A DNA stretch of 64,000 nt. Origin: Cryptobacterium curtum DSM 15641 (lineage in GTDB: Bacteria; Actinomycetota; Coriobacteriia; Coriobacteriales; Eggerthellaceae). Positions 1 to 64,000 of the stretch are shown one piece after another (positions within the stretch are counted from its first letter, which is position 1; each line of letters begins with the position of its first letter). The notes under the pieces were generated by a model. The model searched no databases and had not been told where the DNA came from. It saw only the letters and a list, made by a program, of their open reading frames with translations. The translations under genes were made by a program, and so were the position numbers. The stretch spans positions 62,001-126,000 of the forward strand of contig NC_013170.1 in the NCBI RefSeq assembly GCF_000023845.1, written 5' to 3'.

Positions 1-679
1 AAGCGGCATCAGCTGCACCAGATCGAACAGATTCGATGGCAGGTTTTAACGTATTGTTGAGATAAGCGGTTAAAGCAGCGTTTTCGGCGAGAAGCGAATG
101 AACCGGATGACCAGGAATATCAACAACTTCAGGCGTTCCTTCAGCTGCTTCAACGTGCTCGCCCAAGGCAGCTGCATGCACATCGCAGAGGCGCTGCACA
201 TCGTTCACGGGTACACCTTCAGCCATAAGGGCTTGCTCGGCTTTTGACACTTCAGTGGCGGCAACGCCGTCGAACTCGCGGGCAAAATCAGCCTTTACCT
301 CGTCGACAGAAGCACCTGTTTGCAGTTTATTGAGGAGATTTTTGATGACGTCAACACGATGGGCGTCAATGTCAGCGGCATTTTCCGTGCCGGTTTCCGA
401 GTCGCTCGAGTTGTTTGAGCTGCTCAAATCGTTTGAGTTTTCTGTCCCGTTCTCGAAGCCTTCCACAACAAACCCGGCTTCTTGAAAAGCGGCAACCATC
501 GTTTCAATAGGTACGTCTTTAACCATGGCACCTTTTGCGGGTGTCATCATACGGCCGACGGTATCGCGGCGGTCTTTTTCGACAATCTCGGGAAACCCGA
601 GATTGGCCATAATGTTGATGGCTTCAGGGAATTCTTCGCACAGGTCATGTACGGTCATATCTAAGCTCATTTTTTTCAT
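1..679 (-). CDS. DUF438/hemerythrin-type protein, C-terminal part missing
   Basis: The reading frame is open from an ATG at 679 (preceded by an AAAGGG ribosome site) to the window edge, so the C-terminus is cut off. Residues 1-70 look like a DUF1858 module (MTVHDLCEEFPEA, LGFPEI). An Asn/Ser-rich linker follows. A DUF438 module then shows the family signature EQALMAEGVPVNDVQRLCDVH. The last visible part (PGHPVHSLLAEN) is the start of a hemerythrin-like domain, whose His/Glu residues would bind a di-iron centre. Such proteins are thought to sense or handle oxygen, nitric oxide or redox signals in anaerobes. The exact role here is unknown. The gene stands alone, with a 645-bp spacer upstream that holds two AT-rich palindromes. 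Confidence 0.85.
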   Translation of the reverse strand, partial: MKKMSLDMTVHDLCEEFPEAINIMANLGFPEIVEKDRRDTVGRMMTPAKGAMVKDVPIETMVAAFQEAGFVVEGFENGTENSNDLSSSNNSSDSETGTENAADIDAHRVDVIKNLLNKLQTGASVDEVKADFAREFDGVAATEVSKAEQALMAEGVPVNDVQRLCDVHAAALGEHVEAAEGTPEVVDIPGHPVHSLLAENAALTAYLNNTLKPAIESVRSGAADAA

Positions 680-917
680 AGAAACCCTTTCTGTATGGGT
701 TTGTCTTAGGTACTCAATATTTCAAGTACTCAGTTTTAGGTGCTTAGCCGACGATCCCACAGTATGACGGGGAAGTACGTTGCTAATACAACATTAGCGC
801 TAGTCAGTTCCAACTGCGAGGATATTGAGGTGTTTCTTAAAGACAAAACGCTTGTTGCGGACTTTTTCTGGGGTCGCATCGATAAATATGTCGAGATTGC
901 TGATTCTCTTTTTGTGT

Positions 918-947
918 CTCTATAAGAAAATTTATTTTCTTATAGAG
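918..947. promoter_or_regulatory. Perfect 13-bp inverted repeat
   Basis: The arms CTCTATAAGAAAA (918-930) and TTTTCTTATAGAG (935-947) are exact reverse complements with a 4-nt loop. A second, almost perfect palindrome (GGAAAAAATT / AATTTTTCC) follows at 966-990. They sit about 240-310 bp upstream of the hemerythrin-type gene and could be a regulator site or a hairpin; there is no clean terminator U-run. Confidence 0.5.
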
Positions 948-1120
948 GTGTCAATGGACCTGTTAGGAAAAAATTTAGCTGAATTTTTCCTTATAAAGCC
1001 AATTAATTAAATAAAGAGAAGAATAGTTTCTTATAGTTCAAGAATATAGCCTTCATGCACCCTGTGCGAGCACAAGAGGTAAGAGCGTCCAGAATATTTG
1101 AAGGAGTTGTTCAGGATCCG

Positions 1121-1305
1121 CATGAAGAATCCGAGATTCTAATATGCTTCGTGCCAAGAACATGAAGAAATCGTCTGGGACTTACAGGAAGAGTTCGATA
1201 CCTAGGTAAGGCGAAGTCTACACAGAAAACTAGAGAGCCATTCGGGTTTATATGAAGAATCCGGGAGCAATAGCAGGAAGAGCCCGACACTTGCATGAAG
1301 ACATA
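1121..1305. repeat. Degenerate short direct repeats
   Basis: The motif (C/T)ATGAAGAATCCG or CAGGAAGAG(T/C)(T/C)CG recurs at 1121, 1161, 1185, 1251, 1274 and, weaker, 1293. The segments 1161-1201 and 1251-1290 align as about 40-bp imperfect direct repeats. Function is unknown. Confidence 0.5.
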
Positions 1306-1324
1306 CATAAAGGCATGCTGCAGG

Positions 1325-3145
1325 TTAAAACTGCTCGACCAGTTCGATGAGCTCCTGTTTTTTGTGAATATCGAGTTTTGTGTAAATACGCTTGGTGTGA
1401 GTGCGCACTGTGTTCTCAGAAACGAACAACGTTTCAGCAATACGAGGAACCGTGTAACCATGCACAATAAGGTCAGTAACTTCAGCTTCTCGGTCGCTCA
1501 ACCGATAGACTTGCTGAAGGGCGGAAACACGTTTGGACAGCAGATCCTTCCAGTCGCCTTCTTCCAATGAATCTCTCAATGGGTTTCTGAATGGGTTTCT
1601 GAATGGCCCTCCGAGCGATTTGTCTAACGATTCGCTTGGTTTTCCAAGGCGCTCTTCTAATGATCTTCCTGATGAAGCAGCGTCAGAACGAGTATCGAAA
1701 GTCGTATCCAAAGCAGTGTGACGGAGAGAACCATCCTTGGTTTGCTCAGAATTGATTTCCATAGAGGGTTCGAATACAGAAGGCCTGGGAACAGAAGGCT
1801 TGGATGCAGAAGGCCCAAAACCTTTCTTTCCTTTTTGATAGGAAGAGTAGGGGGCACCAGAATTATTTAGTTGACCTGACATTTGTTCAACTGGCAAAGA
1901 TGCCGATATGAGTTCGATAGTGTCGCCGTAGAAAAATTGGCTGCGCGCATTCTTAAAACTTACCGAACCGATGAAGAACATAAGGGCAAGCAGATAGATG
2001 GCGACAATAGCAGCAGTTTCTTGTGCGTTAAATCCGAGAGCGGTAAAGCTGTCCGAGAAGCTTCCAATAATAAAACCTAAGTCGTGCAGCGCGTAAATAA
2101 TGCCACCGAACAATCCAAATACAAAGAAAGGAGTGACGCCGCGATCGCGCGACATTTGCGTGCATTGCAGCATAGTCAGCATGAGTCCGACGCTGTACAA
2201 GGCAAACAAGCCCGATGCAAGCCAGTGGGCATAAAAACCTGGCGCAAACATAAGAATTAAAAATGTGCTGATCAATACCGGAAAAACAATTTGGTAGAGC
2301 TTGATAATGTTCAGCCGAAGTCCCTTAGCCTGCCACAGGAAGAAAACCGCTCCTGCTGCGGCAAAAAGCGCTGCTATAGAAAGCAGATTAACGTAGAGAC
2401 CAACTTCTGGTTGGTTAATAGCAAGTGATCTGACGATACCGGTGCAAAAGGCAATGGCGCCCATACAGAGCGCGCTGCGCCACATGTTTTTGACAGCACG
2501 GCGATAGACACGCAGATTTTCGCGCGGAATATCGGAAAACATTGGCTGTGAAAAGTCGATGGTGCGATTCCCCAAAATCAGCGCAAGCGAAATAAGCGGC
2601 AAAAATACCAGTGGTACTAAATAGACGGTTACGGCACGGGGAATAAGATACAGTCCAAAGTAGAATACGGCGGAACACATAAATCCGACGATGAGGTCAC
2701 GCTGCCCCATTTCTTGTTGCTGGCTCGCGAACAGCCGCTGCCACAGTAAGTAGAAAAGGGCCGATCCAGTACCAAGGAAAACACCACTCGCCACTACGAG
2801 TGGGAATGCCCAGTCGTGCAAATACATAACGCCGATAAGCAACGCCCAACCGGCAAAATAGATAAGTGAGGCACCGATGACCTGTGTTCCCGTTTTAGCA
2901 CGAGGTGCAAAATAAGCGCCTCGAGCAGCGACAGAAAAGGTGACAAGCAGCATAGTTGACTGAGCGAGGTAGAACCAGAACATAATCTCGCTTGTCTGGA
3001 TGCTTATTGGAAGAAAGGGAAATACACCGCCCCAAATGCCCGTGGCATTAACAGCAAGAAAGAGCGCATAACCAAGCGAAGCACTTGTCGGCTTGAGCGA
3101 GGCAATTATAGTCTGATTCAGGTGCATTATTACCGTAGTGTTCAT
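1325..3145 (-). CDS. Membrane-anchored LuxR-family regulator
   Basis: This 606-residue protein has about a dozen hydrophobic segments in its first 400 residues. A polar, low-complexity linker of about 130 residues follows (repeated Pro-Ser and RNP(F/L)R units, encoded by a tandem GAATGGGTTTCT-type 12-mer near 1580). A C-terminal LuxR helix-turn-helix ends it (LSDREAEVTDLI, SENTVRTHTKRIY, residues about 545-606). There is no receiver domain. Membrane LuxR proteins of this build are characteristic of Eggerthellaceae and usually sit beside one respiratory or catabolic operon. Here the gene is divergent from the DmsABC-like operon, so it probably senses that enzyme's substrate or a related signal at the membrane and controls that operon. 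The start at 3145 has only a weak ribosome site; a Met at 3127 is an alternative. Confidence 0.9.
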   Translation of the reverse strand: MNTTVIMHLNQTIIASLKPTSASLGYALFLAVNATGIWGGVFPFLPISIQTSEIMFWFYLAQSTMLLVTFSVAARGAYFAPRAKTGTQVIGASLIYFAGWALLIGVMYLHDWAFPLVVASGVFLGTGSALFYLLWQRLFASQQQEMGQRDLIVGFMCSAVFYFGLYLIPRAVTVYLVPLVFLPLISLALILGNRTIDFSQPMFSDIPRENLRVYRRAVKNMWRSALCMGAIAFCTGIVRSLAINQPEVGLYVNLLSIAALFAAAGAVFFLWQAKGLRLNIIKLYQIVFPVLISTFLILMFAPGFYAHWLASGLFALYSVGLMLTMLQCTQMSRDRGVTPFFVFGLFGGIIYALHDLGFIIGSFSDSFTALGFNAQETAAIVAIYLLALMFFIGSVSFKNARSQFFYGDTIELISASLPVEQMSGQLNNSGAPYSSYQKGKKGFGPSASKPSVPRPSVFEPSMEINSEQTKDGSLRHTALDTTFDTRSDAASSGRSLEERLGKPSESLDKSLGGPFRNPFRNPLRDSLEEGDWKDLLSKRVSALQQVYRLSDREAEVTDLIVHGYTVPRIAETLFVSENTVRTHTKRIYTKLDIHKKQELIELVEQF

Positions 3146-3323
3146 AGTGTCGCCATGCTTAATGTGTTGTGATTACGATACCGCATCGATTTATTAACAT
3201 GAAGGCTTGCGAACAGGGATTTTACTAAATTCACCCTAATCATGTGACAAGATCGCACCCTGGCGCGTTAGGGTTGTTGTTGGAGGATTGACAATTTCAG
3301 ACGAAGGAAGAGGAGGAGTGCTT
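3146..3323. promoter_or_regulatory. Divergent promoter region luxR / dms operon
   Basis: This 178-bp space separates two divergent genes and must hold both promoters. A 7-bp inverted repeat, ACCCTAA (3233-3239) and TTAGGGT (3268-3274), is a candidate regulator site. A strong ribosome site AGGAGGAG at 3311-3318 serves the oxidoreductase. No clean -35/-10 pair could be assigned by eye. Confidence 0.4.
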
Positions 3324-5756
3324 ATGCCACAGACGAGCATGAGCCGCCGGGGATTTATTAAAGCATCTGGTGCCCTTGCCGCGCTTGCAGCAGCCGGTGA
3401 AGGGGCAGCCCTGGCAGGTGGCGGGTTTGTTGCCGAGGCTGCGCAAGAAGCAAATGAAGAGACCATCGCTTGGAGTCAATGCAACGTTAATTGCGGTGGC
3501 AATTGTATTTTCCAATGGCATGTGCGGGACGGCAAAGTCCTCTACATGGAAACGGACAATACGGGTAATTCCGATCTTCAGGCACGCGCCTGTTTGCGTG
3601 GGCGCAGTATGCGCAAATGGTTGAACCATCCTGATCGCCTGCTATATCCCATGAAGCGAGTTGGCAAGCGGGGTGAAGGAAAGTTCGAGCGCATATCCTG
3701 GGACGAAGCCATCCAGATTATTCATGACAATATGGAGCGTATCTACGCCAACTATGGACCCAATTCTGTATTTATCAACTATGCAACAGGTATGTACAGT
3801 ACTACGGGTAGGAATCCGAGTAAGCGGTTACTGTCGCTCTTAGGGGGATTCGTCAATCAGGGTGCTGATTATTCTACCCATATGATGCAGGTAGTCATGC
3901 CATATATGTTTGGCTCCGATAAGACGAAGGGTTCTATCTATTCACCCTACGACAACATTAACGCCTCGTCTTTTACTGAAGCTGAAGCGCACTCCGATCT
4001 GATTGTTATGTTTGGCAATAGCCCAGCGGAAACGCGTATGGGTGGAGCGAACGCGACGTGGGATTTTGCCAAAGTGCGTGAAGCGGTATACGCACGTGGG
4101 GGTAAGGTTGTTAATATCGACTATCGTCTCAATGAAACTTCATCAGCTCATGCAGATGAATGGCTTCCTATTCGTACCGGTACCGACACCGCGTTGTGCT
4201 GTGCACTCGTTCATGAATTCATTGTCGACGGCAAAACCGATGAAGAATTTCTTGTCCGTTACTGCGTTGGGTGGGATGAAGACACGCTGCCCGAATCGGC
4301 TCAAGGGCAAAATCTGTCGTATAAGGCCTACATTATGGGCGAGGGGTATGACCACATTGCTAAGACTCCCGAATGGGCTGCGGAGATTACGCAAATTCCC
4401 GCAGAGAAGATTCGCGAACTAGCCCGCGATCTGGAAAAGGCCGAAGCTCCTTTTGTGGTGCAAGGTTGGGGGCCACAGCGCCACACCAATGGCGAACAAA
4501 CGTCGCGTGCCATTAGTATGGTGCCAATTGCGTTGGGAAAAATTGGACTACCGGGCACCAATACCGGCCAGCGGGAAGCGGAACCGCCGGTGTACTTAGT
4601 GTCGGCGCTGCCGTTTAAAAACCCCGTAACAACAACCCTGCCGGTTTATCAATTCATTAATGCGATTGACCATGGGCATAAAATGACTGCCACTAACGCA
4701 GGTATCACAGGAGCTGATGCGCTTGGTGTCGACATTAAATGCTTGTGGAACTATGCAGGCAACTGTTTAACCAATCAGCATGGCGATATCAATTACACGC
4801 ATGAAGTGCTCATAGATGAGAATAAATGCGAGTTCATCCTGGTGTGGGACACGGTGATGACCGACTCTGCTAAGTATGCCGATCTTCTGCTGCCCGATGC
4901 AATGCGCTCCGAACAGCTCAATATGCAGACACAGGGTTATTCGGAATACTACACCGGTGTCACGGTAGGTGGCCCTGCCCAGGAGGCTCCCGGCGAGTGC
5001 CGAATACATTACGATGTGTGCGCTGACATTGCTGAAACGTTTGGTTTGCGTGACGAATTTACCGAAGGCCGCACGCAAGAAGACTGGATTCGTTTTCTGT
5101 ATGAACAAGGTCGGGAAAAGCATCCCGAGATGCCTACATGGGAACAGATTCTGAAACAAGGTGTTTATAAGACAAAGCCTGATCAAGCCATTGGATTGAA
5201 AGACTTTCGTGATGATCCTATTGCTCATCCACTGGGAACACCCAGTGGCAAGATCGAGATCTATTCTGAATCACTTGCAAAACTCAATGAAACCTGGGAA
5301 CTAGAAGAAGGAGACAAGATATTTGCTATTCCTGAATTCGATTCCGGTTTTCAGGGGTATGGTGCGGCCACCGATGAATACCCGCTGTATTGCTCGGGCT
5401 TTCATCACAAGTCACGTACCCACTCATCATTCGGTTTTATAGAGGAATTGGAACAGGCGGCTCGTCAGCAGATGTGGATCAATCCGGTTGATGCTGAACC
5501 GCGTGGTATTGCGATGGGCGATATCTGTGCTGTGAAGAGTCCAGCCGGTGAAATCCGCATTGAAGCGCGCGTAACTAATCGTATTATTCCCGGTACAGTA
5601 GGTATTCCTCAAGGCGCTTGGCATAAGGCTGATATGCAGGGCGATCGGGTTGATAAGGGTGGCTGTATTAATACGCTCACGACCTATCGGCCGACCCCGC
5701 TTGCAAAGGGCAATGGAAATGCTCATTCCATCATTGTTCAAGTGACTAAAGCGTAG
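3324..5756 (+). CDS. Tat-exported molybdopterin oxidoreductase, DmsA-like
   Basis: This is the catalytic subunit of a periplasm-facing respiratory reductase. The start at 3324 is chosen because AGGAGGAG lies 5 nt upstream and it leaves a proper twin-arginine signal (SRRGFIK, then an Ala-rich segment). The 810-residue protein has an N-terminal [4Fe-4S] motif (C53-x3-C57-x3-C61-x28-C90), the three molybdopterin oxidoreductase domains and the dinucleotide-binding domain at the C-terminus. The region GADYSTHM matches the place where DmsA-type enzymes provide a serine ligand to molybdenum (Ser184 here), which favours the DMSO/TMAO reductase branch. It is followed by an Fe-S subunit, a membrane anchor and a TorD chaperone. 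The electron acceptor cannot be named from sequence; this family is greatly expanded in Eggerthellaceae, with many different substrates. Confidence 0.93.
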   Translation: MPQTSMSRRGFIKASGALAALAAAGEGAALAGGGFVAEAAQEANEETIAWSQCNVNCGGNCIFQWHVRDGKVLYMETDNTGNSDLQARACLRGRSMRKWLNHPDRLLYPMKRVGKRGEGKFERISWDEAIQIIHDNMERIYANYGPNSVFINYATGMYSTTGRNPSKRLLSLLGGFVNQGADYSTHMMQVVMPYMFGSDKTKGSIYSPYDNINASSFTEAEAHSDLIVMFGNSPAETRMGGANATWDFAKVREAVYARGGKVVNIDYRLNETSSAHADEWLPIRTGTDTALCCALVHEFIVDGKTDEEFLVRYCVGWDEDTLPESAQGQNLSYKAYIMGEGYDHIAKTPEWAAEITQIPAEKIRELARDLEKAEAPFVVQGWGPQRHTNGEQTSRAISMVPIALGKIGLPGTNTGQREAEPPVYLVSALPFKNPVTTTLPVYQFINAIDHGHKMTATNAGITGADALGVDIKCLWNYAGNCLTNQHGDINYTHEVLIDENKCEFILVWDTVMTDSAKYADLLLPDAMRSEQLNMQTQGYSEYYTGVTVGGPAQEAPGECRIHYDVCADIAETFGLRDEFTEGRTQEDWIRFLYEQGREKHPEMPTWEQILKQGVYKTKPDQAIGLKDFRDDPIAHPLGTPSGKIEIYSESLAKLNETWELEEGDKIFAIPEFDSGFQGYGAATDEYPLYCSGFHHKSRTHSSFGFIEELEQAARQQMWINPVDAEPRGIAMGDICAVKSPAGEIRIEARVTNRIIPGTVGIPQGAWHKADMQGDRVDKGGCINTLTTYRPTPLAKGNGNAHSIIVQVTKA

Positions 5757-5771
5757 AGGAGGGATATATAT

Positions 5772-6392
5772 ATGACTCAGTATGCATTTTATTTTGACAG
5801 TGCGCGCTGCACCGGCTGCAAAACCTGTGAGCTTGCCTGCAAAGATTATCAGAATCTTGATAAAAATACCGCTTATCGTCACGTCTTCGATTACGAGGGC
5901 GGTTCATGGACGATCAATGCTGATGGCACCTGCCAAACGAACGCATTCGTCTATCATGTATCGGTTTCTTGCAACCACTGTGATAATCCCGCCTGTACGG
6001 GCGTGTGTCCCACTGGTGCGATGCATAAAAACCCTGAAACAGGGCTTGTGTCGGTGAACACCGATAAATGCATTGGCTGCGGATACTGCCATATGGCTTG
6101 CCCCTATAATGCGCCGAAAGTCGACCGTGCGCTCGGCCATTCGGTGAAGTGTGATGGCTGTGCCAGTCGTGTGGAAGCGGGGCTCAATCCTATTTGCGTA
6201 GATGCCTGCCCGCTTCGTGCTTTGAAATTTGGCTCAGTTAGTGAAATGGCTGCTTTAGGTGAGCAAGCGAATATCGCGCCATTGCCAGAAAGTCATTACA
6301 CCCATCCGCATCTATACATCAAAGTGAACGAAAATGCGAAAGCTCCCGGTTCTGCCGAAGGGTCTGTCGCCAATGTTATGGAGGTGCTCTAG
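5772..6392 (+). CDS. DmsB-like four-cluster ferredoxin subunit
   Basis: This 206-residue protein carries the electrons between the membrane anchor and the DmsA-like subunit. Four cysteine clusters are visible: CTGCKTCELACK near residue 13, CNHCDNPACTGVCPTG near 67, CIGCGYCHMACP near 100, and CDGC...CVDACP near 127. This is the DmsB/NrfC pattern for four [4Fe-4S] centres. It has no signal peptide, as expected for a subunit exported by hitch-hiking with its Tat partner. It starts 15 bp after the catalytic gene, behind GAGGAGGG, and its stop lies just before the ATG of the anchor gene, which indicates translational coupling. Confidence 0.93.
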   Translation: MTQYAFYFDSARCTGCKTCELACKDYQNLDKNTAYRHVFDYEGGSWTINADGTCQTNAFVYHVSVSCNHCDNPACTGVCPTGAMHKNPETGLVSVNTDKCIGCGYCHMACPYNAPKVDRALGHSVKCDGCASRVEAGLNPICVDACPLRALKFGSVSEMAALGEQANIAPLPESHYTHPHLYIKVNENAKAPGSAEGSVANVMEVL

Positions 6393-6393
6393 T

Positions 6394-7257
6394 ATGGAAA
6401 CCGCTTTTGCTGAGCTACCTCTGGCGATATTTACCACGTTGGCTTCTATTGGAGCTGGTTCCTTTATAGTGCTGGCATGTGTGCTTTGGCGAAGAAATAT
6501 GTCAAGCACGCAGATGAAAGCGCTCGACCGAGCGATGCTTGTGCCGTTTATGGTGGCTGGTGTTGGGTTTGTTGCTTCATTTTTGCATTTAACAGCGCCG
6601 CTACACGCCGTGTATGTGTTTTCCGGTATGGGATCTTCACCCCTTACCAACGAAATATGCTGCGGTATCGTGTTTATGGCGGCTGCTTTTCTGTATCTCG
6701 TACTAGCTCTTATCGGCAAGCTGGGTAATGCCCGCAAGCCATTTGCTTTAATAGTAGCCGTTCTAGCCACTGTCTTTGTTATCTTTGTTGGTCTGGCTTA
6801 TATCGTTCCCACTATTGTGTCGTGGAATACAGCACTTGTACCAGCTGAAATGCTTGGCTACGCTCTTGTAGGTGGGACAGCTCTTATGGTGTGTGTTGCG
6901 CAGTACGCTGGTGTGCTTGATGAAGAAACACGCACCGTACTCAAAATGCCTCTTGTGATACTGGTTGTGTGTGGATTGGTGCTTGCTTTAGCTGCTCCGA
7001 TCACCCATATCGCAATCATCAATGGCCTAGGCAATGCTGTTTCGCAGGGGAGCGCCCTTGTGTCTGAGGTACTGCCTTATGTGCTGGTCGGTTTGGTGTT
7101 GATTGCTCTTTCCGCTGTCGAGTTGCTCTGGGGCATTGCCAAGGGTTTCACACCAGCACGAGGTTTACGGTCGACTCTCGAAGCACTAGTGGGCATCTTT
7201 CTTTTGCGTCTTACGTTCTATGCGTTGTACCTTTCAATAGGCGTTACTTTGATGTAG
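6394..7257 (+). CDS. DmsC-like membrane anchor subunit
   Basis: This 287-residue integral membrane protein has about eight hydrophobic segments and belongs to the DMSO reductase anchor (DmsC) family. It would take electrons from menaquinol and pass them to the DmsB-like subunit. The ATG at 6394 is preferred over an upstream frame extension because GGAGGT lies at 6380-6385, inside the end of the previous gene. The motif GSSPLTNE in the second membrane region recurs as GSSPLSNE in a second anchor gene 1.9 kb downstream, so the two are paralogues. About 245 bp with no recognisable gene follow before the chaperone gene. Confidence 0.88.
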   Translation: METAFAELPLAIFTTLASIGAGSFIVLACVLWRRNMSSTQMKALDRAMLVPFMVAGVGFVASFLHLTAPLHAVYVFSGMGSSPLTNEICCGIVFMAAAFLYLVLALIGKLGNARKPFALIVAVLATVFVIFVGLAYIVPTIVSWNTALVPAEMLGYALVGGTALMVCVAQYAGVLDEETRTVLKMPLVILVVCGLVLALAAPITHIAIINGLGNAVSQGSALVSEVLPYVLVGLVLIALSAVELLWGIAKGFTPARGLRSTLEALVGIFLLRLTFYALYLSIGVTLM

Positions 7258-7502
7258 CTCTGCGCGAGTATCCATCGCGAGGCCTACTGGAAATGGCTAT
7301 TTAGAAGTGACGGTTTTAGATAGAGCGATGCTGAGATAGCGATTCTGGAAATGGCGAGATCAGATCTAGCCTTTATATCCTCAGATTTAGGGACTAAGAG
7401 TATTCTGACTTCGACTGAGCTGACAGGAGCCCGCCCTTATGTCCACTGTTCTGGGGGGTCGTGGGGTGTAACTACCATGAATGAGCTTGTAAGGAGTTTC
7501 TT

Positions 7503-8141
7503 ATGAGTGTGCTCGAACAGAGCGTACTTGAGCAGATTGCTTTTATTGGGAACACGCTTTCACCGCTTTTCTTGTATGATCCACTCGCAAAGGAAACAGC
7601 AGACCTGTACGAAGCTCTGCGTCAAGTTGATGTTCACACGGCGGCTGCTGATTGGCCGTTTGGGAATACGCTTGCAATTGAACACGGGCTGCATCTGATG
7701 CAGGTAGGCATCAATGCGGGCAGGGAGGAACTGTCTCATGAATTTCAGCGGCTTTTTGTGGGGCCAGAGACAAAGGCAGTTCCTCCGTGGGGATCGGTGT
7801 ATACCGATCACGACAGAATATTATTTGGTGAAACAGCGCTTGACCTGCACGATTGGATGAGCAAAAACACCATTCGAGCGACGGTTGATGACCATATGCC
7901 AGATGATCATGTTGGTCGCATGTTGGCACTTTTAGCATGGATCGCCCAGCAGCGTCCTAGCTTGCTGGAAGAATATTTGCAGGACCACTTTCTTACTTGG
8001 ATTCCGCATTTTCTGTCCGTACTTGATGACAGAACAAGAAGCGATTTCTATCATGGTCTTTCCGTACTCACACAGGAAAGCATTGAAGGAATTGGACAAG
8101 CACTTAGCGTACAGGTGGTTGAGCCACGGTTCTTTCGGTGA
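7503..8141 (+). CDS. TorD/DmsD-family chaperone
   Basis: The 212-residue all-alpha cytoplasmic protein shows the TorD-family signature EFQRLFVGPETKAVPPWGSVYTD near residues 80-102. These chaperones bind the twin-arginine signal and apo form of molybdoenzymes, help cofactor insertion and hold back export until folding is complete. The client is most likely the DmsA-like subunit 1.7 kb upstream. The ATG at 7503 has an AAGGAGT ribosome site. It ends 24 bp before a second DmsC-like gene, so it is probably in one transcript with it. Confidence 0.88.
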   Translation: MSVLEQSVLEQIAFIGNTLSPLFLYDPLAKETADLYEALRQVDVHTAAADWPFGNTLAIEHGLHLMQVGINAGREELSHEFQRLFVGPETKAVPPWGSVYTDHDRILFGETALDLHDWMSKNTIRATVDDHMPDDHVGRMLALLAWIAQQRPSLLEEYLQDHFLTWIPHFLSVLDDRTRSDFYHGLSVLTQESIEGIGQALSVQVVEPRFFR

Positions 8142-8165
8142 TTGAAGCAGTAGGGAGGAAAATCA

Positions 8166-9218
8166 ATGAGCGGCGTGCAGATCGCATGGGCGAATGCGCT
8201 CAGTGAGTCCACGTTGGTATTCTTTACCACGTTGGCACCTTCTGCCGCTTTTGCCTATCTTGCGTTACTGATTCTGCTGTTCAGGAGTGGCATTGATACA
8301 GTAATTCACGAGCAAATTCACCACTTGCTGTGGGCGCCACTCGTGCTGTGCATGATTGGACTTATTGCTTCTGCCACGCACTTAGGGAACCCGTCTAATG
8401 CGCTTTATGTACTTATGCGTGTTGGATCAAGTCCGCTGTCGAACGAAGTGTTTGCAGCGGGGGCGTTCTTAGGTATGGCGGCTGTTTTCTGGCTTGCAAG
8501 TTTTTCGATACAGAAATACTACCTGGTTGAGCGGATCGCGATGGTATGTATTATTGCGTCCGGCATCTGCTTTATTGCGGCTATTTCGTGCGCATATCAT
8601 GTTGAGACGATTGTCACGTGGTCAATGCCGCTTATGCCGGCAACCATTGCTTGCAGTTCAGCTATGGGCGGTCCTCTGCTAGCTCTTTGCTGCTTGCAGG
8701 CCACCGACCCATTTCCTAGTAAGGTACCGTTCGCAAAAGGACTTGCAGTGGTTTCGTTTGGTGCAACGGTTGCCTGGCTGAGCATGCAGACAGCTATTGG
8801 TCTTGCGCTGCCAGGCATTGCAAACGAGCTATTTACCGCAAGTGAACTGGTGCCCATGTTTTGGCCGGCGCTTGTACTGTCGGGTGTCTTATGTCTTGCC
8901 GGATCAGTAAGTCCCTTTGTTGTTGCGCGACGCCTTGGATGGGATGTATCCAAGGCGTATCCAGCAGGACATAAATCTGTGAAACAAAAATCAATAGAAC
9001 AAAACGCGGAACAAAAGCGAGCAATACAAGAGTCGGCAAGGCAAAAGATAACAGCACAAGAACCAGCAGAACAAAAGGTCGCAGGGCAAGAATCAGTCGG
9101 GAGAGAATTGTCAGCGCGCTACTGGCTTATAGGAGCAAGCGTCTCTATGCTGATCGGGATTTTCATTATGCGGTTCATGTTTTATATGATGCATATGACG
9201 GTTGGTGTCGCTGTGTAA
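8166..9218 (+). CDS. Second DmsC-like anchor with repeat-rich insert
   Basis: The 350-residue membrane protein is homologous to the anchor at 6394-7257 but about 60 residues longer. The extra length is a hydrophilic insert (residues about 265-315) between the last two membrane segments, built from 10-residue units of the form EQKxxxQExA. It starts behind GGGAGGAA right after the chaperone gene. No second catalytic or Fe-S subunit follows; the next genes are convergent. It may be an alternative quinol anchor for the same reductase or serve a molybdoenzyme encoded elsewhere. The paralogy is clear; the partner is inferred. Confidence 0.85.
   Translation: MSGVQIAWANALSESTLVFFTTLAPSAAFAYLALLILLFRSGIDTVIHEQIHHLLWAPLVLCMIGLIASATHLGNPSNALYVLMRVGSSPLSNEVFAAGAFLGMAAVFWLASFSIQKYYLVERIAMVCIIASGICFIAAISCAYHVETIVTWSMPLMPATIACSSAMGGPLLALCCLQATDPFPSKVPFAKGLAVVSFGATVAWLSMQTAIGLALPGIANELFTASELVPMFWPALVLSGVLCLAGSVSPFVVARRLGWDVSKAYPAGHKSVKQKSIEQNAEQKRAIQESARQKITAQEPAEQKVAGQESVGRELSARYWLIGASVSMLIGIFIMRFMFYMMHMTVGVAV
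9009..9098 (+). repeat. Three tandem 30-bp units inside the second DmsC gene
   Basis: Units at 9009-9038, 9039-9068 and 9069-9098 encode EQKRAIQESA, RQKITAQEPA and EQKVAGQESV. A more diverged unit precedes them. The frame stays open because each unit is 30 bp. Confidence 0.8.
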
Positions 9219-9344
9219 GCTGGTTAAGGCTCATTGGACTGTGACTGAAGCGTGTGTAGATAGAATGACTCGTGAGGTGCGCGCACATAATGAACAGGCT
9301 CATTGAAGCACGTCAAGCATGCACAGCGTTAGTTGAGAGGCGTA

Positions 9345-9599
9345 TTAGCGCAGACGCATCTGCACGATAGCACTGTGCTCAAGGTTTTCGGCGGCAAGGG
9401 TCGCTTCCAGTAAAGAACGATGCGCGACAGGTTCTTTCCATGCCATTCCGCAGCCTGCCGAAAGGGTACGGGGAATGGGTATCAGCCGGCCGACCAGGCC
9501 ATACCGTTGTGCGCATGCCTGCAAGGCAAGGGCATCGGTAGTGGAATCAAAAGGCACGATCAGGTGCTCTTTATGTAAGGCCGATCCGGCTGATGACAT
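9345..9599 (-). CDS. DUF3343-type small protein of the selenium cluster
   Basis: This 84-residue protein resembles the DUF3343 family: an N-terminal strand (HLIVPFDSTTDALALQ), then LIPIPRTLSAGCGMAWK with one conserved cysteine. Family members are often found beside YedE-type transporters and TusA-like proteins in selenium-using anaerobes. The biochemical function is not established. It starts at 9599 behind AAGGA, 20 bp after the TusA-like gene, and is the last gene of the minus-strand set. Confidence 0.75.
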   Translation of the reverse strand: MSSAGSALHKEHLIVPFDSTTDALALQACAQRYGLVGRLIPIPRTLSAGCGMAWKEPVAHRSLLEATLAAENLEHSAIVQMRLR

Positions 9600-9619
9600 G
9601 TTTAATCCTTGCGCGATAC

Positions 9620-9826
9620 TTACGAGATAGTAATCACGTAATCGTCTCCGTCGCGTTCAACGGAGGTCTGATGACCCTTTCGCTTTACCGCATCGCACAC
9701 GTTGACACGCGACGTCGAGCTGCTGACGAGCACTTGAAGGGGTTCTTGCGGTGTTTCCTTGAGCGCTTCAAGTGTTAAAAGCACGGGTTCAGGGCACGAA
9801 AGCCCGCGCGCATCAAGTTGTTTCAT
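9620..9826 (-). CDS. TusA/SirA-like sulfur or selenium carrier (YedF type)
   Basis: The 68-residue protein has the TusA fold signature: LDARGLSCPEPVL with the conserved Cys-Pro at residues 10-11, then a beta-alpha-beta pattern. In TusA this cysteine carries a persulfide; in genomes with YedE and a selenium trait the paralogue is thought to act in selenium delivery. It begins at 9826 with an AAAGGA ribosome site and follows yedE after 89 bp that contain a hairpin. Confidence 0.85.
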   Translation of the reverse strand: MKQLDARGLSCPEPVLLTLEALKETPQEPLQVLVSSSTSRVNVCDAVKRKGHQTSVERDGDDYVITIS

Positions 9827-9865
9827 TAGGTGTCCTTTCTATATTTCGCTGTGCTTCTAGAGTGT

Positions 9866-9893
9866 TCGCATTCGGATAATTTTCCGAATGCGA
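9866..9893 (-). promoter_or_regulatory. Hairpin between yedE and the TusA-like gene
   Basis: The arms TCGCATTCGGA (9866-9876) and TCCGAATGCGA (9883-9893) are perfect 11-bp complements with a 6-nt loop. There is no U-run, so it looks more like an mRNA processing or stability element than a terminator. Confidence 0.5.
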
Positions 9894-9915
9894 CACCCCA
9901 GTATTTCCCAATAAC

Positions 9916-11061
9916 TTATGCCTCGCTGGCGACAGGTGCGGAAACAGCCGGAGTGGCTTTCGCCGCCGCAGCCTTCTTCTTTTTCTGGTTGGTGAATGCG
10001 ATAACAAACAGCACTGCAATACCAGCAACAAGTACAACTTGACCTGCCAAGGAAGGGCCTCCTGCAACTGCGGGAGTATCGGCCGTAGCGGCAGCTGCAG
10101 CAGCACCAGCCAGGCCAAAGTTATGTGCAAATGCGGCACCAATAAGCATTCCCAAGAAAGTCATTGCGCCATCGCACGAGCCCTGGCCAGCCAAAATCAT
10201 CTGGCGCAGAGGGCAACCACCGGCGAGCGTGCCGGCGAATCCGACAGCATAGAGTCCGAGGATATTCCACAGATGCTGAGCATGTGCAATGGGCTGGCCG
10301 TCGAAGCTCAACTTGAAACCGCCGGTAGCCACGTTGTAGATGGCCATAACAGCAAAGAGACCAACGATGGGAATAAGCAGCGAAAAGTCCCTCATCAGGA
10401 TGACATTACGCACGCCGCCGATAAAGCAGATGCGTGTCTTCTGTGCGAGGGCGCCAATAACGAGCGCCACGGCCAGCGAAATAATCCAGGGTGCATGCTT
10501 CGACCCGGGGCCAGATTCACTAACCGCCATTACCGTTAACGTTAGGCTGATAATCAGCAGCACTACCAAAGCGATGGGTAGTACGGTGCCGGCGGCTTTA
10601 TTGGTGTCATGTTCGCGTCCAAGCGAAAATCCGCGCTTGAGGAACACCGCACCAGTAGCTACACCAGCAACAAGTCCTACGAGACCGACCCAAGCATTGA
10701 GATCGCCCGCGCTCATGCGGATAACCATGCGCAGGGGGCATCCCAAAAAGATGAGTGCACCGATCATCATGATGAAGCCCAGGATAAAGCGCACCATCGG
10801 TGACGATCCGGCTGTTGAACGATACTCTCTGGTTGCAAGGGCAATCAAAAATGCACCCGCGACAAAACCAACGATTTCGGGACGGAAATACTGCACGGGG
10901 GCTGCGGTATGCAGCTTTAGGGAACCCGCCATGTCGCGGATAAAGCAGGCGGCACAGATGGCCATATTACCAGGATTGCCGGTTGCTGCCAGTACTGCTA
11001 TGAGCAGGCCAACAACAACGCCGACAAGGGCAAGACCCTTCTTGGAATTAAGGGATTCCAC
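9916..11061 (-). CDS. yedE: YedE-family putative selenium transporter
   Basis: This 381-residue protein of the YeeE/YedE family has about ten membrane segments. It contains the two family cysteine motifs in tandem halves: NMAICAACFIRD and GCPLRMVIRM in the first half, and RICFIGGVRN and GGCPLRQMILAGQG in the second. The selenium branch of this family is inferred from gene context, here a TusA-like and a DUF3343 gene downstream plus a UGA-containing formate dehydrogenase in the same window. The start is a GTG at 11061 behind AGAAGG. The C-terminal 30 residues are Lys/Ala-rich and cytoplasmic. It is probably the first gene of a three-gene unit. Confidence 0.85.
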   Translation of the reverse strand: MESLNSKKGLALVGVVVGLLIAVLAATGNPGNMAICAACFIRDMAGSLKLHTAAPVQYFRPEIVGFVAGAFLIALATREYRSTAGSSPMVRFILGFIMMIGALIFLGCPLRMVIRMSAGDLNAWVGLVGLVAGVATGAVFLKRGFSLGREHDTNKAAGTVLPIALVVLLIISLTLTVMAVSESGPGSKHAPWIISLAVALVIGALAQKTRICFIGGVRNVILMRDFSLLIPIVGLFAVMAIYNVATGGFKLSFDGQPIAHAQHLWNILGLYAVGFAGTLAGGCPLRQMILAGQGSCDGAMTFLGMLIGAAFAHNFGLAGAAAAAATADTPAVAGGPSLAGQVVLVAGIAVLFVIAFTNQKKKKAAAAKATPAVSAPVASEA

Positions 11062-11465
11062 AAAAACCTTCTTTCGGAATGCTCAGGCACAGAACCATGA
11101 GGAAATGACACCCGACGGTTTAACTCTTCCGTGCAGAATCTACGGAAGGCCGCTGGGCAAGAGATATAAGACCGCTTGACGCTTGCTGTATGACCCGAGG
11201 TCATGTCGTGCAAGCGGTTATGTGACGCATTGCAGAAAGCAACCTGTGCAGAAGAAGGCGGTTGCCAGCGCCGATGTGTTGCATTCTAGCATGTCATCAG
11301 CCAAAAGCCTACGTATCCGCAAGTCCAAAGCGGGATGCGGCAGCGCTGGCTCCTGTGACGGTAGTGCCAAGCGCACTAGACAGCTAGTGCCAGACGCATT
11401 AATGCGAGGTAATACTGAACTTCTGCTGAGCTACTTGAGTTACTGCTGACCGAGTCCTGCTGAGT
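11062..11465. other. Structured leader region upstream of yedE
   Basis: No gene is seen in these 404 bp between the tetR stop and the yedE GTG (both minus strand). Hairpins are visible: ACCGCTTG (11171-11178) with CAAGCGGT (11211-11218), enclosing ATGACC / GGTCAT around a 3-nt loop, and GCACTAG / CTAGTGC (11373-11390). They could shape the yedE leader or end the tetR message. Confidence 0.45.
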
Positions 11466-11476
11466 CTACCGAGTTG
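11423..11476. repeat. Degenerate tandem repeat at the tetR 3' end
   Basis: Units start with CTGCTGA at 11423, 11443 and 11457 (20, 14 and 20 bp). The last unit runs across the tetR stop codon, so the repeat array straddles the end of the coding region. Confidence 0.45.
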
Positions 11477-12122
11477 ACGCAGACTCTTGTTTGATTTCGG
11501 CCTGACTACGGAGATCTTTCCGAGCAGTTTTCTCTTTTGTAAGTGCTCCCTCAAGACCTGAAAGCACCAGGACACTGACCATATCGGCCAGTTCATCCAT
11601 GGGGATCTCTGAATCGGTTTCCATCCAGTGGCGGTAAACAGACAGCAAGCCTGCGCAGAAGAATGAAACGAAGTACTCAAGATGTTTGCCAAGGGAATGT
11701 CCCAGATGAAGCGAATCATTCTCGATGATCACAGACACCATAATGGGCTCGATTCGCCGCAGTACTTGAAACATATCCATGTGCCCTAAGATAAGTGCTC
11801 GTTCGTCGAGACCCGATGCAAGCTCGGTGCTCAACAGGGCATACATTTTGTTGACATCAATATGTCCATCGCCATCAATTGATCCTTCGCGCAGGATATC
11901 GGCAATGCGTTGTGATTCTTCGTAGAGCAATTCATCGATGAGGCTATCGATTGAATCATAGTGCAGGTAAAACGTTTTGCGATCGATATCAGCAGCGCGG
12001 GCGAGTGCGGTTACCGATATCTTATCGGGCTGTTGCGTGCGAGCCAACGAAAGAAAAGCAGTGCGTATTGCAGCACGGGTACGCACAACGCGTCGGTCTT
12101 GCTTTCTTCTTTCGTTTTGCAT
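11466..12122 (-). CDS. TetR/AcrR-family regulator
   Basis: The 218-residue protein has an N-terminal TetR helix-turn-helix (RTRAAIRTAFLSLA, then ISVTALARAADIDRKTFYLHYDS, residues about 16-58) and an alpha-helical C-terminal ligand domain. It is divergent from the radical SAM gene. The 224-bp space between them contains a perfect palindrome right before the radical SAM ribosome site, the expected place for a repressor to act. The ligand is unknown. The last residues (EIKQESASTR) run into a degenerate tandem repeat. Confidence 0.88.
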   Translation of the reverse strand: MQNERRKQDRRVVRTRAAIRTAFLSLARTQQPDKISVTALARAADIDRKTFYLHYDSIDSLIDELLYEESQRIADILREGSIDGDGHIDVNKMYALLSTELASGLDERALILGHMDMFQVLRRIEPIMVSVIIENDSLHLGHSLGKHLEYFVSFFCAGLLSVYRHWMETDSEIPMDELADMVSVLVLSGLEGALTKEKTARKDLRSQAEIKQESASTR

Positions 12123-12312
12123 AAGTGCTCCTAATTTTCTTTATCAGCTGTATATCAATAGCATCAAATAGATTGTTTACTGCAATAAAGAATCAAATTA
12201 AGCCTGCAATCTTCCCCTGAACTCATTCAGGTGAGTATTACTCCCCAAGAGGGTAGTGCTTTGGCAATTGTCTTTACCTGAGCATAATTTTACAATTTCC
12301 CCAACGAGAAAT

Positions 12313-12330
12313 ATTCAACAATTGTTGAAT
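12313..12330. promoter_or_regulatory. Perfect palindrome, probable TetR operator
   Basis: ATTCAACAATTGTTGAAT is an 18-bp perfect palindrome lying immediately before the AAAGGAGGGA ribosome site (12331-12340) of the radical SAM gene and within the tetR divergent region. Position and symmetry suggest an operator; binding by the neighbouring TetR protein is inferred. Confidence 0.6.
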
Positions 12331-12346
12331 AAAGGAGGGATAAACT

Positions 12347-13780
12347 ATGAAGGCAATCGATCAGATCAAACGTGCCGGGCTCATGAAAACGGTCGACTAT
12401 CTTCTGGAGGATCCCGAGGCACGTGCAACGAAGATCATGGACATGATTGATAAGGTTGCCCCCGCCAATCTATTCCCCTCACAGCGGCTTGCATTCCGCG
12501 ACGCCATTGAACAGAAGAGCGACTGGTACCAGCTTATTATGAAGATTGCCGATTTGAATCCGGCGATGCGCGACACCTTTATTAAGAACTTTCTGGTTGA
12601 TGGCAACCTTATGGCCTGGGGTCGGCAGGAAGAAATGCGCGAAAAGTATCAGTGCAACATTCCATGGGCGATTCTGCTTGATCCAACAAGTGCCTGCAAC
12701 CTGCACTGTATCGGGTGCTGGGCAGCCGACTATGGGCATAAGCTCAATCTCAGCTACGAAGACATCGACTCGATTATCAATCAGGGCGTTGATCTTGGAG
12801 TTCATATCTATATCTACACGGGTGGTGAACCGCTCGTGCGCAAGCGCGACCTTATGCGGTTGTGCGAAGAACACCAAGACTGTACATTCCTCTGTTTTAC
12901 GAACGCCACGCTTATCGATGAGGACTTTTGCCAAGATCTACTTCGGGTGAAGAACTTTGTTCCTGCCATTAGTGCTGAGGGGTTCGAAGAAACAACTGAC
13001 GCGCGTCGGGGTGAAGGAGTGTACCAGCGCATTGTAGATGCGATGGCGCTGCTGAAAGAACATGGATTGCCTTTTGGTATTTCCGCCTGTTTAACCAGTC
13101 AAAACACAGAGAGTGTTGGCAGTGAAGAGTATTTTGATTGGCTGATCGATCAGGGCGCTCTTTTCTGCTGGGTGTTTACCTACATGCCGGTGGGTGTTGA
13201 TTCTGATATCTCGCTTATGCCTACGGTGACACAGCGACGCCGTATGTACGACTTCATTCGCGCTATGCGTAAGACAAAACCGCTGTTTACTCTTGATTTT
13301 CAGAATGACGGGGAATATGTCGGAGGTTGTATTGCGGGTGGTCGTCGATATCTGCATATTAATGCGGCAGGTGACGTAGAACCGTGCGTTTTTATTCACT
13401 ATTCAAATGTCAACATTCACGATGTGTCGCTGCTCGAAGCGTTGCGCTCGCCGCTCTTCATGGAATATTACGAGGGTCAGCCCTTTAATAATAATTTGTT
13501 GCGCCCTTGTCCCATGCTCGAGAATCCGGATTGTCTGCCAGCGATGGTCGAGCGAGCGGGAGCTCATTCGACCGATTTGCAGGCGCAGGAAACGGCTGAT
13601 GAACTGTGCGCGAAGTGCCATTCATTTGCTGAAAAGTGGGCGCCGGCTGCTGATGACATGTGGAACAACGAAAGTGATCCGGAATTTGAGCGGCGCCAAG
13701 ATCCGTATAAAGGCATGTCAGAAAGCGACATTAGTAAGTTCAATCGCTTAGCGCAGCAGCGCGCGGGCAAGAGTGCTTAA
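12347..13780 (+). CDS. Radical SAM enzyme with C-terminal auxiliary Fe-S region
   Basis: The 477-residue protein has a helical N-terminal 115 residues, then the radical SAM cluster motif SACNLHCIGCW (residues about 118-128) that holds the [4Fe-4S] cluster for S-adenosylmethionine cleavage, and the TGGEPL motif. The C-terminal third has further cysteines (GGCIAG, EPCVF, RPCPMLENPDC, CAKC) of the SPASM/twitch type for auxiliary clusters. Such enzymes modify peptides or other substrates. No precursor peptide gene was recognised next to it, so the substrate is open. The gene has a strong ribosome site and a probable TetR operator. A Tat-exported metallophosphoesterase follows after 165 bp. Confidence 0.88.
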   Translation: MKAIDQIKRAGLMKTVDYLLEDPEARATKIMDMIDKVAPANLFPSQRLAFRDAIEQKSDWYQLIMKIADLNPAMRDTFIKNFLVDGNLMAWGRQEEMREKYQCNIPWAILLDPTSACNLHCIGCWAADYGHKLNLSYEDIDSIINQGVDLGVHIYIYTGGEPLVRKRDLMRLCEEHQDCTFLCFTNATLIDEDFCQDLLRVKNFVPAISAEGFEETTDARRGEGVYQRIVDAMALLKEHGLPFGISACLTSQNTESVGSEEYFDWLIDQGALFCWVFTYMPVGVDSDISLMPTVTQRRRMYDFIRAMRKTKPLFTLDFQNDGEYVGGCIAGGRRYLHINAAGDVEPCVFIHYSNVNIHDVSLLEALRSPLFMEYYEGQPFNNNLLRPCPMLENPDCLPAMVERAGAHSTDLQAQETADELCAKCHSFAEKWAPAADDMWNNESDPEFERRQDPYKGMSESDISKFNRLAQQRAGKSA

Positions 13781-13893
13781 AAGATCACTTAATTGGGTGC
13801 CTTGTTGTGTCTTCGAGTTTTCATTTTTTGAGCAAATGAAATGCCACATGTTCTTCGGGTCTCTTTCAGAATGTTTTCAGGGAGTATTTCTAG

Positions 13894-13943
13894 AATCCCC
13901 TTCGTACTCAAAGACGGCTAGACCGTTATATGCGAAGGGGATT
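13894..13943 (+). promoter_or_regulatory. Hairpin that covers the metallophosphoesterase ribosome site
   Basis: The arms AATCCCCTTCG (13894-13904) and CGAAGGGGATT (13933-13943) are perfect 11-bp complements. The 3' arm contains the ribosome site GAAGGGG, 5 nt before the ATG at 13946. Folding would hide the ribosome site, which suggests translational control. Confidence 0.55.
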
Positions 13944-13945
13944 AT

Positions 13946-14977
13946 ATGGCACGCAACATCAGCAGAAGAGGCTTCTTGAAGGGTTTAGCCGCAGCAGCTG
14001 GTGTGGCAACTATTCCCGTTTTAGCAAACATTGACCCACTGGCATTTGGATGGGGCCCAGCACCTGCTTACGCCGATGAAGTGTTTAACGATCCATCGCA
14101 GCGCGGCTCTCTCAAAAGCCGGTTTGCCGTTATCAGCGACACGCATGTGACAGCCGATAATGCCACCTATGTAAATAACCTTAAACAGGCTTTTGCTGAC
14201 CTGGCTTCCATAGCTGATCAGCCTGAATACATCGTTGTTAACGGTGACTTAGTCAACGATGGCACTACAGAAGAATACGATCTCTTTATGTCGCTGGCCG
14301 CTAACGCTGGTATCAAGCGCTCGTCGCTCAAGATGGTTATGGGTAACCACGAACAGTCGACCGACGACTATGGCAACGAACTGTACGAGCAGCGTCGGGC
14401 AACATTTATGCAGTATGCGGGAACCTCTTCAGTGTATTACGACACCGAAGTATCTAGTTTGCACTTAATTGTTGTGGGGCCCGACTTAAATCCTACGAAT
14501 GATTGGGTGAATTTCAAGCTGAGTACCGATCAGTTACTCTGGTTAGATGACTTGCTGCAGAAAGACGAAGATCGTGGCGTGGTGTCGTATGTGTTTTGTC
14601 ACGAGCCACTGCAAAACACTGTGAAAGACACGCGCATTACTCAATGGGGTTATAACAACTCTATAGAAAATGACAGTGCGCTTGCTCAGGTGATTGACGC
14701 ACACAAGAACACGGTGCTCTTCAGCGGGCACACGCATGCGTACCCTGATGTCGCACGTTCTGCAGAAGGACGGTTGTATGTTGGCACGGGGTCGGTTGCT
14801 TATGCGTACCCGAAGGGTTCGTCAGACACCGATGCGAGTGAAGCGGTAGAATCAAATGGTCTGATGGTAAGCGTGTACGAGCGGTGTATTCGCATTCAAG
14901 TGCGCGATTTTATTACCGGTAGCTGGAGTGACGATTTGTTCTACGCACTTCCCACGACGAACGCATCAAGCAAGTAA
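13946..14977 (+). CDS. Tat-exported calcineurin-like metallophosphoesterase
   Basis: The 343-residue protein starts with a twin-arginine signal (SRRGFLKGLAAAAG), with cleavage probably after a further hydrophobic and Pro-rich stretch near residue 42 (AYADE). The metal-binding motifs of the calcineurin-like family follow in order: SDTHV, NGDLVNDG, MGNHE, CHEPL and SGHTHAY, giving a di-metal phosphoesterase centre outside the membrane. The substrate is unknown; family members hydrolyse phosphodiesters, nucleotides or lipid pyrophosphates. It lies downstream of the radical SAM gene and may share its transcript, but the hairpin over its ribosome site suggests separate control. Confidence 0.9.
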   Translation: MARNISRRGFLKGLAAAAGVATIPVLANIDPLAFGWGPAPAYADEVFNDPSQRGSLKSRFAVISDTHVTADNATYVNNLKQAFADLASIADQPEYIVVNGDLVNDGTTEEYDLFMSLAANAGIKRSSLKMVMGNHEQSTDDYGNELYEQRRATFMQYAGTSSVYYDTEVSSLHLIVVGPDLNPTNDWVNFKLSTDQLLWLDDLLQKDEDRGVVSYVFCHEPLQNTVKDTRITQWGYNNSIENDSALAQVIDAHKNTVLFSGHTHAYPDVARSAEGRLYVGTGSVAYAYPKGSSDTDASEAVESNGLMVSVYERCIRIQVRDFITGSWSDDLFYALPTTNASSK

Positions 14978-15153
14978 TTAAGGAACCTCCGCTGGGAATA
15001 TGTTTGCAGCATTCCATCACGGGCTTTTCGGCCACTCTGTTCGCTGACCGCTTGCATCGTGCGCACTTTGGTATAGAGTTAAGACTGATATTCGCAAGTG
15101 ATTGCGCAAGTGGGTCGCAAGAGAACAGCGGTCAGACGACGGAAGAAGGTTCT

Positions 15154-15408
15154 ATGTGCCAAAATGGCGTGAATACCGGTCAGTATAAGATGATGCTCGA
15201 GCAAATCGACGATCAGATTGCAGTCAATCGTCGCTGGGCACACAAGTTGGCACATCTAGCTGGCGATAACGGCTATCAAAAGACGGACGAAGTTATGCAT
15301 CAGGTACAAGAGCTGCTTGATGAAGCACGTGCTCTTATGACCGATGCAAAGGATGCGCTTGACGAAGATGCGGAAACGCTCGCAGGTGTGACCGTTAACT
15401 TGGTATAA
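15154..15408 (+). CDS. Small helical protein of unknown function
   Basis: This 84-residue acidic protein starts at 15154 behind GAAGAAGG; an upstream in-frame extension to 15004 has no ribosome site. It is predicted to be mostly helical (heptad-like Leu/Ala spacing from residue 10 to 75) with a single Cys at residue 2 and no known domain. It sits directly upstream of nikR, hypE and a ferredoxin gene, so a link to nickel or hydrogenase maturation is possible but unproven. Confidence 0.65.
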   Translation: MCQNGVNTGQYKMMLEQIDDQIAVNRRWAHKLAHLAGDNGYQKTDEVMHQVQELLDEARALMTDAKDALDEDAETLAGVTVNLV

Positions 15409-15445
15409 CGTCTTACGCAAGCCGAGCAGGCGAATCGGTAAGACG
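15409..15445 (+). promoter_or_regulatory. Inverted repeat between the small gene and nikR
   Basis: CGTCTTAC (15409-15416) and GTAAGACG (15438-15445) are perfect complements 21 bp apart, beginning at the stop of the preceding gene. The half-sites resemble GTNTTAC-type NikR boxes reported in some bacteria, though the spacer is longer. It could instead be a weak terminator. Confidence 0.4.
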
Positions 15446-15570
15446 GCGTTTCCGTGCAGTGTGTGCTAACAACAAGAGTGCGCAGCGCGGATGGGCGAAA
15501 CAGCAAAACGCGTGACGTGTGCACAGATTGCCGTCCGAATTGCGTTTGCACCTGACAGGAGACGATACGG

Positions 15571-15993
15571 ATGCCTCATGATCTAATGCGTTTCTCGGTG
15601 GCTATGCCCGAGGATCTCCTTATAGAATTCGACCAACTTGTTGCTCGACGAGGTCTTTCAAAAAATCGCAGCGAGGTTATTCGCGATTTGGTGCGCGAAG
15701 CACTTGTTGAAGCCGAATGTGCCACACCGGGGTGCGAAGTCATGGGCACCCTCACGATTGTATTCAACCATCACGCCAACGACTTGCGTGACCGGCTTGA
15801 CGACATCCAACATCATTACGTTGAGAACATTATTTCTTCGACGCACGTGCACCTTGACGAGCACAGTTGCTTGGAAGTTATTATCATGCGTGGCGAAACA
15901 GGGCTTGTGCAGGGTATATCCGATATGATTTTGGGCACAAAAGGAGTAAAAACTGGGCGGTTGGTTTTAACGACAACGGGAAAATTCATTTAG
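15571..15993 (+). CDS. nikR: Nickel-responsive regulator NikR
   Basis: The 140-residue protein has an N-terminal ribbon-helix-helix DNA-binding domain (MRFSVAMPEDLLIEFDQLV, residues 6-48) and a C-terminal ACT-like nickel domain. The high-affinity nickel ligands known from E. coli are all present at matching spacing: His81, His92, His94 (HVHLDEHSC) and Cys100. NikR represses nickel uptake genes, and in some bacteria hydrogenase-related genes, when nickel is sufficient. Here it lies before hypE, which fits a nickel and hydrogenase maturation theme. No nickel transporter gene is in the window. Confidence 0.95.
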   Translation: MPHDLMRFSVAMPEDLLIEFDQLVARRGLSKNRSEVIRDLVREALVEAECATPGCEVMGTLTIVFNHHANDLRDRLDDIQHHYVENIISSTHVHLDEHSCLEVIIMRGETGLVQGISDMILGTKGVKTGRLVLTTTGKFI

Positions 15994-16180
15994 CTGCGGT
16001 ACCGTTGAATGAAAGCATTGAACGGAAGTGCGTGCACGGACACATGAGGCGGTAAGAAAGGCACGCACATGATAGCGCGCGACAACCAAAAGCATGCGCG
16101 GCGGTCAAAGAAGAAATCGCACACGATAGCGCAAAGGCAAAACAATCGCGCACAGCGGCCAAGGAAGGAAGAAAACAGGA

Positions 16181-17203
16181 ATGGACGAAACAGTACTGCT
16201 TGGCCATGGCAGCGGCGGATCGATGATGCGACGTATTATCGACCAGGTATTTATGGAAGCGTATGGGAGCGATGAGCTTGCCCAGGGCAACGATGCAGCC
16301 AACCTGCCACTGCCTGCTTCGGGCGAACGCCTTGCGTATTCCACCGACAGTTTTGTGGTAACGCCGTGTTTCTTCCCGGGTGGCGATATTGGCCATCTGG
16401 CAGTCTGCGGAACCGTTAACGATGTTGCCACAGCGGGCGCCCGCCCAGTGTATTTGAGCAGCGCTTTTATCTTAGAAGAAGGGTTCCCTGTTGCCGACTT
16501 GAAGCGCATCTGTGCTTCGATGGCCCAAACGGCACGCGAAGCAGGCGTGCGTATTGTTACGGGTGACACAAAGGTGGTCAATCGCGGTCATGGCGACGGT
16601 GTATATATCAATACTTCAGGCATTGGTTTTATTCCCCAAGGCCGCGCGCTCGGCGGCGATAAATGCCAGCCGGGCGACAAGATTTTGGTGTCGGGAACGC
16701 TGGGCGATCATGGCATCACCATTATGAGCTGCCGCGAACAGCTGTCGTTTAAGGCTGATTTGCGCAGCGATGCCGCTCCCCTTAATCACTTGATTGAAGA
16801 TGTGCTCAAAGCAGCGCCGAATACTCGGTGTTTCCGCGACCCAACACGTGGAGGTCTGGCTTCAACAGCGAATGAACTGGCTGAACAGTCGGGTGTTGAT
16901 ATGGTAATCGACGAAGACGCCGTGCCGGTAAAAGACATGGTACGAGGAGCCTGTGATATGCTCGGCTACGATGTGCTACAAGTTGCCAACGAAGGCAAAA
17001 TGGTTTGTGTAGTACCGCCCGACGAAGCCGATGCTGCTTGTGAGGCCATGCGCGCGAATAAATATGGCATTGATGCGGCCATTATTGGTGAGGTTCGTCT
17101 TTCCAATGCGGCGCGGGGTAGCCGCGTAACCGTGCGTACAGCGTTTGGGTCTGAACGTATTCTGGATATGCTGGTGGGAGAACAGCTTCCTCGTATCTGC
17201 TAG
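16181..17203 (+). CDS. hypE: Hydrogenase maturation protein HypE
   Basis: The 340-residue protein is a PurM/SelD-like ATPase that dehydrates the carbamoyl group on its C-terminal cysteine to a thiocyanate, the cyanide source for the [NiFe] active site. Visible are the N-terminal GHGSGGSMM motif, the ATP-site region AYSTDSFVV, GTVNDVA, VTGDTKVV and DPTRGGLAS, and the diagnostic C-terminal PRIC (Cys340). It differs from SelD by lacking the Cys/Sec near residue 17 and by this C-terminal tail. The other hyp genes are not in the window. The client is presumably the hydrogenase encoded at 61.6 kb. Confidence 0.95.
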   Translation: MDETVLLGHGSGGSMMRRIIDQVFMEAYGSDELAQGNDAANLPLPASGERLAYSTDSFVVTPCFFPGGDIGHLAVCGTVNDVATAGARPVYLSSAFILEEGFPVADLKRICASMAQTAREAGVRIVTGDTKVVNRGHGDGVYINTSGIGFIPQGRALGGDKCQPGDKILVSGTLGDHGITIMSCREQLSFKADLRSDAAPLNHLIEDVLKAAPNTRCFRDPTRGGLASTANELAEQSGVDMVIDEDAVPVKDMVRGACDMLGYDVLQVANEGKMVCVVPPDEADAACEAMRANKYGIDAAIIGEVRLSNAARGSRVTVRTAFGSERILDMLVGEQLPRIC

Positions 17204-17356
17204 TTCCTCCCAATCCTCCTAAAAACGATTTTTTACTAAATGCCTGTTGCATCAAACTGAGCACATGGTATCTTGCGCAGAGGCAGAAACCAGCTTTTGA
17301 CGAGGGCTGGTTCATACAAGAAGCCATATACCAAAAAATAGGGAAGGAGAAGTCCC

Positions 17357-17545
17357 ATGGCGCATCCTATTATTAGTGAAGAGGAATGCATCGGCTGCGG
17401 CATCTGTGTTGATGCTTGCCCACAGGAAGTTTTAGAGGTTATCGGCGGTATTGCCGCAACAGAAAACGAAGACGCTTGCATTGCCTGTGGTGATTGCCTT
17501 GAGGAATGCCCGATGGCTGCTATCACCGAAATTGTTGAGGACTAA
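17357..17545 (+). CDS. 2[4Fe-4S] ferredoxin
   Basis: This 62-residue clostridial-type ferredoxin has two cysteine motifs, CIGCGICVDACP (residues 11-22) and CIACGDCLEECP (about 40-51). It is a soluble low-potential electron carrier. It starts at 17357 behind AAGGAGA, 153 bp after hypE. Neighbourhood suggests, without proof, a link to hydrogen or formate metabolism. Confidence 0.93.
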   Translation: MAHPIISEEECIGCGICVDACPQEVLEVIGGIAATENEDACIACGDCLEECPMAAITEIVED

Positions 17546-17916
17546 TACGCGCTACAACGCTCAGGCGATACGATTCTCTAGAATCATTGAAGCAGTGTGC
17601 GTGTATTGAAGTGGTGTGCGTGCGAGGTAGTAGGCACCGTAGTATGCACACCTCTGCGATCGTTAACGGGCAATCCTCCGTGCGCATAAACTTAGTAACG
17701 CGTGGATGACAGCCAGGCGACGGAACAGCGCCATTTGTTCATATTTCATCCTATAACCCAGAATAATACCAGTTCAAAGCTATTTTTATTCTTCAGCGCA
17801 TAGCAATTTATAAAATTTGACAGTGATTGACTAAGATTTTATATTGGCTACACGCAAATAATTTCTGTGGTGACTAGTTACTAGTGTGCCATCAGACAAT
17901 GGAAAGGAAGAGAGAA
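17546..17916 (+). promoter_or_regulatory. Upstream region and promoter of the dnaK operon
   Basis: No gene is visible in these 371 bp. A near-consensus vegetative promoter lies at TTGACA (17817-17822), 17-bp spacer, TATATT (17840-17845). No canonical HAIR site (CTTGAGT-N7-ACTCAAG) is seen; weak half-site resemblance overlaps the -35 (TTGAC, then GACTAAG). Two ACTAGT boxes separated by 1 nt (17875-17887) lie in the 5' leader. The ribosome site is AAGGAAG. Confidence 0.7.
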
Positions 17917-19845
17917 ATGGCAAAGATTATCGGTATTGACTTGGGTACTACCAATTCAGCCATGGCCGTTATGGAGGGCTCAGAGCCAGAAATCCTGGTG
18001 AACGCTGAGGGCGATCGCACAACGCCGTCGGTTGTGGGCTTTCGTAAAGATGGCGAACGTGTTGTTGGTAAGGCAGCTAAGAATCAGGCGGTTACCAACC
18101 CCACGAATACCGTTTCGTCAGTTAAGCGCTTTATCGGACGTTCGTTTGCTGAGACTGCCGAAGAGCGTAAAACTGTTTCGTACACGGTGAAGGATGGCAA
18201 AGACGGCCGTGCTGTTATCGATATCGACGGCAAAGATTACATGCCGGAAGAAATTTCCGCCATGGTGCTTCAGAAGCTGAAGAACGATGCAGAAAAGCAG
18301 GTCGGTAGCCCTATTACTCAGGCGGTTATTACGGTGCCCGCGTACTTTAATGACGCACAGCGTCAGGCCACCAAGGATGCAGGCAAAATTGCTGGCCTTG
18401 AAGTCATGCGTATTATCAACGAGCCGACGGCAGCTGCGTTAGCGTATGGCCTTGACAAGACAAACAAAGATGAAAAGGTTCTCGTTTTCGACTTGGGTGG
18501 CGGTACATTCGACGTATCGGTGCTTGAGCTGGGCGATGGCGTGTTTGAGGTGTGCTCAACAGCTGGCGACAACCATCTTGGTGGCGATGACTGGGATCAG
18601 CGTGTTATCGATTGGATGGCTGATAAATTCAAGACCGATAACGGCATCGACCTGCGCGAAGACAAGATGGCTCTGCAGCGTTTGAAGGAAGCTGCAGAAA
18701 AGGCCAAGATTGAGCTTTCAAGTACGACACAAACCAACATTAATCTACCGTTTATCACCGCGGATGCCACTGGTCCGAAGCATCTTGACTACACGTTAAC
18801 GCGTGCCGAGTTTGAGCGTATTACGCATGATTTGCTCGAGCGCTGCAAGCAACCGGTTCAGCGTGCGCTATCCGATGCGGGCCTTTCGACAGGCGATGTC
18901 AATGAAGTGCTGCTCGTTGGCGGTTCGTCTCGTATGCCGGCGGTACAGGAACTCGTAAAGACTGTTACTGGCAAGCAGCCGAACATGTCGGTTAACCCCG
19001 ACGAAGTGGTTGCCATGGGCGCTGCTGTTCAGGGTGGTGTGTTGGCAGGCGACGTAGAAGGTATTCTTCTGCTAGACGTTACCCCGCTTTCTTTAGGTGT
19101 TGAAACCATGGGCGGCGTGATGACCAAGATGATCGACCGCAACACGACAATCCCAACGCGCAAGACTGAAGTATATTCCACGGCTGCTGATAATCAGACC
19201 AGTGTAGAAATTCACGTACTGCAGGGCGAACGCGAGATGGCTGCCGACAATAAGACGCTTGGCAAGTTCCAGCTGACTGGCATTCCAGCTGCACGCCGTG
19301 GGGTACCGCAGATTGAGGTTACGTTCGACATTGACGCTAATGGCATCGTCAACGTGTCCGCAAAAGATCTGGGCACCGGCAAGCAGCAACAGATTACTAT
19401 CTCGGGTTCGACGGCACTTTCCGACGATGAAGTTGATCGTATGGTCAAAGACGCTGAGTCGCATGCCGAAGAGGACAAGAAACGCAAAGAAGAAGTAGAA
19501 GTGCGCAACAACTGCGACAGTTTGGTCAATGCTACCGAGCAGACACTTTCTGAATTGGGCGACAAGGTTCCCGAGGATACGAAGAAGCTGGCTGAAGAAG
19601 CTTTGTCCGAAGCTAAGAGTGCTCTGGCTGGTACCGACGCTGACGCTATCAAGGCAGCCACCGAAAAGCTGCAGCAAGCTGGCTATAAGCTTTCTGAGGT
19701 TGTATACAGCCAAAACGCTGCGCAGCCGGGTGCTGATGCAGCAGGCGCGGCAGGTGCGGCGGCGCAGGCGGGTCAAGCTGCGGGCGACGATACCATCGAA
19801 GCTGACTACGAAGTTGTCGACGACAACAAGAACGACGGGAAGTAG
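17917..19845 (+). CDS. dnaK: Chaperone DnaK (Hsp70)
   Basis: The 642-residue Hsp70 starts [14 protein letters not shown], the phosphate-1 loop. The start at 17917 is chosen over an upstream GTG because it gives the conserved N-terminus and a good ribosome site. The nucleotide-binding domain spans residues 1-380 ([24 protein letters not shown]), the linker is [11 protein letters not shown] near 390, the substrate domain follows, and the tail is Ala/Gly-rich ending in acidic residues. It folds and refolds proteins with GrpE and DnaJ, encoded next in the same operon. The order dnaK-grpE-dnaJ-hspR is typical of Actinobacteria. Confidence 0.98.
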
Positions 19846-19850
19846 GAATT

Positions 19851-20597
19851 ATGAGAGGCGCGAAGGATTTTACCGATAACGTCTCAGAAACCGCCGAGTC
19901 TGCCCGGTCAGGCTCAGCGGATGCCGAGGCGCAAACTGCCAACATGCACGCTGCCACGGCAAGCGATACGGCAGCGGACACCGCCGCAGACACAGAAGTT
20001 GATGTGCCTATCGATGGCGAGCCAACTGTTTCTGAGGGTACCGATAGCATGCCGGGCAACAACTCAGCTGTCGAAGGTGCAAGCGAAGCAGCAGGTGATG
20101 ATCTTGCTGCCGCTCAAGCGCAGGCTGCTGCTTGGCAGGACAAGTTCATGCGTCTGCATGCGGAATGGGATACCTACCGCCGTCGCATGAACGAGCAGCG
20201 CGACGATGAACGTAAGCGCGCTACCGAAAAGCTCGTGGGCGATTTGTTGCCAGTGCTTGATGACTTTGAGCGCAGTATTGACTACGCGCAGAACAACGGC
20301 GAGGGTGACCTGCTTGATGGCGTTCAAAAAGTGCATACTAAACTTGTCGACGTGCTGGTGAAGTGTGGAGTTGAGGTAATCGATCCTGTTGGCGAGGCAT
20401 TCAATGCACTCGAGGCGCAGGCTGTTGCAACGGTGGAACGTACCGATATCTTCGACGAAACCGTACAGGATGTGTATCAAAAGGGGTACAAGATGGGTCG
20501 AAAAGTTATTCGACCGGCTATGGTAACCGTCACATCCGGGGGCCCAAAGAGAGAAAAGGAAGATCCCCTCGAAGAGACAGAGGATTTCTCAAAGTAA
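19851..20597 (+). CDS. grpE: Nucleotide exchange factor GrpE
   Basis: The 248-residue protein has a long acidic, Ala/Asp-rich N-terminal 90 residues (low complexity), then the coiled-coil GrpE dimerisation helices (WQDKFMRLHAEWDTYRRR) and the C-terminal beta domain (VQDVYQKGYKMGRKVIRPAMV). It speeds ADP release from DnaK. It starts 6 bp after dnaK and is co-transcribed. A terminator-like hairpin follows it. Confidence 0.96.
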   Translation: MRGAKDFTDNVSETAESARSGSADAEAQTANMHAATASDTAADTAADTEVDVPIDGEPTVSEGTDSMPGNNSAVEGASEAAGDDLAAAQAQAAAWQDKFMRLHAEWDTYRRRMNEQRDDERKRATEKLVGDLLPVLDDFERSIDYAQNNGEGDLLDGVQKVHTKLVDVLVKCGVEVIDPVGEAFNALEAQAVATVERTDIFDETVQDVYQKGYKMGRKVIRPAMVTVTSGGPKREKEDPLEETEDFSK

Positions 20598-20613
20598 CAG
20601 TAACTGTAGGAAG

Positions 20614-20643
20614 GCGGGTCGGCGATAGCACGGCCCGCTTTTA
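20614..20643 (+). terminator. Intrinsic terminator-like hairpin between grpE and dnaJ
   Basis: GCGGGTC (20614-20620) pairs with GGCCCGC (20632-20638, one G-U) and is followed by TTTT. It probably gives partial termination and lowers dnaJ-hspR expression relative to dnaK-grpE. Confidence 0.6.
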
Positions 20644-20680
20644 GTAAGAAAGCGATAGAAGGAAAGGATGGTGGAGCGTC

Positions 20681-21646
20681 ATGCCTCAGACAACTCCTGA
20701 TTATTACAAAACGCTCGGCGTTCCACGTTCGGCGACATCCGACGAGATCAAGAAAGCGTTTCGCAAGCTTGCACGCAAGCTTCATCCCGACGCCGGGGGC
20801 GACGAAACAAAGTTCAAAGAGCTTAACGAAGCATATGAAGTGCTCAGCGACGAAAAGAAACGCGCTTTATATGATCAGTACGGCACTGCCAAGGAAAGTG
20901 AGATCCCTTCAGGATGGGGCGGAGGCTTTGGCGGCAATGGCGGTTATACCGTCAATGTGAATGGCGCCGATTTCGGAGGAAGCTGGGCTGATATTCTCGA
21001 AAGTATTCGCCGTGGTGAAGGAGCATTTGGAACTGATTGGGGTTTTGGTGACTTTGGCCAGGGTACAAGAAGTCGGGTACAAAGGCCTCGGCGTGGACGT
21101 GATGTCAACGTCACGCTGCAGGTAACCTTTAACGAGGCTTTCAACGGCGCAGAGAAACGCGTCAGCGTAAAAGTTCCGGGTGCAAGCAACCCTGAACAGG
21201 TGTCTTGCAAGATTCCTGCTGGTGCAGTTGATGGCGGTCGCATTCGCGCTAAAGGTCGTGGCGGCTTTGGTGAAGCGGGCGGTGCGCGTGGTGATCTTTT
21301 GATTACAACACGCATCAAACCCGATTCGCTGTATACCCGCGATGGTGCTGACGTATTGATGGATGTCCCAGTGAGCATCGACGAAGCAGCGCTGGGAGCC
21401 CAGGTGGATGTTCCGCTGCCGCAAGGGAAAAAGGTGCGCCTTAAGATACCTGCGGGAACACAGGATGGTACGGTGCTTACACTGCGTGGCGAAGGTGCCC
21501 TGCGTTTAAAGGGTTCTGGTTCGGGTGATGTGCGCGCGACAATACGCGTGCGCATTCCTCGGTCTTTGAATGATAAACAGAAAGCAGCGCTTGAAGCATT
21601 TGCCCAGGCACGAAAGGGAAGTAACGAGAAGGTGAGATCCTGGTGA
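20681..21646 (+). CDS. dnaJ: DnaJ-family co-chaperone without zinc finger
   Basis: The 321-residue protein has an N-terminal J-domain with the HPD motif (residues 35-37), a Gly/Phe-rich region (about 75-135) and two C-terminal beta domains. The CxxCxGxG zinc repeats of classical DnaJ are absent, so it is a type II (CbpA/DnaJ2-like) co-chaperone, as is common in actinobacterial dnaK operons. It stimulates the DnaK ATPase. Its stop overlaps the GTG of hspR by 4 nt, indicating translational coupling. Confidence 0.95.
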
Positions 21647-22035
21647 GAGACGATCGCAACGAACCACTGTATATGATCAGCGTAGCAGCTAAATTAGCGG
21701 GCGTGCACCCACAGACGTTACGTTCCTACGAGCAAAAGGGTCTGGTTACCCCCCAGCGCACCAGCGGGAATACTCGTATGTACTCACAGGCAGATATTGA
21801 TCGCCTTGAGCTCATCAACGAATTAACCGATGAGGGCATCAACCTGACGGGCGTTATTCGCATTATGGATTTGGAAGGACGCATCGAAGAGCGCGACCGT
21901 GAACTTGATGCCTTACATAGAAAAGTGCGGCGCTTGGCCGACCGCGTGCATGAACTCGAAACACGCGAGAGCATTACTTCGCTTGTGGCGGTACGTTCAA
22001 CCGCCCTGCGTCGTTTACCTTCGCGACTCGACTAA
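21643..22035 (+). CDS. hspR: Heat-shock repressor HspR (MerR family)
   Basis: The 130-residue MerR-type regulator starts with GTG overlapping dnaJ. It has a winged helix-turn-helix ([38 protein letters not shown], given here in part) and a coiled-coil helix at residues about 70-110. In actinobacteria HspR binds HAIR sites and represses dnaK and clpB, using DnaK as co-repressor. Its place as the last gene of the dnaK operon fits that feedback, although no exact HAIR box is seen upstream of dnaK or clpB here. Confidence 0.93.
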
Positions 22036-22275
22036 GTGCGGCCCAGCGTAAAGTGCGTGAATAAAGCCAGCAGAGAGTAAAGCTCTATGGGTAAGGTCGC
22101 ACATAGAACAGCGCTGAAGGAAGAAAAACGGAAACGAAAACCGAACAATTACAGATAACAACGATTTCAGACAACGAGCCACTGTAGATACGTAACAACT
22201 GCGATGAGCAACGACAGCTGAACATACAAGCTGAACAACTACGGAATAAAAAGCGTCTCGCAAAGGAGGACGTAT

Positions 22276-24891
22276 ATGAGACTTGATAAATTAGCGATCA
22301 CCGCACAGGAGGCCCTGCAGGTGGCTATGGGTATCGCGGGGGAACATGACAATCCCACCGTTGAGCCGATTCACCTGCTAGCTGCGCTGATCGATTCAAA
22401 CGAAAATAACCTAGAGGCCATTATCAAACGCATTGGGGCTGATGCAGCTCAACTGCGTACCCTTGTCTCCGATGAGGTGGAAAAGCTTCCGCACACACAG
22501 GGTTCCATGAGCGTGCCGTCAAATGCACTGCTCCAAGTGCTTGATCGCGCGGTTAAAGCAGCAGAGAAGCTCGGCGATAGTTATGCGACGAGCGAGCACG
22601 TACTGATTGCGCTGTCCGAAGATAAAGGCGCTGCGGGCCGTATTCTTTCAGGGCAGGGTGTTACGCGCAAGAATATCGAAGAAGCTTACGAAGAATTGCG
22701 CGGCGACACACGAGTGACCGAAGCCGACCAGAAGGCGGAATTTGAAGCGCTTGAAAAGTATGGGCAGAATTTGACCCAACAGGCGCGCGAAGGCAAGCTT
22801 GATCCAGTTATCGGTCGTTCGGAAGAGATCCGTCGCACCGTTCAAGTGCTATCGCGTCGCACGAAGAACAACCCGGTGCTTATTGGTGAGCCCGGTGTGG
22901 GTAAAACAGCTATCGTCGAAGGACTCGCGCAGCGTATTGTTGCGGGCGATGTACCGACGAGCTTACGCGATCGCGACATTATTGCGCTTGATCTGGGCTC
23001 CATGATGGCTGGCGCGAAGTATCGCGGCGAATTTGAAGACCGTCTCAAGGCAGTTCTGCGTGAAGTCAAAGATGCAGAAGGGCGCATCATCCTGTTCATC
23101 GACGAATTGCATACTATTGTCGGGGCAGGGTCAACGGGCGATAGCTCGCTTGACGCCGGCAATATGCTCAAGCCGGCTTTAGCGCGTGGTGAACTTCATG
23201 CGATTGGCGCAACGACACTCGACGAGTATCACAAGTACATCGAAAAGGACGCAGCGCTTGAGCGCCGTTTTCAGCCAGTAATTGTGGGCGAGCCTACAGT
23301 TGAGGACACTATTGCCATTCTGCGTGGTCTGAAAGAAAAGTACGAGATTCACCATGGCGTTCGCATTACCGACAATGCACTCGTGGCAGCGGCTGAACTT
23401 TCAAATCGCTATATATCTGATCGCTTCCTTCCTGATAAGGCTATTGACCTTATGGACGAGGCAGCGAGCCGTCTGCGCATTGAAATTGACAGCATGCCTG
23501 AAGAGGTTGATCTTGCGAGCCGCAAGCTCACACAGATGCAGATCGAAGAGCAGGCGCTCATGAAGGAAGGTGATGCAGCCAGCAAAGAGCGTCTTGCTGC
23601 GCTGCAGCAAGAGATTGCCTCAGCACAGGAAGATCTGGATAAGCGCAAGGCTGAATGGAAAAACGAAAAAGACGTTATCGTTCGTGTACAAGAGCTGAAA
23701 AGCGAACTAGAAGCTGCGCAGAGTGAAGAAGAGCGTGCCACTCGCGAGGGCGATTTATCCCGCGCTAGTGAGTTGCGCTATGCACGTATCCCTGAGCTGA
23801 AAAATCAGCTGGCCGATGCAGAAACGGAACTCAACGCCAAACAGCAGGATGGTGCCATCCTGAAAGAAGAAGTCTCCGAAGAAGAGATTGCTGAAGTGGT
23901 GTCTACCTGGACGGGCATCCCTGTGTCAAAGATGATGCAAGGGGAAATGGCTAAGCTTGCCGACCTGGAAGATCGCTTGCATGAGAGGGTCGTGGGGCAG
24001 GACGAGGCTGTGTCAGCAGTGGCGGGGGCTATCCGGCGCAATCGGGCTGGCCTTTCCGATCCTGATAGGCCTATCGGTAGCTTCTTATTCCTTGGTCCCA
24101 CCGGCGTGGGCAAGACCGAATTGGCTAAGGCACTTGCTGAGTATCTGTTCGATACCGAGCGGGCCATGGTACGTATTGACATGTCTGAATACATGGAAAA
24201 GTTCAGCGTGCAGCGGCTGATTGGTGCTCCTCCGGGATATGTTGGCTACGACGAAGGTGGTCAGCTCACCGAAGCGGTTCGCCGTCGCCCTTACAGCGTG
24301 ATCTTGCTTGACGAAATCGAGAAAGCACACCCGGATGTATTTAATATCCTGTTGCAGGTGCTTGATGACGGTCGTCTTACCGATGGGCAAGGGCGTGTTG
24401 TCAGCTTCAAGAACGCCATCATTATTATGACGAGCAATGTGGGCAGTCAGTTTATTCGCGAGTTTGCTGAAAATGGCGATGAAAAGCAGATGCGTGAAGC
24501 GATTGATGATGCGCTGCGGCAGACATTCCGTCCGGAATTCATCAATCGTATTGATGATGTCGTGGTCTTCAATTCACTGTCGTTTAATGCGATCGAGCCG
24601 ATTGTCGATTTGCAGCTCGAAGACGTGCGGGATCGTTTAGCTCAGCGCCGTATTCAGCTGGAGGTCAAGCCAGATGCTATGCAGCAATTGGCACTCGACG
24701 GCTACGATCCGGTGTTTGGTGCGCGTCCATTAAAGCGCCTGATCCAAAAGGAAATTGTTGATCGGGTGGCAAACGAGATCGTACGCGGGCATGTGCTTGA
24801 CGGATCGAAGGTTGTTATCAGCCTTGATGATGAACTGCACTATCACTGCACAGTGGAAGAGCCAGCAGGTCAGCCTGAGTTGGGTGTCTAA
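22276..24891 (+). CDS. clpB: Disaggregase ClpB
   Basis: The 871-residue AAA+ protein has an N-terminal Clp repeat domain (1-145), a first ATPase module with Walker A GEPGVGKT near residue 205, the long ClpB middle coiled coil (about 405-525, rich in [17 protein letters not shown]-type heptads) and a second ATPase module with GPTGVGKTE near 610. The coiled coil distinguishes it from ClpA/ClpC. It threads aggregated proteins and hands them to DnaK. It lies 240 bp after hspR with AAAGGAGG before the ATG, and probably has its own promoter. A strong terminator follows. Confidence 0.97.
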
Positions 24892-24947
24892 AATGTCGTT
24901 GCAGTAAATGCACTACAGACGTGCGTGTTTCTATAGACGTGCATGTG

Positions 24948-24986
24948 GAACGCGGGATGAAACAGTTCGTCCCGCGTTCTCTTTTT
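24948..24986 (+). terminator. Intrinsic terminator after clpB
   Basis: GAACGCGGGATGA (24948-24960) pairs with TCGTCCCGCGTTC (24967-24979, one G-U) and is followed by TCTTTTT. Confidence 0.85.
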
Positions 24987-25089
24987 GAAAGCTGTCATGC
25001 TACACTGCGCTTTCGGGTTAAGATAACTGCGCGGCAAGCGCGGCAGTACAAGAGAACTTCAGTGTAGCAACAGCGGAAAGGGTGGTTCC

Positions 25090-25560
25090 ATGCCAGACAA
25101 ACGGGATAATGTCATCACATGGGATCAGTTCTTTATGGGAGTTGCGATTGCCGCTTCGCAGCGTAGTAAGGACCCGCATACGCAGGTAGGTGCTTGCATT
25201 GCCGACACAAACCATCGCATTCTTTCGGTGGGATACAACGGCACCCCTTCGGCGCTCAACGACGATGATTTCCCGTGGGGAGCGAGCGACGATCCGCTGC
25301 ATGACAAGCACAGCTATGTGGTACATGCTGAAGCAAACGCTGTGCTCAACTATCGCGGCTCTTTAAAGGATATGGATGGTGCGTCGGCGTATGTAACGCT
25401 GTTCCCCTGCCATGAATGTGCCAAGATCTTGGTGCAAGCGGGTATTCGTGAAGTAGTTTATCAGGATAATAAGTACGAGGGCACTATCGATAATCAGATT
25501 GCAATGCGGATCTTTGACGATTGTGGTGTCTCTTATCGGCAGGTTAAAACAACTTATTAA
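25090..25560 (+). CDS. Deoxycytidylate (dCMP) deaminase-like protein
   Basis: The 156-residue zinc deaminase has the motifs VVHAEANAVLN (His and catalytic Glu) and PCHECAK (zinc cysteines), plus DPHTQVGACI and GYNGTPSAL, which identify the dCMP deaminase branch (ComEB-like). The reaction converts dCMP to dUMP for thymidylate synthesis. It starts at 25090 with a GGTGG-type ribosome site after the clpB terminator and appears monocistronic. A role in competence, as in ComE operons, is not supported by the neighbours. Confidence 0.92.
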   Translation: MPDKRDNVITWDQFFMGVAIAASQRSKDPHTQVGACIADTNHRILSVGYNGTPSALNDDDFPWGASDDPLHDKHSYVVHAEANAVLNYRGSLKDMDGASAYVTLFPCHECAKILVQAGIREVVYQDNKYEGTIDNQIAMRIFDDCGVSYRQVKTTY

Positions 25561-25778
25561 GCATCTTTGCTATACGTCCTTTCAGCCAAATGGTTCTTTT
25601 CTACGGCTACCCACCTCAAATCTGCCTTTCATCTGCACACTTTCTTTCTGCTGAATTCTTCCTTTTAGAAATGTAGCCCGTCCACTCAGTGTCCCATTTC
25701 AGTGTGGTTCCCCTCAATTCCTTCACGGGTGATACGACATATTATGCGCGCCAGACGCTTCTGTACTAGAATTGCGCC

Positions 25779-25916
25779 ATGTTGAAAACGCGTGTGGAAC
25801 AGACTAAAGATGCAGTTACTCCCCTTGTGGGGGCCGTTATTATGGTGCTCTCTATTGGATGTTTCATTGCGTTTTTGGAAGCCATTCTTGCCATTGTGCG
25901 ATTTGCAATCGGGTAG
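25779..25916 (+). CDS. Small membrane peptide upstream of trkH
   Basis: An open frame of 45 codons (MLKTRVEQTKDAV, then one hydrophobic segment from about residue 15 to 40, ending VRFAIG) stops 9 bp before the trkH start. It has no clear Shine-Dalgarno sequence; a TATTAT box lies about 35 bp upstream. One amphipathic charged N-terminus plus one membrane helix recalls small accessory subunits such as KdpF, but no homology is claimed. It may be a leader peptide coupled to trkH translation or a small potassium-transport subunit. Confidence 0.5.
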   Translation: MLKTRVEQTKDAVTPLVGAVIMVLSIGCFIAFLEAILAIVRFAIG

Positions 25917-25925
25917 GTTTGGGCT

Positions 25926-27458
25926 ATGTGGCAGCGATACACCTTCTACGATCTGCGGGTAATAGCACATTATTTGGGCGTACTGCTTGTGTATACGGGT
26001 GCGGCTATGGCGGTACCACTGGTAACGGCAGCTGCTAGTTCCGAATGGGAACCAGCTGCTCGCTATTTGTTTTCTATGGGCATTGCGCTTACGGTTGGCT
26101 CTGCAATGCGTATGCTGCGCATTGAGCCAGGGCGTCTCAATCGTCAGCAGGCTATTGCAGTCACGAGTTTTGCCTGGATCGTCGTGGCAGCCATAGCGGC
26201 TATCCCGCTGGCGCTTTCCCCGCATTACCAGAGCTATCTCAATGCCTTGTTTGATTCTGTGTCATCGTTTACCACGACGGGTGTAACAATTATTTCCAAC
26301 CCCGATCACATATCGAACGCCGATAATATGTGGCGATTTATTTCAGTGTATGCTGGTGGTGCAGGTCTTGTTGTTGTGGCTATGTCCTTCGGCTTGTTCG
26401 GTCGTGTGGCCGATTCAAGCTTGTACGAAAGCGAAGGCCGTAGCGAACATGTGCTTCCCAACGTAGTGCAAACAGCTCGGTTTATCCTGCGCTTTTCTTT
26501 GGCTGTTATCGTAGTCGCTTCGATCGTGTTGGCTGCTATTTGTCTGCTACATGGGATGCAAGTACCGCGCGCACTCCTTCATGGATTCTGGCTGGCGGTG
26601 TCGGGCTATATGACCGGGGGTCTTACTCCCATGAGTACGAGCATCACCTACTATCATAGCGTCATGGTAGAAGGCGTGTTAATGGTGTTAATGCTGCTGG
26701 GCAGTGTGAGTTTTTTGCTGCAAAGCGAAGTGTTGCGCGGTCGCGTACAAGGATACTTCCGCGATATTGAAGTGCGCACGGCTGTGGTGTGGATCGGCAT
26801 CATGCTGGCATTGTTTATTGTGACACTCAGTTCATCAACGTTGATGCGCAGTTTACCCGAACTTGCGCGTACCGGTTTGTTCACCTTTATTTCAGCAGCA
26901 ACAACGACTGGCTTTAGTACGCTCACTAGCAATCAATTGACCTCAATTATGCCATCGGGTGCTCTGCTGATTCTGGCGCTGGTCATGTCAGTTGGTGGCG
27001 CTTCAGGGTCAACAGCAGGTGGTATCAAACTGAAGAACATTGCTATTATTGGCAAGTCAGCGTTTGAAACACTGAAGGGCGTGGCATCACCCGATTCAGC
27101 GCGTGTTGTGACCACCTATTACCATATCGGGCGTCGTTGTTTAGGTGCTGAAGAAGTCAAACGAGCTATGACTGTTTTTACGATGTTCGTGATTATGTAT
27201 ATCGTTGGTGCTCTCGTGGGTGTCGCACATGGTTACGATGCGGTTTCTGCCATTACCGAAAGTGTGGCGATGGCGAGCAACGGTGGTATTTCCACTGGCA
27301 TTACGCAGGCGTCAATGCCTGCACTGTTGAAAATTATGTACATTGCCGAAATGTGGGCAGGCCGTCTCGAGTTCATCACGTTGCTTGCAGTGGGCGTCAA
27401 GATATGTGCATCGCTGCGAGCACGTGGTTTGCTTGGTGCACGGAAGGGGCGCTCATGA
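25926..27458 (+). CDS. trkH: TrkH/KtrB-type potassium transporter subunit
   Basis: The 510-residue protein has four pore-loop repeats with selectivity-filter glycines: SSFTTTGVTII, SGYMTGGLTPM, SAATTTGFSTL and SNGGISTGIT. These form one K+-conducting pore. Partner proteins (TrkA or KtrA) that bind nucleotides are usually needed; none is encoded in the window. The ATG at 25926 has only a weak GGG-type ribosome site, consistent with coupling to the small upstream frame. Its stop overlaps the next ATG (ATGA). Confidence 0.93.
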   Translation: MWQRYTFYDLRVIAHYLGVLLVYTGAAMAVPLVTAAASSEWEPAARYLFSMGIALTVGSAMRMLRIEPGRLNRQQAIAVTSFAWIVVAAIAAIPLALSPHYQSYLNALFDSVSSFTTTGVTIISNPDHISNADNMWRFISVYAGGAGLVVVAMSFGLFGRVADSSLYESEGRSEHVLPNVVQTARFILRFSLAVIVVASIVLAAICLLHGMQVPRALLHGFWLAVSGYMTGGLTPMSTSITYYHSVMVEGVLMVLMLLGSVSFLLQSEVLRGRVQGYFRDIEVRTAVVWIGIMLALFIVTLSSSTLMRSLPELARTGLFTFISAATTTGFSTLTSNQLTSIMPSGALLILALVMSVGGASGSTAGGIKLKNIAIIGKSAFETLKGVASPDSARVVTTYYHIGRRCLGAEEVKRAMTVFTMFVIMYIVGALVGVAHGYDAVSAITESVAMASNGGISTGITQASMPALLKIMYIAEMWAGRLEFITLLAVGVKICASLRARGLLGARKGRS

Positions 27459-28078
27459 GAATCTTGCGCGCTTCTATTCAAGTACGGCGCCACTTTTTAC
27501 AAGGGGCTTTTCTACTCGTGTCGTTTTGCATTGCGGCGATTCTTTTCTTGTCGCCTTCCTCTGCTCAAGCACGTACGGACACAACCGATGGCAATCGGGT
27601 CAATCCGCAGCAAATGCCCGATAGCTCTTTTCTGTACGATACGAGTATCTATGATCTGTTGAATGCCGATACGTCTCTGAATGGCTCGACTGTCCAGGTG
27701 ACGGGCGAAGTGGTTGGCGATGCGGTATCGGACACACAAGATCCAGGAAAGGTTTGGATTACCCTGGCAAGTACCGATCGCAGTAAAGAAGGATCTATAT
27801 CGGTTCTTATCGCCCAAGACGATGTCGATCTCATCGATACGTTCGGCCGCTATGGTGCGAAGGGTACGACCTTGCGTGTGAAGGGCACATTTTATCTTTC
27901 GAGCCCCACATATCAGGGAATCACCGATATCCAAGCCGATACGGTGTCGGTTGTCAGTTCGGGGCTTGATGCCGCGGTGCCCTTTAACCAGATGAAGTTT
28001 GTTCCTGGTTTCATTATGGTTGGCATCGGCCTTGCGCTAACGGGCTTGTATTACCTGCTGCGTGCGCGACAACGCTGA
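27455..28078 (+). CDS. Membrane-anchored OB-fold-like protein of unknown function
   Basis: The start at 27455 overlaps the trkH stop. The 207-residue protein has an N-terminal signal or anchor (FLQGAFLLVSFCIAAILFL), an extracytoplasmic domain of about 120 residues with strands resembling an OB-fold (STVQVTGEVVGDAV, GKVWITL, TTLRVKGTF) and a C-terminal membrane helix (FIMVGIGLALTGLYYLL) with a basic end. OB-like domains of this kind appear in CcmE-like and nucleic-acid binding families, but no specific function can be given. Coupling to trkH suggests co-expression. Confidence 0.7.
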   Translation: MRILRASIQVRRHFLQGAFLLVSFCIAAILFLSPSSAQARTDTTDGNRVNPQQMPDSSFLYDTSIYDLLNADTSLNGSTVQVTGEVVGDAVSDTQDPGKVWITLASTDRSKEGSISVLIAQDDVDLIDTFGRYGAKGTTLRVKGTFYLSSPTYQGITDIQADTVSVVSSGLDAAVPFNQMKFVPGFIMVGIGLALTGLYYLLRARQR

Positions 28079-28086
28079 GGTGCAAT

Positions 28087-29154
28087 ATGATTTTGAAGGC
28101 ACAGGTAGTGCAGCTTGATCGGGGCTTTCCACTTGTTCGGCTGGCTTCAGGCGATCTCATTCGCTGTAAACATGCTACGTCGTTGGTAAAGGAAGCAACA
28201 CAGCGCGCAGTTATTGGCGATTGGGTAAAAATCGAAACCGACGACGCGGCTGACAAAGCACAAATTGTCGAGATTCTTCCGCGGCAACAGGTGTTGTTGC
28301 GGAAGGACCCTGCTGAACGGTCGATGGTGCAGGTGCTGGCGGCAAATTTCGACACTGTTATCATCGCGCATCCATTGCCGGGGTTGAATATACGTCGTCT
28401 CGAGCGCGAACTGGTGGTTGCGTGTGATACAGGAGCACGCGTGGTAGTGGCGTTGACCAAATCAGATCTGGTTGAAAGCGATCAAGTGCGCACGGATGCA
28501 GTTGCTGCAGTCCAGGCAGTGGTCGCTCCAGGAATTGGTGTTATTGAAGTATCTACGGTCAACCAAATAGGAATCGATGCCGTGCGTGCCCTTGTTTCCA
28601 CTGGTACGCAAGCAGTGCTTATGGGCAGGTCGGGCGCAGGCAAGTCAAGCTTGATAAATGCGCTGGCAGACCAAGAAGTGCAGGCGACACAGCCGGTGCG
28701 TGCCGCTGACGGGAAAGGCCGTCATACCACCGTGAATCGTACGATGGTGCGTATTCAGGGTGGGGGTGAAGTGATTGACATGCCAGGCGTGCGTGGCTTA
28801 GGGCTTTGGGATGCGCAAGCTGGTATTGATGCAGCTTTTCCTGATGTTGTTGAGGCGGCGCGAAACTGTCGCTTTCGCGATTGCCGCCATCAGGGTGATG
28901 CGGGCTGTGGTGTTGGAGCAGCAATCAAAGCAGGGAACATCACGCCTGAGCGGGTTGCAGCCTACGTGCGTTTGAGCGAAGAAAATTCTCAGCAGTTGAA
29001 GCGAAACAAAGAAGCGCAATGGCAAACGGGGGCAGGGCGTAGCGGCCGTTCGCGTCAGCCGTATTCGCGTGATGTTGCACGTAGTAGCAATGCACGCAAA
29101 AATTCGTACAAGACTGCGCGCAACAGCAATGCGCGCAACAGCAATGCGCAGTAA
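28087..29154 (+). CDS. rsgA: Ribosome biogenesis GTPase RsgA
   Basis: The 355-residue protein is a circularly permuted GTPase: an N-terminal OB domain, then G4 (TKSDL), G1 (GRSGAGKSS) and G3 (DMPGVR), and a C-terminal zinc motif CRFRDCRHQGDAGC. It helps late assembly of the 30S ribosomal subunit. It starts 9 bp after the OB-like gene. The last 50 residues are an unusual Ser/Asn/Arg-rich tail with NSNAR repeats. A +1 shift just before the stop would extend this tail by about 20 residues of the same composition (to 29212), so the stop looks like the result of a recent slippage. Confidence 0.95.
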   Translation: MILKAQVVQLDRGFPLVRLASGDLIRCKHATSLVKEATQRAVIGDWVKIETDDAADKAQIVEILPRQQVLLRKDPAERSMVQVLAANFDTVIIAHPLPGLNIRRLERELVVACDTGARVVVALTKSDLVESDQVRTDAVAAVQAVVAPGIGVIEVSTVNQIGIDAVRALVSTGTQAVLMGRSGAGKSSLINALADQEVQATQPVRAADGKGRHTTVNRTMVRIQGGGEVIDMPGVRGLGLWDAQAGIDAAFPDVVEAARNCRFRDCRHQGDAGCGVGAAIKAGNITPERVAAYVRLSEENSQQLKRNKEAQWQTGAGRSGRSRQPYSRDVARSSNARKNSYKTARNSNARNSNAQ

Positions 29155-29212
29155 TTCGCGCAACAGTTCATACAGCAATGTACGCAACAATAATTCGGGC
29201 AATACATTTTGA
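29090..29212 (+). repeat. Short repeats at and beyond the rsgA 3' end
   Basis: Repeats of the type CGCAACAGCAATG encode the NSNAR tail and go on past the stop at 29152-29154 as AATTCGCGCAACAGT and GTACGCAACAAT. Read from 29147 in the shifted frame the sequence stays open to a TGA at 29210-29212. Confidence 0.7.
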
Positions 29213-29314
29213 AATAGTGCAAAACTTCAAACATGCTTGAGAGCCTGCGGTAAAAAGAGCAAACTCTAAGCGGGTTTTACAGCTTGGGGTACGAACAAGT
29301 AAGAAGGAACGCAT

Positions 29315-30217
29315 ATGATTACGGCGCCTGACGGCACAATGTATCGTGCAGCTGATGCACATGTTCATATTTACAAAGAAAAGATTGCCGCAAAGGCATC
29401 GCAGGTCATTGGTGATTTTTACCATGCAGATGGCTATAACTTTGAAATGTGGGAGCCCGATCCGGCACCTGAAGTCCTCTTGCGTAAAGGAAAAGAAATC
29501 GGTATCGATCGGTATGCGGTGTTCAGCGCAGCTACTGCAGCGCGTCAAGTAGATAGCATCAATCGTTTTATTGCCGACGAGTGTGCACGTCACCCTGAAT
29601 TTGTTGGGCTGGGGACAGCGCATCCTGATGCAATTGATCCAACCCTGCCCGATGGGCGAGACTGCGAAGCACTTGTTGAACAGATTGCTGCGCTGGGTCT
29701 GAAAGGCATGAAGCTTCACCCGGACATGCAGCAGTTTAATATCGACGATCCGCGCATGATGCCGCTGTACCGAGCTGCTGCCCAGGCAGGACTTGTTGTG
29801 CTGTTCCACGTGGGAGATGAACGGCATAGTTTCAGCGATCCGGTTCGTTTGGCCCGTGTGCTTGAAGAGATTCCCGACCTGCGATGCCATGCGGCACACC
29901 TGGGCTGTTGCCGTATTTGGGATCGACGCCCCGTTGCGCTCGCGGCTTCAGTGTTGGCGGGGGCAGATATTGTCTTTGACACAAGTAGCATGTTGGCGTG
30001 GGCGCCTGCTGATGATGTTCGTTTCATTATTGGGCAGCTGGGGATTGACCGCATTATGTGGGCGAGCGATTACCCCATGTGGTCGCCGGCCGAGGAGTTC
30101 AAACTTTTGCTGGGTTTGGGCTATTCGTCGGCAGATAACCAGCGGATGTTATACGACAATTTTGCGCGGTTCTATCGGATCGATGACAGTATAAAAAACG
30201 CAGTTGAAAATGCCTAA
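29315..30217 (+). CDS. Amidohydrolase 2-family metal-dependent hydrolase
   Basis: The 300-residue TIM-barrel protein has the N-terminal metal motif DAHVHI (residues 14-19), LKGMKLHPDMQQF, FHVGDE, a histidine near 200 (CHAAHLGC), and the C-terminal Asp motif MWASDYPMW. The family hydrolyses or decarboxylates carboxylic and ring compounds. The substrate cannot be told from sequence. It starts behind AAGAAGGAA and is 39 bp upstream of a flavodoxin-fold oxidoreductase, probably in one transcript. Confidence 0.88.
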   Translation: MITAPDGTMYRAADAHVHIYKEKIAAKASQVIGDFYHADGYNFEMWEPDPAPEVLLRKGKEIGIDRYAVFSAATAARQVDSINRFIADECARHPEFVGLGTAHPDAIDPTLPDGRDCEALVEQIAALGLKGMKLHPDMQQFNIDDPRMMPLYRAAAQAGLVVLFHVGDERHSFSDPVRLARVLEEIPDLRCHAAHLGCCRIWDRRPVALAASVLAGADIVFDTSSMLAWAPADDVRFIIGQLGIDRIMWASDYPMWSPAEEFKLLLGLGYSSADNQRMLYDNFARFYRIDDSIKNAVENA

Positions 30218-30256
30218 ACTGGCAGCAGTAAACACGTTCAATGAAAAGGATTCAGT

Positions 30257-30814
30257 ATGGCAAATATTCTTATTGTTTCTGGTCATCCAGACCTTGCGCA
30301 TGACTCCGTTGCTAATGTAACGATACGGCAAGCTCTGCAAGAAAAGCTGCCCGAGGCCGAGTTTGATGATCTTGGCACGCTCTATCCCGATTATCAATTT
30401 GATGTGGCATCTGAACAGCAAAAACTTGAGCGTGCCGATATCATCGTGTTTCAGTATCCGGTGTTCTGGTATCACTTCCCAGCATTGCTGCAAAAATGGA
30501 TGGAAGACGTGTTCCTTCGTGGGTTCTCTCATGGAAGCACGGGTGACAAACTCAAAGGTAAGAAGGTAGTGGTTTCTCTTACGACTGGTGCGCCAGCTGC
30601 CTTTTATGAGGGCGCTGAAGCAGGCTTTCCGCTGCAAATATTGCTTGCTCCTCTTGAGGCGACATGCAATTTAACGCAGATGAAGCTTGTTGGACAGGTA
30701 TTAACGGGTGATGTGTCCTATGCTTCTCGTAATGACGCAGCAGCAAAGGCTTCTATGATAGAGCGTGCTCGCGCGCATGCTAGTCAGCTGGCTGAACTGG
30801 TGCGTAGCATCTAA
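30257..30814 (+). CDS. NAD(P)H-dependent flavin oxidoreductase, flavodoxin fold
   Basis: The 185-residue protein matches the NAD(P)H dehydrogenase (quinone)/KefF-MdaB family. It has an N-terminal ILIVSGHPD strand-loop for FMN phosphate, FQYPVFWYHFPALLQKWMEDVF near residue 60 to 82, and TTGAP for the flavin. It reduces quinones or other small electrophiles with NAD(P)H. It starts at 30257 behind AAAAGGA. A strong terminator follows 20 bp after its stop. Confidence 0.9.
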   Translation: MANILIVSGHPDLAHDSVANVTIRQALQEKLPEAEFDDLGTLYPDYQFDVASEQQKLERADIIVFQYPVFWYHFPALLQKWMEDVFLRGFSHGSTGDKLKGKKVVVSLTTGAPAAFYEGAEAGFPLQILLAPLEATCNLTQMKLVGQVLTGDVSYASRNDAAAKASMIERARAHASQLAELVRSI

Positions 30815-30833
30815 ATAGCCTGAGGTAAAGATA

Positions 30834-30874
30834 AACCCGTGTTGCATCTGCAGTGTGCAACACGGGTTTCTTTT
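30834..30874 (+). terminator. Intrinsic terminator after the oxidoreductase gene
   Basis: AACCCGTGTTGCA (30834-30846) and TGCAACACGGGTT (30856-30868) form a perfect 13-bp stem followed by TCTTTT. On the minus strand it could also act as a backstop for transcripts from addA. Confidence 0.9.
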
Positions 30875-31172
30875 AGAGGAGGGCGGCGGGACGGGATATG
30901 TGTGAGGGGAAAGCCCCGCCGCTATTAGGGACAATCTGAATATATCTTGCCAGGACCGGTTTGGGGTGCCTATCACGAAAGGGCGACATGTTTCGCTGAG
31001 GAATACATCAAACGGTGTACAAAGACTACAACGGAAGTACTACTTCGCAGAATCAAAGCGAAGTACAAGCTGAATTTTGCGAGCCTACATGCACAACGAG
31101 AAACGCGCATGTAGTCACACGACCGACGGATTGGGGCACGAAGTCGACTATGAGTCGAGCCACAATTTCTTA
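30875..31172. other. Gene-free stretch downstream of addA
   Basis: No gene is visible. A GC-rich stem GCGGCGGG (30883-30890) with CCCGCCGC (30915-30922) and a 24-nt loop stands out against otherwise plain sequence; it has no U-run on either strand. Confidence 0.4.
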
Positions 31173-34100
31173 TTAGTCTTGCTGAGCGGTTATAGTCTGA
31201 GTGATTGCCTGTTGGGCAGCCTTACGTGCGGCAAGAATAAGACGCTCTAGTTCTGAAAGATTGCTTCTGTCGAAAGAGTAACTGATCGTTTGAGGTTCTC
31301 CGCTGTCGGAAAGCTGCTCAAGGCGAATGAAATGCGCTTCGACGTGCGAGAATCCATTTTGCAAAGCAGCATACGCATAGCATTGTGCCTGAAGCAGATG
31401 CTTTGCAGAAAGTTGCTCGGGCGTTTCAAGAGGCGATCCACCGGTTTTATAGTCGACGATAAAGGCGCAGTCGTCTGCGCTTGCCGCATGCCCCTTAGTT
31501 TTGCGTGGGTGAGTCCCCGTGCAGAGGAGGTCAATTTCGCCCTCAAGCACTTCATTGCCCACAAGGATGGTAAAGGGCACTTCAGGACTGTGCTGTGGGA
31601 AGGAAAATGCCTGCTTGCAAAGAGAGCTGTTGAGCCAGTTTGACACTGCTGTGTGCACACGAGGTACATCGGAGACATGCCATAGAAGTGAAAAGCGCTT
31701 GATAGCAGCGGCTAGTTCATCTGAGCTGGGTAGTACTGGCTGTAAGGCGAGCCATTCACAGGTCTGGTGAACGGCCGACCCAAATGCGGTTGCATCATCT
31801 TCAACTTGATGGCGTCCGGTGGCGATACTGCCTGGTAGCTGCTCGTTTTTTATATCTGCGATATAAGCAGAAACAGTTTCAGCAGGGGTTACATCAGCAG
31901 GATCTGTCTTGACAGGAGTGGCAGCTGTGCTAACCGTGCTGGTTTTGGCAGCATCAGCTGTAGTGCCAACTATGTTGGTGTTAGCGACATCGGAAATGGT
32001 TACACCGGATGTAGCTTCATCGGTTTGAGCGTGCGTTGCGCCAGCTGCAAGCGAGGTATACGAGAAGAAATCGCTTCGGTCATCTAGTGGGTACGTTACG
32101 AGGGCAGTTTTGCTCTCAAGCTCTGGCAGAGCAATACGATGGTGCTCGAAAGAATCATCTGAAGGCAGGGCTGCTTCATCGGCATGCGCGCTGAGGCAAG
32201 CACTTACACTGGTACGTGCGTTCGCTTCGGTGTGAATAGTTGTGTCAGGTTGCGCATTCGTATCGGTGTGACTGTCTGTGCCGGTTTGTGTACCAGCTTG
32301 TGTATCGGCTCGTGTATTTGCTTGCGTGTCAGCTTGTGCATCAGTCTGCACAGGAGCGACTTGTGTGCCTGCCGCATCGTCTTCTGCTGCCGTTAAACAG
32401 GTAAACACCCCCGGCTCACTTTCGCCATACTCAAATGTCCCACTTTCAAGAGGGAAATCAGCTTCCCCAGGGAAGAGACCGTTAAGAAGGTCACGTTCAA
32501 CCTGCTTATATTCTTGGGGCGATCCATCTTTTTTCAGTTTGTGCTTGAGGCACACGATAACTGCGTCGCTTGCTCGCGTGGCAGCCACATAGAACAGGCG
32601 CTTGCGCTCTGCATACTTGCGATCGGTATCGATCTTTCGTATTAGTTGGAGAAATTCCAACTGATTGGTGGCCTCGAAAGGCGTTGTTGCATCGGCGAGT
32701 TCTTCAGGTAGCTTGGGCGCTTTCAAGTCAGAAGGCGGCAACGTAAGGGCGATCTTTCCCTGGTCAGTAAGCATATATGGCCTTTCACCGGTCGTGCGTG
32801 TGGTGTAGCAATTGGCAATAGCAACAATGGGGAATTCAAGCCCTTTTGAAGCATGCACCGTCATAATGCGTACCGCGTCAGAGCCTTCGATAGTAAGCGC
32901 TCCCGGCTTTTCAGAACTCAGTGTACGGCGATGCTCGAGAGCACGGGCGACACGCGCCATATCGAACCCGTTTGCGTACGACTCTTCTTCGATAAGGCGT
33001 GCAAACTTGAGAATATCAGCCGCAATCGCTTGTCCTTCCGCACCTTGCTTTTCAAGGCATGCAAGCCATCCTGATTCAAGAATTACCTGCATAAATACGT
33101 CGCGCGGACGCTGGCTTCCCAAAGATTGCCAAGCCCGTTTGAGTACGTCGGTAGCATGGTCGAGCAATTCCGATGCAATGAAGGGCGCACGGTCAGCACG
33201 CAAAAGGCCCACTGCAGGGTTCTGGCGGACAGCATCGCCCGTGACTTCGTTGTGGTAGGTAGCCAGAAAGAGCAAATCATCGGAAGACACAGGAAGCAAT
33301 TCACTCGTTAAGACCATGAGCAAACTTTCCGAATCATAGGGATTGGCGAGCACATTAACCAGGCGCTGACACAAATCAACCCAAGGCGCTTCGAAAAACT
33401 TTGATCCACCAGCAACAATACAGGGAAGGCCTTCATCACGCAGTGCTTGCGCATAGATATCTGACGCGGTAGTGCTCCCCATCAAGACAACCATATCGCG
33501 GGCTTTGTGCCCTGCCTGTCGCAGTGCTGCAAAACGCCGTGCAATATGTGCTGCCTCGCAGCGCGCGCCTGCTTCAGCGGAGGTACAACGGGTGAGAGCC
33601 ATTTCAATACGCGAGTCGCTACTTAACCACGTTTTACCTGGTCCAGCAGCTTTTAAGTCGAGGAATTCTTCGCTAAAGTAGCCTTTCTGCCCACAGATAC
33701 GCCGCACCAGGGCAAGCACATCGGCATGGCTTCGGAAGTTGTCGTCGAGCTGTTCGATGCGTGCTCCCACCGCGTCGGAAAGCATGTCGCGCTTGTGGCG
33801 CAGGTAAACTTCGACATCGGCTCCCTGGAAACGGTAGATACTCTGCTGGGAATCGCCAACCGTGCACAGGTTGTGCTTGTCAGCACCGGTAATAAACTCG
33901 ATGAGGTCTATCTGTAGCTGGCTGGTGTCCTGAAATTCGTCAACCATAATCAGCTTGAAGCGCTCGGTATAGGTGCGCGCAAGAGCAGGATTCTGCTTGA
34001 ATAGACGCAGCGTGGTGCGAATGAGATCGCTTGTGTCCAACTGCGCCCGCGCGTGAAGAATAGCGCGATATTTTTCTTCAGTACGCTGAGCTAAATCAAT

Positions 34101-34961
34101 CAGCTCATCAAGCATTTCGCTTGCCGCACTCAGCTGCAACAGAGCTTTCGCTTCTGAAACAGCATCCTTTAATTCGACTGCTTTACCGCCACGCAGTCCA
34201 TTACTGTTAACAGCATTAAGTGCGTCTAGCAGCGTTTCGGGGGTAACGTGGTTCTTTGCAATGAGGTCGTTTAACGCATCGGCGAGCGCTTGGGCTGTCG
34301 CTCGATTTTTATCTGTTCCGCACGCTATAGTTGCCTCACAGGCGGCAAGCACCTTGCGTACTACGTCGCTTGCTTGGGCAGGGTCAGGACCTCGGTCGAG
34401 CGATGCAAACCCGTCGGTTTGGTAGGAAACTTCGTCGAGTAGGCGCCCGATGGAATCTTCAAGAGCTTGGGTGGTGCGAAATCCGGCGAATAAAGCCTGG
34501 TAAGCGTTGTCATCGGTTTCTTTTACTTCTTCGAGCACGCACGCACAGGCTTCCGTCCGTGCCATCTGGCAATCGGCACCCATCGCCAGCTCAAACGCCG
34601 GATCAAGGTCAGCTTCCAGAGCATGTTCACGCAGAATACGACTACACATGCCATGTATGGTAGATATCCAGGCTCCATCCACTTTTAATGCCTCAGTCAT
34701 CATTCCTTCAGCACGCAGCGCAGCACGAATGCGGTCCTTGATTTCACCAGCAGCTTTGTTGGTGAAAGTGATCACCAATGCTTCGTCGATGCTGTTAAGA
34801 AATGAACTACCATTGGTGCCCGACCCAGGAAGTAGGGCCCAAGTAATCCGCTGTGTCAAAGTAAAGGTTTTACCTGATCCGGCACCCGCACAGATAAGTA
34901 GGGGGCCGTCAAGATGTTTGATGCTCGCAAGTTGGCCAGGGCGTAGGCGACTCAGATCCAT
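31173..34961 (-). CDS. addA: AddA/RecB-like helicase-nuclease
   Basis: The 1262-residue UvrD-type helicase has Walker A GAGSGKT (residues 26-32), the VDEFQDTS motif II, SIYRFQGAD, a helicase C-terminal region (TVHASKGLEFPIV) and a C-terminal PD-(D/E)XK nuclease (FIVDYKTGGS). With AddB it processes double-strand breaks for recombination. It follows addB with TAATG overlap (start at 34961). An unusual low-complexity insert of about 60 residues, rich in Asp/Thr/Gln/Ala with a 12-bp DNA period (near 32230-32360), and a second Thr/Ala-rich stretch separate helicase and nuclease parts. Confidence 0.93.
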   Translation of the reverse strand: MDLSRLRPGQLASIKHLDGPLLICAGAGSGKTFTLTQRITWALLPGSGTNGSSFLNSIDEALVITFTNKAAGEIKDRIRAALRAEGMMTEALKVDGAWISTIHGMCSRILREHALEADLDPAFELAMGADCQMARTEACACVLEEVKETDDNAYQALFAGFRTTQALEDSIGRLLDEVSYQTDGFASLDRGPDPAQASDVVRKVLAACEATIACGTDKNRATAQALADALNDLIAKNHVTPETLLDALNAVNSNGLRGGKAVELKDAVSEAKALLQLSAASEMLDELIDLAQRTEEKYRAILHARAQLDTSDLIRTTLRLFKQNPALARTYTERFKLIMVDEFQDTSQLQIDLIEFITGADKHNLCTVGDSQQSIYRFQGADVEVYLRHKRDMLSDAVGARIEQLDDNFRSHADVLALVRRICGQKGYFSEEFLDLKAAGPGKTWLSSDSRIEMALTRCTSAEAGARCEAAHIARRFAALRQAGHKARDMVVLMGSTTASDIYAQALRDEGLPCIVAGGSKFFEAPWVDLCQRLVNVLANPYDSESLLMVLTSELLPVSSDDLLFLATYHNEVTGDAVRQNPAVGLLRADRAPFIASELLDHATDVLKRAWQSLGSQRPRDVFMQVILESGWLACLEKQGAEGQAIAADILKFARLIEEESYANGFDMARVARALEHRRTLSSEKPGALTIEGSDAVRIMTVHASKGLEFPIVAIANCYTTRTTGERPYMLTDQGKIALTLPPSDLKAPKLPEELADATTPFEATNQLEFLQLIRKIDTDRKYAERKRLFYVAATRASDAVIVCLKHKLKKDGSPQEYKQVERDLLNGLFPGEADFPLESGTFEYGESEPGVFTCLTAAEDDAAGTQVAPVQTDAQADTQANTRADTQAGTQTGTDSHTDTNAQPDTTIHTEANARTSVSACLSAHADEAALPSDDSFEHHRIALPELESKTALVTYPLDDRSDFFSYTSLAAGATHAQTDEATSGVTISDVANTNIVGTTADAAKTSTVSTAATPVKTDPADVTPAETVSAYIADIKNEQLPGSIATGRHQVEDDATAFGSAVHQTCEWLALQPVLPSSDELAAAIKRFSLLWHVSDVPRVHTAVSNWLNSSLCKQAFSFPQHSPEVPFTILVGNEVLEGEIDLLCTGTHPRKTKGHAASADDCAFIVDYKTGGSPLETPEQLSAKHLLQAQCYAYAALQNGFSHVEAHFIRLEQLSDSGEPQTISYSFDRSNLSELERLILAARKAAQQAITQTITAQQD

Positions 34962-37960
34962 TACAGCCTCCTTTTCTCAAGGCGGTTTGGACAGTCGATA
35001 ACCGGACAGTAGCGGCATGCATTGGGGCCGTGAGGCGTGGGGGAAATTTCGCCGTTTGCGAGGCTAGCCATGTGTTCACCAACAAGCAATTCACAACGAT
35101 CAAGAAGCGCATCAAATGTTTCCACGTCGCACCAGGGAATGCGTCCCGCTCGTGCATCAGCAGGCGCAAAGGGTAATTCTTCAAGCCCAATCTGCCCGGC
35201 ATCCCACGCCCCTTGTATAGATGCGTCCAGCGGGTTGACATACAAAATGGCGGCGATGGGGCAACCAAGGGTATCTCGTACCGCTTTGGCATAGATGAGT
35301 GCTTGCATTTTTGCCGGCAATTCGAAGGCAGAGCTTTCATCAGACGAGTCTGCATGAAGGCGATAGGCACTAGAAAGCGAGCTTTTATAGTCGATAATAA
35401 CGACTTGTCCAGCACGGTCGCGGTCGATGCGGTCAATGCGACCCACCAAGTTACACCCGGCGTATGAGTAGGGCGTATCTTCACCATAGGCCCATTCAAA
35501 TTTCCACGGCTCAAAAGAAGGAAGCAGGCGGCATTCAAATTCTAGGTAATCCAGAAGCTGATCGAGTACCTTGTCACGTTGCCGTTCTTCCCAAGCATTT
35601 ATCGGCACATAGCGGTTGCCAACAAGGTGTCGATCAGTGAATTGCCGTTCGGCCACCTGGCTAAAGACAGCTTGCATAACTTCGCGTGCTTGGCCCAACG
35701 TAGAAGGGGTTACCTTCGGTTGAACTTCTGCCTGAAAGCGAAGGTAAAAGCTTTCAAGCACCGCATGTATAAACGTGCCGCGTTCAGCGGGTCCAAACCC
35801 TTCATCAAGCGATTCAAGCTTCAGACGGCGCTTCGCAAACCACTGATACGGACATTCCAAATAACTTTCAATCTGAGAGGCTGAAAGGTCCATCCCGGGG
35901 AAGGTGTGTCCGTGATAGCGCCGGTTAAGCACGATAAAGCTACGCGCTTGGGGTGTAATAGAACCCATAATTGGCCTGTCAGTTTCAGAGGCAACACGCT
36001 GCGCATGGCCGAGGGTATTTTCAACAAGGTGCTCTTCGCCGGAAAGGTGTGTGAATGGCGCGAGTGATATGGGCACGCGAGTGGTAGTATCGTCGCTATC
36101 GCGGCTGGTGGGGTCCCCCCGATAGCAGTCGAGCACTTCTTCGAAGAGGGCTGCTGGCTGTTCTTCATCGGCGAGACCGTTGTGCATTGTGCGCTGCATA
36201 ACAACACGGTTGCGTGCCGCTAAGAGCGCCGCAGAGAATTTTTGCCGGCTCGCAGCCATTTTATTGTCAGTCGTAACTAGTCCCCATTTAGCCAGCAATG
36301 TGTCGGCCGCATCAACGTTCTCGACGATAGGATAAGACTGTGCCGTCATGTCGGCTGCGATAATGGTGTGTGCCGAAGCGGGCTCAAGCGCGGCCGCTTC
36401 GTCAAGGGTGCAGAAGAGCACCCGATGAGTGCCTTTAATCTGACTGGTGTCTTTTATCTGACTGTCGATCTGGTCGTTAATCTGGCTGCCGCTATCGGTA
36501 TCAAAAGCAAGGGGAATTTGAGCTGTCTCCACATGGCGAATCATCTGTGCGGGGCTTTTCCCGATTGCCAAGGCGGCTTCGACAACACGGGAAACGTATT
36601 GCAAAGCGGCAAACTGTTCAGCTGCATAACCTGGCTGCGACGAAAAGTGGCGCACAATATATGATTCAAGTACGGAAAGTGCTTGCGGAAGATCGTCCTG
36701 CTCGATAAGACCAATAAGTCCCTGGAGGTCTTCTTCAGCATGACCAGCCAGGTCGCAGAGTAATTCCTCTTGTTCAATCAGACGATTTCCCCTGTGGAGC
36801 TTGTCGCTGTAGAACGCTGTTGCATACCAGATACCAGCAAATGGGTTGTAGGAATAGTCAGCTGCCAGGGCGGTTTCGGCAGCAGCGTCATCAACAAGCG
36901 TACAAGCGTCAATGAGTGCCCGTCCAACATCAATGTCGCACAAGAGTTTACTTCCTTGACATGCGCATGAAATACCTTGTTGGGCTAGAAGGGGGGCGCT
37001 GAAAGTAAACTGGCGCAGTGGGTCGGGCAATACGACGACGATCGATGGATCTTGCTCGGAATCAGCGCCTTTTACTGCATCGAGAATAGCTTCATGCACA
37101 CTAAGCAACTGGGCTTCAGGGCCGCAGGCAAGGGCGACGCGTACGGCACCGCTCGCATTCACAGGTTTACTGGAGGCTGATCGCTGGAATAACAGGTGGG
37201 AAAGCTCACACAATTCGGGTGCACGGGAAGTTTCCACCGATTCGACATGGTGTGTTCCGTAGCATGCATTGCTATTAGCTTTTCTGCTGGGAGAAGATTT
37301 CTTTTCATCAACCACCCACTTGCTGTTATCAGTGAGTGTTCCATTACTGCCAGAAACAAGAAGCGTGGCGTTAAGCGCTCCAAGAAACTCACGTTCAAAG
37401 GGTGTCAAACTATCCGCCAAGAAAAACACCCCGAGCACCTGCCAGTGGGTTGCATCGATTCGATCGGGAAGAAGGGAAAGCATTTCGGCGTATTCGATGC
37501 GTTGATGAGCGCGCAGCCACAAGCGATAGCTTTCAAGAACCTGAGCAAGCGCTTCTTCCATGGGGGAGAGGGGTAATGACCTCTGTTCATCTGAGATACG
37601 TACAACGGGTAAGCCCTCGCGAGCAATACGGCAGGCGGCTTCGACGATGCCATCGGTGGTGTCCAGTTCGCTTTGTTCCAATAAAGATATTAGGCAGATG
37701 CGCCGCTCTTCTGCCGAGATAGGCGTGCTACCGTCACCAAACAGTATCCAGAGGGATTCTACCCATCGTCCCAAAGAGTCGACCGTCACATTGAAGCCTA
37801 ACTCATGGCGCGCCAAAAGACGCCGCAGCGGGATAACACGGTTCGCAGTTGGTACGAGTAGAACCGGTTGTGTATCGATGCCAGATCCGCTTCCTATCTG
37901 CTGTTCAAGCACAAAAGGAAGGGATGCATCCATACAATATATATGAGGGGTTAATGCCAT
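34961..37960 (-). CDS. addB: AddB-like nuclease subunit
   Basis: The protein (999 residues from the ATG at 37960) has an AddB-type N-terminal region without a proper Walker A (VLLVPTANRV), many helicase-like segments and a C-terminal PD-(D/E)XK nuclease (VVIIDYKSS). It also has the cysteines for an Fe-S staple: one in ECPYQW and three in CRYCPVIDC near the end. Together with AddA it forms the break-processing complex. The start is uncertain: a GTG at 38053 extends the frame, but a TATAAT box ends 7 nt before the ATG at 37960, suggesting a leaderless message. No Shine-Dalgarno site is visible at either. Confidence 0.88.
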   Translation of the reverse strand: MALTPHIYCMDASLPFVLEQQIGSGSGIDTQPVLLVPTANRVIPLRRLLARHELGFNVTVDSLGRWVESLWILFGDGSTPISAEERRICLISLLEQSELDTTDGIVEAACRIAREGLPVVRISDEQRSLPLSPMEEALAQVLESYRLWLRAHQRIEYAEMLSLLPDRIDATHWQVLGVFFLADSLTPFEREFLGALNATLLVSGSNGTLTDNSKWVVDEKKSSPSRKANSNACYGTHHVESVETSRAPELCELSHLLFQRSASSKPVNASGAVRVALACGPEAQLLSVHEAILDAVKGADSEQDPSIVVVLPDPLRQFTFSAPLLAQQGISCACQGSKLLCDIDVGRALIDACTLVDDAAAETALAADYSYNPFAGIWYATAFYSDKLHRGNRLIEQEELLCDLAGHAEEDLQGLIGLIEQDDLPQALSVLESYIVRHFSSQPGYAAEQFAALQYVSRVVEAALAIGKSPAQMIRHVETAQIPLAFDTDSGSQINDQIDSQIKDTSQIKGTHRVLFCTLDEAAALEPASAHTIIAADMTAQSYPIVENVDAADTLLAKWGLVTTDNKMAASRQKFSAALLAARNRVVMQRTMHNGLADEEQPAALFEEVLDCYRGDPTSRDSDDTTTRVPISLAPFTHLSGEEHLVENTLGHAQRVASETDRPIMGSITPQARSFIVLNRRYHGHTFPGMDLSASQIESYLECPYQWFAKRRLKLESLDEGFGPAERGTFIHAVLESFYLRFQAEVQPKVTPSTLGQAREVMQAVFSQVAERQFTDRHLVGNRYVPINAWEERQRDKVLDQLLDYLEFECRLLPSFEPWKFEWAYGEDTPYSYAGCNLVGRIDRIDRDRAGQVVIIDYKSSLSSAYRLHADSSDESSAFELPAKMQALIYAKAVRDTLGCPIAAILYVNPLDASIQGAWDAGQIGLEELPFAPADARAGRIPWCDVETFDALLDRCELLVGEHMASLANGEISPTPHGPNACRYCPVIDCPNRLEKRRL

Positions 37961-37967
37961 GGGTGAC

Positions 37968-37973
37968 ATTATA
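37968..37973 (-). promoter_or_regulatory. Candidate -10 box for addB
   Basis: On the minus strand TATAAT is followed by 7 nt and then the ATG at 37960, so transcription would begin at or next to the start codon. No convincing -35 was found. Confidence 0.45.
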
Positions 37974-38468
37974 GAGCTTGTACTCACCTTATTATGGGGA
38001 GGAGGCAAGGTATTCTGGGCTGCCGCTTTTTTGCCGGCGAGCGAAAATAGCACGGTTCGTGCGAGGGGAAAAATGAAGAAATACTCCTTTGTGGGTGCTG
38101 TGTGCAGCAGCGTTGCATGGCATCATTTTCAGTACCGAGTTGGTTGGTCCCTCCTCATCTGCCAACTGCTTGGGGGATTGATATCCCAAAGGGGTCAAAG
38201 CCTTCCCTCTCCCTTTTGAATGGCTTTGGTTCCGTTTCCTCTTCGCCGTCGGACATCCCCTCCTCTTGTCCGGCGGCATTCTTTTACTTAGAGCTTTTAG
38301 GCTTTTATAACTTCAAGCTCTATACCCTATCCGTTCACTCGAGAAGATAGGGATATAGTCAGAAAAGTGTGTCTGTGGCTACTTACCACCATAGGGCTAC
38401 GGATCGCTTGAGTGTGTTGCCCCAAGCTTGTGCAGATTCACTTTTAGGATGCCTGCCTCTGAGTGCGC
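37974..38468. other. Gene-free stretch rich in hairpins
   Basis: About 500 bp between addB and yigZ have no supported gene. The stretch holds the CU-loop hairpin series at 38139-38290, then TAGAGCTT / AAGCTCTA (about 38289-38322) and CCCTATC / GATAGGG (about 38325-38352). Confidence 0.55.
38139..38290 (+). ncRNA. Candidate sRNA with CU-rich hairpin loops
   Basis: On the plus strand three stems carry pyrimidine loops. GTTGG (38143-38147) pairs with CCAAC (38162-38166) around TCCCTCCTCATCTG. CAAAGCC (38196-38202) pairs with GGCTTTG (38222-38228) around a loop with CCCTCTCCC. GCCGTCGGACA (38245-38255) pairs with TGTCCGGCGGC (38267-38277, one G-U) around TCCCCTCCTCT. The last stem is followed by ATTCTTTTA, terminator-like. 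A TTGGG/CCCAA stem lies between. Loops with CCUCC are complementary to Shine-Dalgarno sequences, as in C-rich loop sRNAs of Gram-positive bacteria. No clear promoter was found; read on the minus strand the loops are GGA-rich, as in CsrA-titrating RNAs. Confidence 0.45.
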
Positions 38469-39128
38469 TTAGTTGTTGGGGTTATCGTCATCCATCAGTG
38501 CGTTAAATGGCTGACTGACGGTAAGGCCACAGTTTCCTTTGAGTAGTGCGGTCAACTTTTCGATAAGCAGTTCTTTATTGGTGCATTCTGTTCGTATTGT
38601 TACTGACACCGTATCGGTAAAGGACGTACGGACAATTTCGCCCGCTGTATCAACGGCTATACGTTGTATCTGTTCGTAAAGGGGATAAGCACAAACAGTT
38701 TCTACTTCAACACACTGCACAACACGAGCGATGCGCGCGGCGTGTAATGCTGATTGAACGGCTTGCGTGTAAGCACGCACGAGGCCACCAGTTCCCAGCA
38801 GGGTGCCACCGAAATAACGAGTTACGACACAGGCGATGTTGGTAAGGTGGGCATGTTGAAGTGCTTCAAGCACCGGAAGTCCTGCCGTCTGGGAGGGTTC
38901 ACCATCATCAGAGTAGCGAATACGCTCTGCTCCGCCGTTGCTACTATCGTCATGCAAGATGTAGGCATACACATTATGGCGTGCCGTGCGATGGGTGCTT
39001 CGTATTTCATCGAGAAAGGCGAGCGCTTCGGCTTCTGTGGATACAGGGTGCACATGGGCAATGAAGCGGCTTTTCTTTACTTCGATTTCAGCACAGGAAA
39101 CTTCACGTATGGTGCGGTATAGGTCCAT
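38469..39128 (-). CDS. yigZ: YigZ/IMPACT-family protein
   Basis: The 219-residue protein belongs to the UPF0029/IMPACT family. It has an N-terminal domain with EVKKSRFIAHVHPVS, HNVYAYIL, the highly conserved RYSDDGEPSQTAGLPVLEAL, and TRYFGGTLLGTGGLVRAY. A C-terminal DUF1949-like domain follows (residues about 140-210). The molecular role is not settled; relatives affect translation or proline peptide handling. It is monocistronic and divergent from the pilin operon across a 326-bp gap. Confidence 0.93.
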   Translation of the reverse strand: MDLYRTIREVSCAEIEVKKSRFIAHVHPVSTEAEALAFLDEIRSTHRTARHNVYAYILHDDSSNGGAERIRYSDDGEPSQTAGLPVLEALQHAHLTNIACVVTRYFGGTLLGTGGLVRAYTQAVQSALHAARIARVVQCVEVETVCAYPLYEQIQRIAVDTAGEIVRTSFTDTVSVTIRTECTNKELLIEKLTALLKGNCGLTVSQPFNALMDDDNPNN

Positions 39129-39454
39129 TTCTGCACCGTTCCTTTTTCTCTAACTGAAGGGGAGAATAGGATATAAAGTGCGCCTTTCATTAATTTTCCA
39201 TTACTGCGTTTTGCCACAGCAGTTTCCTTTTATTACACGATGTAAGCAGATAAGAAGGTTGCAAAATCAACCAAAAAGACGGGTATATTTCGGAAGGTCG
39301 AGGGGGGGGGTAGCAATCCATTCCCTTTAAAGCAATACATGGTATAGTTAGCCTCATTTCGCTGTGCTCCTTTCGGGAGTGCGGTAATAACATATGTATA
39401 CAATGATGGGACTGATCCCCCGTTCGTTGCAGGCGCTACAAGAAAGGAAAAAGA
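39129..39454. promoter_or_regulatory. Divergent region yigZ / pilin operon with nine-G tract
   Basis: This 326-bp region holds no gene. A run of nine G (39302-39310) lies about 33 bp upstream of a -10-like TATAGT (39343-39348), that is just upstream of the expected -35 position. A small hairpin (CTCC / GGAG) is in the leader, and AGAAAGGAAA precedes the pilin ATG. Homopolymeric G tracts at such places are typical slippage sites. Confidence 0.55.
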
Positions 39455-40897
39455 ATGAGAGCAACTTCCCTGACCATCTCGCAGAGGCTTGTCGCAGTAT
39501 GTGCGGCTATGGCTCTTGCGGTGTCACTTACGCCTGGTTTGGCTTTCGCAAGTCCAACTAGTACCACCGATGTGGCTGACAGTACAGTGACAATCACCGA
39601 TCTGCTTGCTGGTGATACGGTTGAGGCCTATCGCATTGCTGATGCCGATATTGATGCAGCCAATAACCTTACCTATACAATGGCCTCTGACCTGCCTTCA
39701 GACTATGACACGATCGATGAGATTGCTGCTGTTGCTTCTGATGGCACTAGTTTCGTACAGGGTAGTGCTATGCAAAACGCTGCAAGCAAAATTGCAAAGG
39801 CTTTTGCTGATGCAAGCACGGCACCAGCAGCAACTGCTACTGCAACGGGCACTTCAGCTAACCTTACCCTTGGCAGTGGCTACTATCTTGTTCGCGTAAC
39901 AAGCACCAGTGGTGAAACACGCGTGTATCAGAACATGGTTATTGACGTTAGCCCCAAGGCCAACACCAACGGAACGTATAATCCTCATGATGCCGTAAAT
40001 GTTGCTGTCAAAAAGACAGACGTGACGGTTAAAAAGACCGTTGGTAGCGAATATAAAGAGTCTACCGATAAGTACAGCGTTGGCGATACGGTTCCATTCA
40101 AGATTGAAACCGCCATCCCTAACTATCCAGCTGATTCTAAGGATGCCACCTTCAAGATTGGTGACACTCCTACCGCCGGTCTTGAGATTGATACAACCTC
40201 TATCATGATCAATGGTGCTACGGCTGTTTCTGGTGCCGACTACACCCTTACGGCAAGTGCTACGGGCTACACCATCGAGTTTTCCAAGGCCTATGTTCTA
40301 GCTCATCCCGGTGAGAGCATTACGGTTACCTACAATGCCAAACTCACTTCTGACGCTTTCTCGCATAGCGCCGACGATGTAACAGGCAATACCGCTACTG
40401 TGACGTTTAATCCGAACCCTTATAACTCCACAACAGTTACTCCATCTGACAAGACCAAGGTCAAGACCTATGGCTATGTCTTCAAGAAGGTGGATGCGTC
40501 AGGTAACTCACTGGCTGGCGCAGTCTTCACGATTACGCTTGCCAATGGCACACAGGTTACGTCTACCTCTGACGCAAATGGCTATGTCTACTTCGAGGAT
40601 CTGGCTGCGGGCACCTATACCGCTACCGAGACCAATGTTCCTGCAGGTCATTTGAAGGCAGCTGATCAGACCTTTACTTTGAGCGAGGCTGTTTGCACTG
40701 CTGACAATCCTGCTACTACTCAGGTCGAAAACAACTATCTCGTTGCAACCAGCGATGTTGTTGACCCCGATCAGCCGCAACTGCCTATTACGGGTGGCGC
40801 AGGTACCTTGGCGCTGACGGCAGCAGGTGTCGTACTTCTTGCCTTTGGTGGTGTCGTGTTTGTCCGCTCTCGGAAGAATCAGCGCGATAACGCATAG
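39455..40897 (+). CDS. LPXTG-anchored major pilin, copy 1
   Basis: The 480-residue surface protein has a Sec signal peptide (cleavage near LAFA-SPT, residue 32), a first pilin domain (to about residue 180), a second isopeptide-type domain (about 185-330), a C-terminal CnaB domain (GYVFKKVD...YFEDLAAGTYTATET, residues 338-430) and a sorting signal LPITG followed by a hydrophobic segment and RSRKNQ. This is the layout of backbone pilins linked by class C sortase. Residues 30-347 are almost identical, at DNA level too, to the pilin at 43729-45177. A hairpin follows the gene, and then a broken sortase. Confidence 0.93.
   Translation: MRATSLTISQRLVAVCAAMALAVSLTPGLAFASPTSTTDVADSTVTITDLLAGDTVEAYRIADADIDAANNLTYTMASDLPSDYDTIDEIAAVASDGTSFVQGSAMQNAASKIAKAFADASTAPAATATATGTSANLTLGSGYYLVRVTSTSGETRVYQNMVIDVSPKANTNGTYNPHDAVNVAVKKTDVTVKKTVGSEYKESTDKYSVGDTVPFKIETAIPNYPADSKDATFKIGDTPTAGLEIDTTSIMINGATAVSGADYTLTASATGYTIEFSKAYVLAHPGESITVTYNAKLTSDAFSHSADDVTGNTATVTFNPNPYNSTTVTPSDKTKVKTYGYVFKKVDASGNSLAGAVFTITLANGTQVTSTSDANGYVYFEDLAAGTYTATETNVPAGHLKAADQTFTLSEAVCTADNPATTQVENNYLVATSDVVDPDQPQLPITGGAGTLALTAAGVVLLAFGGVVFVRSRKNQRDNA
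39542..40495 (+). repeat. 954-bp near-identical repeat, copy A
   Basis: This block matches 43816-44769 with two visible differences: C39565 versus T43839 (silent) and C40440 versus T44714 (Thr329 to Ile). It begins at the end of the signal peptide and ends at the start of the CnaB domain. Flanks are clearly diverged. Confidence 0.95.
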
Positions 40898-40943
40898 CTG
40901 AGGATAGAAGCGTAGTCGTTAACGAGCGGTCTATATAGAACAA

Positions 40944-40981
40944 GCGAACGGGAGGGCAGCATGTGCGTTCTCCCGTTTCGC
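40944..40981 (+). terminator. Hairpin after pilin copy 1
   Basis: GCGAACGGGAG (40944-40954) pairs with CTCCCGTTTCGC (40970-40981, one bulged T). There is no U-run, so it may be a processing or partial termination element that raises pilin message over the downstream genes. Confidence 0.5.
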
Positions 40982-41010
40982 GCCCTCGTTGACGACGCGC
41001 TCCTTATTTA

Positions 41011-41340
41011 AGTGCTTAGTGATGAGGACCAGGCGTATCGAGTTAATTCGACGAAGTCGTATTCCTCAAGGGGTTGAGAGTTTCACGGTAGAGTTCAGAT
41101 GCGCTCTTGTCACGCTTATTACGTGCACTTCATACGGGGTGAATACCCTTCAACTGCTGGTATATGCAGAACGTTGTGATATTCCTCCCGAATGGGCGAG
41201 CATGGATGTGACCTCAGCACGCTCGATAAGTGAAGCCTTTCGTGCGTTCCAGTTGGGTAATATGCCTTGCTGGATTTAGCTTTGCCCTGGCGCTTGTTGC
41301 AACTACTTTTAATGTAACAAGTAGGAGAAAAGATAAAAGA
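41011..41340 (+). pseudogene. Class C sortase remnant
   Basis: The segment matches the C-terminal third of the intact sortase at 45190-46140 in broken frames. From 41014 LSDEDQAYRVNSTK aligns with LGEDHAYEITSTE of the intact enzyme, then a TGA (41075-41077) and a frame change. TLITCTSYGVNTLQLLVYAER then aligns with the active-site region TLVTCTPYGVNTHRLLVHAER. A further shift opens a membrane-helix remnant (FSFALALVATTF, then basic residues). The catalytic Cys is kept, but the catalytic Arg is replaced by Gln, and the N-terminal two thirds with the catalytic His are missing. It is a dead sortase between pilin copy 1 and the tip gene. Confidence 0.85.
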
Positions 41341-41390
41341 AGCTATCGCGTAGCGACTGCATTGCGTAGTAAAGAGGACGATGATACAAG

Positions 41391-43685
41391 ATGATTAAGA
41401 GTTTTTCATCGAGGTGTTCTATAGCCCATCGGGGCGCAGTGTTTCTTTGTGTATTGGGCTTTGTTATTGCTGTAGCCCTCTGTAGTCTTGCTCCTAATAA
41501 AGCTTTTGCTGATCCTATTAGCACGAGTGGGGACCTTCTTAATTCCGTTAGCGGGAACGTTTATCTTACTAATCCCCCCTCAGCAAATAGCGGTCAATTC
41601 TGGAGTAATGGCGCTTGGCATAATTTCAGTGAGATTACACCTGCTGATAAACGTCAAAATGGTCCCGCACGAGATCTTGGCGGCGGTTGGTACATCCAAT
41701 GGATGGGCAAAACCAACGGTGGCGAATATATGATCTGGCGATATCACAATGCCTGGACATATAACGGGGCAACGTGGGGTGGCTTCAAGGTCCGCTTTAA
41801 TAACATCGGTTATACCTCTAAAGGTGAAGCGATCGATTCAATACTTGACTTTACGTCGGTAATGGCTTGGAAATTTGACGGAACCCCAAGCCCTACCTGG
41901 TTTTCACCTTTTGAAATAACAACAAAATATGGCCCCATCGTGGGAGCAGTAACCACTCAGGACGATGCAGCCGATACAACCCCAGTGGGTGTGCAGTCTA
42001 TTTACGGTACTTCTATTGTGAAACATGGAACTGATACGCTTATTGATTCAGACAATGAAGTCGATATCGTATATTGGGATATTGACCGCCCAGTAGTTAT
42101 GCCTGATAAGTCGCTTAATTACAGCTCAAATTGGCGTGAGAGTGTTCACTTCGTTAGTGGATATAAGGGTGCTACTGTTGGTACACACACAACGCTACAA
42201 GTAAGTGATAACGGCACATGGTTCCGTTCAACGCAGAATGACGATTCGCAGGTGCCTGATAACCTTTCAACTGTGGTAGCAAAAGCTACTCCACAGTTCA
42301 CTACTGAATGGCGCGGACATACCTGCTCTACCGGAATTGGATACGACACGCGGGTAACTGTTTATCCTGAATGGTCTGCTCCGGTTAAATCTCCCGAGCG
42401 TCAGATTCATAAGCGGGGAGAGACGGCTTCCTTTGATGTAACTGAGACATTCCCGTATGTGGCAGATTCTAATAAGGCTTCTTCTATCGTGATGGAAGAC
42501 ACCCTAGATAATGCGCTCGACGCGTCTCGGGCTACGGTTCAGGTTCTCAAAAACGGTGTTGACGTAACTGATAACTGGACCATTTCCATCTCGGGTCAGA
42601 CGATTAAGGCGACCGCTAAGAACACAGGACATGGCTATGCAGAAGACAAACACGTTTTCCGCATTACAGCGCCAGTATCTGAGAGTGCCAATTTGGACTC
42701 GTATGAAACAGAGAATATTGATGGGAATAAGTATTGGAAGGTTCCCAATACGGCTTCTGTTGCTGTTAATAACAATGCCAAGGTCACCAATACCGTGCAT
42801 GTGTTTGTACCGTATGAGGCGAAGGGGTCAGTGCAGCTAAAGGCAACCAAGAGCCTTCTCGGTGGTGCTCTTCAGGCGAATCAATTTACTTTCACCTTGA
42901 AAGACAGCAATGGAGCCCTTATCGATACGAAGAAGAACGATACCAGTGGTGCAGTGACCTTCGGTGAGATCCCTTACACTCAAGAAGATATTGGTAAGAC
43001 CTATACCTACACGATTGAAGAGACTCCCGGTGCTGATGCGGGTATGATCTACGACAGTCATAGCGAAACAGTAACCGTGAAGATTGAGGATGCTGGATCA
43101 GGAAAGCTTGCTATAACTACTACCTATGACGATGACGGGGCAGCCTTTACCAATACGAAAACTATTCCGGTAACAGTTCTTAAGACGTCAACCGATGGAA
43201 GCGTGCTTTCTGGGGCAGAATTTACTCTCTATAAAGACGATGGCAACAATACCTTTGATGCCAATGACACTCCGGCAACTGTCTATTCAGATGCTGGCCT
43301 GACAACTGCTATTCCTGTCGCGGTGGTTACTACTGATGCTGCTGGGGAAGGCCATTACTACGGATTGATGCCAGGCACTAATTACTGGATTAAAGAAACC
43401 AAAGCACCTTCAGGATATAACCTTGATACCAAAGCACACCTGATAGCTGTTGCAGCTGATGGCACGGTGAGCACTAAAGACAGCGCTGGCGTGTCTGCTA
43501 ACTTGCCTCTCAAAAATGGGGTGGCGTCTATCACTATTGCTGACGAGCCCATTCCTAATCTGCCATTAACAGCTGGGTCGGGCATGGTTGCCGCACTGCT
43601 CTTCTTCGGAGGTCTGCTCGCTATAGGAGGAAGTGCGCTGATACTTCGTCATCAGTTTTTAGATTCCAAACCAAACGAGAAATAA
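41391..43685 (+). CDS. Large pilus tip/adhesin-like surface protein
   Basis: The 764-residue protein has a signal peptide (cleavage near KAFA-DPI, residue about 40), an N-terminal adhesion-like region of about 300 residues rich in Trp/Tyr/Gly with no recognised family, an isopeptide-forming domain (SPERQIHKRGETASFDVTE, residues about 330-470) and a pilin isopeptide-linkage domain (residues about 480-590, YTIEETPGAD). A CnaB domain follows (about 595-700, GAEFTLYKDD, YWIKETKAP), then a C-terminal anchor. The sorting motif is LPLTAG rather than LPXTG, then a hydrophobic segment and a short polar tail. Position between two pilins suggests the tip or minor subunit; the LPXTA motif may decide whether it is polymerised or wall-linked. 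Confidence 0.88.
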   Translation: MIKSFSSRCSIAHRGAVFLCVLGFVIAVALCSLAPNKAFADPISTSGDLLNSVSGNVYLTNPPSANSGQFWSNGAWHNFSEITPADKRQNGPARDLGGGWYIQWMGKTNGGEYMIWRYHNAWTYNGATWGGFKVRFNNIGYTSKGEAIDSILDFTSVMAWKFDGTPSPTWFSPFEITTKYGPIVGAVTTQDDAADTTPVGVQSIYGTSIVKHGTDTLIDSDNEVDIVYWDIDRPVVMPDKSLNYSSNWRESVHFVSGYKGATVGTHTTLQVSDNGTWFRSTQNDDSQVPDNLSTVVAKATPQFTTEWRGHTCSTGIGYDTRVTVYPEWSAPVKSPERQIHKRGETASFDVTETFPYVADSNKASSIVMEDTLDNALDASRATVQVLKNGVDVTDNWTISISGQTIKATAKNTGHGYAEDKHVFRITAPVSESANLDSYETENIDGNKYWKVPNTASVAVNNNAKVTNTVHVFVPYEAKGSVQLKATKSLLGGALQANQFTFTLKDSNGALIDTKKNDTSGAVTFGEIPYTQEDIGKTYTYTIEETPGADAGMIYDSHSETVTVKIEDAGSGKLAITTTYDDDGAAFTNTKTIPVTVLKTSTDGSVLSGAEFTLYKDDGNNTFDANDTPATVYSDAGLTTAIPVAVVTTDAAGEGHYYGLMPGTNYWIKETKAPSGYNLDTKAHLIAVAADGTVSTKDSAGVSANLPLKNGVASITIADEPIPNLPLTAGSGMVAALLFFGGLLAIGGSALILRHQFLDSKPNEK

Positions 43686-43728
43686 TTGTAGGGTACCTAC
43701 CTTTCCGAGAGCGAAAAGGAGAATGTTG

Positions 43729-45177
43729 ATGAGTTCGGTTGTAAGAACGGGGATGCATAAGGTCAGCTGTGCTGTAGCTGCAGTTGCACTTGCTCTGGCG
43801 TTGACACCGGTTGTTGCTTTCGCAAGTCCAACTAGTACTACCGATGTGGCTGACAGTACAGTGACAATCACCGATCTGCTTGCTGGTGATACGGTTGAGG
43901 CCTATCGCATTGCTGATGCCGATATTGATGCAGCCAATAACCTTACCTATACAATGGCCTCTGACCTGCCTTCAGACTATGACACGATCGATGAGATTGC
44001 TGCTGTTGCTTCTGATGGCACTAGTTTCGTACAGGGTAGTGCTATGCAAAACGCTGCAAGCAAAATTGCAAAGGCTTTTGCTGATGCAAGCACGGCACCA
44101 GCAGCAACTGCTACTGCAACGGGCACTTCAGCTAACCTTACCCTTGGCAGTGGCTACTATCTTGTTCGCGTAACAAGCACCAGTGGTGAAACACGCGTGT
44201 ATCAGAACATGGTTATTGACGTTAGCCCCAAGGCCAACACCAACGGAACGTATAATCCTCATGATGCCGTAAATGTTGCTGTCAAAAAGACAGACGTGAC
44301 GGTTAAAAAGACCGTTGGTAGCGAATATAAAGAGTCTACCGATAAGTACAGCGTTGGCGATACGGTTCCATTCAAGATTGAAACCGCCATCCCTAACTAT
44401 CCAGCTGATTCTAAGGATGCCACCTTCAAGATTGGTGACACTCCTACCGCCGGTCTTGAGATTGATACAACCTCTATCATGATCAATGGTGCTACGGCTG
44501 TTTCTGGTGCCGACTACACCCTTACGGCAAGTGCTACGGGCTACACCATCGAGTTTTCCAAGGCCTATGTTCTAGCTCATCCCGGTGAGAGCATTACGGT
44601 TACCTACAATGCCAAACTCACTTCTGACGCTTTCTCGCATAGCGCCGACGATGTAACAGGCAATACCGCTACTGTGACGTTTAATCCGAACCCTTATAAC
44701 TCCACAACAGTTATTCCATCTGACAAGACCAAGGTCAAGACCTATGGCTATGTCTTCAAGAAGGTGGATCCTGACGGAAACGCTCTTCCGGGTGCTACCT
44801 TTACGCTGAAGGTTACCAATAGCGATGGTTCTGTCACCGAAATCGAATCTACTTCCGACGAAAATGGATATGTTTACTTTTCAGGCTTATCTGCTGGAAC
44901 ATACACCATTTCCGAAACGGTTGTTCCTGCGGGATACACAAAGGTTGCTGATCAGACCTTTACACTAAGTGCAGCTGTTTGTACTGCTGACAACCCCGTT
45001 ACTTCTGAGGTTGAAGATAACTATTTGGTTTCCAGCACAGATGTGGTAGATGGAAAGCAACCTGTCCTGCCTCTTACAGGCGATGTGGGAACCTTTATTC
45101 TCGTCGCAGCAGGAGTGGGATTGCTGGCATGCGCATTCGTTACTATTGCGCGATTCAGGAAGCAAAAGCAGAGTTAG
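43729..45177 (+). CDS. LPXTG-anchored major pilin, copy 2
   Basis: The start at 43729 is chosen because AAGGAG (43716-43721) is too close to the ATG at 43723. The 482-residue protein has a signal peptide whose sequence differs from copy 1 (MSSVVRTGMHKVSCAVAAVA), then residues 30-347 identical to copy 1 except one Thr-to-Ile change. A diverged CnaB domain follows (VDPDGNALPGATFTLKV, YVYFSGLSAGTYTISET), and the sorting motif is LPLTG. It lies 43 bp after the tip gene and 12 bp before the sortase, so tip, pilin 2 and sortase probably form one transcript. Confidence 0.92.
   Translation: MSSVVRTGMHKVSCAVAAVALALALTPVVAFASPTSTTDVADSTVTITDLLAGDTVEAYRIADADIDAANNLTYTMASDLPSDYDTIDEIAAVASDGTSFVQGSAMQNAASKIAKAFADASTAPAATATATGTSANLTLGSGYYLVRVTSTSGETRVYQNMVIDVSPKANTNGTYNPHDAVNVAVKKTDVTVKKTVGSEYKESTDKYSVGDTVPFKIETAIPNYPADSKDATFKIGDTPTAGLEIDTTSIMINGATAVSGADYTLTASATGYTIEFSKAYVLAHPGESITVTYNAKLTSDAFSHSADDVTGNTATVTFNPNPYNSTTVIPSDKTKVKTYGYVFKKVDPDGNALPGATFTLKVTNSDGSVTEIESTSDENGYVYFSGLSAGTYTISETVVPAGYTKVADQTFTLSAAVCTADNPVTSEVEDNYLVSSTDVVDGKQPVLPLTGDVGTFILVAAGVGLLACAFVTIARFRKQKQS
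43816..44769 (+). repeat. 954-bp near-identical repeat, copy B
   Basis: Partner of 39542-40495 at an offset of 4274 bp in direct orientation. See copy A for the two differences. Confidence 0.95.
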
Positions 45178-45189
45178 CGGATAGCAATT

Positions 45190-46140
45190 TTGTCTGCTCA
45201 ACACGCAAAACAACAAGTGGCAACAAGGGAGCCTTCAGGTTCCCCTGCTCGTGTAGTGCGCTCTTCAAAAAAGAAGCGATGGGCGCGCTTACAGTTAGTT
45301 ATTGCTGTCATTATCCTGCTTGCTGGCGTAGCACTTATCAGCTATCCCTTTGTGAGCGATTGGCTTAATCAACGTGCGCAGGACGCAGTAAGTGCCAACC
45401 AGCAAGAAGTCGTAGCCGCTCTTCCGCCTGAAGACCTTTCACAAGAGCAACAACGAGCAGAAGCTTATAACGCCCAGTTATTCTCGGGCAGCTCGCAAGT
45501 AGTTGACCCCTTTGATACCAAGGCTACCTATCTTGGTAACAAAGAGTATGAAAGTGTACTCAATGTTGCTGGCGACGGGGTTATGGGAGAGCTCTTCATT
45601 CCGAAGATCAATGTTGATCTTCCTATTTATCACTACACTACTGACGAATCTTTAACGCGCGGGGTAGGGCATGTAGTAAACACTTCAGTTCCCATTGGGG
45701 GAGAATCTACGCATAGTGTGCTTGCTGGACATACCGGGCTTCCCTCGGCACGTCTTTTTGATCGCCTTGATGAACTTTCGGTGGGCGACTGGTTTATTAT
45801 TCGTGTCTTGGGCGAAGACCATGCCTACGAAATTACCTCTACTGAAGTCGTGCTGCCTGAAGAAGTCGACAGTATCAAGACAGAGGCTGGGCGCGATCTG
45901 GTGACCCTGGTTACCTGTACGCCATATGGCGTTAATACACATCGGTTACTTGTCCATGCTGAACGCTGCGAAGTGCCTGATAGTTGGAATACGTCCGAGG
46001 ATTCCACTATTCGTTTGGTGGCAACCCCTACTGATCTTCCTCGTCATCTGTGGGCATATGCACTGGCGGGTGTCCTTGTAGCTGTAGCTATTATTGCTGT
46101 GGTGTATGTGATCCTTCGTTATCGCCGTCGCCAACGCTAG
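45190..46140 (+). CDS. Class C (pilus) sortase
   Basis: The 316-residue protein has an N-terminal membrane helix (LQLVIAVIILLAGVALISY, about residues 34-52), the catalytic domain with His181 (LAGHTGLPSARLF), Cys243 (TLVTCTPYGVN) and Arg252 (THRLLVHAER), and a second membrane helix near the C-terminus followed by RYRRRQR. Two membrane segments are typical of class C sortases, which polymerise pilin subunits through Lys-Thr isopeptide bonds. The start is a TTG at 45190 with no clear ribosome site; a later GTG near 45250 is possible. It is the only intact sortase in the island. Confidence 0.92.
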   Translation: MSAQHAKQQVATREPSGSPARVVRSSKKKRWARLQLVIAVIILLAGVALISYPFVSDWLNQRAQDAVSANQQEVVAALPPEDLSQEQQRAEAYNAQLFSGSSQVVDPFDTKATYLGNKEYESVLNVAGDGVMGELFIPKINVDLPIYHYTTDESLTRGVGHVVNTSVPIGGESTHSVLAGHTGLPSARLFDRLDELSVGDWFIIRVLGEDHAYEITSTEVVLPEEVDSIKTEAGRDLVTLVTCTPYGVNTHRLLVHAERCEVPDSWNTSEDSTIRLVATPTDLPRHLWAYALAGVLVAVAIIAVVYVILRYRRRQR

Positions 46141-46304
46141 ATCTTTCGCGTGCCAATGCCGTGTGCGAATCACGACGTTTGGACGTTCGTCATTGCCAGC
46201 GCTAGACTTTCCGCGTTCAGCGTATATTGATGAACGTATTTCGGCTGGAAATATCTCGGTCAAATAGCTCGTATTACTAGATCTTCCATGTGCAGCGTAT
46301 ACTG

Positions 46305-46328
46305 ATTACTAATTAGTGAATTAGTAAT
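46305..46328. promoter_or_regulatory. Perfect 10-bp-arm palindrome upstream of alcohol dehydrogenase
   Basis: ATTACTAATT (46305-46314) and AATTAGTAAT (46319-46328) flank AGTG. It lies 37 bp before the ATG of the dehydrogenase, a good place for an operator, perhaps of a MarR-type protein. Upstream, about 29-bp imperfect direct repeats start with CTAGA at 46202 and 46277, and a shorter relative at 46137. Confidence 0.55.
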
Positions 46329-46364
46329 TGGCTCTATTGCATACTGGTAAAGGGGAGATCGACC

Positions 46365-47537
46365 ATGGAAGACTTTGAATTCGTATCACCCACTCATTTT
46401 GTTTTCGGAAAAGACGCAGAAGAAAAAGTCGGCGAAAAAATTCGCGCTGCAGGAGCGCAGCGGGTCCTTATTCATTTCGGCGGGAAAAGCGCGTTAGCAA
46501 GTGGGCTTATCAGCCGCGTGCGCGCCTCACTTTCGCAAGTCGGAATTGCCTGCATTGAATTAGGTGGCGTGCGTCCTAACCCCGAAATCGGTTTGGTGCG
46601 CGAAGGGGTTCGTTTATGCAAACAAGAGCAGATTGATTGGATTGTGGCAGTGGGCGGCGGATCTGTCATCGATTCCGCTAAAGCCATTGCGCTGGGTGCA
46701 CTTAGCGATATCGATTCGTGGGAGTTCTACGAAACAAAGCAGGCTCCTAGCGAAGTACTGCCGCTTGCCGTGGTACTTACCATACCTGCAGCGGGCAGCG
46801 AAGCGTCATCGAACACCGTCATCAGCAACGACGAGCTGGGGCGCAAAACGGGGTACGGTCATATATCGCTTCGCCCGCGGTTTTCGTTTATGAATCCGGA
46901 GCTTACCTTTACGTTGCCGCCCTATCAAACAGCGGCTGGTATTACCGATATGTACAGCCACCTGCTGGAGCGTTTCTTCGACGATATGGGTAGCGTGCCC
47001 GTAACCGACAATCTTAGCCTTTCGCTTATGAAAACAATTCGCGCCGAAGCACCCCGTGTGATGGCCGACCCCGAAGATTACGATGCCCGTGCAAACATTA
47101 TGTGGGCTGGCATGTTGTGCCATCAGGGGCTGGCTGGTGTAGGTCGTCATGAAGATTGGGCAACACATGGTTTGGAGCACGAGCTATCAGCGCTTAATCC
47201 GCAGATTACACATGGGGCAGGCTTAGCGGTGCTGTTCCCCTCTTGGATGGAATACGTCTTCGAAGAAAACCCAGCGCGGTTTATTCAATATGGTCGTGAG
47301 ATCTTTGGCTTGGTTTCAACAGGGGACGATTGGTCCGACGCCTACAACGCCATTGATGCGACCCGTTCATTTTTTGCATCGCTTGGCATGCCGACAACGC
47401 TCGAAGAACTGGATGTGCACGAAGAAGATATCGACACAATGCTGGTTACCCTTGAAAAGAATAGGGGTGCAGTGTTCGGGAGCTTCAAGAAACTGACCAT
47501 CAATGACGCGCGTGAGATTTATCGCCTTGTCCTGTAG
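46365..47537 (+). CDS. Iron-type (group III) alcohol dehydrogenase
   Basis: The 390-residue protein resembles the YqhD/BdhA butanol dehydrogenase branch. It has an N-terminal Rossmann-like domain with the GGGSVID nucleotide motif (residues about 95-101) and a helical C-terminal domain with metal ligands: Asp in GITDMYSHLLE, His in ATHGLEHELSA and His in ITHGAGLAVLFPSWM. It reduces aldehydes or oxidises alcohols with NAD(P)H. It has a GGGGAG ribosome site, a palindrome in its promoter region, and converges with lrgB only 17 bp away. Confidence 0.93.
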   Translation: MEDFEFVSPTHFVFGKDAEEKVGEKIRAAGAQRVLIHFGGKSALASGLISRVRASLSQVGIACIELGGVRPNPEIGLVREGVRLCKQEQIDWIVAVGGGSVIDSAKAIALGALSDIDSWEFYETKQAPSEVLPLAVVLTIPAAGSEASSNTVISNDELGRKTGYGHISLRPRFSFMNPELTFTLPPYQTAAGITDMYSHLLERFFDDMGSVPVTDNLSLSLMKTIRAEAPRVMADPEDYDARANIMWAGMLCHQGLAGVGRHEDWATHGLEHELSALNPQITHGAGLAVLFPSWMEYVFEENPARFIQYGREIFGLVSTGDDWSDAYNAIDATRSFFASLGMPTTLEELDVHEEDIDTMLVTLEKNRGAVFGSFKKLTINDAREIYRLVL

Positions 47538-47554
47538 GTGGTAATACTCTGCTC

Positions 47555-48259
47555 TTATCCCTGGAAAACGCAGTGCGCTACGATGACAATTACGGTTGTC
47601 ATAAGACCTGCTACTGCTAGCGATACACCACTCATGGCTCCTTCGAGTTCACCCATCTCAATGGCCTTCGTAGTACCCACTGCATGCGAACAGGTGCCGA
47701 TGGCAACACCGGTTGCCACGTGATCGTGCACGTGGAATATCTTTGCCATAAGGGGTGAAAAAATAGCACCAAGAATGCCGGTAATAATAACAGCGGCGAC
47801 GGTAATGGAGGTAATGCCACCGAGTTCTTGTGAAGCAGCGATAGCAATAGGTGTTGTTACTGATTTCGGAATAAACGAAACGGCCATATCATCACCCAAC
47901 CCCAGCAGGGTACAGAGCGTATAGGCACTTATCATTGATACGATTGACCCAACAAGGCAGCCTGAAACAATTGGAATAAAGTGACTTTTAAGTATTGAGC
48001 GCTGACGCCATACCGAATAAGCGAGCGCAACAGTTGCAGGTCCCAACATAAAAGAAAATACTTGCACGCTTGCCTCATAGGCGTCGTAAGGGATATGCAG
48101 CACCGATAGTGCAGCAATAAGTACGACAAGCGTGACGAGTAGAGGATTAAGCAGCGGGGATTTTACCTTCTGGTACAGCAACACTGCGAGTTGAAACACC
48201 ACAATTGAAAGGATCATGCCTACAACAAGTAGGACGGGTAAAGGTAGATTAATGTCCAT
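47555..48259 (-). CDS. lrgB: LrgB-family membrane protein
   Basis: The 234-residue protein has about seven hydrophobic segments and the LrgB motifs: LLNPLLVT near residue 40, FMLGPATVALAY near 70, SVTTPIAIAASQELGG near 135 and GTCSHAVGTTKAIEMGE near 190. LrgAB-type pairs act in murein hydrolase control, overflow-metabolite (pyruvate-like) transport and cell death control. It starts 17 bp after lrgA ends and is co-transcribed with it. Confidence 0.93.
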   Translation of the reverse strand: MDINLPLPVLLVVGMILSIVVFQLAVLLYQKVKSPLLNPLLVTLVVLIAALSVLHIPYDAYEASVQVFSFMLGPATVALAYSVWRQRSILKSHFIPIVSGCLVGSIVSMISAYTLCTLLGLGDDMAVSFIPKSVTTPIAIAASQELGGITSITVAAVIITGILGAIFSPLMAKIFHVHDHVATGVAIGTCSHAVGTTKAIEMGELEGAMSGVSLAVAGLMTTVIVIVAHCVFQG

Positions 48260-48276
48260 ACTATTGTCCCTCGATT

Positions 48277-49023
48277 TTAGTGCGTTAGTCTATGAGAACA
48301 AGATTGTTTCGTTTTATCGGACTGAGTGCGTATCGTCTTTTTGTGGGCATATGATTCAACAAGGCGCTGTGCTGCAATAACCGTCCAGCTTGTTGCAAGA
48401 AAAACGATAACAGTGGTAGTTATGCAGACAAAGGCAAACTTAAGCCCATTGCCAGCAAGTAGAGTGAAGCATCCCATAATGCCGACACCTGCCGGAATAA
48501 AAAAGATAGACATGTTGTCAATCAGGTAATCGCAAGCGCGGCCAACATGCTTGTGTTTGAGAATACCGGTGGCCAGCAAAATAAGTAAAAGTCCCATGCC
48601 GACGATATTTCCTGGCAGATCGATGGGAAGAAATGTTGCAACAGTGCAGCCAATTTCGTAGACAATAATAAGCAATGCGATCTGCAGGGTCAGAAGTATC
48701 GCACGTCCTAGCCGTACCTTTGTGCGACGTTTTAAACGTTTGCGCTTGCGTGTTTTACTCGTTTCACGTTCGTTATCGGATTTATGTGTGTCGCATGCGT
48801 TCTCACCTGGGACGGCTTTATTCAATGTAGAGTCGCTCGAGACGGTTTCGCTTGAGGTCGATTCACTTGAGATGGAGTCACGTAGAAGAGTTTTGCCCGA
48901 GGCTGATTCGTCCGATACAGAGCTGCTTACGGTAGCCTCACCTGCGATAAGTCCAGTGGCAGCAGAGTCGCACAAGACAGCTTCGCCTGTCGTACCCTTG
49001 GAGGTACGAGCTTCTTTTAGCAT
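48277..49023 (-). CDS. lrgA: LrgA/CidA holin-like protein with long N-terminal extension
   Basis: The conserved LrgA/CidA core covers residues about 105-225 (four membrane helices; IVYEIGCTVATFLPIDLPGNIVGM, given here in part, and PAGVGIMGCF). It is preceded by about 100 extra residues: a Ser/Thr/Glu-rich repeat (SSESTSSETVSSDST) and a Lys/Arg-rich stretch (KTRKRKRLKRRTKVR). Typical family members are 110-150 residues. No Met lies between the extension and the core, and GGGAG is 12 nt before the ATG at 49023, so the extension seems real. The basic stretch would orient the first helix with the N-terminus in the cytoplasm. Confidence 0.85.
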   Translation of the reverse strand: MLKEARTSKGTTGEAVLCDSAATGLIAGEATVSSSVSDESASGKTLLRDSISSESTSSETVSSDSTLNKAVPGENACDTHKSDNERETSKTRKRKRLKRRTKVRLGRAILLTLQIALLIIVYEIGCTVATFLPIDLPGNIVGMGLLLILLATGILKHKHVGRACDYLIDNMSIFFIPAGVGIMGCFTLLAGNGLKFAFVCITTTVIVFLATSWTVIAAQRLVESYAHKKTIRTQSDKTKQSCSHRLTH

Positions 49024-49359
49024 GTTTTGATCATTCTCCCAGAGTCAATAGTGCTGTGCCGCCTCAGCAACAAAACGTCATTGCACAGCAAGTGTTGAAC
49101 AGCATATAGGGTACGGCTAAGTAAGAACAGATGGGTTAAGTACACATAACCGGTGCGCCTCGTCCTCAAAACATCCACGTCAGCACTAATGCAAACGAGC
49201 ACTTACGGGTTGTGTCTGATGGGGAATGCCGTGCGCGAAGGCGGTGGCGATTCTCTTGTGCTGGCTTAAGACCATACCGCCCCCATAGCTAGGCGATTGT
49301 GTGCGCAATATAGTTAGCTGGTCGTGTGCACGAATGGTAGCATCGCGTTGTGACAAGTT
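49024..49359. other. Intergenic region between marR and lrgA
   Basis: These 336 bp lie upstream of lrgA and downstream of marR on the minus strand. I see no gene and no strong promoter or hairpin; the lrgA promoter should be here. Confidence 0.4.
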
Positions 49360-49821
49360 TTACGCGTCGGTTGCGTCGAGACCATGAAGCGTTTTATACA
49401 GCAGTTTGCGCAGTACATCTCGCTCTTCGGCAGTCAGCGGCATGCAACCCGACTGAGCCATCAACCCTGGGATATCGGCCGCTTTGTGCTCGAGTGCACG
49501 GCCCTTTGGAGTAAGCGACACGATTACGTTACGCTCGTCTTTTTCGTCTCGCACGCGCTTGACAAGACCTTTTGCTTCGAGCTTCTTGCATAGGGGTGTC
49601 AAGGTACCACTGTCAAGGTAAAGGCGTCCTCCAAGTTCTTTAATAGAGGCACTGTCTTCTTCCCACAACACCATAAGCGCGATGTACTGCGTGTAGGTAA
49701 GATCAAGCTTATCGAGGAAGGGCTTGTAATGCCGCACGATATCGCGGGCAGCGGCGTACAGTGGGAAACAAACCTGGTTGTCGAGTTTTAATTGTTCGTA
49801 AGGCATGCGAATCAACCCCAT
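49360..49821 (-). CDS. MarR-family regulator
   Basis: The 153-residue winged-helix protein has the MarR core: LDLTYTQYIALMVLWEED, SIKELGGRLYLDSGTLTPLCKKLEAKGLVKR and RDEKDERNVIVSLTPKG (residues about 38-108). The N-terminus YEQLKLDNQVCFPLYAAARDI has a Cys near residue 18 in the place used for redox sensing by OhrR-like members, so it may respond to peroxides or electrophiles. The targets are unknown; lrgAB downstream and the palindrome before the alcohol dehydrogenase are candidates. Confidence 0.9.
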   Translation of the reverse strand: MGLIRMPYEQLKLDNQVCFPLYAAARDIVRHYKPFLDKLDLTYTQYIALMVLWEEDSASIKELGGRLYLDSGTLTPLCKKLEAKGLVKRVRDEKDERNVIVSLTPKGRALEHKAADIPGLMAQSGCMPLTAEERDVLRKLLYKTLHGLDATDA

Positions 49822-50161
49822 CGAATAAGTACATAGCAGCTAGAAACGGTAGCTGGAAATAGTGGCTGGCTATAAACGACCATAAATCTTATTGCAGACT
49901 ATTATAACGTGCTCAATCAAATAGTGCTGCAAATAACTGACCTCTGAGGCTCGAAATGTGAGTGCGGGTTTTAAGAGAGAAAGAAAATAACCCCGCCTGG
50001 TTTGCTGCATGAACGCTCGCGTGTGCGGGGTACTGTCGTTAATATTTATACATGATCCGAGCTATTTATGACATTTTGCTTCTGAAAATCCATCATGATG
50101 GGTCTTTCTGATCTTATGGCCTTGAATCTTTTTAGCTAAAGATAGATTAATGCTTCGCTGT
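49822..50161. other. Intergenic region with terminator of the toxin-antitoxin genes
   Basis: No gene is seen in these 340 bp. On the right it ends the toxin-antitoxin unit; on the left it must carry the marR promoter. Degenerate TAGCTGGAAA-like repeats occur at about 49838-49875. Confidence 0.4.
49978..50043 (-). terminator. Terminator downstream of the toxin gene
   Basis: On the minus strand ACCCCGC (from 50043) pairs with GCGGGGT (ending 49992) around a long loop and is followed by TATTTTCTTTC. Confidence 0.6.
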
Positions 50162-50545
50162 CTATACAGTAAAAGTTCGTTTCATGATGGGCTTGTCGAA
50201 CGAGACAAAGGGAATCCCTGAAACAGTATTGCGTGCCACCATAAGGCAGTCGACGTAATCAAGTGGGGACGATCCAAATAAGCGGGAAGCATAGCGCACC
50301 ACTGCCTCTTCAGGAACATTTACTTCATCGAGCAGTGCAATAAGTGAAGCGGCGATAACCGTGCGTGGCACGCGGTGCACATCGCGTAAACATACTGCCA
50401 CACGTGCGATAATTTCCGGATAGGTACAAGCAATTCCTGTCTCTATAATCTTACGTGCTTGGCGTGCCTGCGCCTTGTTGTCGTTAAGTAGGTACCGCAG
50501 AATAACGGTTTCATCGATGATCGTATTGATTTTTTTACTTGGCAT
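50162..50545 (-). CDS. PIN-domain toxin-like ribonuclease
   Basis: The 127-residue protein from the ATG at 50545 has PIN-domain features: IIDETVILRYLLNDN at the N-terminus (first acidic site Asp11), PEIIARVAVCL, and LDYVDCLMVARN and FVSFDKPIMKR at the C-terminus with further acidic residues. Such toxins cut RNA. The usual DTN motif reads DET here. An in-frame extension to 50632 would overlap the antitoxin and lacks a better ribosome site. It follows a DinJ/RelB-type antitoxin gene by 34 bp, an uncommon partner for a PIN toxin. Confidence 0.82.
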   Translation of the reverse strand: MPSKKINTIIDETVILRYLLNDNKAQARQARKIIETGIACTYPEIIARVAVCLRDVHRVPRTVIAASLIALLDEVNVPEEAVVRYASRLFGSSPLDYVDCLMVARNTVSGIPFVSFDKPIMKRTFTV

Positions 50546-50579
50546 AGAGCTTATCGACCTTTCTTTTGATGCTCTGCTG

Positions 50580-50912
50580 CTAGTTTCGATATGCACGATC
50601 GCCGTCAGGGTTAGTGGCTTGGCTGTTTCCAATAAGAAAATCGGGGGATTTTGTAAGCGCCTTCAACCATGCCGACCGCTCTTCTCCTCGGTGCCCGCCG
50701 CTTGCGTATTCAGCGAGCATACCAGCAGCCTTTCCACGTGTCTTTTTAGCAGGCAAGCATACTTCAAAAGGAATGCGTTGATGAATGAGGCATTGACGAA
50801 TAAAAAGGCGAACTGCTTCAGAAGTAGAAGTTCCCATGGTGGTGAATAATTCATCAGCTTCTAGCTTGTCATGTTCACTGATACGGACCTGAATAATGCT
50901 ATCTTTGGACAT
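50580..50912 (-). CDS. RelB/DinJ-family antitoxin
   Basis: The 110-residue protein has the DinJ/RelB ribbon-helix-helix N-terminus (IIQVRISEHDKLEADELFTTMGTSTSEAVRLFIRQ, residues about 6-40, given in part) followed by RIPFEV. The C-terminal half is variable and polar, suited to wrap a toxin. It would repress its own promoter through the tandem TGTANTACA boxes upstream. It is the first gene of the two-gene unit. Confidence 0.88.
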   Translation of the reverse strand: MSKDSIIQVRISEHDKLEADELFTTMGTSTSEAVRLFIRQCLIHQRIPFEVCLPAKKTRGKAAGMLAEYASGGHRGEERSAWLKALTKSPDFLIGNSQATNPDGDRAYRN

Positions 50913-50957
50913 AAATTGCTCCTCATTAGTGGATTCAACAAATACTTTCAGTTAATT

Positions 50958-50977
50958 TGTATTACATTTGTACTACA
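50958..50977. promoter_or_regulatory. Tandem TGTANTACA palindromes, probable antitoxin operator
   Basis: TGTATTACA (50958-50966) and TGTACTACA (50969-50977) are each symmetric and repeat with an 11-bp step, one helical turn. They lie 46-65 bp upstream of the antitoxin ATG, as expected for autoregulation by a ribbon-helix-helix dimer pair. Confidence 0.65.
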
Positions 50978-51405
50978 ATATGAAAAATAGTAAAAGACTA
51001 ATCCGCGAAGTACTCACCGTTATTTTTAGCTAGATTAATAAAAAACCTAAAAGAGGATACTTCCCTTTGCGGATGAGATATGGGATAACGCTAGGAAGAC
51101 CTTATGAGTATTGCTGCGGTTCTGCGCGGAATGTGGTCGATTCTTTAAGATGAGTCGTATTCCGTGCAGAACCGCAGAGTATGAAGGAAATGCGTATCCT
51201 TAATAAGTGCTCAAATGAACGAGAGTTAATGAGCGAAGAGGGGAGTGCAAAGAGGTCTAGTAATTGGTATGTGCGGTTGACGAGGCGCATATCTGATTTA
51301 CTGCCGGGGAGGAGGAGGCAACAGATCCTACGGCAGATGGAGAGCAGCGTTTGAAGAGGCGCTGGAAGACGAGGGACCGAGAAGCTGTTGGAGGAGGTGT
51401 TTCCG
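50978..51405. other. Divergent region between toxin-antitoxin and formate hydrogenlyase genes
   Basis: No gene is visible. The stretch contains a 19-bp stem at 51114-51177 and, right before the first gene, the ribosome site GAGGAGGT. A promoter for the long downstream cluster should lie here. No sigma-54 type GG/GC element was convincing. Confidence 0.45.
51114..51177 (+). promoter_or_regulatory. Long 19-bp hairpin upstream of the formate hydrogenlyase cluster
   Basis: 51114-51132 (begins CTGCGGTTCTGC) pairs with 51159-51177 (ends GCAGAACCGCAG) over 19 positions with one G-U in RNA. The loop is 26 nt. There is no U-run. It lies 230 bp upstream of the first gene. Confidence 0.6.
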
Positions 51406-51939
51406 ATGGAAACAGAAATGGCTGAAGGCGTTTGTGTCGTAGCTGATCCTGATGTATGCATTGGATGTCGTACATGTATGGCGGCTTGTTTGGCGAAGCA
51501 TGACGTAATTGATGATGTTGCAGTTGCTCGCCTCAATCTAGTATCGACCCTTATGATTTCAGCGCCTGTCGCATGTCGGCATTGCGTTGATGCGCCCTGT
51601 GCAGCGGTTTGTCCGACCGAGGCGCTGTATCGCGAAGAGGGTGGACGAGTGGCCATTCGGGAAGAAAATTGCATCGGTTGTCGTAATTGCGTTATGGCAT
51701 GTCCATATGGTGCAGTTTCAGTTGTGATGCGCGATGTCACCACAAAACTTGGTGATCTAGTTATCGAGCGCCACGAGAAACCTACTGTAGTGAAATGCGA
51801 TCTTTGCGCAGACCGTCTTGGTGGTCCGGCATGTATCGAAGCGTGTCCGACAAAGGGATTGGTTTTAATCGATAAGGTAAAACTTCAGAATTACTCGCAG
51901 AATGAAAACCGCGCGACCTCTCAATCGAGCGTCGCTTAA
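51406..51939 (+). CDS. HydN/HycB-like four-cluster ferredoxin
   Basis: The 177-residue protein from the ATG at 51406 (GAGGAGGT 7 nt upstream; an upstream TTG is less likely) has four [4Fe-4S] motifs: CIGCRTCMAACL, CRHCVDAPCAAVCPTE, CIGCRNCVMACP and CDLCADRLGGPACIEACPT. It resembles HydN and HycB, the electron-transfer partners of formate dehydrogenase H. It would pass electrons from FdhF toward the hydrogenase module. It precedes fdhF by 94 bp. Confidence 0.9.
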   Translation: METEMAEGVCVVADPDVCIGCRTCMAACLAKHDVIDDVAVARLNLVSTLMISAPVACRHCVDAPCAAVCPTEALYREEGGRVAIREENCIGCRNCVMACPYGAVSVVMRDVTTKLGDLVIERHEKPTVVKCDLCADRLGGPACIEACPTKGLVLIDKVKLQNYSQNENRATSQSSVA

Positions 51940-52033
51940 TCAGTCGGTCATACGGCGGGGTGCAGACTTAAAAACACACCGTCTGATGAATAAGGAAGAT
52001 AAATATCGGGTAACGAGGAAAGAGGAGGAAAGC

Positions 52034-54247
52034 ATGGAGCGACATATGGCTGTCTGTCCGTACTGCGGTGCGGGCTGCAAGCTGGATCTTCTCGTTGATG
52101 ACAATGGTAAAGTTGTCGGTGCTGAGGGCCTTGATGGTGTTACAAACCAGGGAGAATTATGCCTCAAGGGCCTGCACGGCTACGATTTCATCAACGATAC
52201 AAAGATCCTGACGCCGCGTATCTATCACCCCATGATTCGCCGTACAAAGGGAGCACCCCTCGAGCGTGTCAGCTGGGATGAGGCACTTGATTTTACAGCG
52301 AAGAAGCTTACTGAAATCAAAGAAAAGTATGGTCCCGATTCGATCATGTTGACAGGATCATCGCGTGGACCAGGCAACGAAGCAAACTTCGTTATGCAGA
52401 AGTTTACTCGTGCTTGCATTGGAACAAACAATATCGATAACTGCGCTCGAACTTGACACGGTCCTACAGTCATCGGTCTGATGGACACAGTTGGCTCAGG
52501 TTGCATGAGCGTTAGCATTCCGGGCATGGAAGATGCCGAATGCATTATGTTATTTGGTTACAATCCAAGTGCTTCGCACCCCATCGTGTCACGCCGCATT
52601 GTGCGTGCCAAAGAAAAGGGTGCCAAGATCATTGTCGTCGATCCGCGCGTTATTGAAACAGCACGTATCGCTGACATCCATCTGCAGATTAATAATGGCT
52701 GCAATATTGCCTTCCTCAATGCATTTGCTAATGCTATTGTTACGGAAAATCTGCATGACAAACAATTCATCGAAGAGCATACGAATGGCTTCGATGAGTG
52801 GTGGGAAACCATCAAAAACTACACTCCCGAATCAGTTGAACACATCACGGGTGTTGACCCTGAACTGATGCGTCGTGCGGCACGTATGTATGCAACTGCC
52901 AAGACTTCCATTCTTGGGTGGGGCATGGGCGTTGCTCAGCAGAAGCAAAACGTTCCTACAGTTCATACGCTGGCTGCAATCGCTTGTATCTCGCATCAAA
53001 TTGGCAAGCCGAATGCTGGCTTAGCTCCGGTGCGTGGTCAGAACAACGTGCAGGGTTCCTGCGATATGGGTATGTTGCCTAACTTGTATCCCGGTTATCA
53101 AAAGGCTACCGATATCAAGGTTCGCGAAAAGTTTGCTAAGGCTTGGAATGTTCCGCTTGAACGTTTGTCCGATCACGATGGTTACAAGCTAACCGACGTG
53201 GGCCACAATGTGGATGAGGGTAAGGTTCATGCGTTCTACAACTTCGGTGAGGACCCCTTGCAGACTGAACCCGATGCGATTGATCTGAAGCGTCAGCTTC
53301 AAGACCTCGATCTGTTTATTTGCCAGGACATCTTCATGACGCAGACCACCATGCTGGCTGACGTTATCTTCCCGGGTACTAGCTGGGGCGAACATGATGG
53401 CGTCTTTACTGCTTCTGACCGTACCTTCCAGCGCTTTACTGCGGCGGTACCTCCAAAGGGAGAATGTCGTCACGACTGGCAAATCTTCCAGGATCTTTCC
53501 ACGCGTATGGGCTATCCCATGCACTACAACGACACGAAGGAAATCTGGGACGAAGTCCGCGAGCTCTGTCCGACCTTCTACGGGGCAACATATGAAAAGA
53601 TGGCGGGTGTGGGTCATGCTCAGTGGCCTATTCGCAACATCGAAGACGAAGGCACGCGCGATATGTTCCTTGGTGGTCAGTTCACAACGCCTGATCACAA
53701 GGCTGTCTTAATGGCTCACGATTGGGAGCCACCAACCGAGCTGCCTGACGATGAGTATCCACTCATTCTGTGCACCGTTCGCGAAGTGGGTCACTATTCT
53801 TGTCGTTCTATGACTGGCAACTGCCGCACGCTTGCAGTGCTTGCTGACGAGCCTGGTGAGATTCACATTCATCCTGATGATGCGGCAGCCCGCGGTATCA
53901 ATGATGGTGAACTCGTTCGTGCGCATTCGCGCCGTGGCGAAGCAATGACTCGCGCCGTGGTTGATCCTCGTATCAACAAAGGTACCGTTTACATGACCTA
54001 CCAGTGGTGGATTGGCAAGTGCAACAACTTAACGTTACATGCAGTCGACCCTCGTTCTCATACACCTGAAGATAAATTTAGTGCGTGCCAGGTCGATGCG
54101 ATAGAAGACCAGGTTTGGGCAGAACAGCGCTTACAGGAAATGTATGACCAGCTGAAGGAAGACCTTGTAGAGACGGCCTCTGCGCAGGATATGGAACCTG
54201 GCCAAGAGGCGAAACTTTCTCGTCAGACGGCTAACGCCATAGTCTAG
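52034..54247 (+). CDS. fdhF: Formate dehydrogenase H, selenocysteine-containing
   Basis: The frame runs from the ATG at 52034 (AGAGGAGGAA upstream) to TAG at 54245 through one in-frame TGA at 52454-52456. The local context NNIDNCART-TGA-HGPTV matches the E. coli FdhF site NNVDCCARV-Sec-HGPS, so TGA is read as selenocysteine, residue 141 (140 in E. coli), the molybdenum or tungsten ligand. The protein is 737 residues, with an N-terminal [4Fe-4S] motif (C8, C11, C15, C43), molybdopterin domains and the C-terminal dinucleotide-binding domain. It has no signal peptide, so it is cytoplasmic. It oxidises formate to CO2 and feeds the hydrogenase encoded downstream. A conceptual translation that stops at TGA would wrongly split it. 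Confidence 0.96.
52454..52489 (+). promoter_or_regulatory. UGA codon and bacterial SECIS element
   Basis: Right after the TGA, CATC (52471-52474) and GATG (52480-52483) enclose the pentaloop GGTCT (52475-52479), the same loop as in the E. coli fdhF SECIS that binds SelB. GTC (52461-52463) and GAC (52484-52486) can extend the stem below a bulge. Confidence 0.8.
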
Positions 54248-54256
54248 GGGAAATTT

Positions 54257-54292
54257 CATCCACACCCGGGGCAATAGCTTCGGGTGTGGATG
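54257..54292 (+). other. Hairpin between fdhF and the hydrogenase genes
   Basis: CATCCACACCC (54257-54267) and GGGTGTGGATG (54282-54292) form a perfect 11-bp stem with a 14-nt loop and no U-run. It may set message levels between fdhF and the hydrogenase genes. Confidence 0.55.
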
Positions 54293-54311
54293 CACTTCGT
54301 GAGGAGCGGAA

Positions 54312-54911
54312 GTGAATCGTTTTATTGCAATAAACCCTGATAAGTGCATTGGCTGTGGCACTTGTCGCGCGGCGTGCAGTGACGGCCATCGAGAGGTGGG
54401 GCTGCAGGAGGAACCGCGCTTATCCGTGGTGATGACCAGGGATATTTCAGCAGCTATAACCTGTCATCATTGTGCTGGCGCACCTTGCTTGGCTGTATGT
54501 CCAGTGAATGCAATCACGCGTGAGAATGGATCTATCCAAGTAAACGAGCAAACTTGCATTGGCTGCAAGCTGTGCGGCATCGTATGCCCCTTTGGTGCGA
54601 TTCATCCTTCAGGAACAGGCATCCAGGGTGTTGCGGGCATGGCAATGGGAACGCCGACGTATTCGAGAACACTTGATCCACTATTGCGGTGGGAAATCGG
54701 TGTGTACACCTGTGCGGTCAAATGTGATCTGTGCTCATACGATCCAGAGCATGGTCCGCATTGTGTGCCTGCTTGTCCAACAAACGCTCTGGAATACGTT
54801 ACAGAAGGTACTGCTGATGAATCAGTGCGTACCAAGCGCATTCAGACAGCTACCGATCAAGAAGTTATAAACGCTGAGATCAAAGCAGCGCGGAAGGAGG
54901 TTCAACGATGA
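54312..54911 (+). CDS. hyfA: Hydrogenase-4 ferredoxin subunit HyfA-like
   Basis: The 199-residue protein starts with GTG behind GAGGAG and has four [4Fe-4S] motifs: CIGCGTCRAACS, CHHCAGAPCLAVCPVN, CIGCKLCGIVCPF and CDLCSYDPEHGPHCVPACPT. It matches HyfA/HycB, the polyferredoxin that connects formate dehydrogenase with the hydrogenase core. Its stop overlaps the next start (ATGA), so it is coupled to hyfB. Confidence 0.9.
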   Translation: MNRFIAINPDKCIGCGTCRAACSDGHREVGLQEEPRLSVVMTRDISAAITCHHCAGAPCLAVCPVNAITRENGSIQVNEQTCIGCKLCGIVCPFGAIHPSGTGIQGVAGMAMGTPTYSRTLDPLLRWEIGVYTCAVKCDLCSYDPEHGPHCVPACPTNALEYVTEGTADESVRTKRIQTATDQEVINAEIKAARKEVQR

Positions 54912-56926
54912 GTGCAACTACCTTGTTTCTTACCTCAGTAGTGTTTTCCTGCGTAGGTGCCTTAGCTTCCATTCTTGCTATGCGCAACCAACAAGCATCA
55001 AAGGTAATTGGCTGTGTGTTCGGCATGGTTTCTGCTTTGTTCGGTATTGCTGCTGGTTGTCAGGCTATTGTTGGGACAGCTGAATGGTCGAGCGTTGTTA
55101 CTCCCTTTTCGTTTGCGAACTTCAGCTTGCTGCTGAACCCACTATCGGGGTTGCTTATGTTAGTTATATCGGTGCTTGCGTTTGCGGCATGGATATACGG
55201 CCTTAATTATTTCGATGAATACAAGGGTCAGGGCCTCGGTACAATGGGTTTCTTTATGAACCTATTTATCGCGTCCATGGGGTTTGTGATTTGCGTTGAT
55301 AATGCACTCTGGTTCTTAGTGTTCTTTGAACTGATGTCGCTGACCTCATACTTTTTGGTTATTGTCGAACAGAATGAAACGTCCATTAAAGGCGGTTTTC
55401 TATACTTAATTATGGCTCATATCGGGTTCTTTCTGATCATGATTGCCTTCTTTGTTATGGCTGGTCTTACCGGATCGTTTGAATTCCAGGCGTTCCGCAC
55501 TTCAGCATTCTCGCCGGTTATTTCATCGCTCGTGTTCGTGCTGTGCTTTATTGGTTTTGGGTGCAAAGCGGGCATGATTCCGTTTCATTCATGGCTGCCT
55601 CAGGCCCATCCGGCGGCACCGTCTAATGTGTCGGCCCTCATGTCGGGTGGCATGATCAAGATCGGCGTGTTCGGCATGGTTAAAGTTGGTCTCGATTTGC
55701 TGCAGAGCTCGCCGGTTGAACTGTGGTGGGGCATTTTGGTGCTTCTGTTTGGTGCAGTTTCGTCGGTGCTTGGTGTGGTCTACGCTCTGGCAGAGCATGA
55801 CATCAAACGTCTTTTGGCCTATCACTCGGTTGAAAACATCGGCATCATCCTGTTAGGTGTGGGTATAGGCTTCATTGGTGTTGCTGTAGGAAATCCCATC
55901 GTGGCAGTGCTTGGTTTTCTTGCTGGGTTCTACCATCTGTTCAACCACGCTATGTTTAAGGGTCTGTTGTTCTTGGGTGCTGGTTCGGTGCTCTATAGCA
56001 CGGGTACGCGCAACATGGAAAAGATGGGCGGCTTGGCACGGGTTATGCCTGTGACGGCTATGTGCTTCCTGATAGGATCACTCGCCATTTCGGCTATCCC
56101 ACCGCTCAATGGCTTTGTGTCTGAATGGTTTACCTATCAATCGATGTTCACCGCCGCTTTTGCGGGTGATGCTGTTATTCGCTTGTTTGCAGCGTTTGCG
56201 GCTGTGTCGCTGGCTATTACCGGTGCTCTTGCGGTTACCTGTTTTGTGAAAGCGTACGGCGTCACGTTCCTTTCTGCACCGCGCAGCGATGTAGCGCGTA
56301 ATGCTCAGGAAGTGCCAGGGCCAATGAAGTTCGCCATGGGACTTATCGCGTTCATCTGCGTATGCATGGGTTTGGGTGCTCCATGGGTTGCACCTATCAT
56401 GCAACATATTGCTGAGGCGACAGTACAAGCTCCGTCGCTTGGGGTAACTGCTGGTCTTGCCAATGTGAATGTTTCGACTGCTGGTGTGGTATCCACTCCG
56501 CTGATTGCTGTATTACTTATCGGATTGGTTGGCTTGGCTATCGGCTTGCGTGCACTGTTTGATAAGGGTGGCGTGGACGAGCGCGAAGATCCTTGGGCAT
56601 GCGGTTACCACCCCAATGCTCACATGCCAGTTATTGCTACGAGTTTTGCGTCGCAGGTCAACATGTTCTTAGGGCCTCTATACACGGCACGTGACGTTTT
56701 CTCTCGTCAAAGTGATCGAGCAACCGCTCTTTTTAATGGCACAGTTGAAGGCGCCAAGCGAATCGAGGGAATACCTGATAAATATTTGGTCGATGCGCCT
56801 GCGCGCTTCGTAAACTGGATCAGCGCCAAGGTGCAGAAGATCGAAGGCGGCGACTTCCGTCTGTACATTCTCTACATCGTGGTTGCTCTTGTTGTCCTTC
56901 TGGCCCTTGCGGTCGCGGTTAAGTAG
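54908..56926 (+). CDS. hyfB: Hydrogenase-4 antiporter-like membrane subunit HyfB
   Basis: The 672-residue membrane protein is of the NuoL/MrpA antiporter-like family. The conserved core (FFELMSLTSYFLV, GCKAGMIPFHSWLPQAHPAAPSNVSALMSGGMIK, given in part, and YALAEHDIKRLLAYHSVENIGI) carries the Lys, His and Glu residues used for ion movement. It ends in a long C-terminal extension with a lateral helix region and a final membrane anchor. Its length fits HyfB better than the shorter HycC. It is part of the membrane arm that probably translocates H+ or Na+ during hydrogen formation. Confidence 0.93.
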   Translation: MSATTLFLTSVVFSCVGALASILAMRNQQASKVIGCVFGMVSALFGIAAGCQAIVGTAEWSSVVTPFSFANFSLLLNPLSGLLMLVISVLAFAAWIYGLNYFDEYKGQGLGTMGFFMNLFIASMGFVICVDNALWFLVFFELMSLTSYFLVIVEQNETSIKGGFLYLIMAHIGFFLIMIAFFVMAGLTGSFEFQAFRTSAFSPVISSLVFVLCFIGFGCKAGMIPFHSWLPQAHPAAPSNVSALMSGGMIKIGVFGMVKVGLDLLQSSPVELWWGILVLLFGAVSSVLGVVYALAEHDIKRLLAYHSVENIGIILLGVGIGFIGVAVGNPIVAVLGFLAGFYHLFNHAMFKGLLFLGAGSVLYSTGTRNMEKMGGLARVMPVTAMCFLIGSLAISAIPPLNGFVSEWFTYQSMFTAAFAGDAVIRLFAAFAAVSLAITGALAVTCFVKAYGVTFLSAPRSDVARNAQEVPGPMKFAMGLIAFICVCMGLGAPWVAPIMQHIAEATVQAPSLGVTAGLANVNVSTAGVVSTPLIAVLLIGLVGLAIGLRALFDKGGVDEREDPWACGYHPNAHMPVIATSFASQVNMFLGPLYTARDVFSRQSDRATALFNGTVEGAKRIEGIPDKYLVDAPARFVNWISAKVQKIEGGDFRLYILYIVVALVVLLALAVAVK

Positions 56927-56936
56927 GAGGTGTGCA

Positions 56937-57866
56937 ATGACTGAGATCATTATCGCAATCGTTCAGGCTGTCCTGCTTACGCTCTTGGCCCCACTGTTTT
57001 CTGGAACAGCACGGTGGATGCGTGCGAAGATGCATACGCGTCGCGGCCCATCGCCTTTGCAGGACTACTACGACTTAATCAAACTTATCAAGCGTCAAGA
57101 CCTGCATACGAAGGATTCAAGCTTCGTATCACGCCTTATGCCACCGCTGTTTTTAGGAAGCATGCTTATCTTGGCATGTGGCATGCCTATGATCACACGG
57201 TTAAGTCCAGTTCCTGTACTCGCTGACATTATTACGATCATCTATTTACTAGCTTTGCCGCGCTTCTTCTTTGCGCTGGCAGGTGTGGATTCATCCGATG
57301 CTTATGCGGGCGTGGGTGGTATCCGCGAACTTCTCGTAGGCGTGCTTGTTGAGCCGTCTATGATGCTGGCGCTTTTTGTCGCCGCTTTAGCCTGCGGCAC
57401 TACTAATGTCGGGCTGATGGGCGCTCAGATTGCTGAAGGCAACGTGACTTCGCCGATTGCCGTTGTGATCGCGGGGGTTGCCTTTGCGATGGCCTGCTAT
57501 ATCGAACTGGGCAAGTTGCCTTTCGATGCTGCTGAGGCCGAACAAGAAATTCAAGAGGGCCCACTGCAAGAATACTCTGGTACTTCTCTTTCCATGGTCA
57601 AACTGTCTATGTCAATGAAGCAAATTCTTGTTATTAGTTGGTTTGTGGCCATCTTCTTGCCATTTGGTTCAGCAGCTACTCTTGCGCCGATGGACCTTCT
57701 GGTAGGTGCAGTGCTCTTCTTGGTAAAAATAACGGTTATCGGGCTTATTTGCTCCATCTTTGAAAACGTAGTTGCACGCGTGCGCTGGAAGCTTACGGGG
57801 CGCCAAACCTGGACGGTTGTGGGCGTTGCCGTGATGGCTCTCGTTTTCGTCGTGCTGGGAATTTAA
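56937..57866 (+). CDS. hyfC: Hydrogenase-4 membrane subunit HyfC (NuoH-like)
   Basis: The start at 56937 follows TAGGAGGTG; the upstream in-frame extension lies in hyfB. The 309-residue protein has about eight membrane helices and the NuoH/HycD signature: GPSPLQDYYDLIKL near residue 39, VLVEPSMMLALF near 137 and LGKLPFDAAEAEQEIQEG near 196. This subunit links the hydrophilic hydrogenase module to the antiporter-like arm. It is 10 bp after hyfB. Confidence 0.93.
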   Translation: MTEIIIAIVQAVLLTLLAPLFSGTARWMRAKMHTRRGPSPLQDYYDLIKLIKRQDLHTKDSSFVSRLMPPLFLGSMLILACGMPMITRLSPVPVLADIITIIYLLALPRFFFALAGVDSSDAYAGVGGIRELLVGVLVEPSMMLALFVAALACGTTNVGLMGAQIAEGNVTSPIAVVIAGVAFAMACYIELGKLPFDAAEAEQEIQEGPLQEYSGTSLSMVKLSMSMKQILVISWFVAIFLPFGSAATLAPMDLLVGAVLFLVKITVIGLICSIFENVVARVRWKLTGRQTWTVVGVAVMALVFVVLGI

Positions 57867-57881
57867 GGGAAAGGAGATCTG

Positions 57882-59336
57882 ATGTTGAGTACTACGCTTC
57901 CCCTCCTCTCCCTCGGCGCGGTAGCGGTGCCGTTTGTCACGGCGCTGATTATCGTGATGACTCCACAGCGTGCAGCCAAATGGCTGTGTATTACGGCAGC
58001 CGCGATATCCACGCTGTTTACGTTGCTTATCTGGGGGAACTTGGCTGCTAGTGGCCTTGATTCCATTACAGTGCCGTTAGCACAATTTGGATCTACGCAG
58101 GTTATCGGGCTTATTTTTGACAAAGTAAGCGTTATGTTGGCACCGTGTTTTGTGGGAATTGGTCTTCTGATTTCCATTTACTCGGTGGGCTACATGAATG
58201 CTGGCAACCGCGAGCATCCCGATGCGCCGCGTCGTCGTTTCTATGCGTTCTTCACAGTGTTTATTGGTGCGATGGCCGGTTTGGTGTATTCCTCGACGGT
58301 TATCGGTCAGCTGATGTTCTTTGAGATTACCGGTGCCTGCTCATGGGCATTGATCGGCTATTATGACACGCCAACGGCTCGCAAAGCAGCTATGAAGGCA
58401 CTTATTTTGACGCACATTGCATCATTGGGTTTGTATGCCGCTGCTGCCATTCTGTACATGAATACGGGCACATTCGAGACAACAGCCATTGCGCAGTTGG
58501 CCCCGAATGTAAAGATAGCTTGCCTGATTCTTATTCTGATTGCCGCTTGGGGTAAATCTGCCCAGCTACCGTTTTACATGTGGTTGCCTTCTGCTATGGA
58601 AGCGCCCACGCCAGTCTCTGCCTATCTGCATGGTGCCTCCATGGTTAAGGTGGGCGTGGCAGTATTTGCGCGTGCGCTAATCGGTGCAGGCCAAATCCCC
58701 GAAGTTGTCGGTTGGGTTGTTGTTATTGGTGGCATCTTAACCTGCCTGTTTGCTTTCCTGATGTATTTGCCACAGAAGGATATGAAACGTCTGCTGGCTT
58801 TTTCAACTATCTCGCAGTTGGCCTATATTTTCTTAGGTTTTGGTTTTTACATCTTTGGCAGCAATCTTGCTCTGTCAGGCAGCATCACGCATATCTTCAA
58901 TCATGCATTTACGAAGACCCTATTCTTCTTAATTGCTGGTGCCTTCAGTTACACAATGGGCACACGCATGCTGCCCAAGTTAAAAGGTGTACTAAAGAAG
59001 CGCCCTATTTTAGGTGTTGGGTTTGGTGTCGCAGCCTTATCGATCGCCGGCGCGCCGCCAATGAACCTGTTCTTCAGTAAGTACGTCATTTTCTGCGGCG
59101 GTATTGAGGCAGCTGAGCATAATCCCATTCTTATGGCGATTGTCATTATTGCTCTTATTGAGACAGTTGGTTGCTTTGCTTGGTTTCTCAAGTGGACCGG
59201 TGCCGTGTTACCGGGTGAGCCATCCGAGGTAGTTGAAGCCTCACAGCCGGTGCCTAAACCGATGGTCGGCGTGTTCATTGTGCTGATTATTTTGGTAATG
59301 TGCTCCAGCTTTGTTGCAGCCGGCTGGTTGGGCTAG
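57882..59336 (+). CDS. hyfD: Hydrogenase-4 antiporter-like subunit HyfD
   Basis: The 484-residue protein has about fourteen membrane helices of the NuoM/N type. The core includes FFEITGACSWALIGYYDTP, AAWGKSAQLPFYMWLPSAMEAPTPVSAYLHGASMVK (given in part), and LPQKDMKRLLAFSTISQLAY. HyfD is one of the two subunits that separate Hyf-type from smaller Hyc-type complexes. It starts behind AAAGGAG 15 bp after hyfC. Confidence 0.92.
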   Translation: MLSTTLPLLSLGAVAVPFVTALIIVMTPQRAAKWLCITAAAISTLFTLLIWGNLAASGLDSITVPLAQFGSTQVIGLIFDKVSVMLAPCFVGIGLLISIYSVGYMNAGNREHPDAPRRRFYAFFTVFIGAMAGLVYSSTVIGQLMFFEITGACSWALIGYYDTPTARKAAMKALILTHIASLGLYAAAAILYMNTGTFETTAIAQLAPNVKIACLILILIAAWGKSAQLPFYMWLPSAMEAPTPVSAYLHGASMVKVGVAVFARALIGAGQIPEVVGWVVVIGGILTCLFAFLMYLPQKDMKRLLAFSTISQLAYIFLGFGFYIFGSNLALSGSITHIFNHAFTKTLFFLIAGAFSYTMGTRMLPKLKGVLKKRPILGVGFGVAALSIAGAPPMNLFFSKYVIFCGGIEAAEHNPILMAIVIIALIETVGCFAWFLKWTGAVLPGEPSEVVEASQPVPKPMVGVFIVLIILVMCSSFVAAGWLG

Positions 59337-59345
59337 GAGTGAGCT

Positions 59346-59999
59346 ATGACTGGATTTTCGTTAGTTAATTTTCTGGGTGCGCTGTTGATTGTGACATCAA
59401 CAATGGTCGTGCTCACAAAGAAGGCCAAACCGACAGCGTTTGTATACGCTGTGCAATCACTGGTATTGGTAAGTATCTTTATTGTCCTTGGTGCAACAAC
59501 AAATTCGCACGAGCTCTTTACCTGGGCTGGTACCGCATTTATTACAAAGGTTGTTATCGTACCCGCCATTATCTGGTATCTTGCGAGCAAGGTGGGCGAT
59601 GCTGGTGCTAGTTTAGAGCCACGTATTACCCCACCGCGTGCCATTGTTTTGGTGGCCATCGAAGTATTTATTTGCTTCGTTGTGGTGCAGGGTTTCACGC
59701 TGCCAACAGCCTTCGAGGTAAAACCTGCATTGGCAATTTCTCTTGCCCACTTCTTTATTGGACTGACGTGTATTGTCACGCAGCGCAATATCGTCAAGCA
59801 GATCTTCGGATACTGCCTGATGGAGAACGGTTCGCATCTGACACTAGCTCTTTTGGCCCCTCAAGCTCCGGAGCTGGTGGAAGTTGGTGTCGCAACGGAT
59901 GCATTTCTCGCGGTCATCATCATGGCTGTGGTGGCATGGCGCATTTATCACGCCACGCATTCGCTTGATGCCGAAGAACTTATGGAACTGAACGGTTAG
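59346..59999 (+). CDS. hyfE: Hydrogenase-4 subunit HyfE
   Basis: The 217-residue membrane protein has about six hydrophobic segments; the second half resembles NuoK (HFFIGLTCIVTQRNIVKQIFGYCLMENGSHL, given in part, with a buried Glu). This matches HyfE, a membrane subunit found only in Hyf-like complexes. It starts 9 bp after hyfD. Confidence 0.9.
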   Translation: MTGFSLVNFLGALLIVTSTMVVLTKKAKPTAFVYAVQSLVLVSIFIVLGATTNSHELFTWAGTAFITKVVIVPAIIWYLASKVGDAGASLEPRITPPRAIVLVAIEVFICFVVVQGFTLPTAFEVKPALAISLAHFFIGLTCIVTQRNIVKQIFGYCLMENGSHLTLALLAPQAPELVEVGVATDAFLAVIIMAVVAWRIYHATHSLDAEELMELNG

Positions 60000-60009
60000 G
60001 TGGATTGCT

Positions 60010-61611
60010 ATGGATTTTTCTGCGCTCTTACTGACGCTCATAGCCGTACCACTTGTTGCTGGCCTGTTCATGGCTGTTTTGCCTTCCAAGGCAGTACCCC
60101 GTGTGGCATATGAAGCAATTCACCTGCTGTCGGTGACGGCGGCTTGTGTGCTTTCACTTGCGGTAGTGGTGCATGTTATGGCAGGTGGCAAACCAGTGGA
60201 TGCATTGGGGATGTGGTTACATCTCGATGCGCTCGGCAGTGTGTTTGTTGCTCTTATTGGTGTTATTGGATTTTTGACCGGCTTATATTCAGTGCCTTAT
60301 GTTCGCAACGATGTGGCTATAGGGCACATGAATAACGCGCGTGTCAAACAGTTTTACCTGTTCTTTAGTCTGTTTATTTTTACGATGCTTGTTGTTGCTA
60401 CGTCGAACAACATCATTTTGATGTGGGTTGGTATTGAAGCAACGACGCTCTCTACCGTGTTTTTGGTTGGCGCTTACGATGCGAAATTGTCGCTCGAGGC
60501 TGCTTGGAAGTACGTCATTGTATGTACTGCTGGCGTAGCGTTTGGTCTGTATAGCACGGTGCTTATTTATGCTAATGCTGCCGATGTGATGGCTAATCCA
60601 CACGAGGCCATTTTTATGACATCAATCATGCCGTATGCGACTCAACTTGACGGTATGCTCGTGCAGGTCGCATTCGTGTTTGCGGCTATTGGCTTTGGCA
60701 CAAAAGCGGGCTTATTCCCTATGCACACCTGGCTGCCCGATGCTCACTCTGAAGCACCGAGCCCTGTGTCGGGTCTACTGTCTGGTGTACTTTTGAAATG
60801 TGCCATGTTGATTATCATGCGCTTCTATATCTTGGCATGCCAGTCGATCGGGTCACAGTTCCCGCGCCTTGTAATGCTTATCATTGGTATTTTATCGGTG
60901 TTTATGGCGGCTCTTGCGGTGTTCTCGCAGGACGACCTCAAACGTAAGCTTGCGTATCACTCGTGTGAAAACGTCGGTATTGTAGCCCTGTTCTTAGGGT
61001 TTGGCGGCCCGCTGGGCATTGCGGCAGCACTGTTGCACTGCATTACTCACGGCTTTACCAAAGCACTGTTGTTCTGCATTTCGGGCAACGTATTAATGAA
61101 GTACGGCACACGTGATTTGAACAAGATCAGCGGTATCTTGAAAACCATGCCAGCGACTGGCGTGCTCATGTCCATTGGTTTCTTTGCTCTGGCTGGTTTT
61201 CCGCCGTTCGCTATGTTTGTTTCAGAAATAACAGGTATTACTGCGGGTGTTATCGAGGGACAGTGGTTCGTGATCGTTGTGTTTGTGATCGCGCTTACTA
61301 TTGTGGTTGCAGCTTGTGCTCATGTGGTTACCCAGGCAGTTATGGGTAAGGTGCCCGAAGGTATGAAAAAGGGCGATGTAAGTCCCGTGGCACTTATTCC
61401 CGAAGTAGTGTTAGTGGCGCTTATCCTGTGGTTTGGCGTTGCGATGCCTCAGCCGGTGCTTAATGGCATCGAACAGGCGACAGCTATCGTGCTACAGCAG
61501 GATGATACTGCGGCGCTGCACGAAGCTCCGCTGTTCCGCGATTTGTTTGCCACTACCGATGGTGCTCACACGCACGATCAGGCGATGCCGCCTGCGAGCT
61601 CGTCTAAATAG
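60010..61611 (+). CDS. hyfF: Hydrogenase-4 antiporter-like subunit HyfF
   Basis: The 533-residue protein is the third antiporter-like subunit, with about fourteen membrane helices. Key parts are MWVGIEATTLSTVFLVGAY, GFGTKAGLFPMHTWLPDAHSEAPSPVSGLLSGVLLK (given in part), and FSQDDLKRKLAYHSCENVGI. A polar C-terminal tail with His and Asp residues extends past the last helix. Three such subunits in one complex suggest a larger ion-pumping capacity than Hyc-type formate hydrogenlyase. It starts 10 bp after hyfE. Confidence 0.92.
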   Translation: MDFSALLLTLIAVPLVAGLFMAVLPSKAVPRVAYEAIHLLSVTAACVLSLAVVVHVMAGGKPVDALGMWLHLDALGSVFVALIGVIGFLTGLYSVPYVRNDVAIGHMNNARVKQFYLFFSLFIFTMLVVATSNNIILMWVGIEATTLSTVFLVGAYDAKLSLEAAWKYVIVCTAGVAFGLYSTVLIYANAADVMANPHEAIFMTSIMPYATQLDGMLVQVAFVFAAIGFGTKAGLFPMHTWLPDAHSEAPSPVSGLLSGVLLKCAMLIIMRFYILACQSIGSQFPRLVMLIIGILSVFMAALAVFSQDDLKRKLAYHSCENVGIVALFLGFGGPLGIAAALLHCITHGFTKALLFCISGNVLMKYGTRDLNKISGILKTMPATGVLMSIGFFALAGFPPFAMFVSEITGITAGVIEGQWFVIVVFVIALTIVVAACAHVVTQAVMGKVPEGMKKGDVSPVALIPEVVLVALILWFGVAMPQPVLNGIEQATAIVLQQDDTAALHEAPLFRDLFATTDGAHTHDQAMPPASSSK

Positions 61612-61619
61612 GAGAAGAT

Positions 61620-63350
61620 ATGGATACAAGACCTTTAGAGAAACGGCCGGGTGCGACGCACGCTGAAGCGGTGCGCAATCGCTTCCCTGGCGTGGTGCGA
61701 GACGTGAGCTGGCAGGATGAAGATCAAATGACGATCACTGTCGCCATTGATTCGCTGCCTGACGTTGTCGAATACCTTTACTTTGGTCGTGGTGGATTTC
61801 TGCCGATGATGGTAGGTAACGACGAACGTCCACTGACGGGCAATTACGCGCTGTACTATATTTTATCTATGGAAGAAGAAGATCCATGCTGGTGCACGGT
61901 GCGTGTTGAGGTGCCAGCCGATACATGCGAGTTCCCTTCAGTAACACCGCGTGTTCCTGCTTGCGTATGGAGCGAACGCGAAGTACGCGATATGTACGGC
62001 CTCACTCCTGTTGGTTTACCTGATGAACGTCGCCTGGTTCTTCCTGATGACTGGCCAGACGACCTTTATCCGCTGCGTAAGGACTCGATGGATTACCGTC
62101 ATCGTCCTATGCCAGCAAGCGATGTAGAAAATTATGAATTCCTGGCTGATACGGGCGAGCATGAAACGACAATCATGCCTATGGGTCCGTTGCATATTAC
62201 CTCTGACGAACCCGGACATTTTCGCCTGTTCGTCGAAGGTGAAAACATTATTGATGCAGATTATCGCTTGTTCTATGTTCATCGCGGCATGGAAAAAGTT
62301 GCTGAATCGCGTATGAATTATGATGCGGTTACCTTCCTGGCCGACCGTGTTTGTGGCATTTGCGGTAACGCTCATTCGGTTGCGTACGCCGAGGCAGTCG
62401 AGCATGCTCAAGGTATTGAAGTACCCGAGCGTGCCCAGTATATTCGTGCTATCTCGTTGGAAGTTGAGCGCATGCACTCTCATCTGCTCAACTTAGGCTT
62501 GGTATGTCACTACTGCGGTTTTGATACGGGTTTCCAGCATTTCTTCCGCGTACGCGAAGATTCGATGCGTCTTGCTGAATTGCTGACCGGTCATCGCAAG
62601 ACCTATGGCATCAATCTTATCGGCGGTGTGCGCCGCGATATCCTTTCCGAGCAGAAGCTGGCGACATTCAAAGCGGTTGATAAACTGCGTAAAGACGTTA
62701 AAGGCTTGGTTGACGAGCTAATGAGCACGCCAAACTTTATTGATCGTACAAAAGGTGTTGGGCGACTTGACCCGCAGATCGCTCGTGCATTTAGCCCAGT
62801 TGGTCCCTGCATGCGTGGTTCAGGCTTTACACGCGACGTGCGGTTTGATCATCCATTCGATGGCTATAAGTTCCTGCCGGACACCTTCAAAGCACGTTCA
62901 CATGATGGTTGCGATGTTATGAGCCGCTCTATGGTTCGTATCGAAGAGTTCCTTGATAGCTGCGATATGGTTGAATATCTGCTCGATAATGCACCAGAAG
63001 GTCCAATTCTGACGCAGGATTGGACGTACACGCCGCATAAATATGCGTTGGGTTATACTGAGGCGCCGCGCGGCGAGGATACACACTGGGCTATGGTTGG
63101 CGATAACCAAAAGTGCTATCGCTGGCGTGCCAAGGCAGCTACGTATAGTAACTGGCCTATTCTGCGCTATATGTTCCGTGGCAATACCATTTCTGATGCA
63201 GCGCTTATCGTCGGCAGTATGGACCCGTGCTACTCTTGTACTGACCGGGTAACGGTGGTAGACGTTGAGAAGAACACCAGTAAGACACTCACAAAAGATC
63301 AGCTGGAATCATACTGCGTCCGCCGTACGCATTCTCCGCTGAAGGATTAG
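61620..63350 (+). CDS. hyfG: [NiFe]-hydrogenase large subunit HyfG (NuoC-NuoD fusion)
   Basis: The 576-residue protein has an N-terminal 30-kDa NuoC-like domain (to about residue 165; CVWSEREVRDMYGL) fused to the hydrogenase catalytic domain. The four nickel-iron ligands are Cys245 and Cys248 in RVCGICGNAH and Cys537 and Cys540 in DPCYSCTDR. A 33-residue tail follows TDR, as in HycE, where an HycI-type protease cuts it off after nickel insertion. This is a group 4 hydrogenase that makes H2. HypE and NikR genes in the same window fit its maturation. Confidence 0.95.
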   Translation: MDTRPLEKRPGATHAEAVRNRFPGVVRDVSWQDEDQMTITVAIDSLPDVVEYLYFGRGGFLPMMVGNDERPLTGNYALYYILSMEEEDPCWCTVRVEVPADTCEFPSVTPRVPACVWSEREVRDMYGLTPVGLPDERRLVLPDDWPDDLYPLRKDSMDYRHRPMPASDVENYEFLADTGEHETTIMPMGPLHITSDEPGHFRLFVEGENIIDADYRLFYVHRGMEKVAESRMNYDAVTFLADRVCGICGNAHSVAYAEAVEHAQGIEVPERAQYIRAISLEVERMHSHLLNLGLVCHYCGFDTGFQHFFRVREDSMRLAELLTGHRKTYGINLIGGVRRDILSEQKLATFKAVDKLRKDVKGLVDELMSTPNFIDRTKGVGRLDPQIARAFSPVGPCMRGSGFTRDVRFDHPFDGYKFLPDTFKARSHDGCDVMSRSMVRIEEFLDSCDMVEYLLDNAPEGPILTQDWTYTPHKYALGYTEAPRGEDTHWAMVGDNQKCYRWRAKAATYSNWPILRYMFRGNTISDAALIVGSMDPCYSCTDRVTVVDVEKNTSKTLTKDQLESYCVRRTHSPLKD

Positions 63351-63359
63351 GTGAAGGCT

Positions 63360-63896
63360 ATGCTGAAGACTTTACGCAACATCCTGAAAACGGGCGACGC
63401 AACGATTAAGTATCCGTTCGCGCCCTATGACACCGTGCCTTATATGCGCGGCAAGCCCGAGCACGACCTTGAAAAGTGCATTGCCTGTGCAGCCTGTGCG
63501 GTTGCCTGTCCGCCGAATGCTATTCAGATGCCAACCGACTTGTCGGCAGGCACGATTACGTGGTCAATTGATTACGGTCGCTGCATCTTTTGTGGTCGCT
63601 GCGAAGAAGTATGTCCGGTAGTGGCAATTAAGCTGACTAACGAATTTGAACTTGCTGTGGCGAGCAAATCCGACCTGATTGAAGATTGCACATATACATT
63701 GCAGAAGTGCTCGAAGTGTGGGCAGTATTTCGCGCCGCGCAAAGAAGTCGATTATGCAGTGCGCATCATGCAGGCGGACAAAGACAATCCTGAAGCGCAA
63801 GAAGCTGCGCGCTTGGCAGGCATCTGTCCTACCTGTAAGCGCATTGCTGATGCGACAGCAGCTCAAGCGGCTGTGCGCGCGCAAGGAGGTAACTAA
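63360..63896 (+). CDS. hyfH: Hydrogenase-4 ferredoxin subunit HyfH (NuoI-like)
   Basis: The ATG at 63360 is preferred to the GTG at 63351 because AGGTGA lies just before it. The 178-residue protein has two [4Fe-4S] motifs, CIACAACAVACPPNAI and CIFCGRCEEVCPVVAI, and further C-terminal cysteines (CSKCGQYF, CPTCKR). It carries electrons from the polyferredoxins to the hydrogenase small subunit. Its stop overlaps the next ATG (TAATG). Confidence 0.92.
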   Translation: MLKTLRNILKTGDATIKYPFAPYDTVPYMRGKPEHDLEKCIACAACAVACPPNAIQMPTDLSAGTITWSIDYGRCIFCGRCEEVCPVVAIKLTNEFELAVASKSDLIEDCTYTLQKCSKCGQYFAPRKEVDYAVRIMQADKDNPEAQEAARLAGICPTCKRIADATAAQAAVRAQGGN

Positions 63897-64000
63897 TGAC
63901 TTCAAATACTATTACCGAGACGAGGTCAACCCAAAGCTCCATTATGCAAGGGTACGAGACCCGCTCAACAGCAACAGCTCAGAAGCTTCAGTATCAGTTG
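63896..64000 (+). CDS. Start of next hydrogenase gene, probably hyfI, truncated
   Basis: A frame opens at the ATG at 63896 behind GGAGGT and runs 35 codons to the window end. The visible residues (MTSNTITETRSTQSS...) are a polar N-terminus without a diagnostic motif. By gene order the product should be the small subunit HyfI/HycG (NuoB-like); this rests on context only. Confidence 0.55.
   Translation, partial: MTSNTITETRSTQSSIMQGYETRSTATAQKLQYQL

Follow-up and report, generated by a model that had tools for sequence, protein, structure and literature searches.

LPXTG shaft pilins of the SpaH/EbpB type (NF033902) include Actinomyces oris FimP and FimA, Corynebacterium SpaD, Clostridium perfringens CppA and Streptococcus sanguinis PilA and PilB. 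The pilus locus of Cryptobacterium curtum resembles these systems in its three Ig-like domains, isopeptide lysines, E-box, LPXTG motif and neighbouring class C sortase and tip genes. Unlike them, it holds a tandem pair of pilins with a near-identical N- and M-domain core, old and different ends, and a single intact sortase. Paralogous surface genes are known to undergo gene conversion in pilin and other antigen systems. As in those systems, a sharp tract of near-identity lies within diverged paralogues in C. curtum; unlike there, both genes are full length, there are no silent partial cassettes, and the uniform part is the shaft body and not a variable region. For group A streptococcal pili, a review describes intragenic recombination yielding new epitopes as unreported for pilus genes (PMC7900414). 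Our literature search combining gene conversion, sortase or LPXTG, and pilin found one paper only, with a single mention, and the search on C. curtum pili found nothing.

Two pilus units lie in tandem

The window, the whole 64-kb stretch of DNA that was analysed, comes from strain 12-3T, whose genome is a single finished contig of 1,617,804 bp carrying both pilin genes, here called pil1 and pil2. On the + strand the order is G9 tract, pil1, sortase remnant, tip pilin, pil2 and class C sortase, with the following features (window positions):

39302..39310, + strand: G9 homopolymer that precedes the pil1 start by 144 bp; candidate phase-variation tract
39455..40897, + strand: pil1, three-domain shaft pilin of the SpaH/EbpB family with LPITG sorting signal; likely recipient
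39542..40495, + strand: core copy 1, 954 bp, from the end of the signal peptide through the N and M domains to the first C-domain strand
40496..40897, + strand: pil1-specific end, comprising the C-terminal CnaB domain, the E-box and the LPITG anchor; its closest matches are pilins from genomes G226 (locus L079) and G294 (locus L081)
41012..41279, + strand: class C sortase remnant, frameshifted
41391..43685, + strand: tip/ancillary pilin with FctA-type and SpaA CnaB domains and LPLTA anchor
43723..45177, + strand: pil2, three-domain shaft pilin of the SpaH/EbpB family with LPLTG sorting signal; likely donor
43816..44769, + strand: core copy 2, 954 bp, differing from copy 1 at two positions
44770..45177, + strand: pil2-specific end, comprising the C-terminal CnaB domain, the E-box and the LPLTG anchor; falls among Atopobium-type pilins
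45190..46140, + strand: class C (pilus) sortase, intact

The tip/ancillary pilin is the conserved partner in pil2-type operons, and pil2 is part of a complete tip-pilin-sortase C operon of a type that recurs across many Actinomycetota. From a second unit, pil1 has survived, and the sortase of that unit has decayed to the frameshifted remnant. The remnant keeps only the last part of the gene: most of the N-terminal part is lost, the catalytic-histidine region is deleted, and the HR of NTHRLL has become LQ. Its best match is the sortase at L079 (55%), ahead of the intact local sortase (46%), which is the only intact relative recovered in the genome with the one query used. The two cores are direct repeats 4,274 bp apart. 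Recombination across these repeats would remove the tip gene and join the start of pil1 to the end of pil2; the tip gene is still present.

Each of the two genes is intact and codes for a three-domain shaft pilin of the SpaH/EbpB type. Their NF033902 (SpaH/EbpB major pilin) scores of 110.3 for pil1 and 99.4 for pil2 exceed the curated cut-off of 95. The AlphaFold model of pil2 (mean pLDDT 83) has the three-domain shaft pilin fold, and a Foldseek comparison with solved shaft pilins gave hits to those of C. perfringens, S. sanguinis, C. diphtheriae (SpaD) and A. oris (FimP), with a best E value of 7.6e-26. The sorting signals read from the sequence are LPITG in pil1 and LPLTG in pil2. Across an alignment of 18 pilins, K188, K196/N314 and K347/E398/N433 (pil2 numbering) are invariant. 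By analogy with FimP, K196/N314 and K347/E398/N433 are predicted isopeptide residues and K188 is the probable polymerisation (acceptor) lysine. K188 lies eight residues ahead of the invariant M-domain lysine K196, the same spacing that FimP has between its pilin lysine, K182, and its isopeptide lysine, K190 (PMC3485203).

A near-identical core between strongly diverged ends

Direct base-by-base comparison of 39542-40495 with 43816-44769 gave an ungapped match over 954 positions with two differences, both C/T. One, at 39565/43839, is silent (ACC/ACT); the other, at 40440/44714, exchanges Thr for Ile. This reproduces the gapless match described in the first-pass annotation, which had also called the sequence on either side diverged homologues; the amino-acid identities bear this out, at 34.5% between the signal peptides and about 61% between the C-terminal parts. 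By the NG86 method, dS and dN are 0.004 and 0.001 in the core, 2.6 (saturated) and 0.74 in the signal peptide, and 2.6 (saturated) and 0.31 in the C-terminal part. A tract of near-zero synonymous divergence is thus flanked by strongly diverged homologous sequence, the footprint by which gene conversion is recognised. These data strongly support recombination, by which the middle of one pilin gene was most probably copied recently into the other.

The incoming DNA could instead have been acquired by transformation from another C. curtum strain. Such an event would leave the same footprint, and one genome cannot separate the two sources. However, transformation requires a donor strain with the same core, whereas the neighbouring gene, 4.3 kb away, is a simpler source; we therefore consider an outside donor unlikely and copying between the two neighbours the preferred reading.

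The tract ends in conserved motifs

At its 5' end the tract begins with the first Ala of AFA, the signal-peptidase motif, in agreement with the earlier placement of the start in the last signal-peptide residues, so that the entire predicted mature N terminus is common to both pilins. At the 3' end, the match had been thought to stop exactly where the C-terminal CnaB domain begins. It ends instead a few residues inside that domain, at residue 349, after the first beta strand (model strand 341-348) and two residues beyond the invariant isopeptide lysine Lys347 (pil2 numbering). The shared tract therefore includes the N domain, the entire M domain, the probable acceptor lysine and the first C-domain strand with K347. 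The signal peptide, the sorting signal and the C domain beyond that strand, E-box included, differ between the two pilins. Both boundaries sit in highly conserved family motifs, PTS-TDVADS at the signal-peptidase site and KTYGYVFKKVD where the C domain begins. As strand exchange between diverged genes is easiest in conserved stretches and is expected to end in them, no domain-edge mechanism is necessary. Of the earlier proposal of module exchange with boundaries at domain edges, recombination thus stands, and a special role for the edges is weakened by these motifs and by a second gene pair, described below, in which the opposite module is shared.

Neither difference is more than about 55 bp from one of the tract ends, which leaves an interior gap of 874 bp; with differences placed at random, a gap of that size or larger has P = 0.007. 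This means either that repeated conversion favoured the middle or that the interior consensus was partly merged in assembly. The finished genome combined 8-kb and fosmid Sanger libraries (12.9x) with 454 reads (20x), and Newbler contigs, cut into 1000-bp pseudo-reads, were fed into an assembly that was completed with Dupfinisher and finishing reads (PMC3035227). If 454 contigs had collapsed both copies and entered as 1-kb pseudo-reads, the interior identity would in part be a consensus artefact, and differences would survive only near the unique flanks, as seen here. Against this, repeated conversion predicts end-located differences as well, the Sanger clones were able to span both copies and Dupfinisher and finishing reads were applied, and a collapse presupposes near-identical cores next to strongly diverged flanks in the first place. 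A merged consensus is for these reasons very unlikely, and the main conclusion holds under repeated conversion and under assembly merging alike.

The two C-terminal parts have different relatives

Atopobiaceae, other Coriobacteriia, Actinomyces, Propionibacteriaceae and Pauljensenia have relatives of the pil2 operon, usually with tip, pilin and sortase C genes. Of the related loci examined, nearly all have one pilin of the SpaH/EbpB type; L003 has a second, distant pilin (42%). In the small sample of relatives with pilin pairs (G264, G282, G055 and L003), no homogenised pair was seen, and the pairs had at most scattered DNA matches of 65-76% and one short stretch of 85%. We also considered the core as a mobile or phage-borne cassette and rejected this: no relative was found in viral contigs, and the relatives recovered match over essentially the whole gene and not only the core.

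In the tree of C-terminal parts, pil2 grouped with the Atopobium group (L003, L077 and L078) and L080 (support 95/90), and pil1 fell outside the Atopobium group, beside L079 and L081. Forcing the pil1 C-terminal part into the Atopobium group was rejected (p-AU 0.002), as was forcing that of pil2 together with L079/L081 (p-AU 0.004); a single clade of both C-terminal parts gave p-AU 0.083 and was not formally rejected. The groups in these tests were named after the identity table had been viewed, which makes the p values somewhat optimistic. The M domain (residues 190-338) fell in the Atopobium group (support 87/91), and placing it together with L079 was rejected (p-AU 0.010; 0.003), indicating that the M domain follows pil2 and not pil1. 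Tract and flanks thus conflict phylogenetically through the M domain and the pil1 C-terminal part; the N domain gave no placement, and its tree did not discriminate the donor side. Together, the trees give moderate support to pil2 as the likelier donor and pil1 as the likelier recipient, a direction that, like the recency of the event, is read from one genome of one strain. By segment identities, residues 150-190 are L079-like and residues 190-215 Atopobium-like, and the core itself may be a mosaic whose affinity changes near residue 190. Among the aligned pilins, only pil2 has Ile at the non-silent difference, which reads as a mutation later than the event.

C-terminal parts in different clades would also formally fit a recent duplication of an entire pilin gene, after which foreign sequence replaced both ends of one copy. 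This history needs separate swaps, one of the upstream region and signal peptide and another of the C-terminal end with the adjacent sortase, where a single conversion suffices, and we regard it as highly improbable. A simple recent duplication with ends diverging fast under selection has the two tandem copies in its favour and, with dS of about 2.6 in both ends and 0.004 in the core, can be dismissed. The first-pass view that recombination and not simple recent duplication produced the pair accordingly holds on three lines of evidence: saturated dS beside the near-identical core, different C-terminal clades and a diverged sortase remnant.

A second recombined pair of surface genes

Two other surface genes share a 1,093-bp module that is 98.3% identical (G000:C1 1559052-1560144 and 1565299-1566391; L044:6053-7145 and L044:12300-13392), with clustered differences. 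They encode wall-anchored proteins of 963 and 1409 aa whose N-terminal parts are unrelated. The module is the C-terminal stalk, with CnaB-like repeats and an LPKTADEG anchor, and stops a few bases short of the stop codon. As it is the stalk and not an adhesive or polymerising part that is shared in this pair, there is no need to see the pilin case as an adaptation of the part that polymerises. Recombination among surface genes thus recurs in the C. curtum genome and is not tied to the polymerising part.

Long G/C tracts precede surface-protein genes

The G9 tract at 39302-39310 is the sole G or C run of at least 7 within the window. Genome-wide, there are six G/C runs of at least 9 (the other five at G000:C1 38587, 428452, 449316, 1561983 and 1569526), and all six lie 3-144 bp upstream of large surface-protein genes with a signal peptide or LPXTG motif. 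The genes concerned include pil1 and both members of the 1,093-bp pair, each of which has a G tract upstream. The one run of exactly 8 in the genome is away from any such surface gene. This distribution suggests that the six tracts are a candidate genome-wide phase-variation set, and pil1 is possibly a phase-variable shaft protein.

In Bifidobacterium breve, slippage in a G tract inside the first pilin gene switches sortase-dependent pili (PMC9187656). C. curtum is similar in that tracts of this kind (G9-G11) are tied to actinobacterial pilus and surface genes; its tracts differ in lying upstream of start codons and, known here from one genome sequence, are candidates for length variation. Two relatives carry a G11 (L084:12448-12458) and a G10 (L085:12658-12667) inside the 5' end of the tip-pilin gene, and a third carries a C9 (L081:6759-6767) near the 3' end of the tip gene, where slippage could alter the anchor frame.

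Discussion

With high probability, the C. curtum locus consists of two diverged tandem pilus units in which the middle of a pilin was replaced by recent homologous recombination, most simply gene conversion. We propose that one unit comprised pil1 and a sortase that decayed to the present remnant, and the other the complete set of tip, pil2 and sortase C. Recent homologous recombination between the two pilins, most simply non-reciprocal copying, would then have overwritten pil1 from pil2 across the N and M domains and the first strand of the C domain, and the signal peptide, C-terminal CnaB domain and sorting signal would have stayed different. Because the acceptor lysine and the groove-bearing N domain are identical, the one remaining sortase C can probably polymerise both pilins, into mixed or alternative shafts. 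Keeping the polymerising part uniform is a possible role of the tract.

A further scenario, which we put forward tentatively and hold to be rather doubtful as a whole, would have surface variation act in two layers: G-tract switches would choose which wall-anchored genes are expressed, and ongoing recombination would reshuffle the modules of paired full-length genes, making pil1 and pil2 interchangeable. If so, the two pilins would share one polymerising body and differ at the wall or tip end.

Overall, the locus is a clean case in which two sortase-dependent shaft pilin genes, both full length, recombined within one genome, and the same genome holds a second case of recombination. Two pilins with one sortase left offer a plausible reason for pilin homogenisation, and predictions on mixed pili become testable. 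These data point to variable surface proteins in C. curtum, an oral anaerobe that has received little study.
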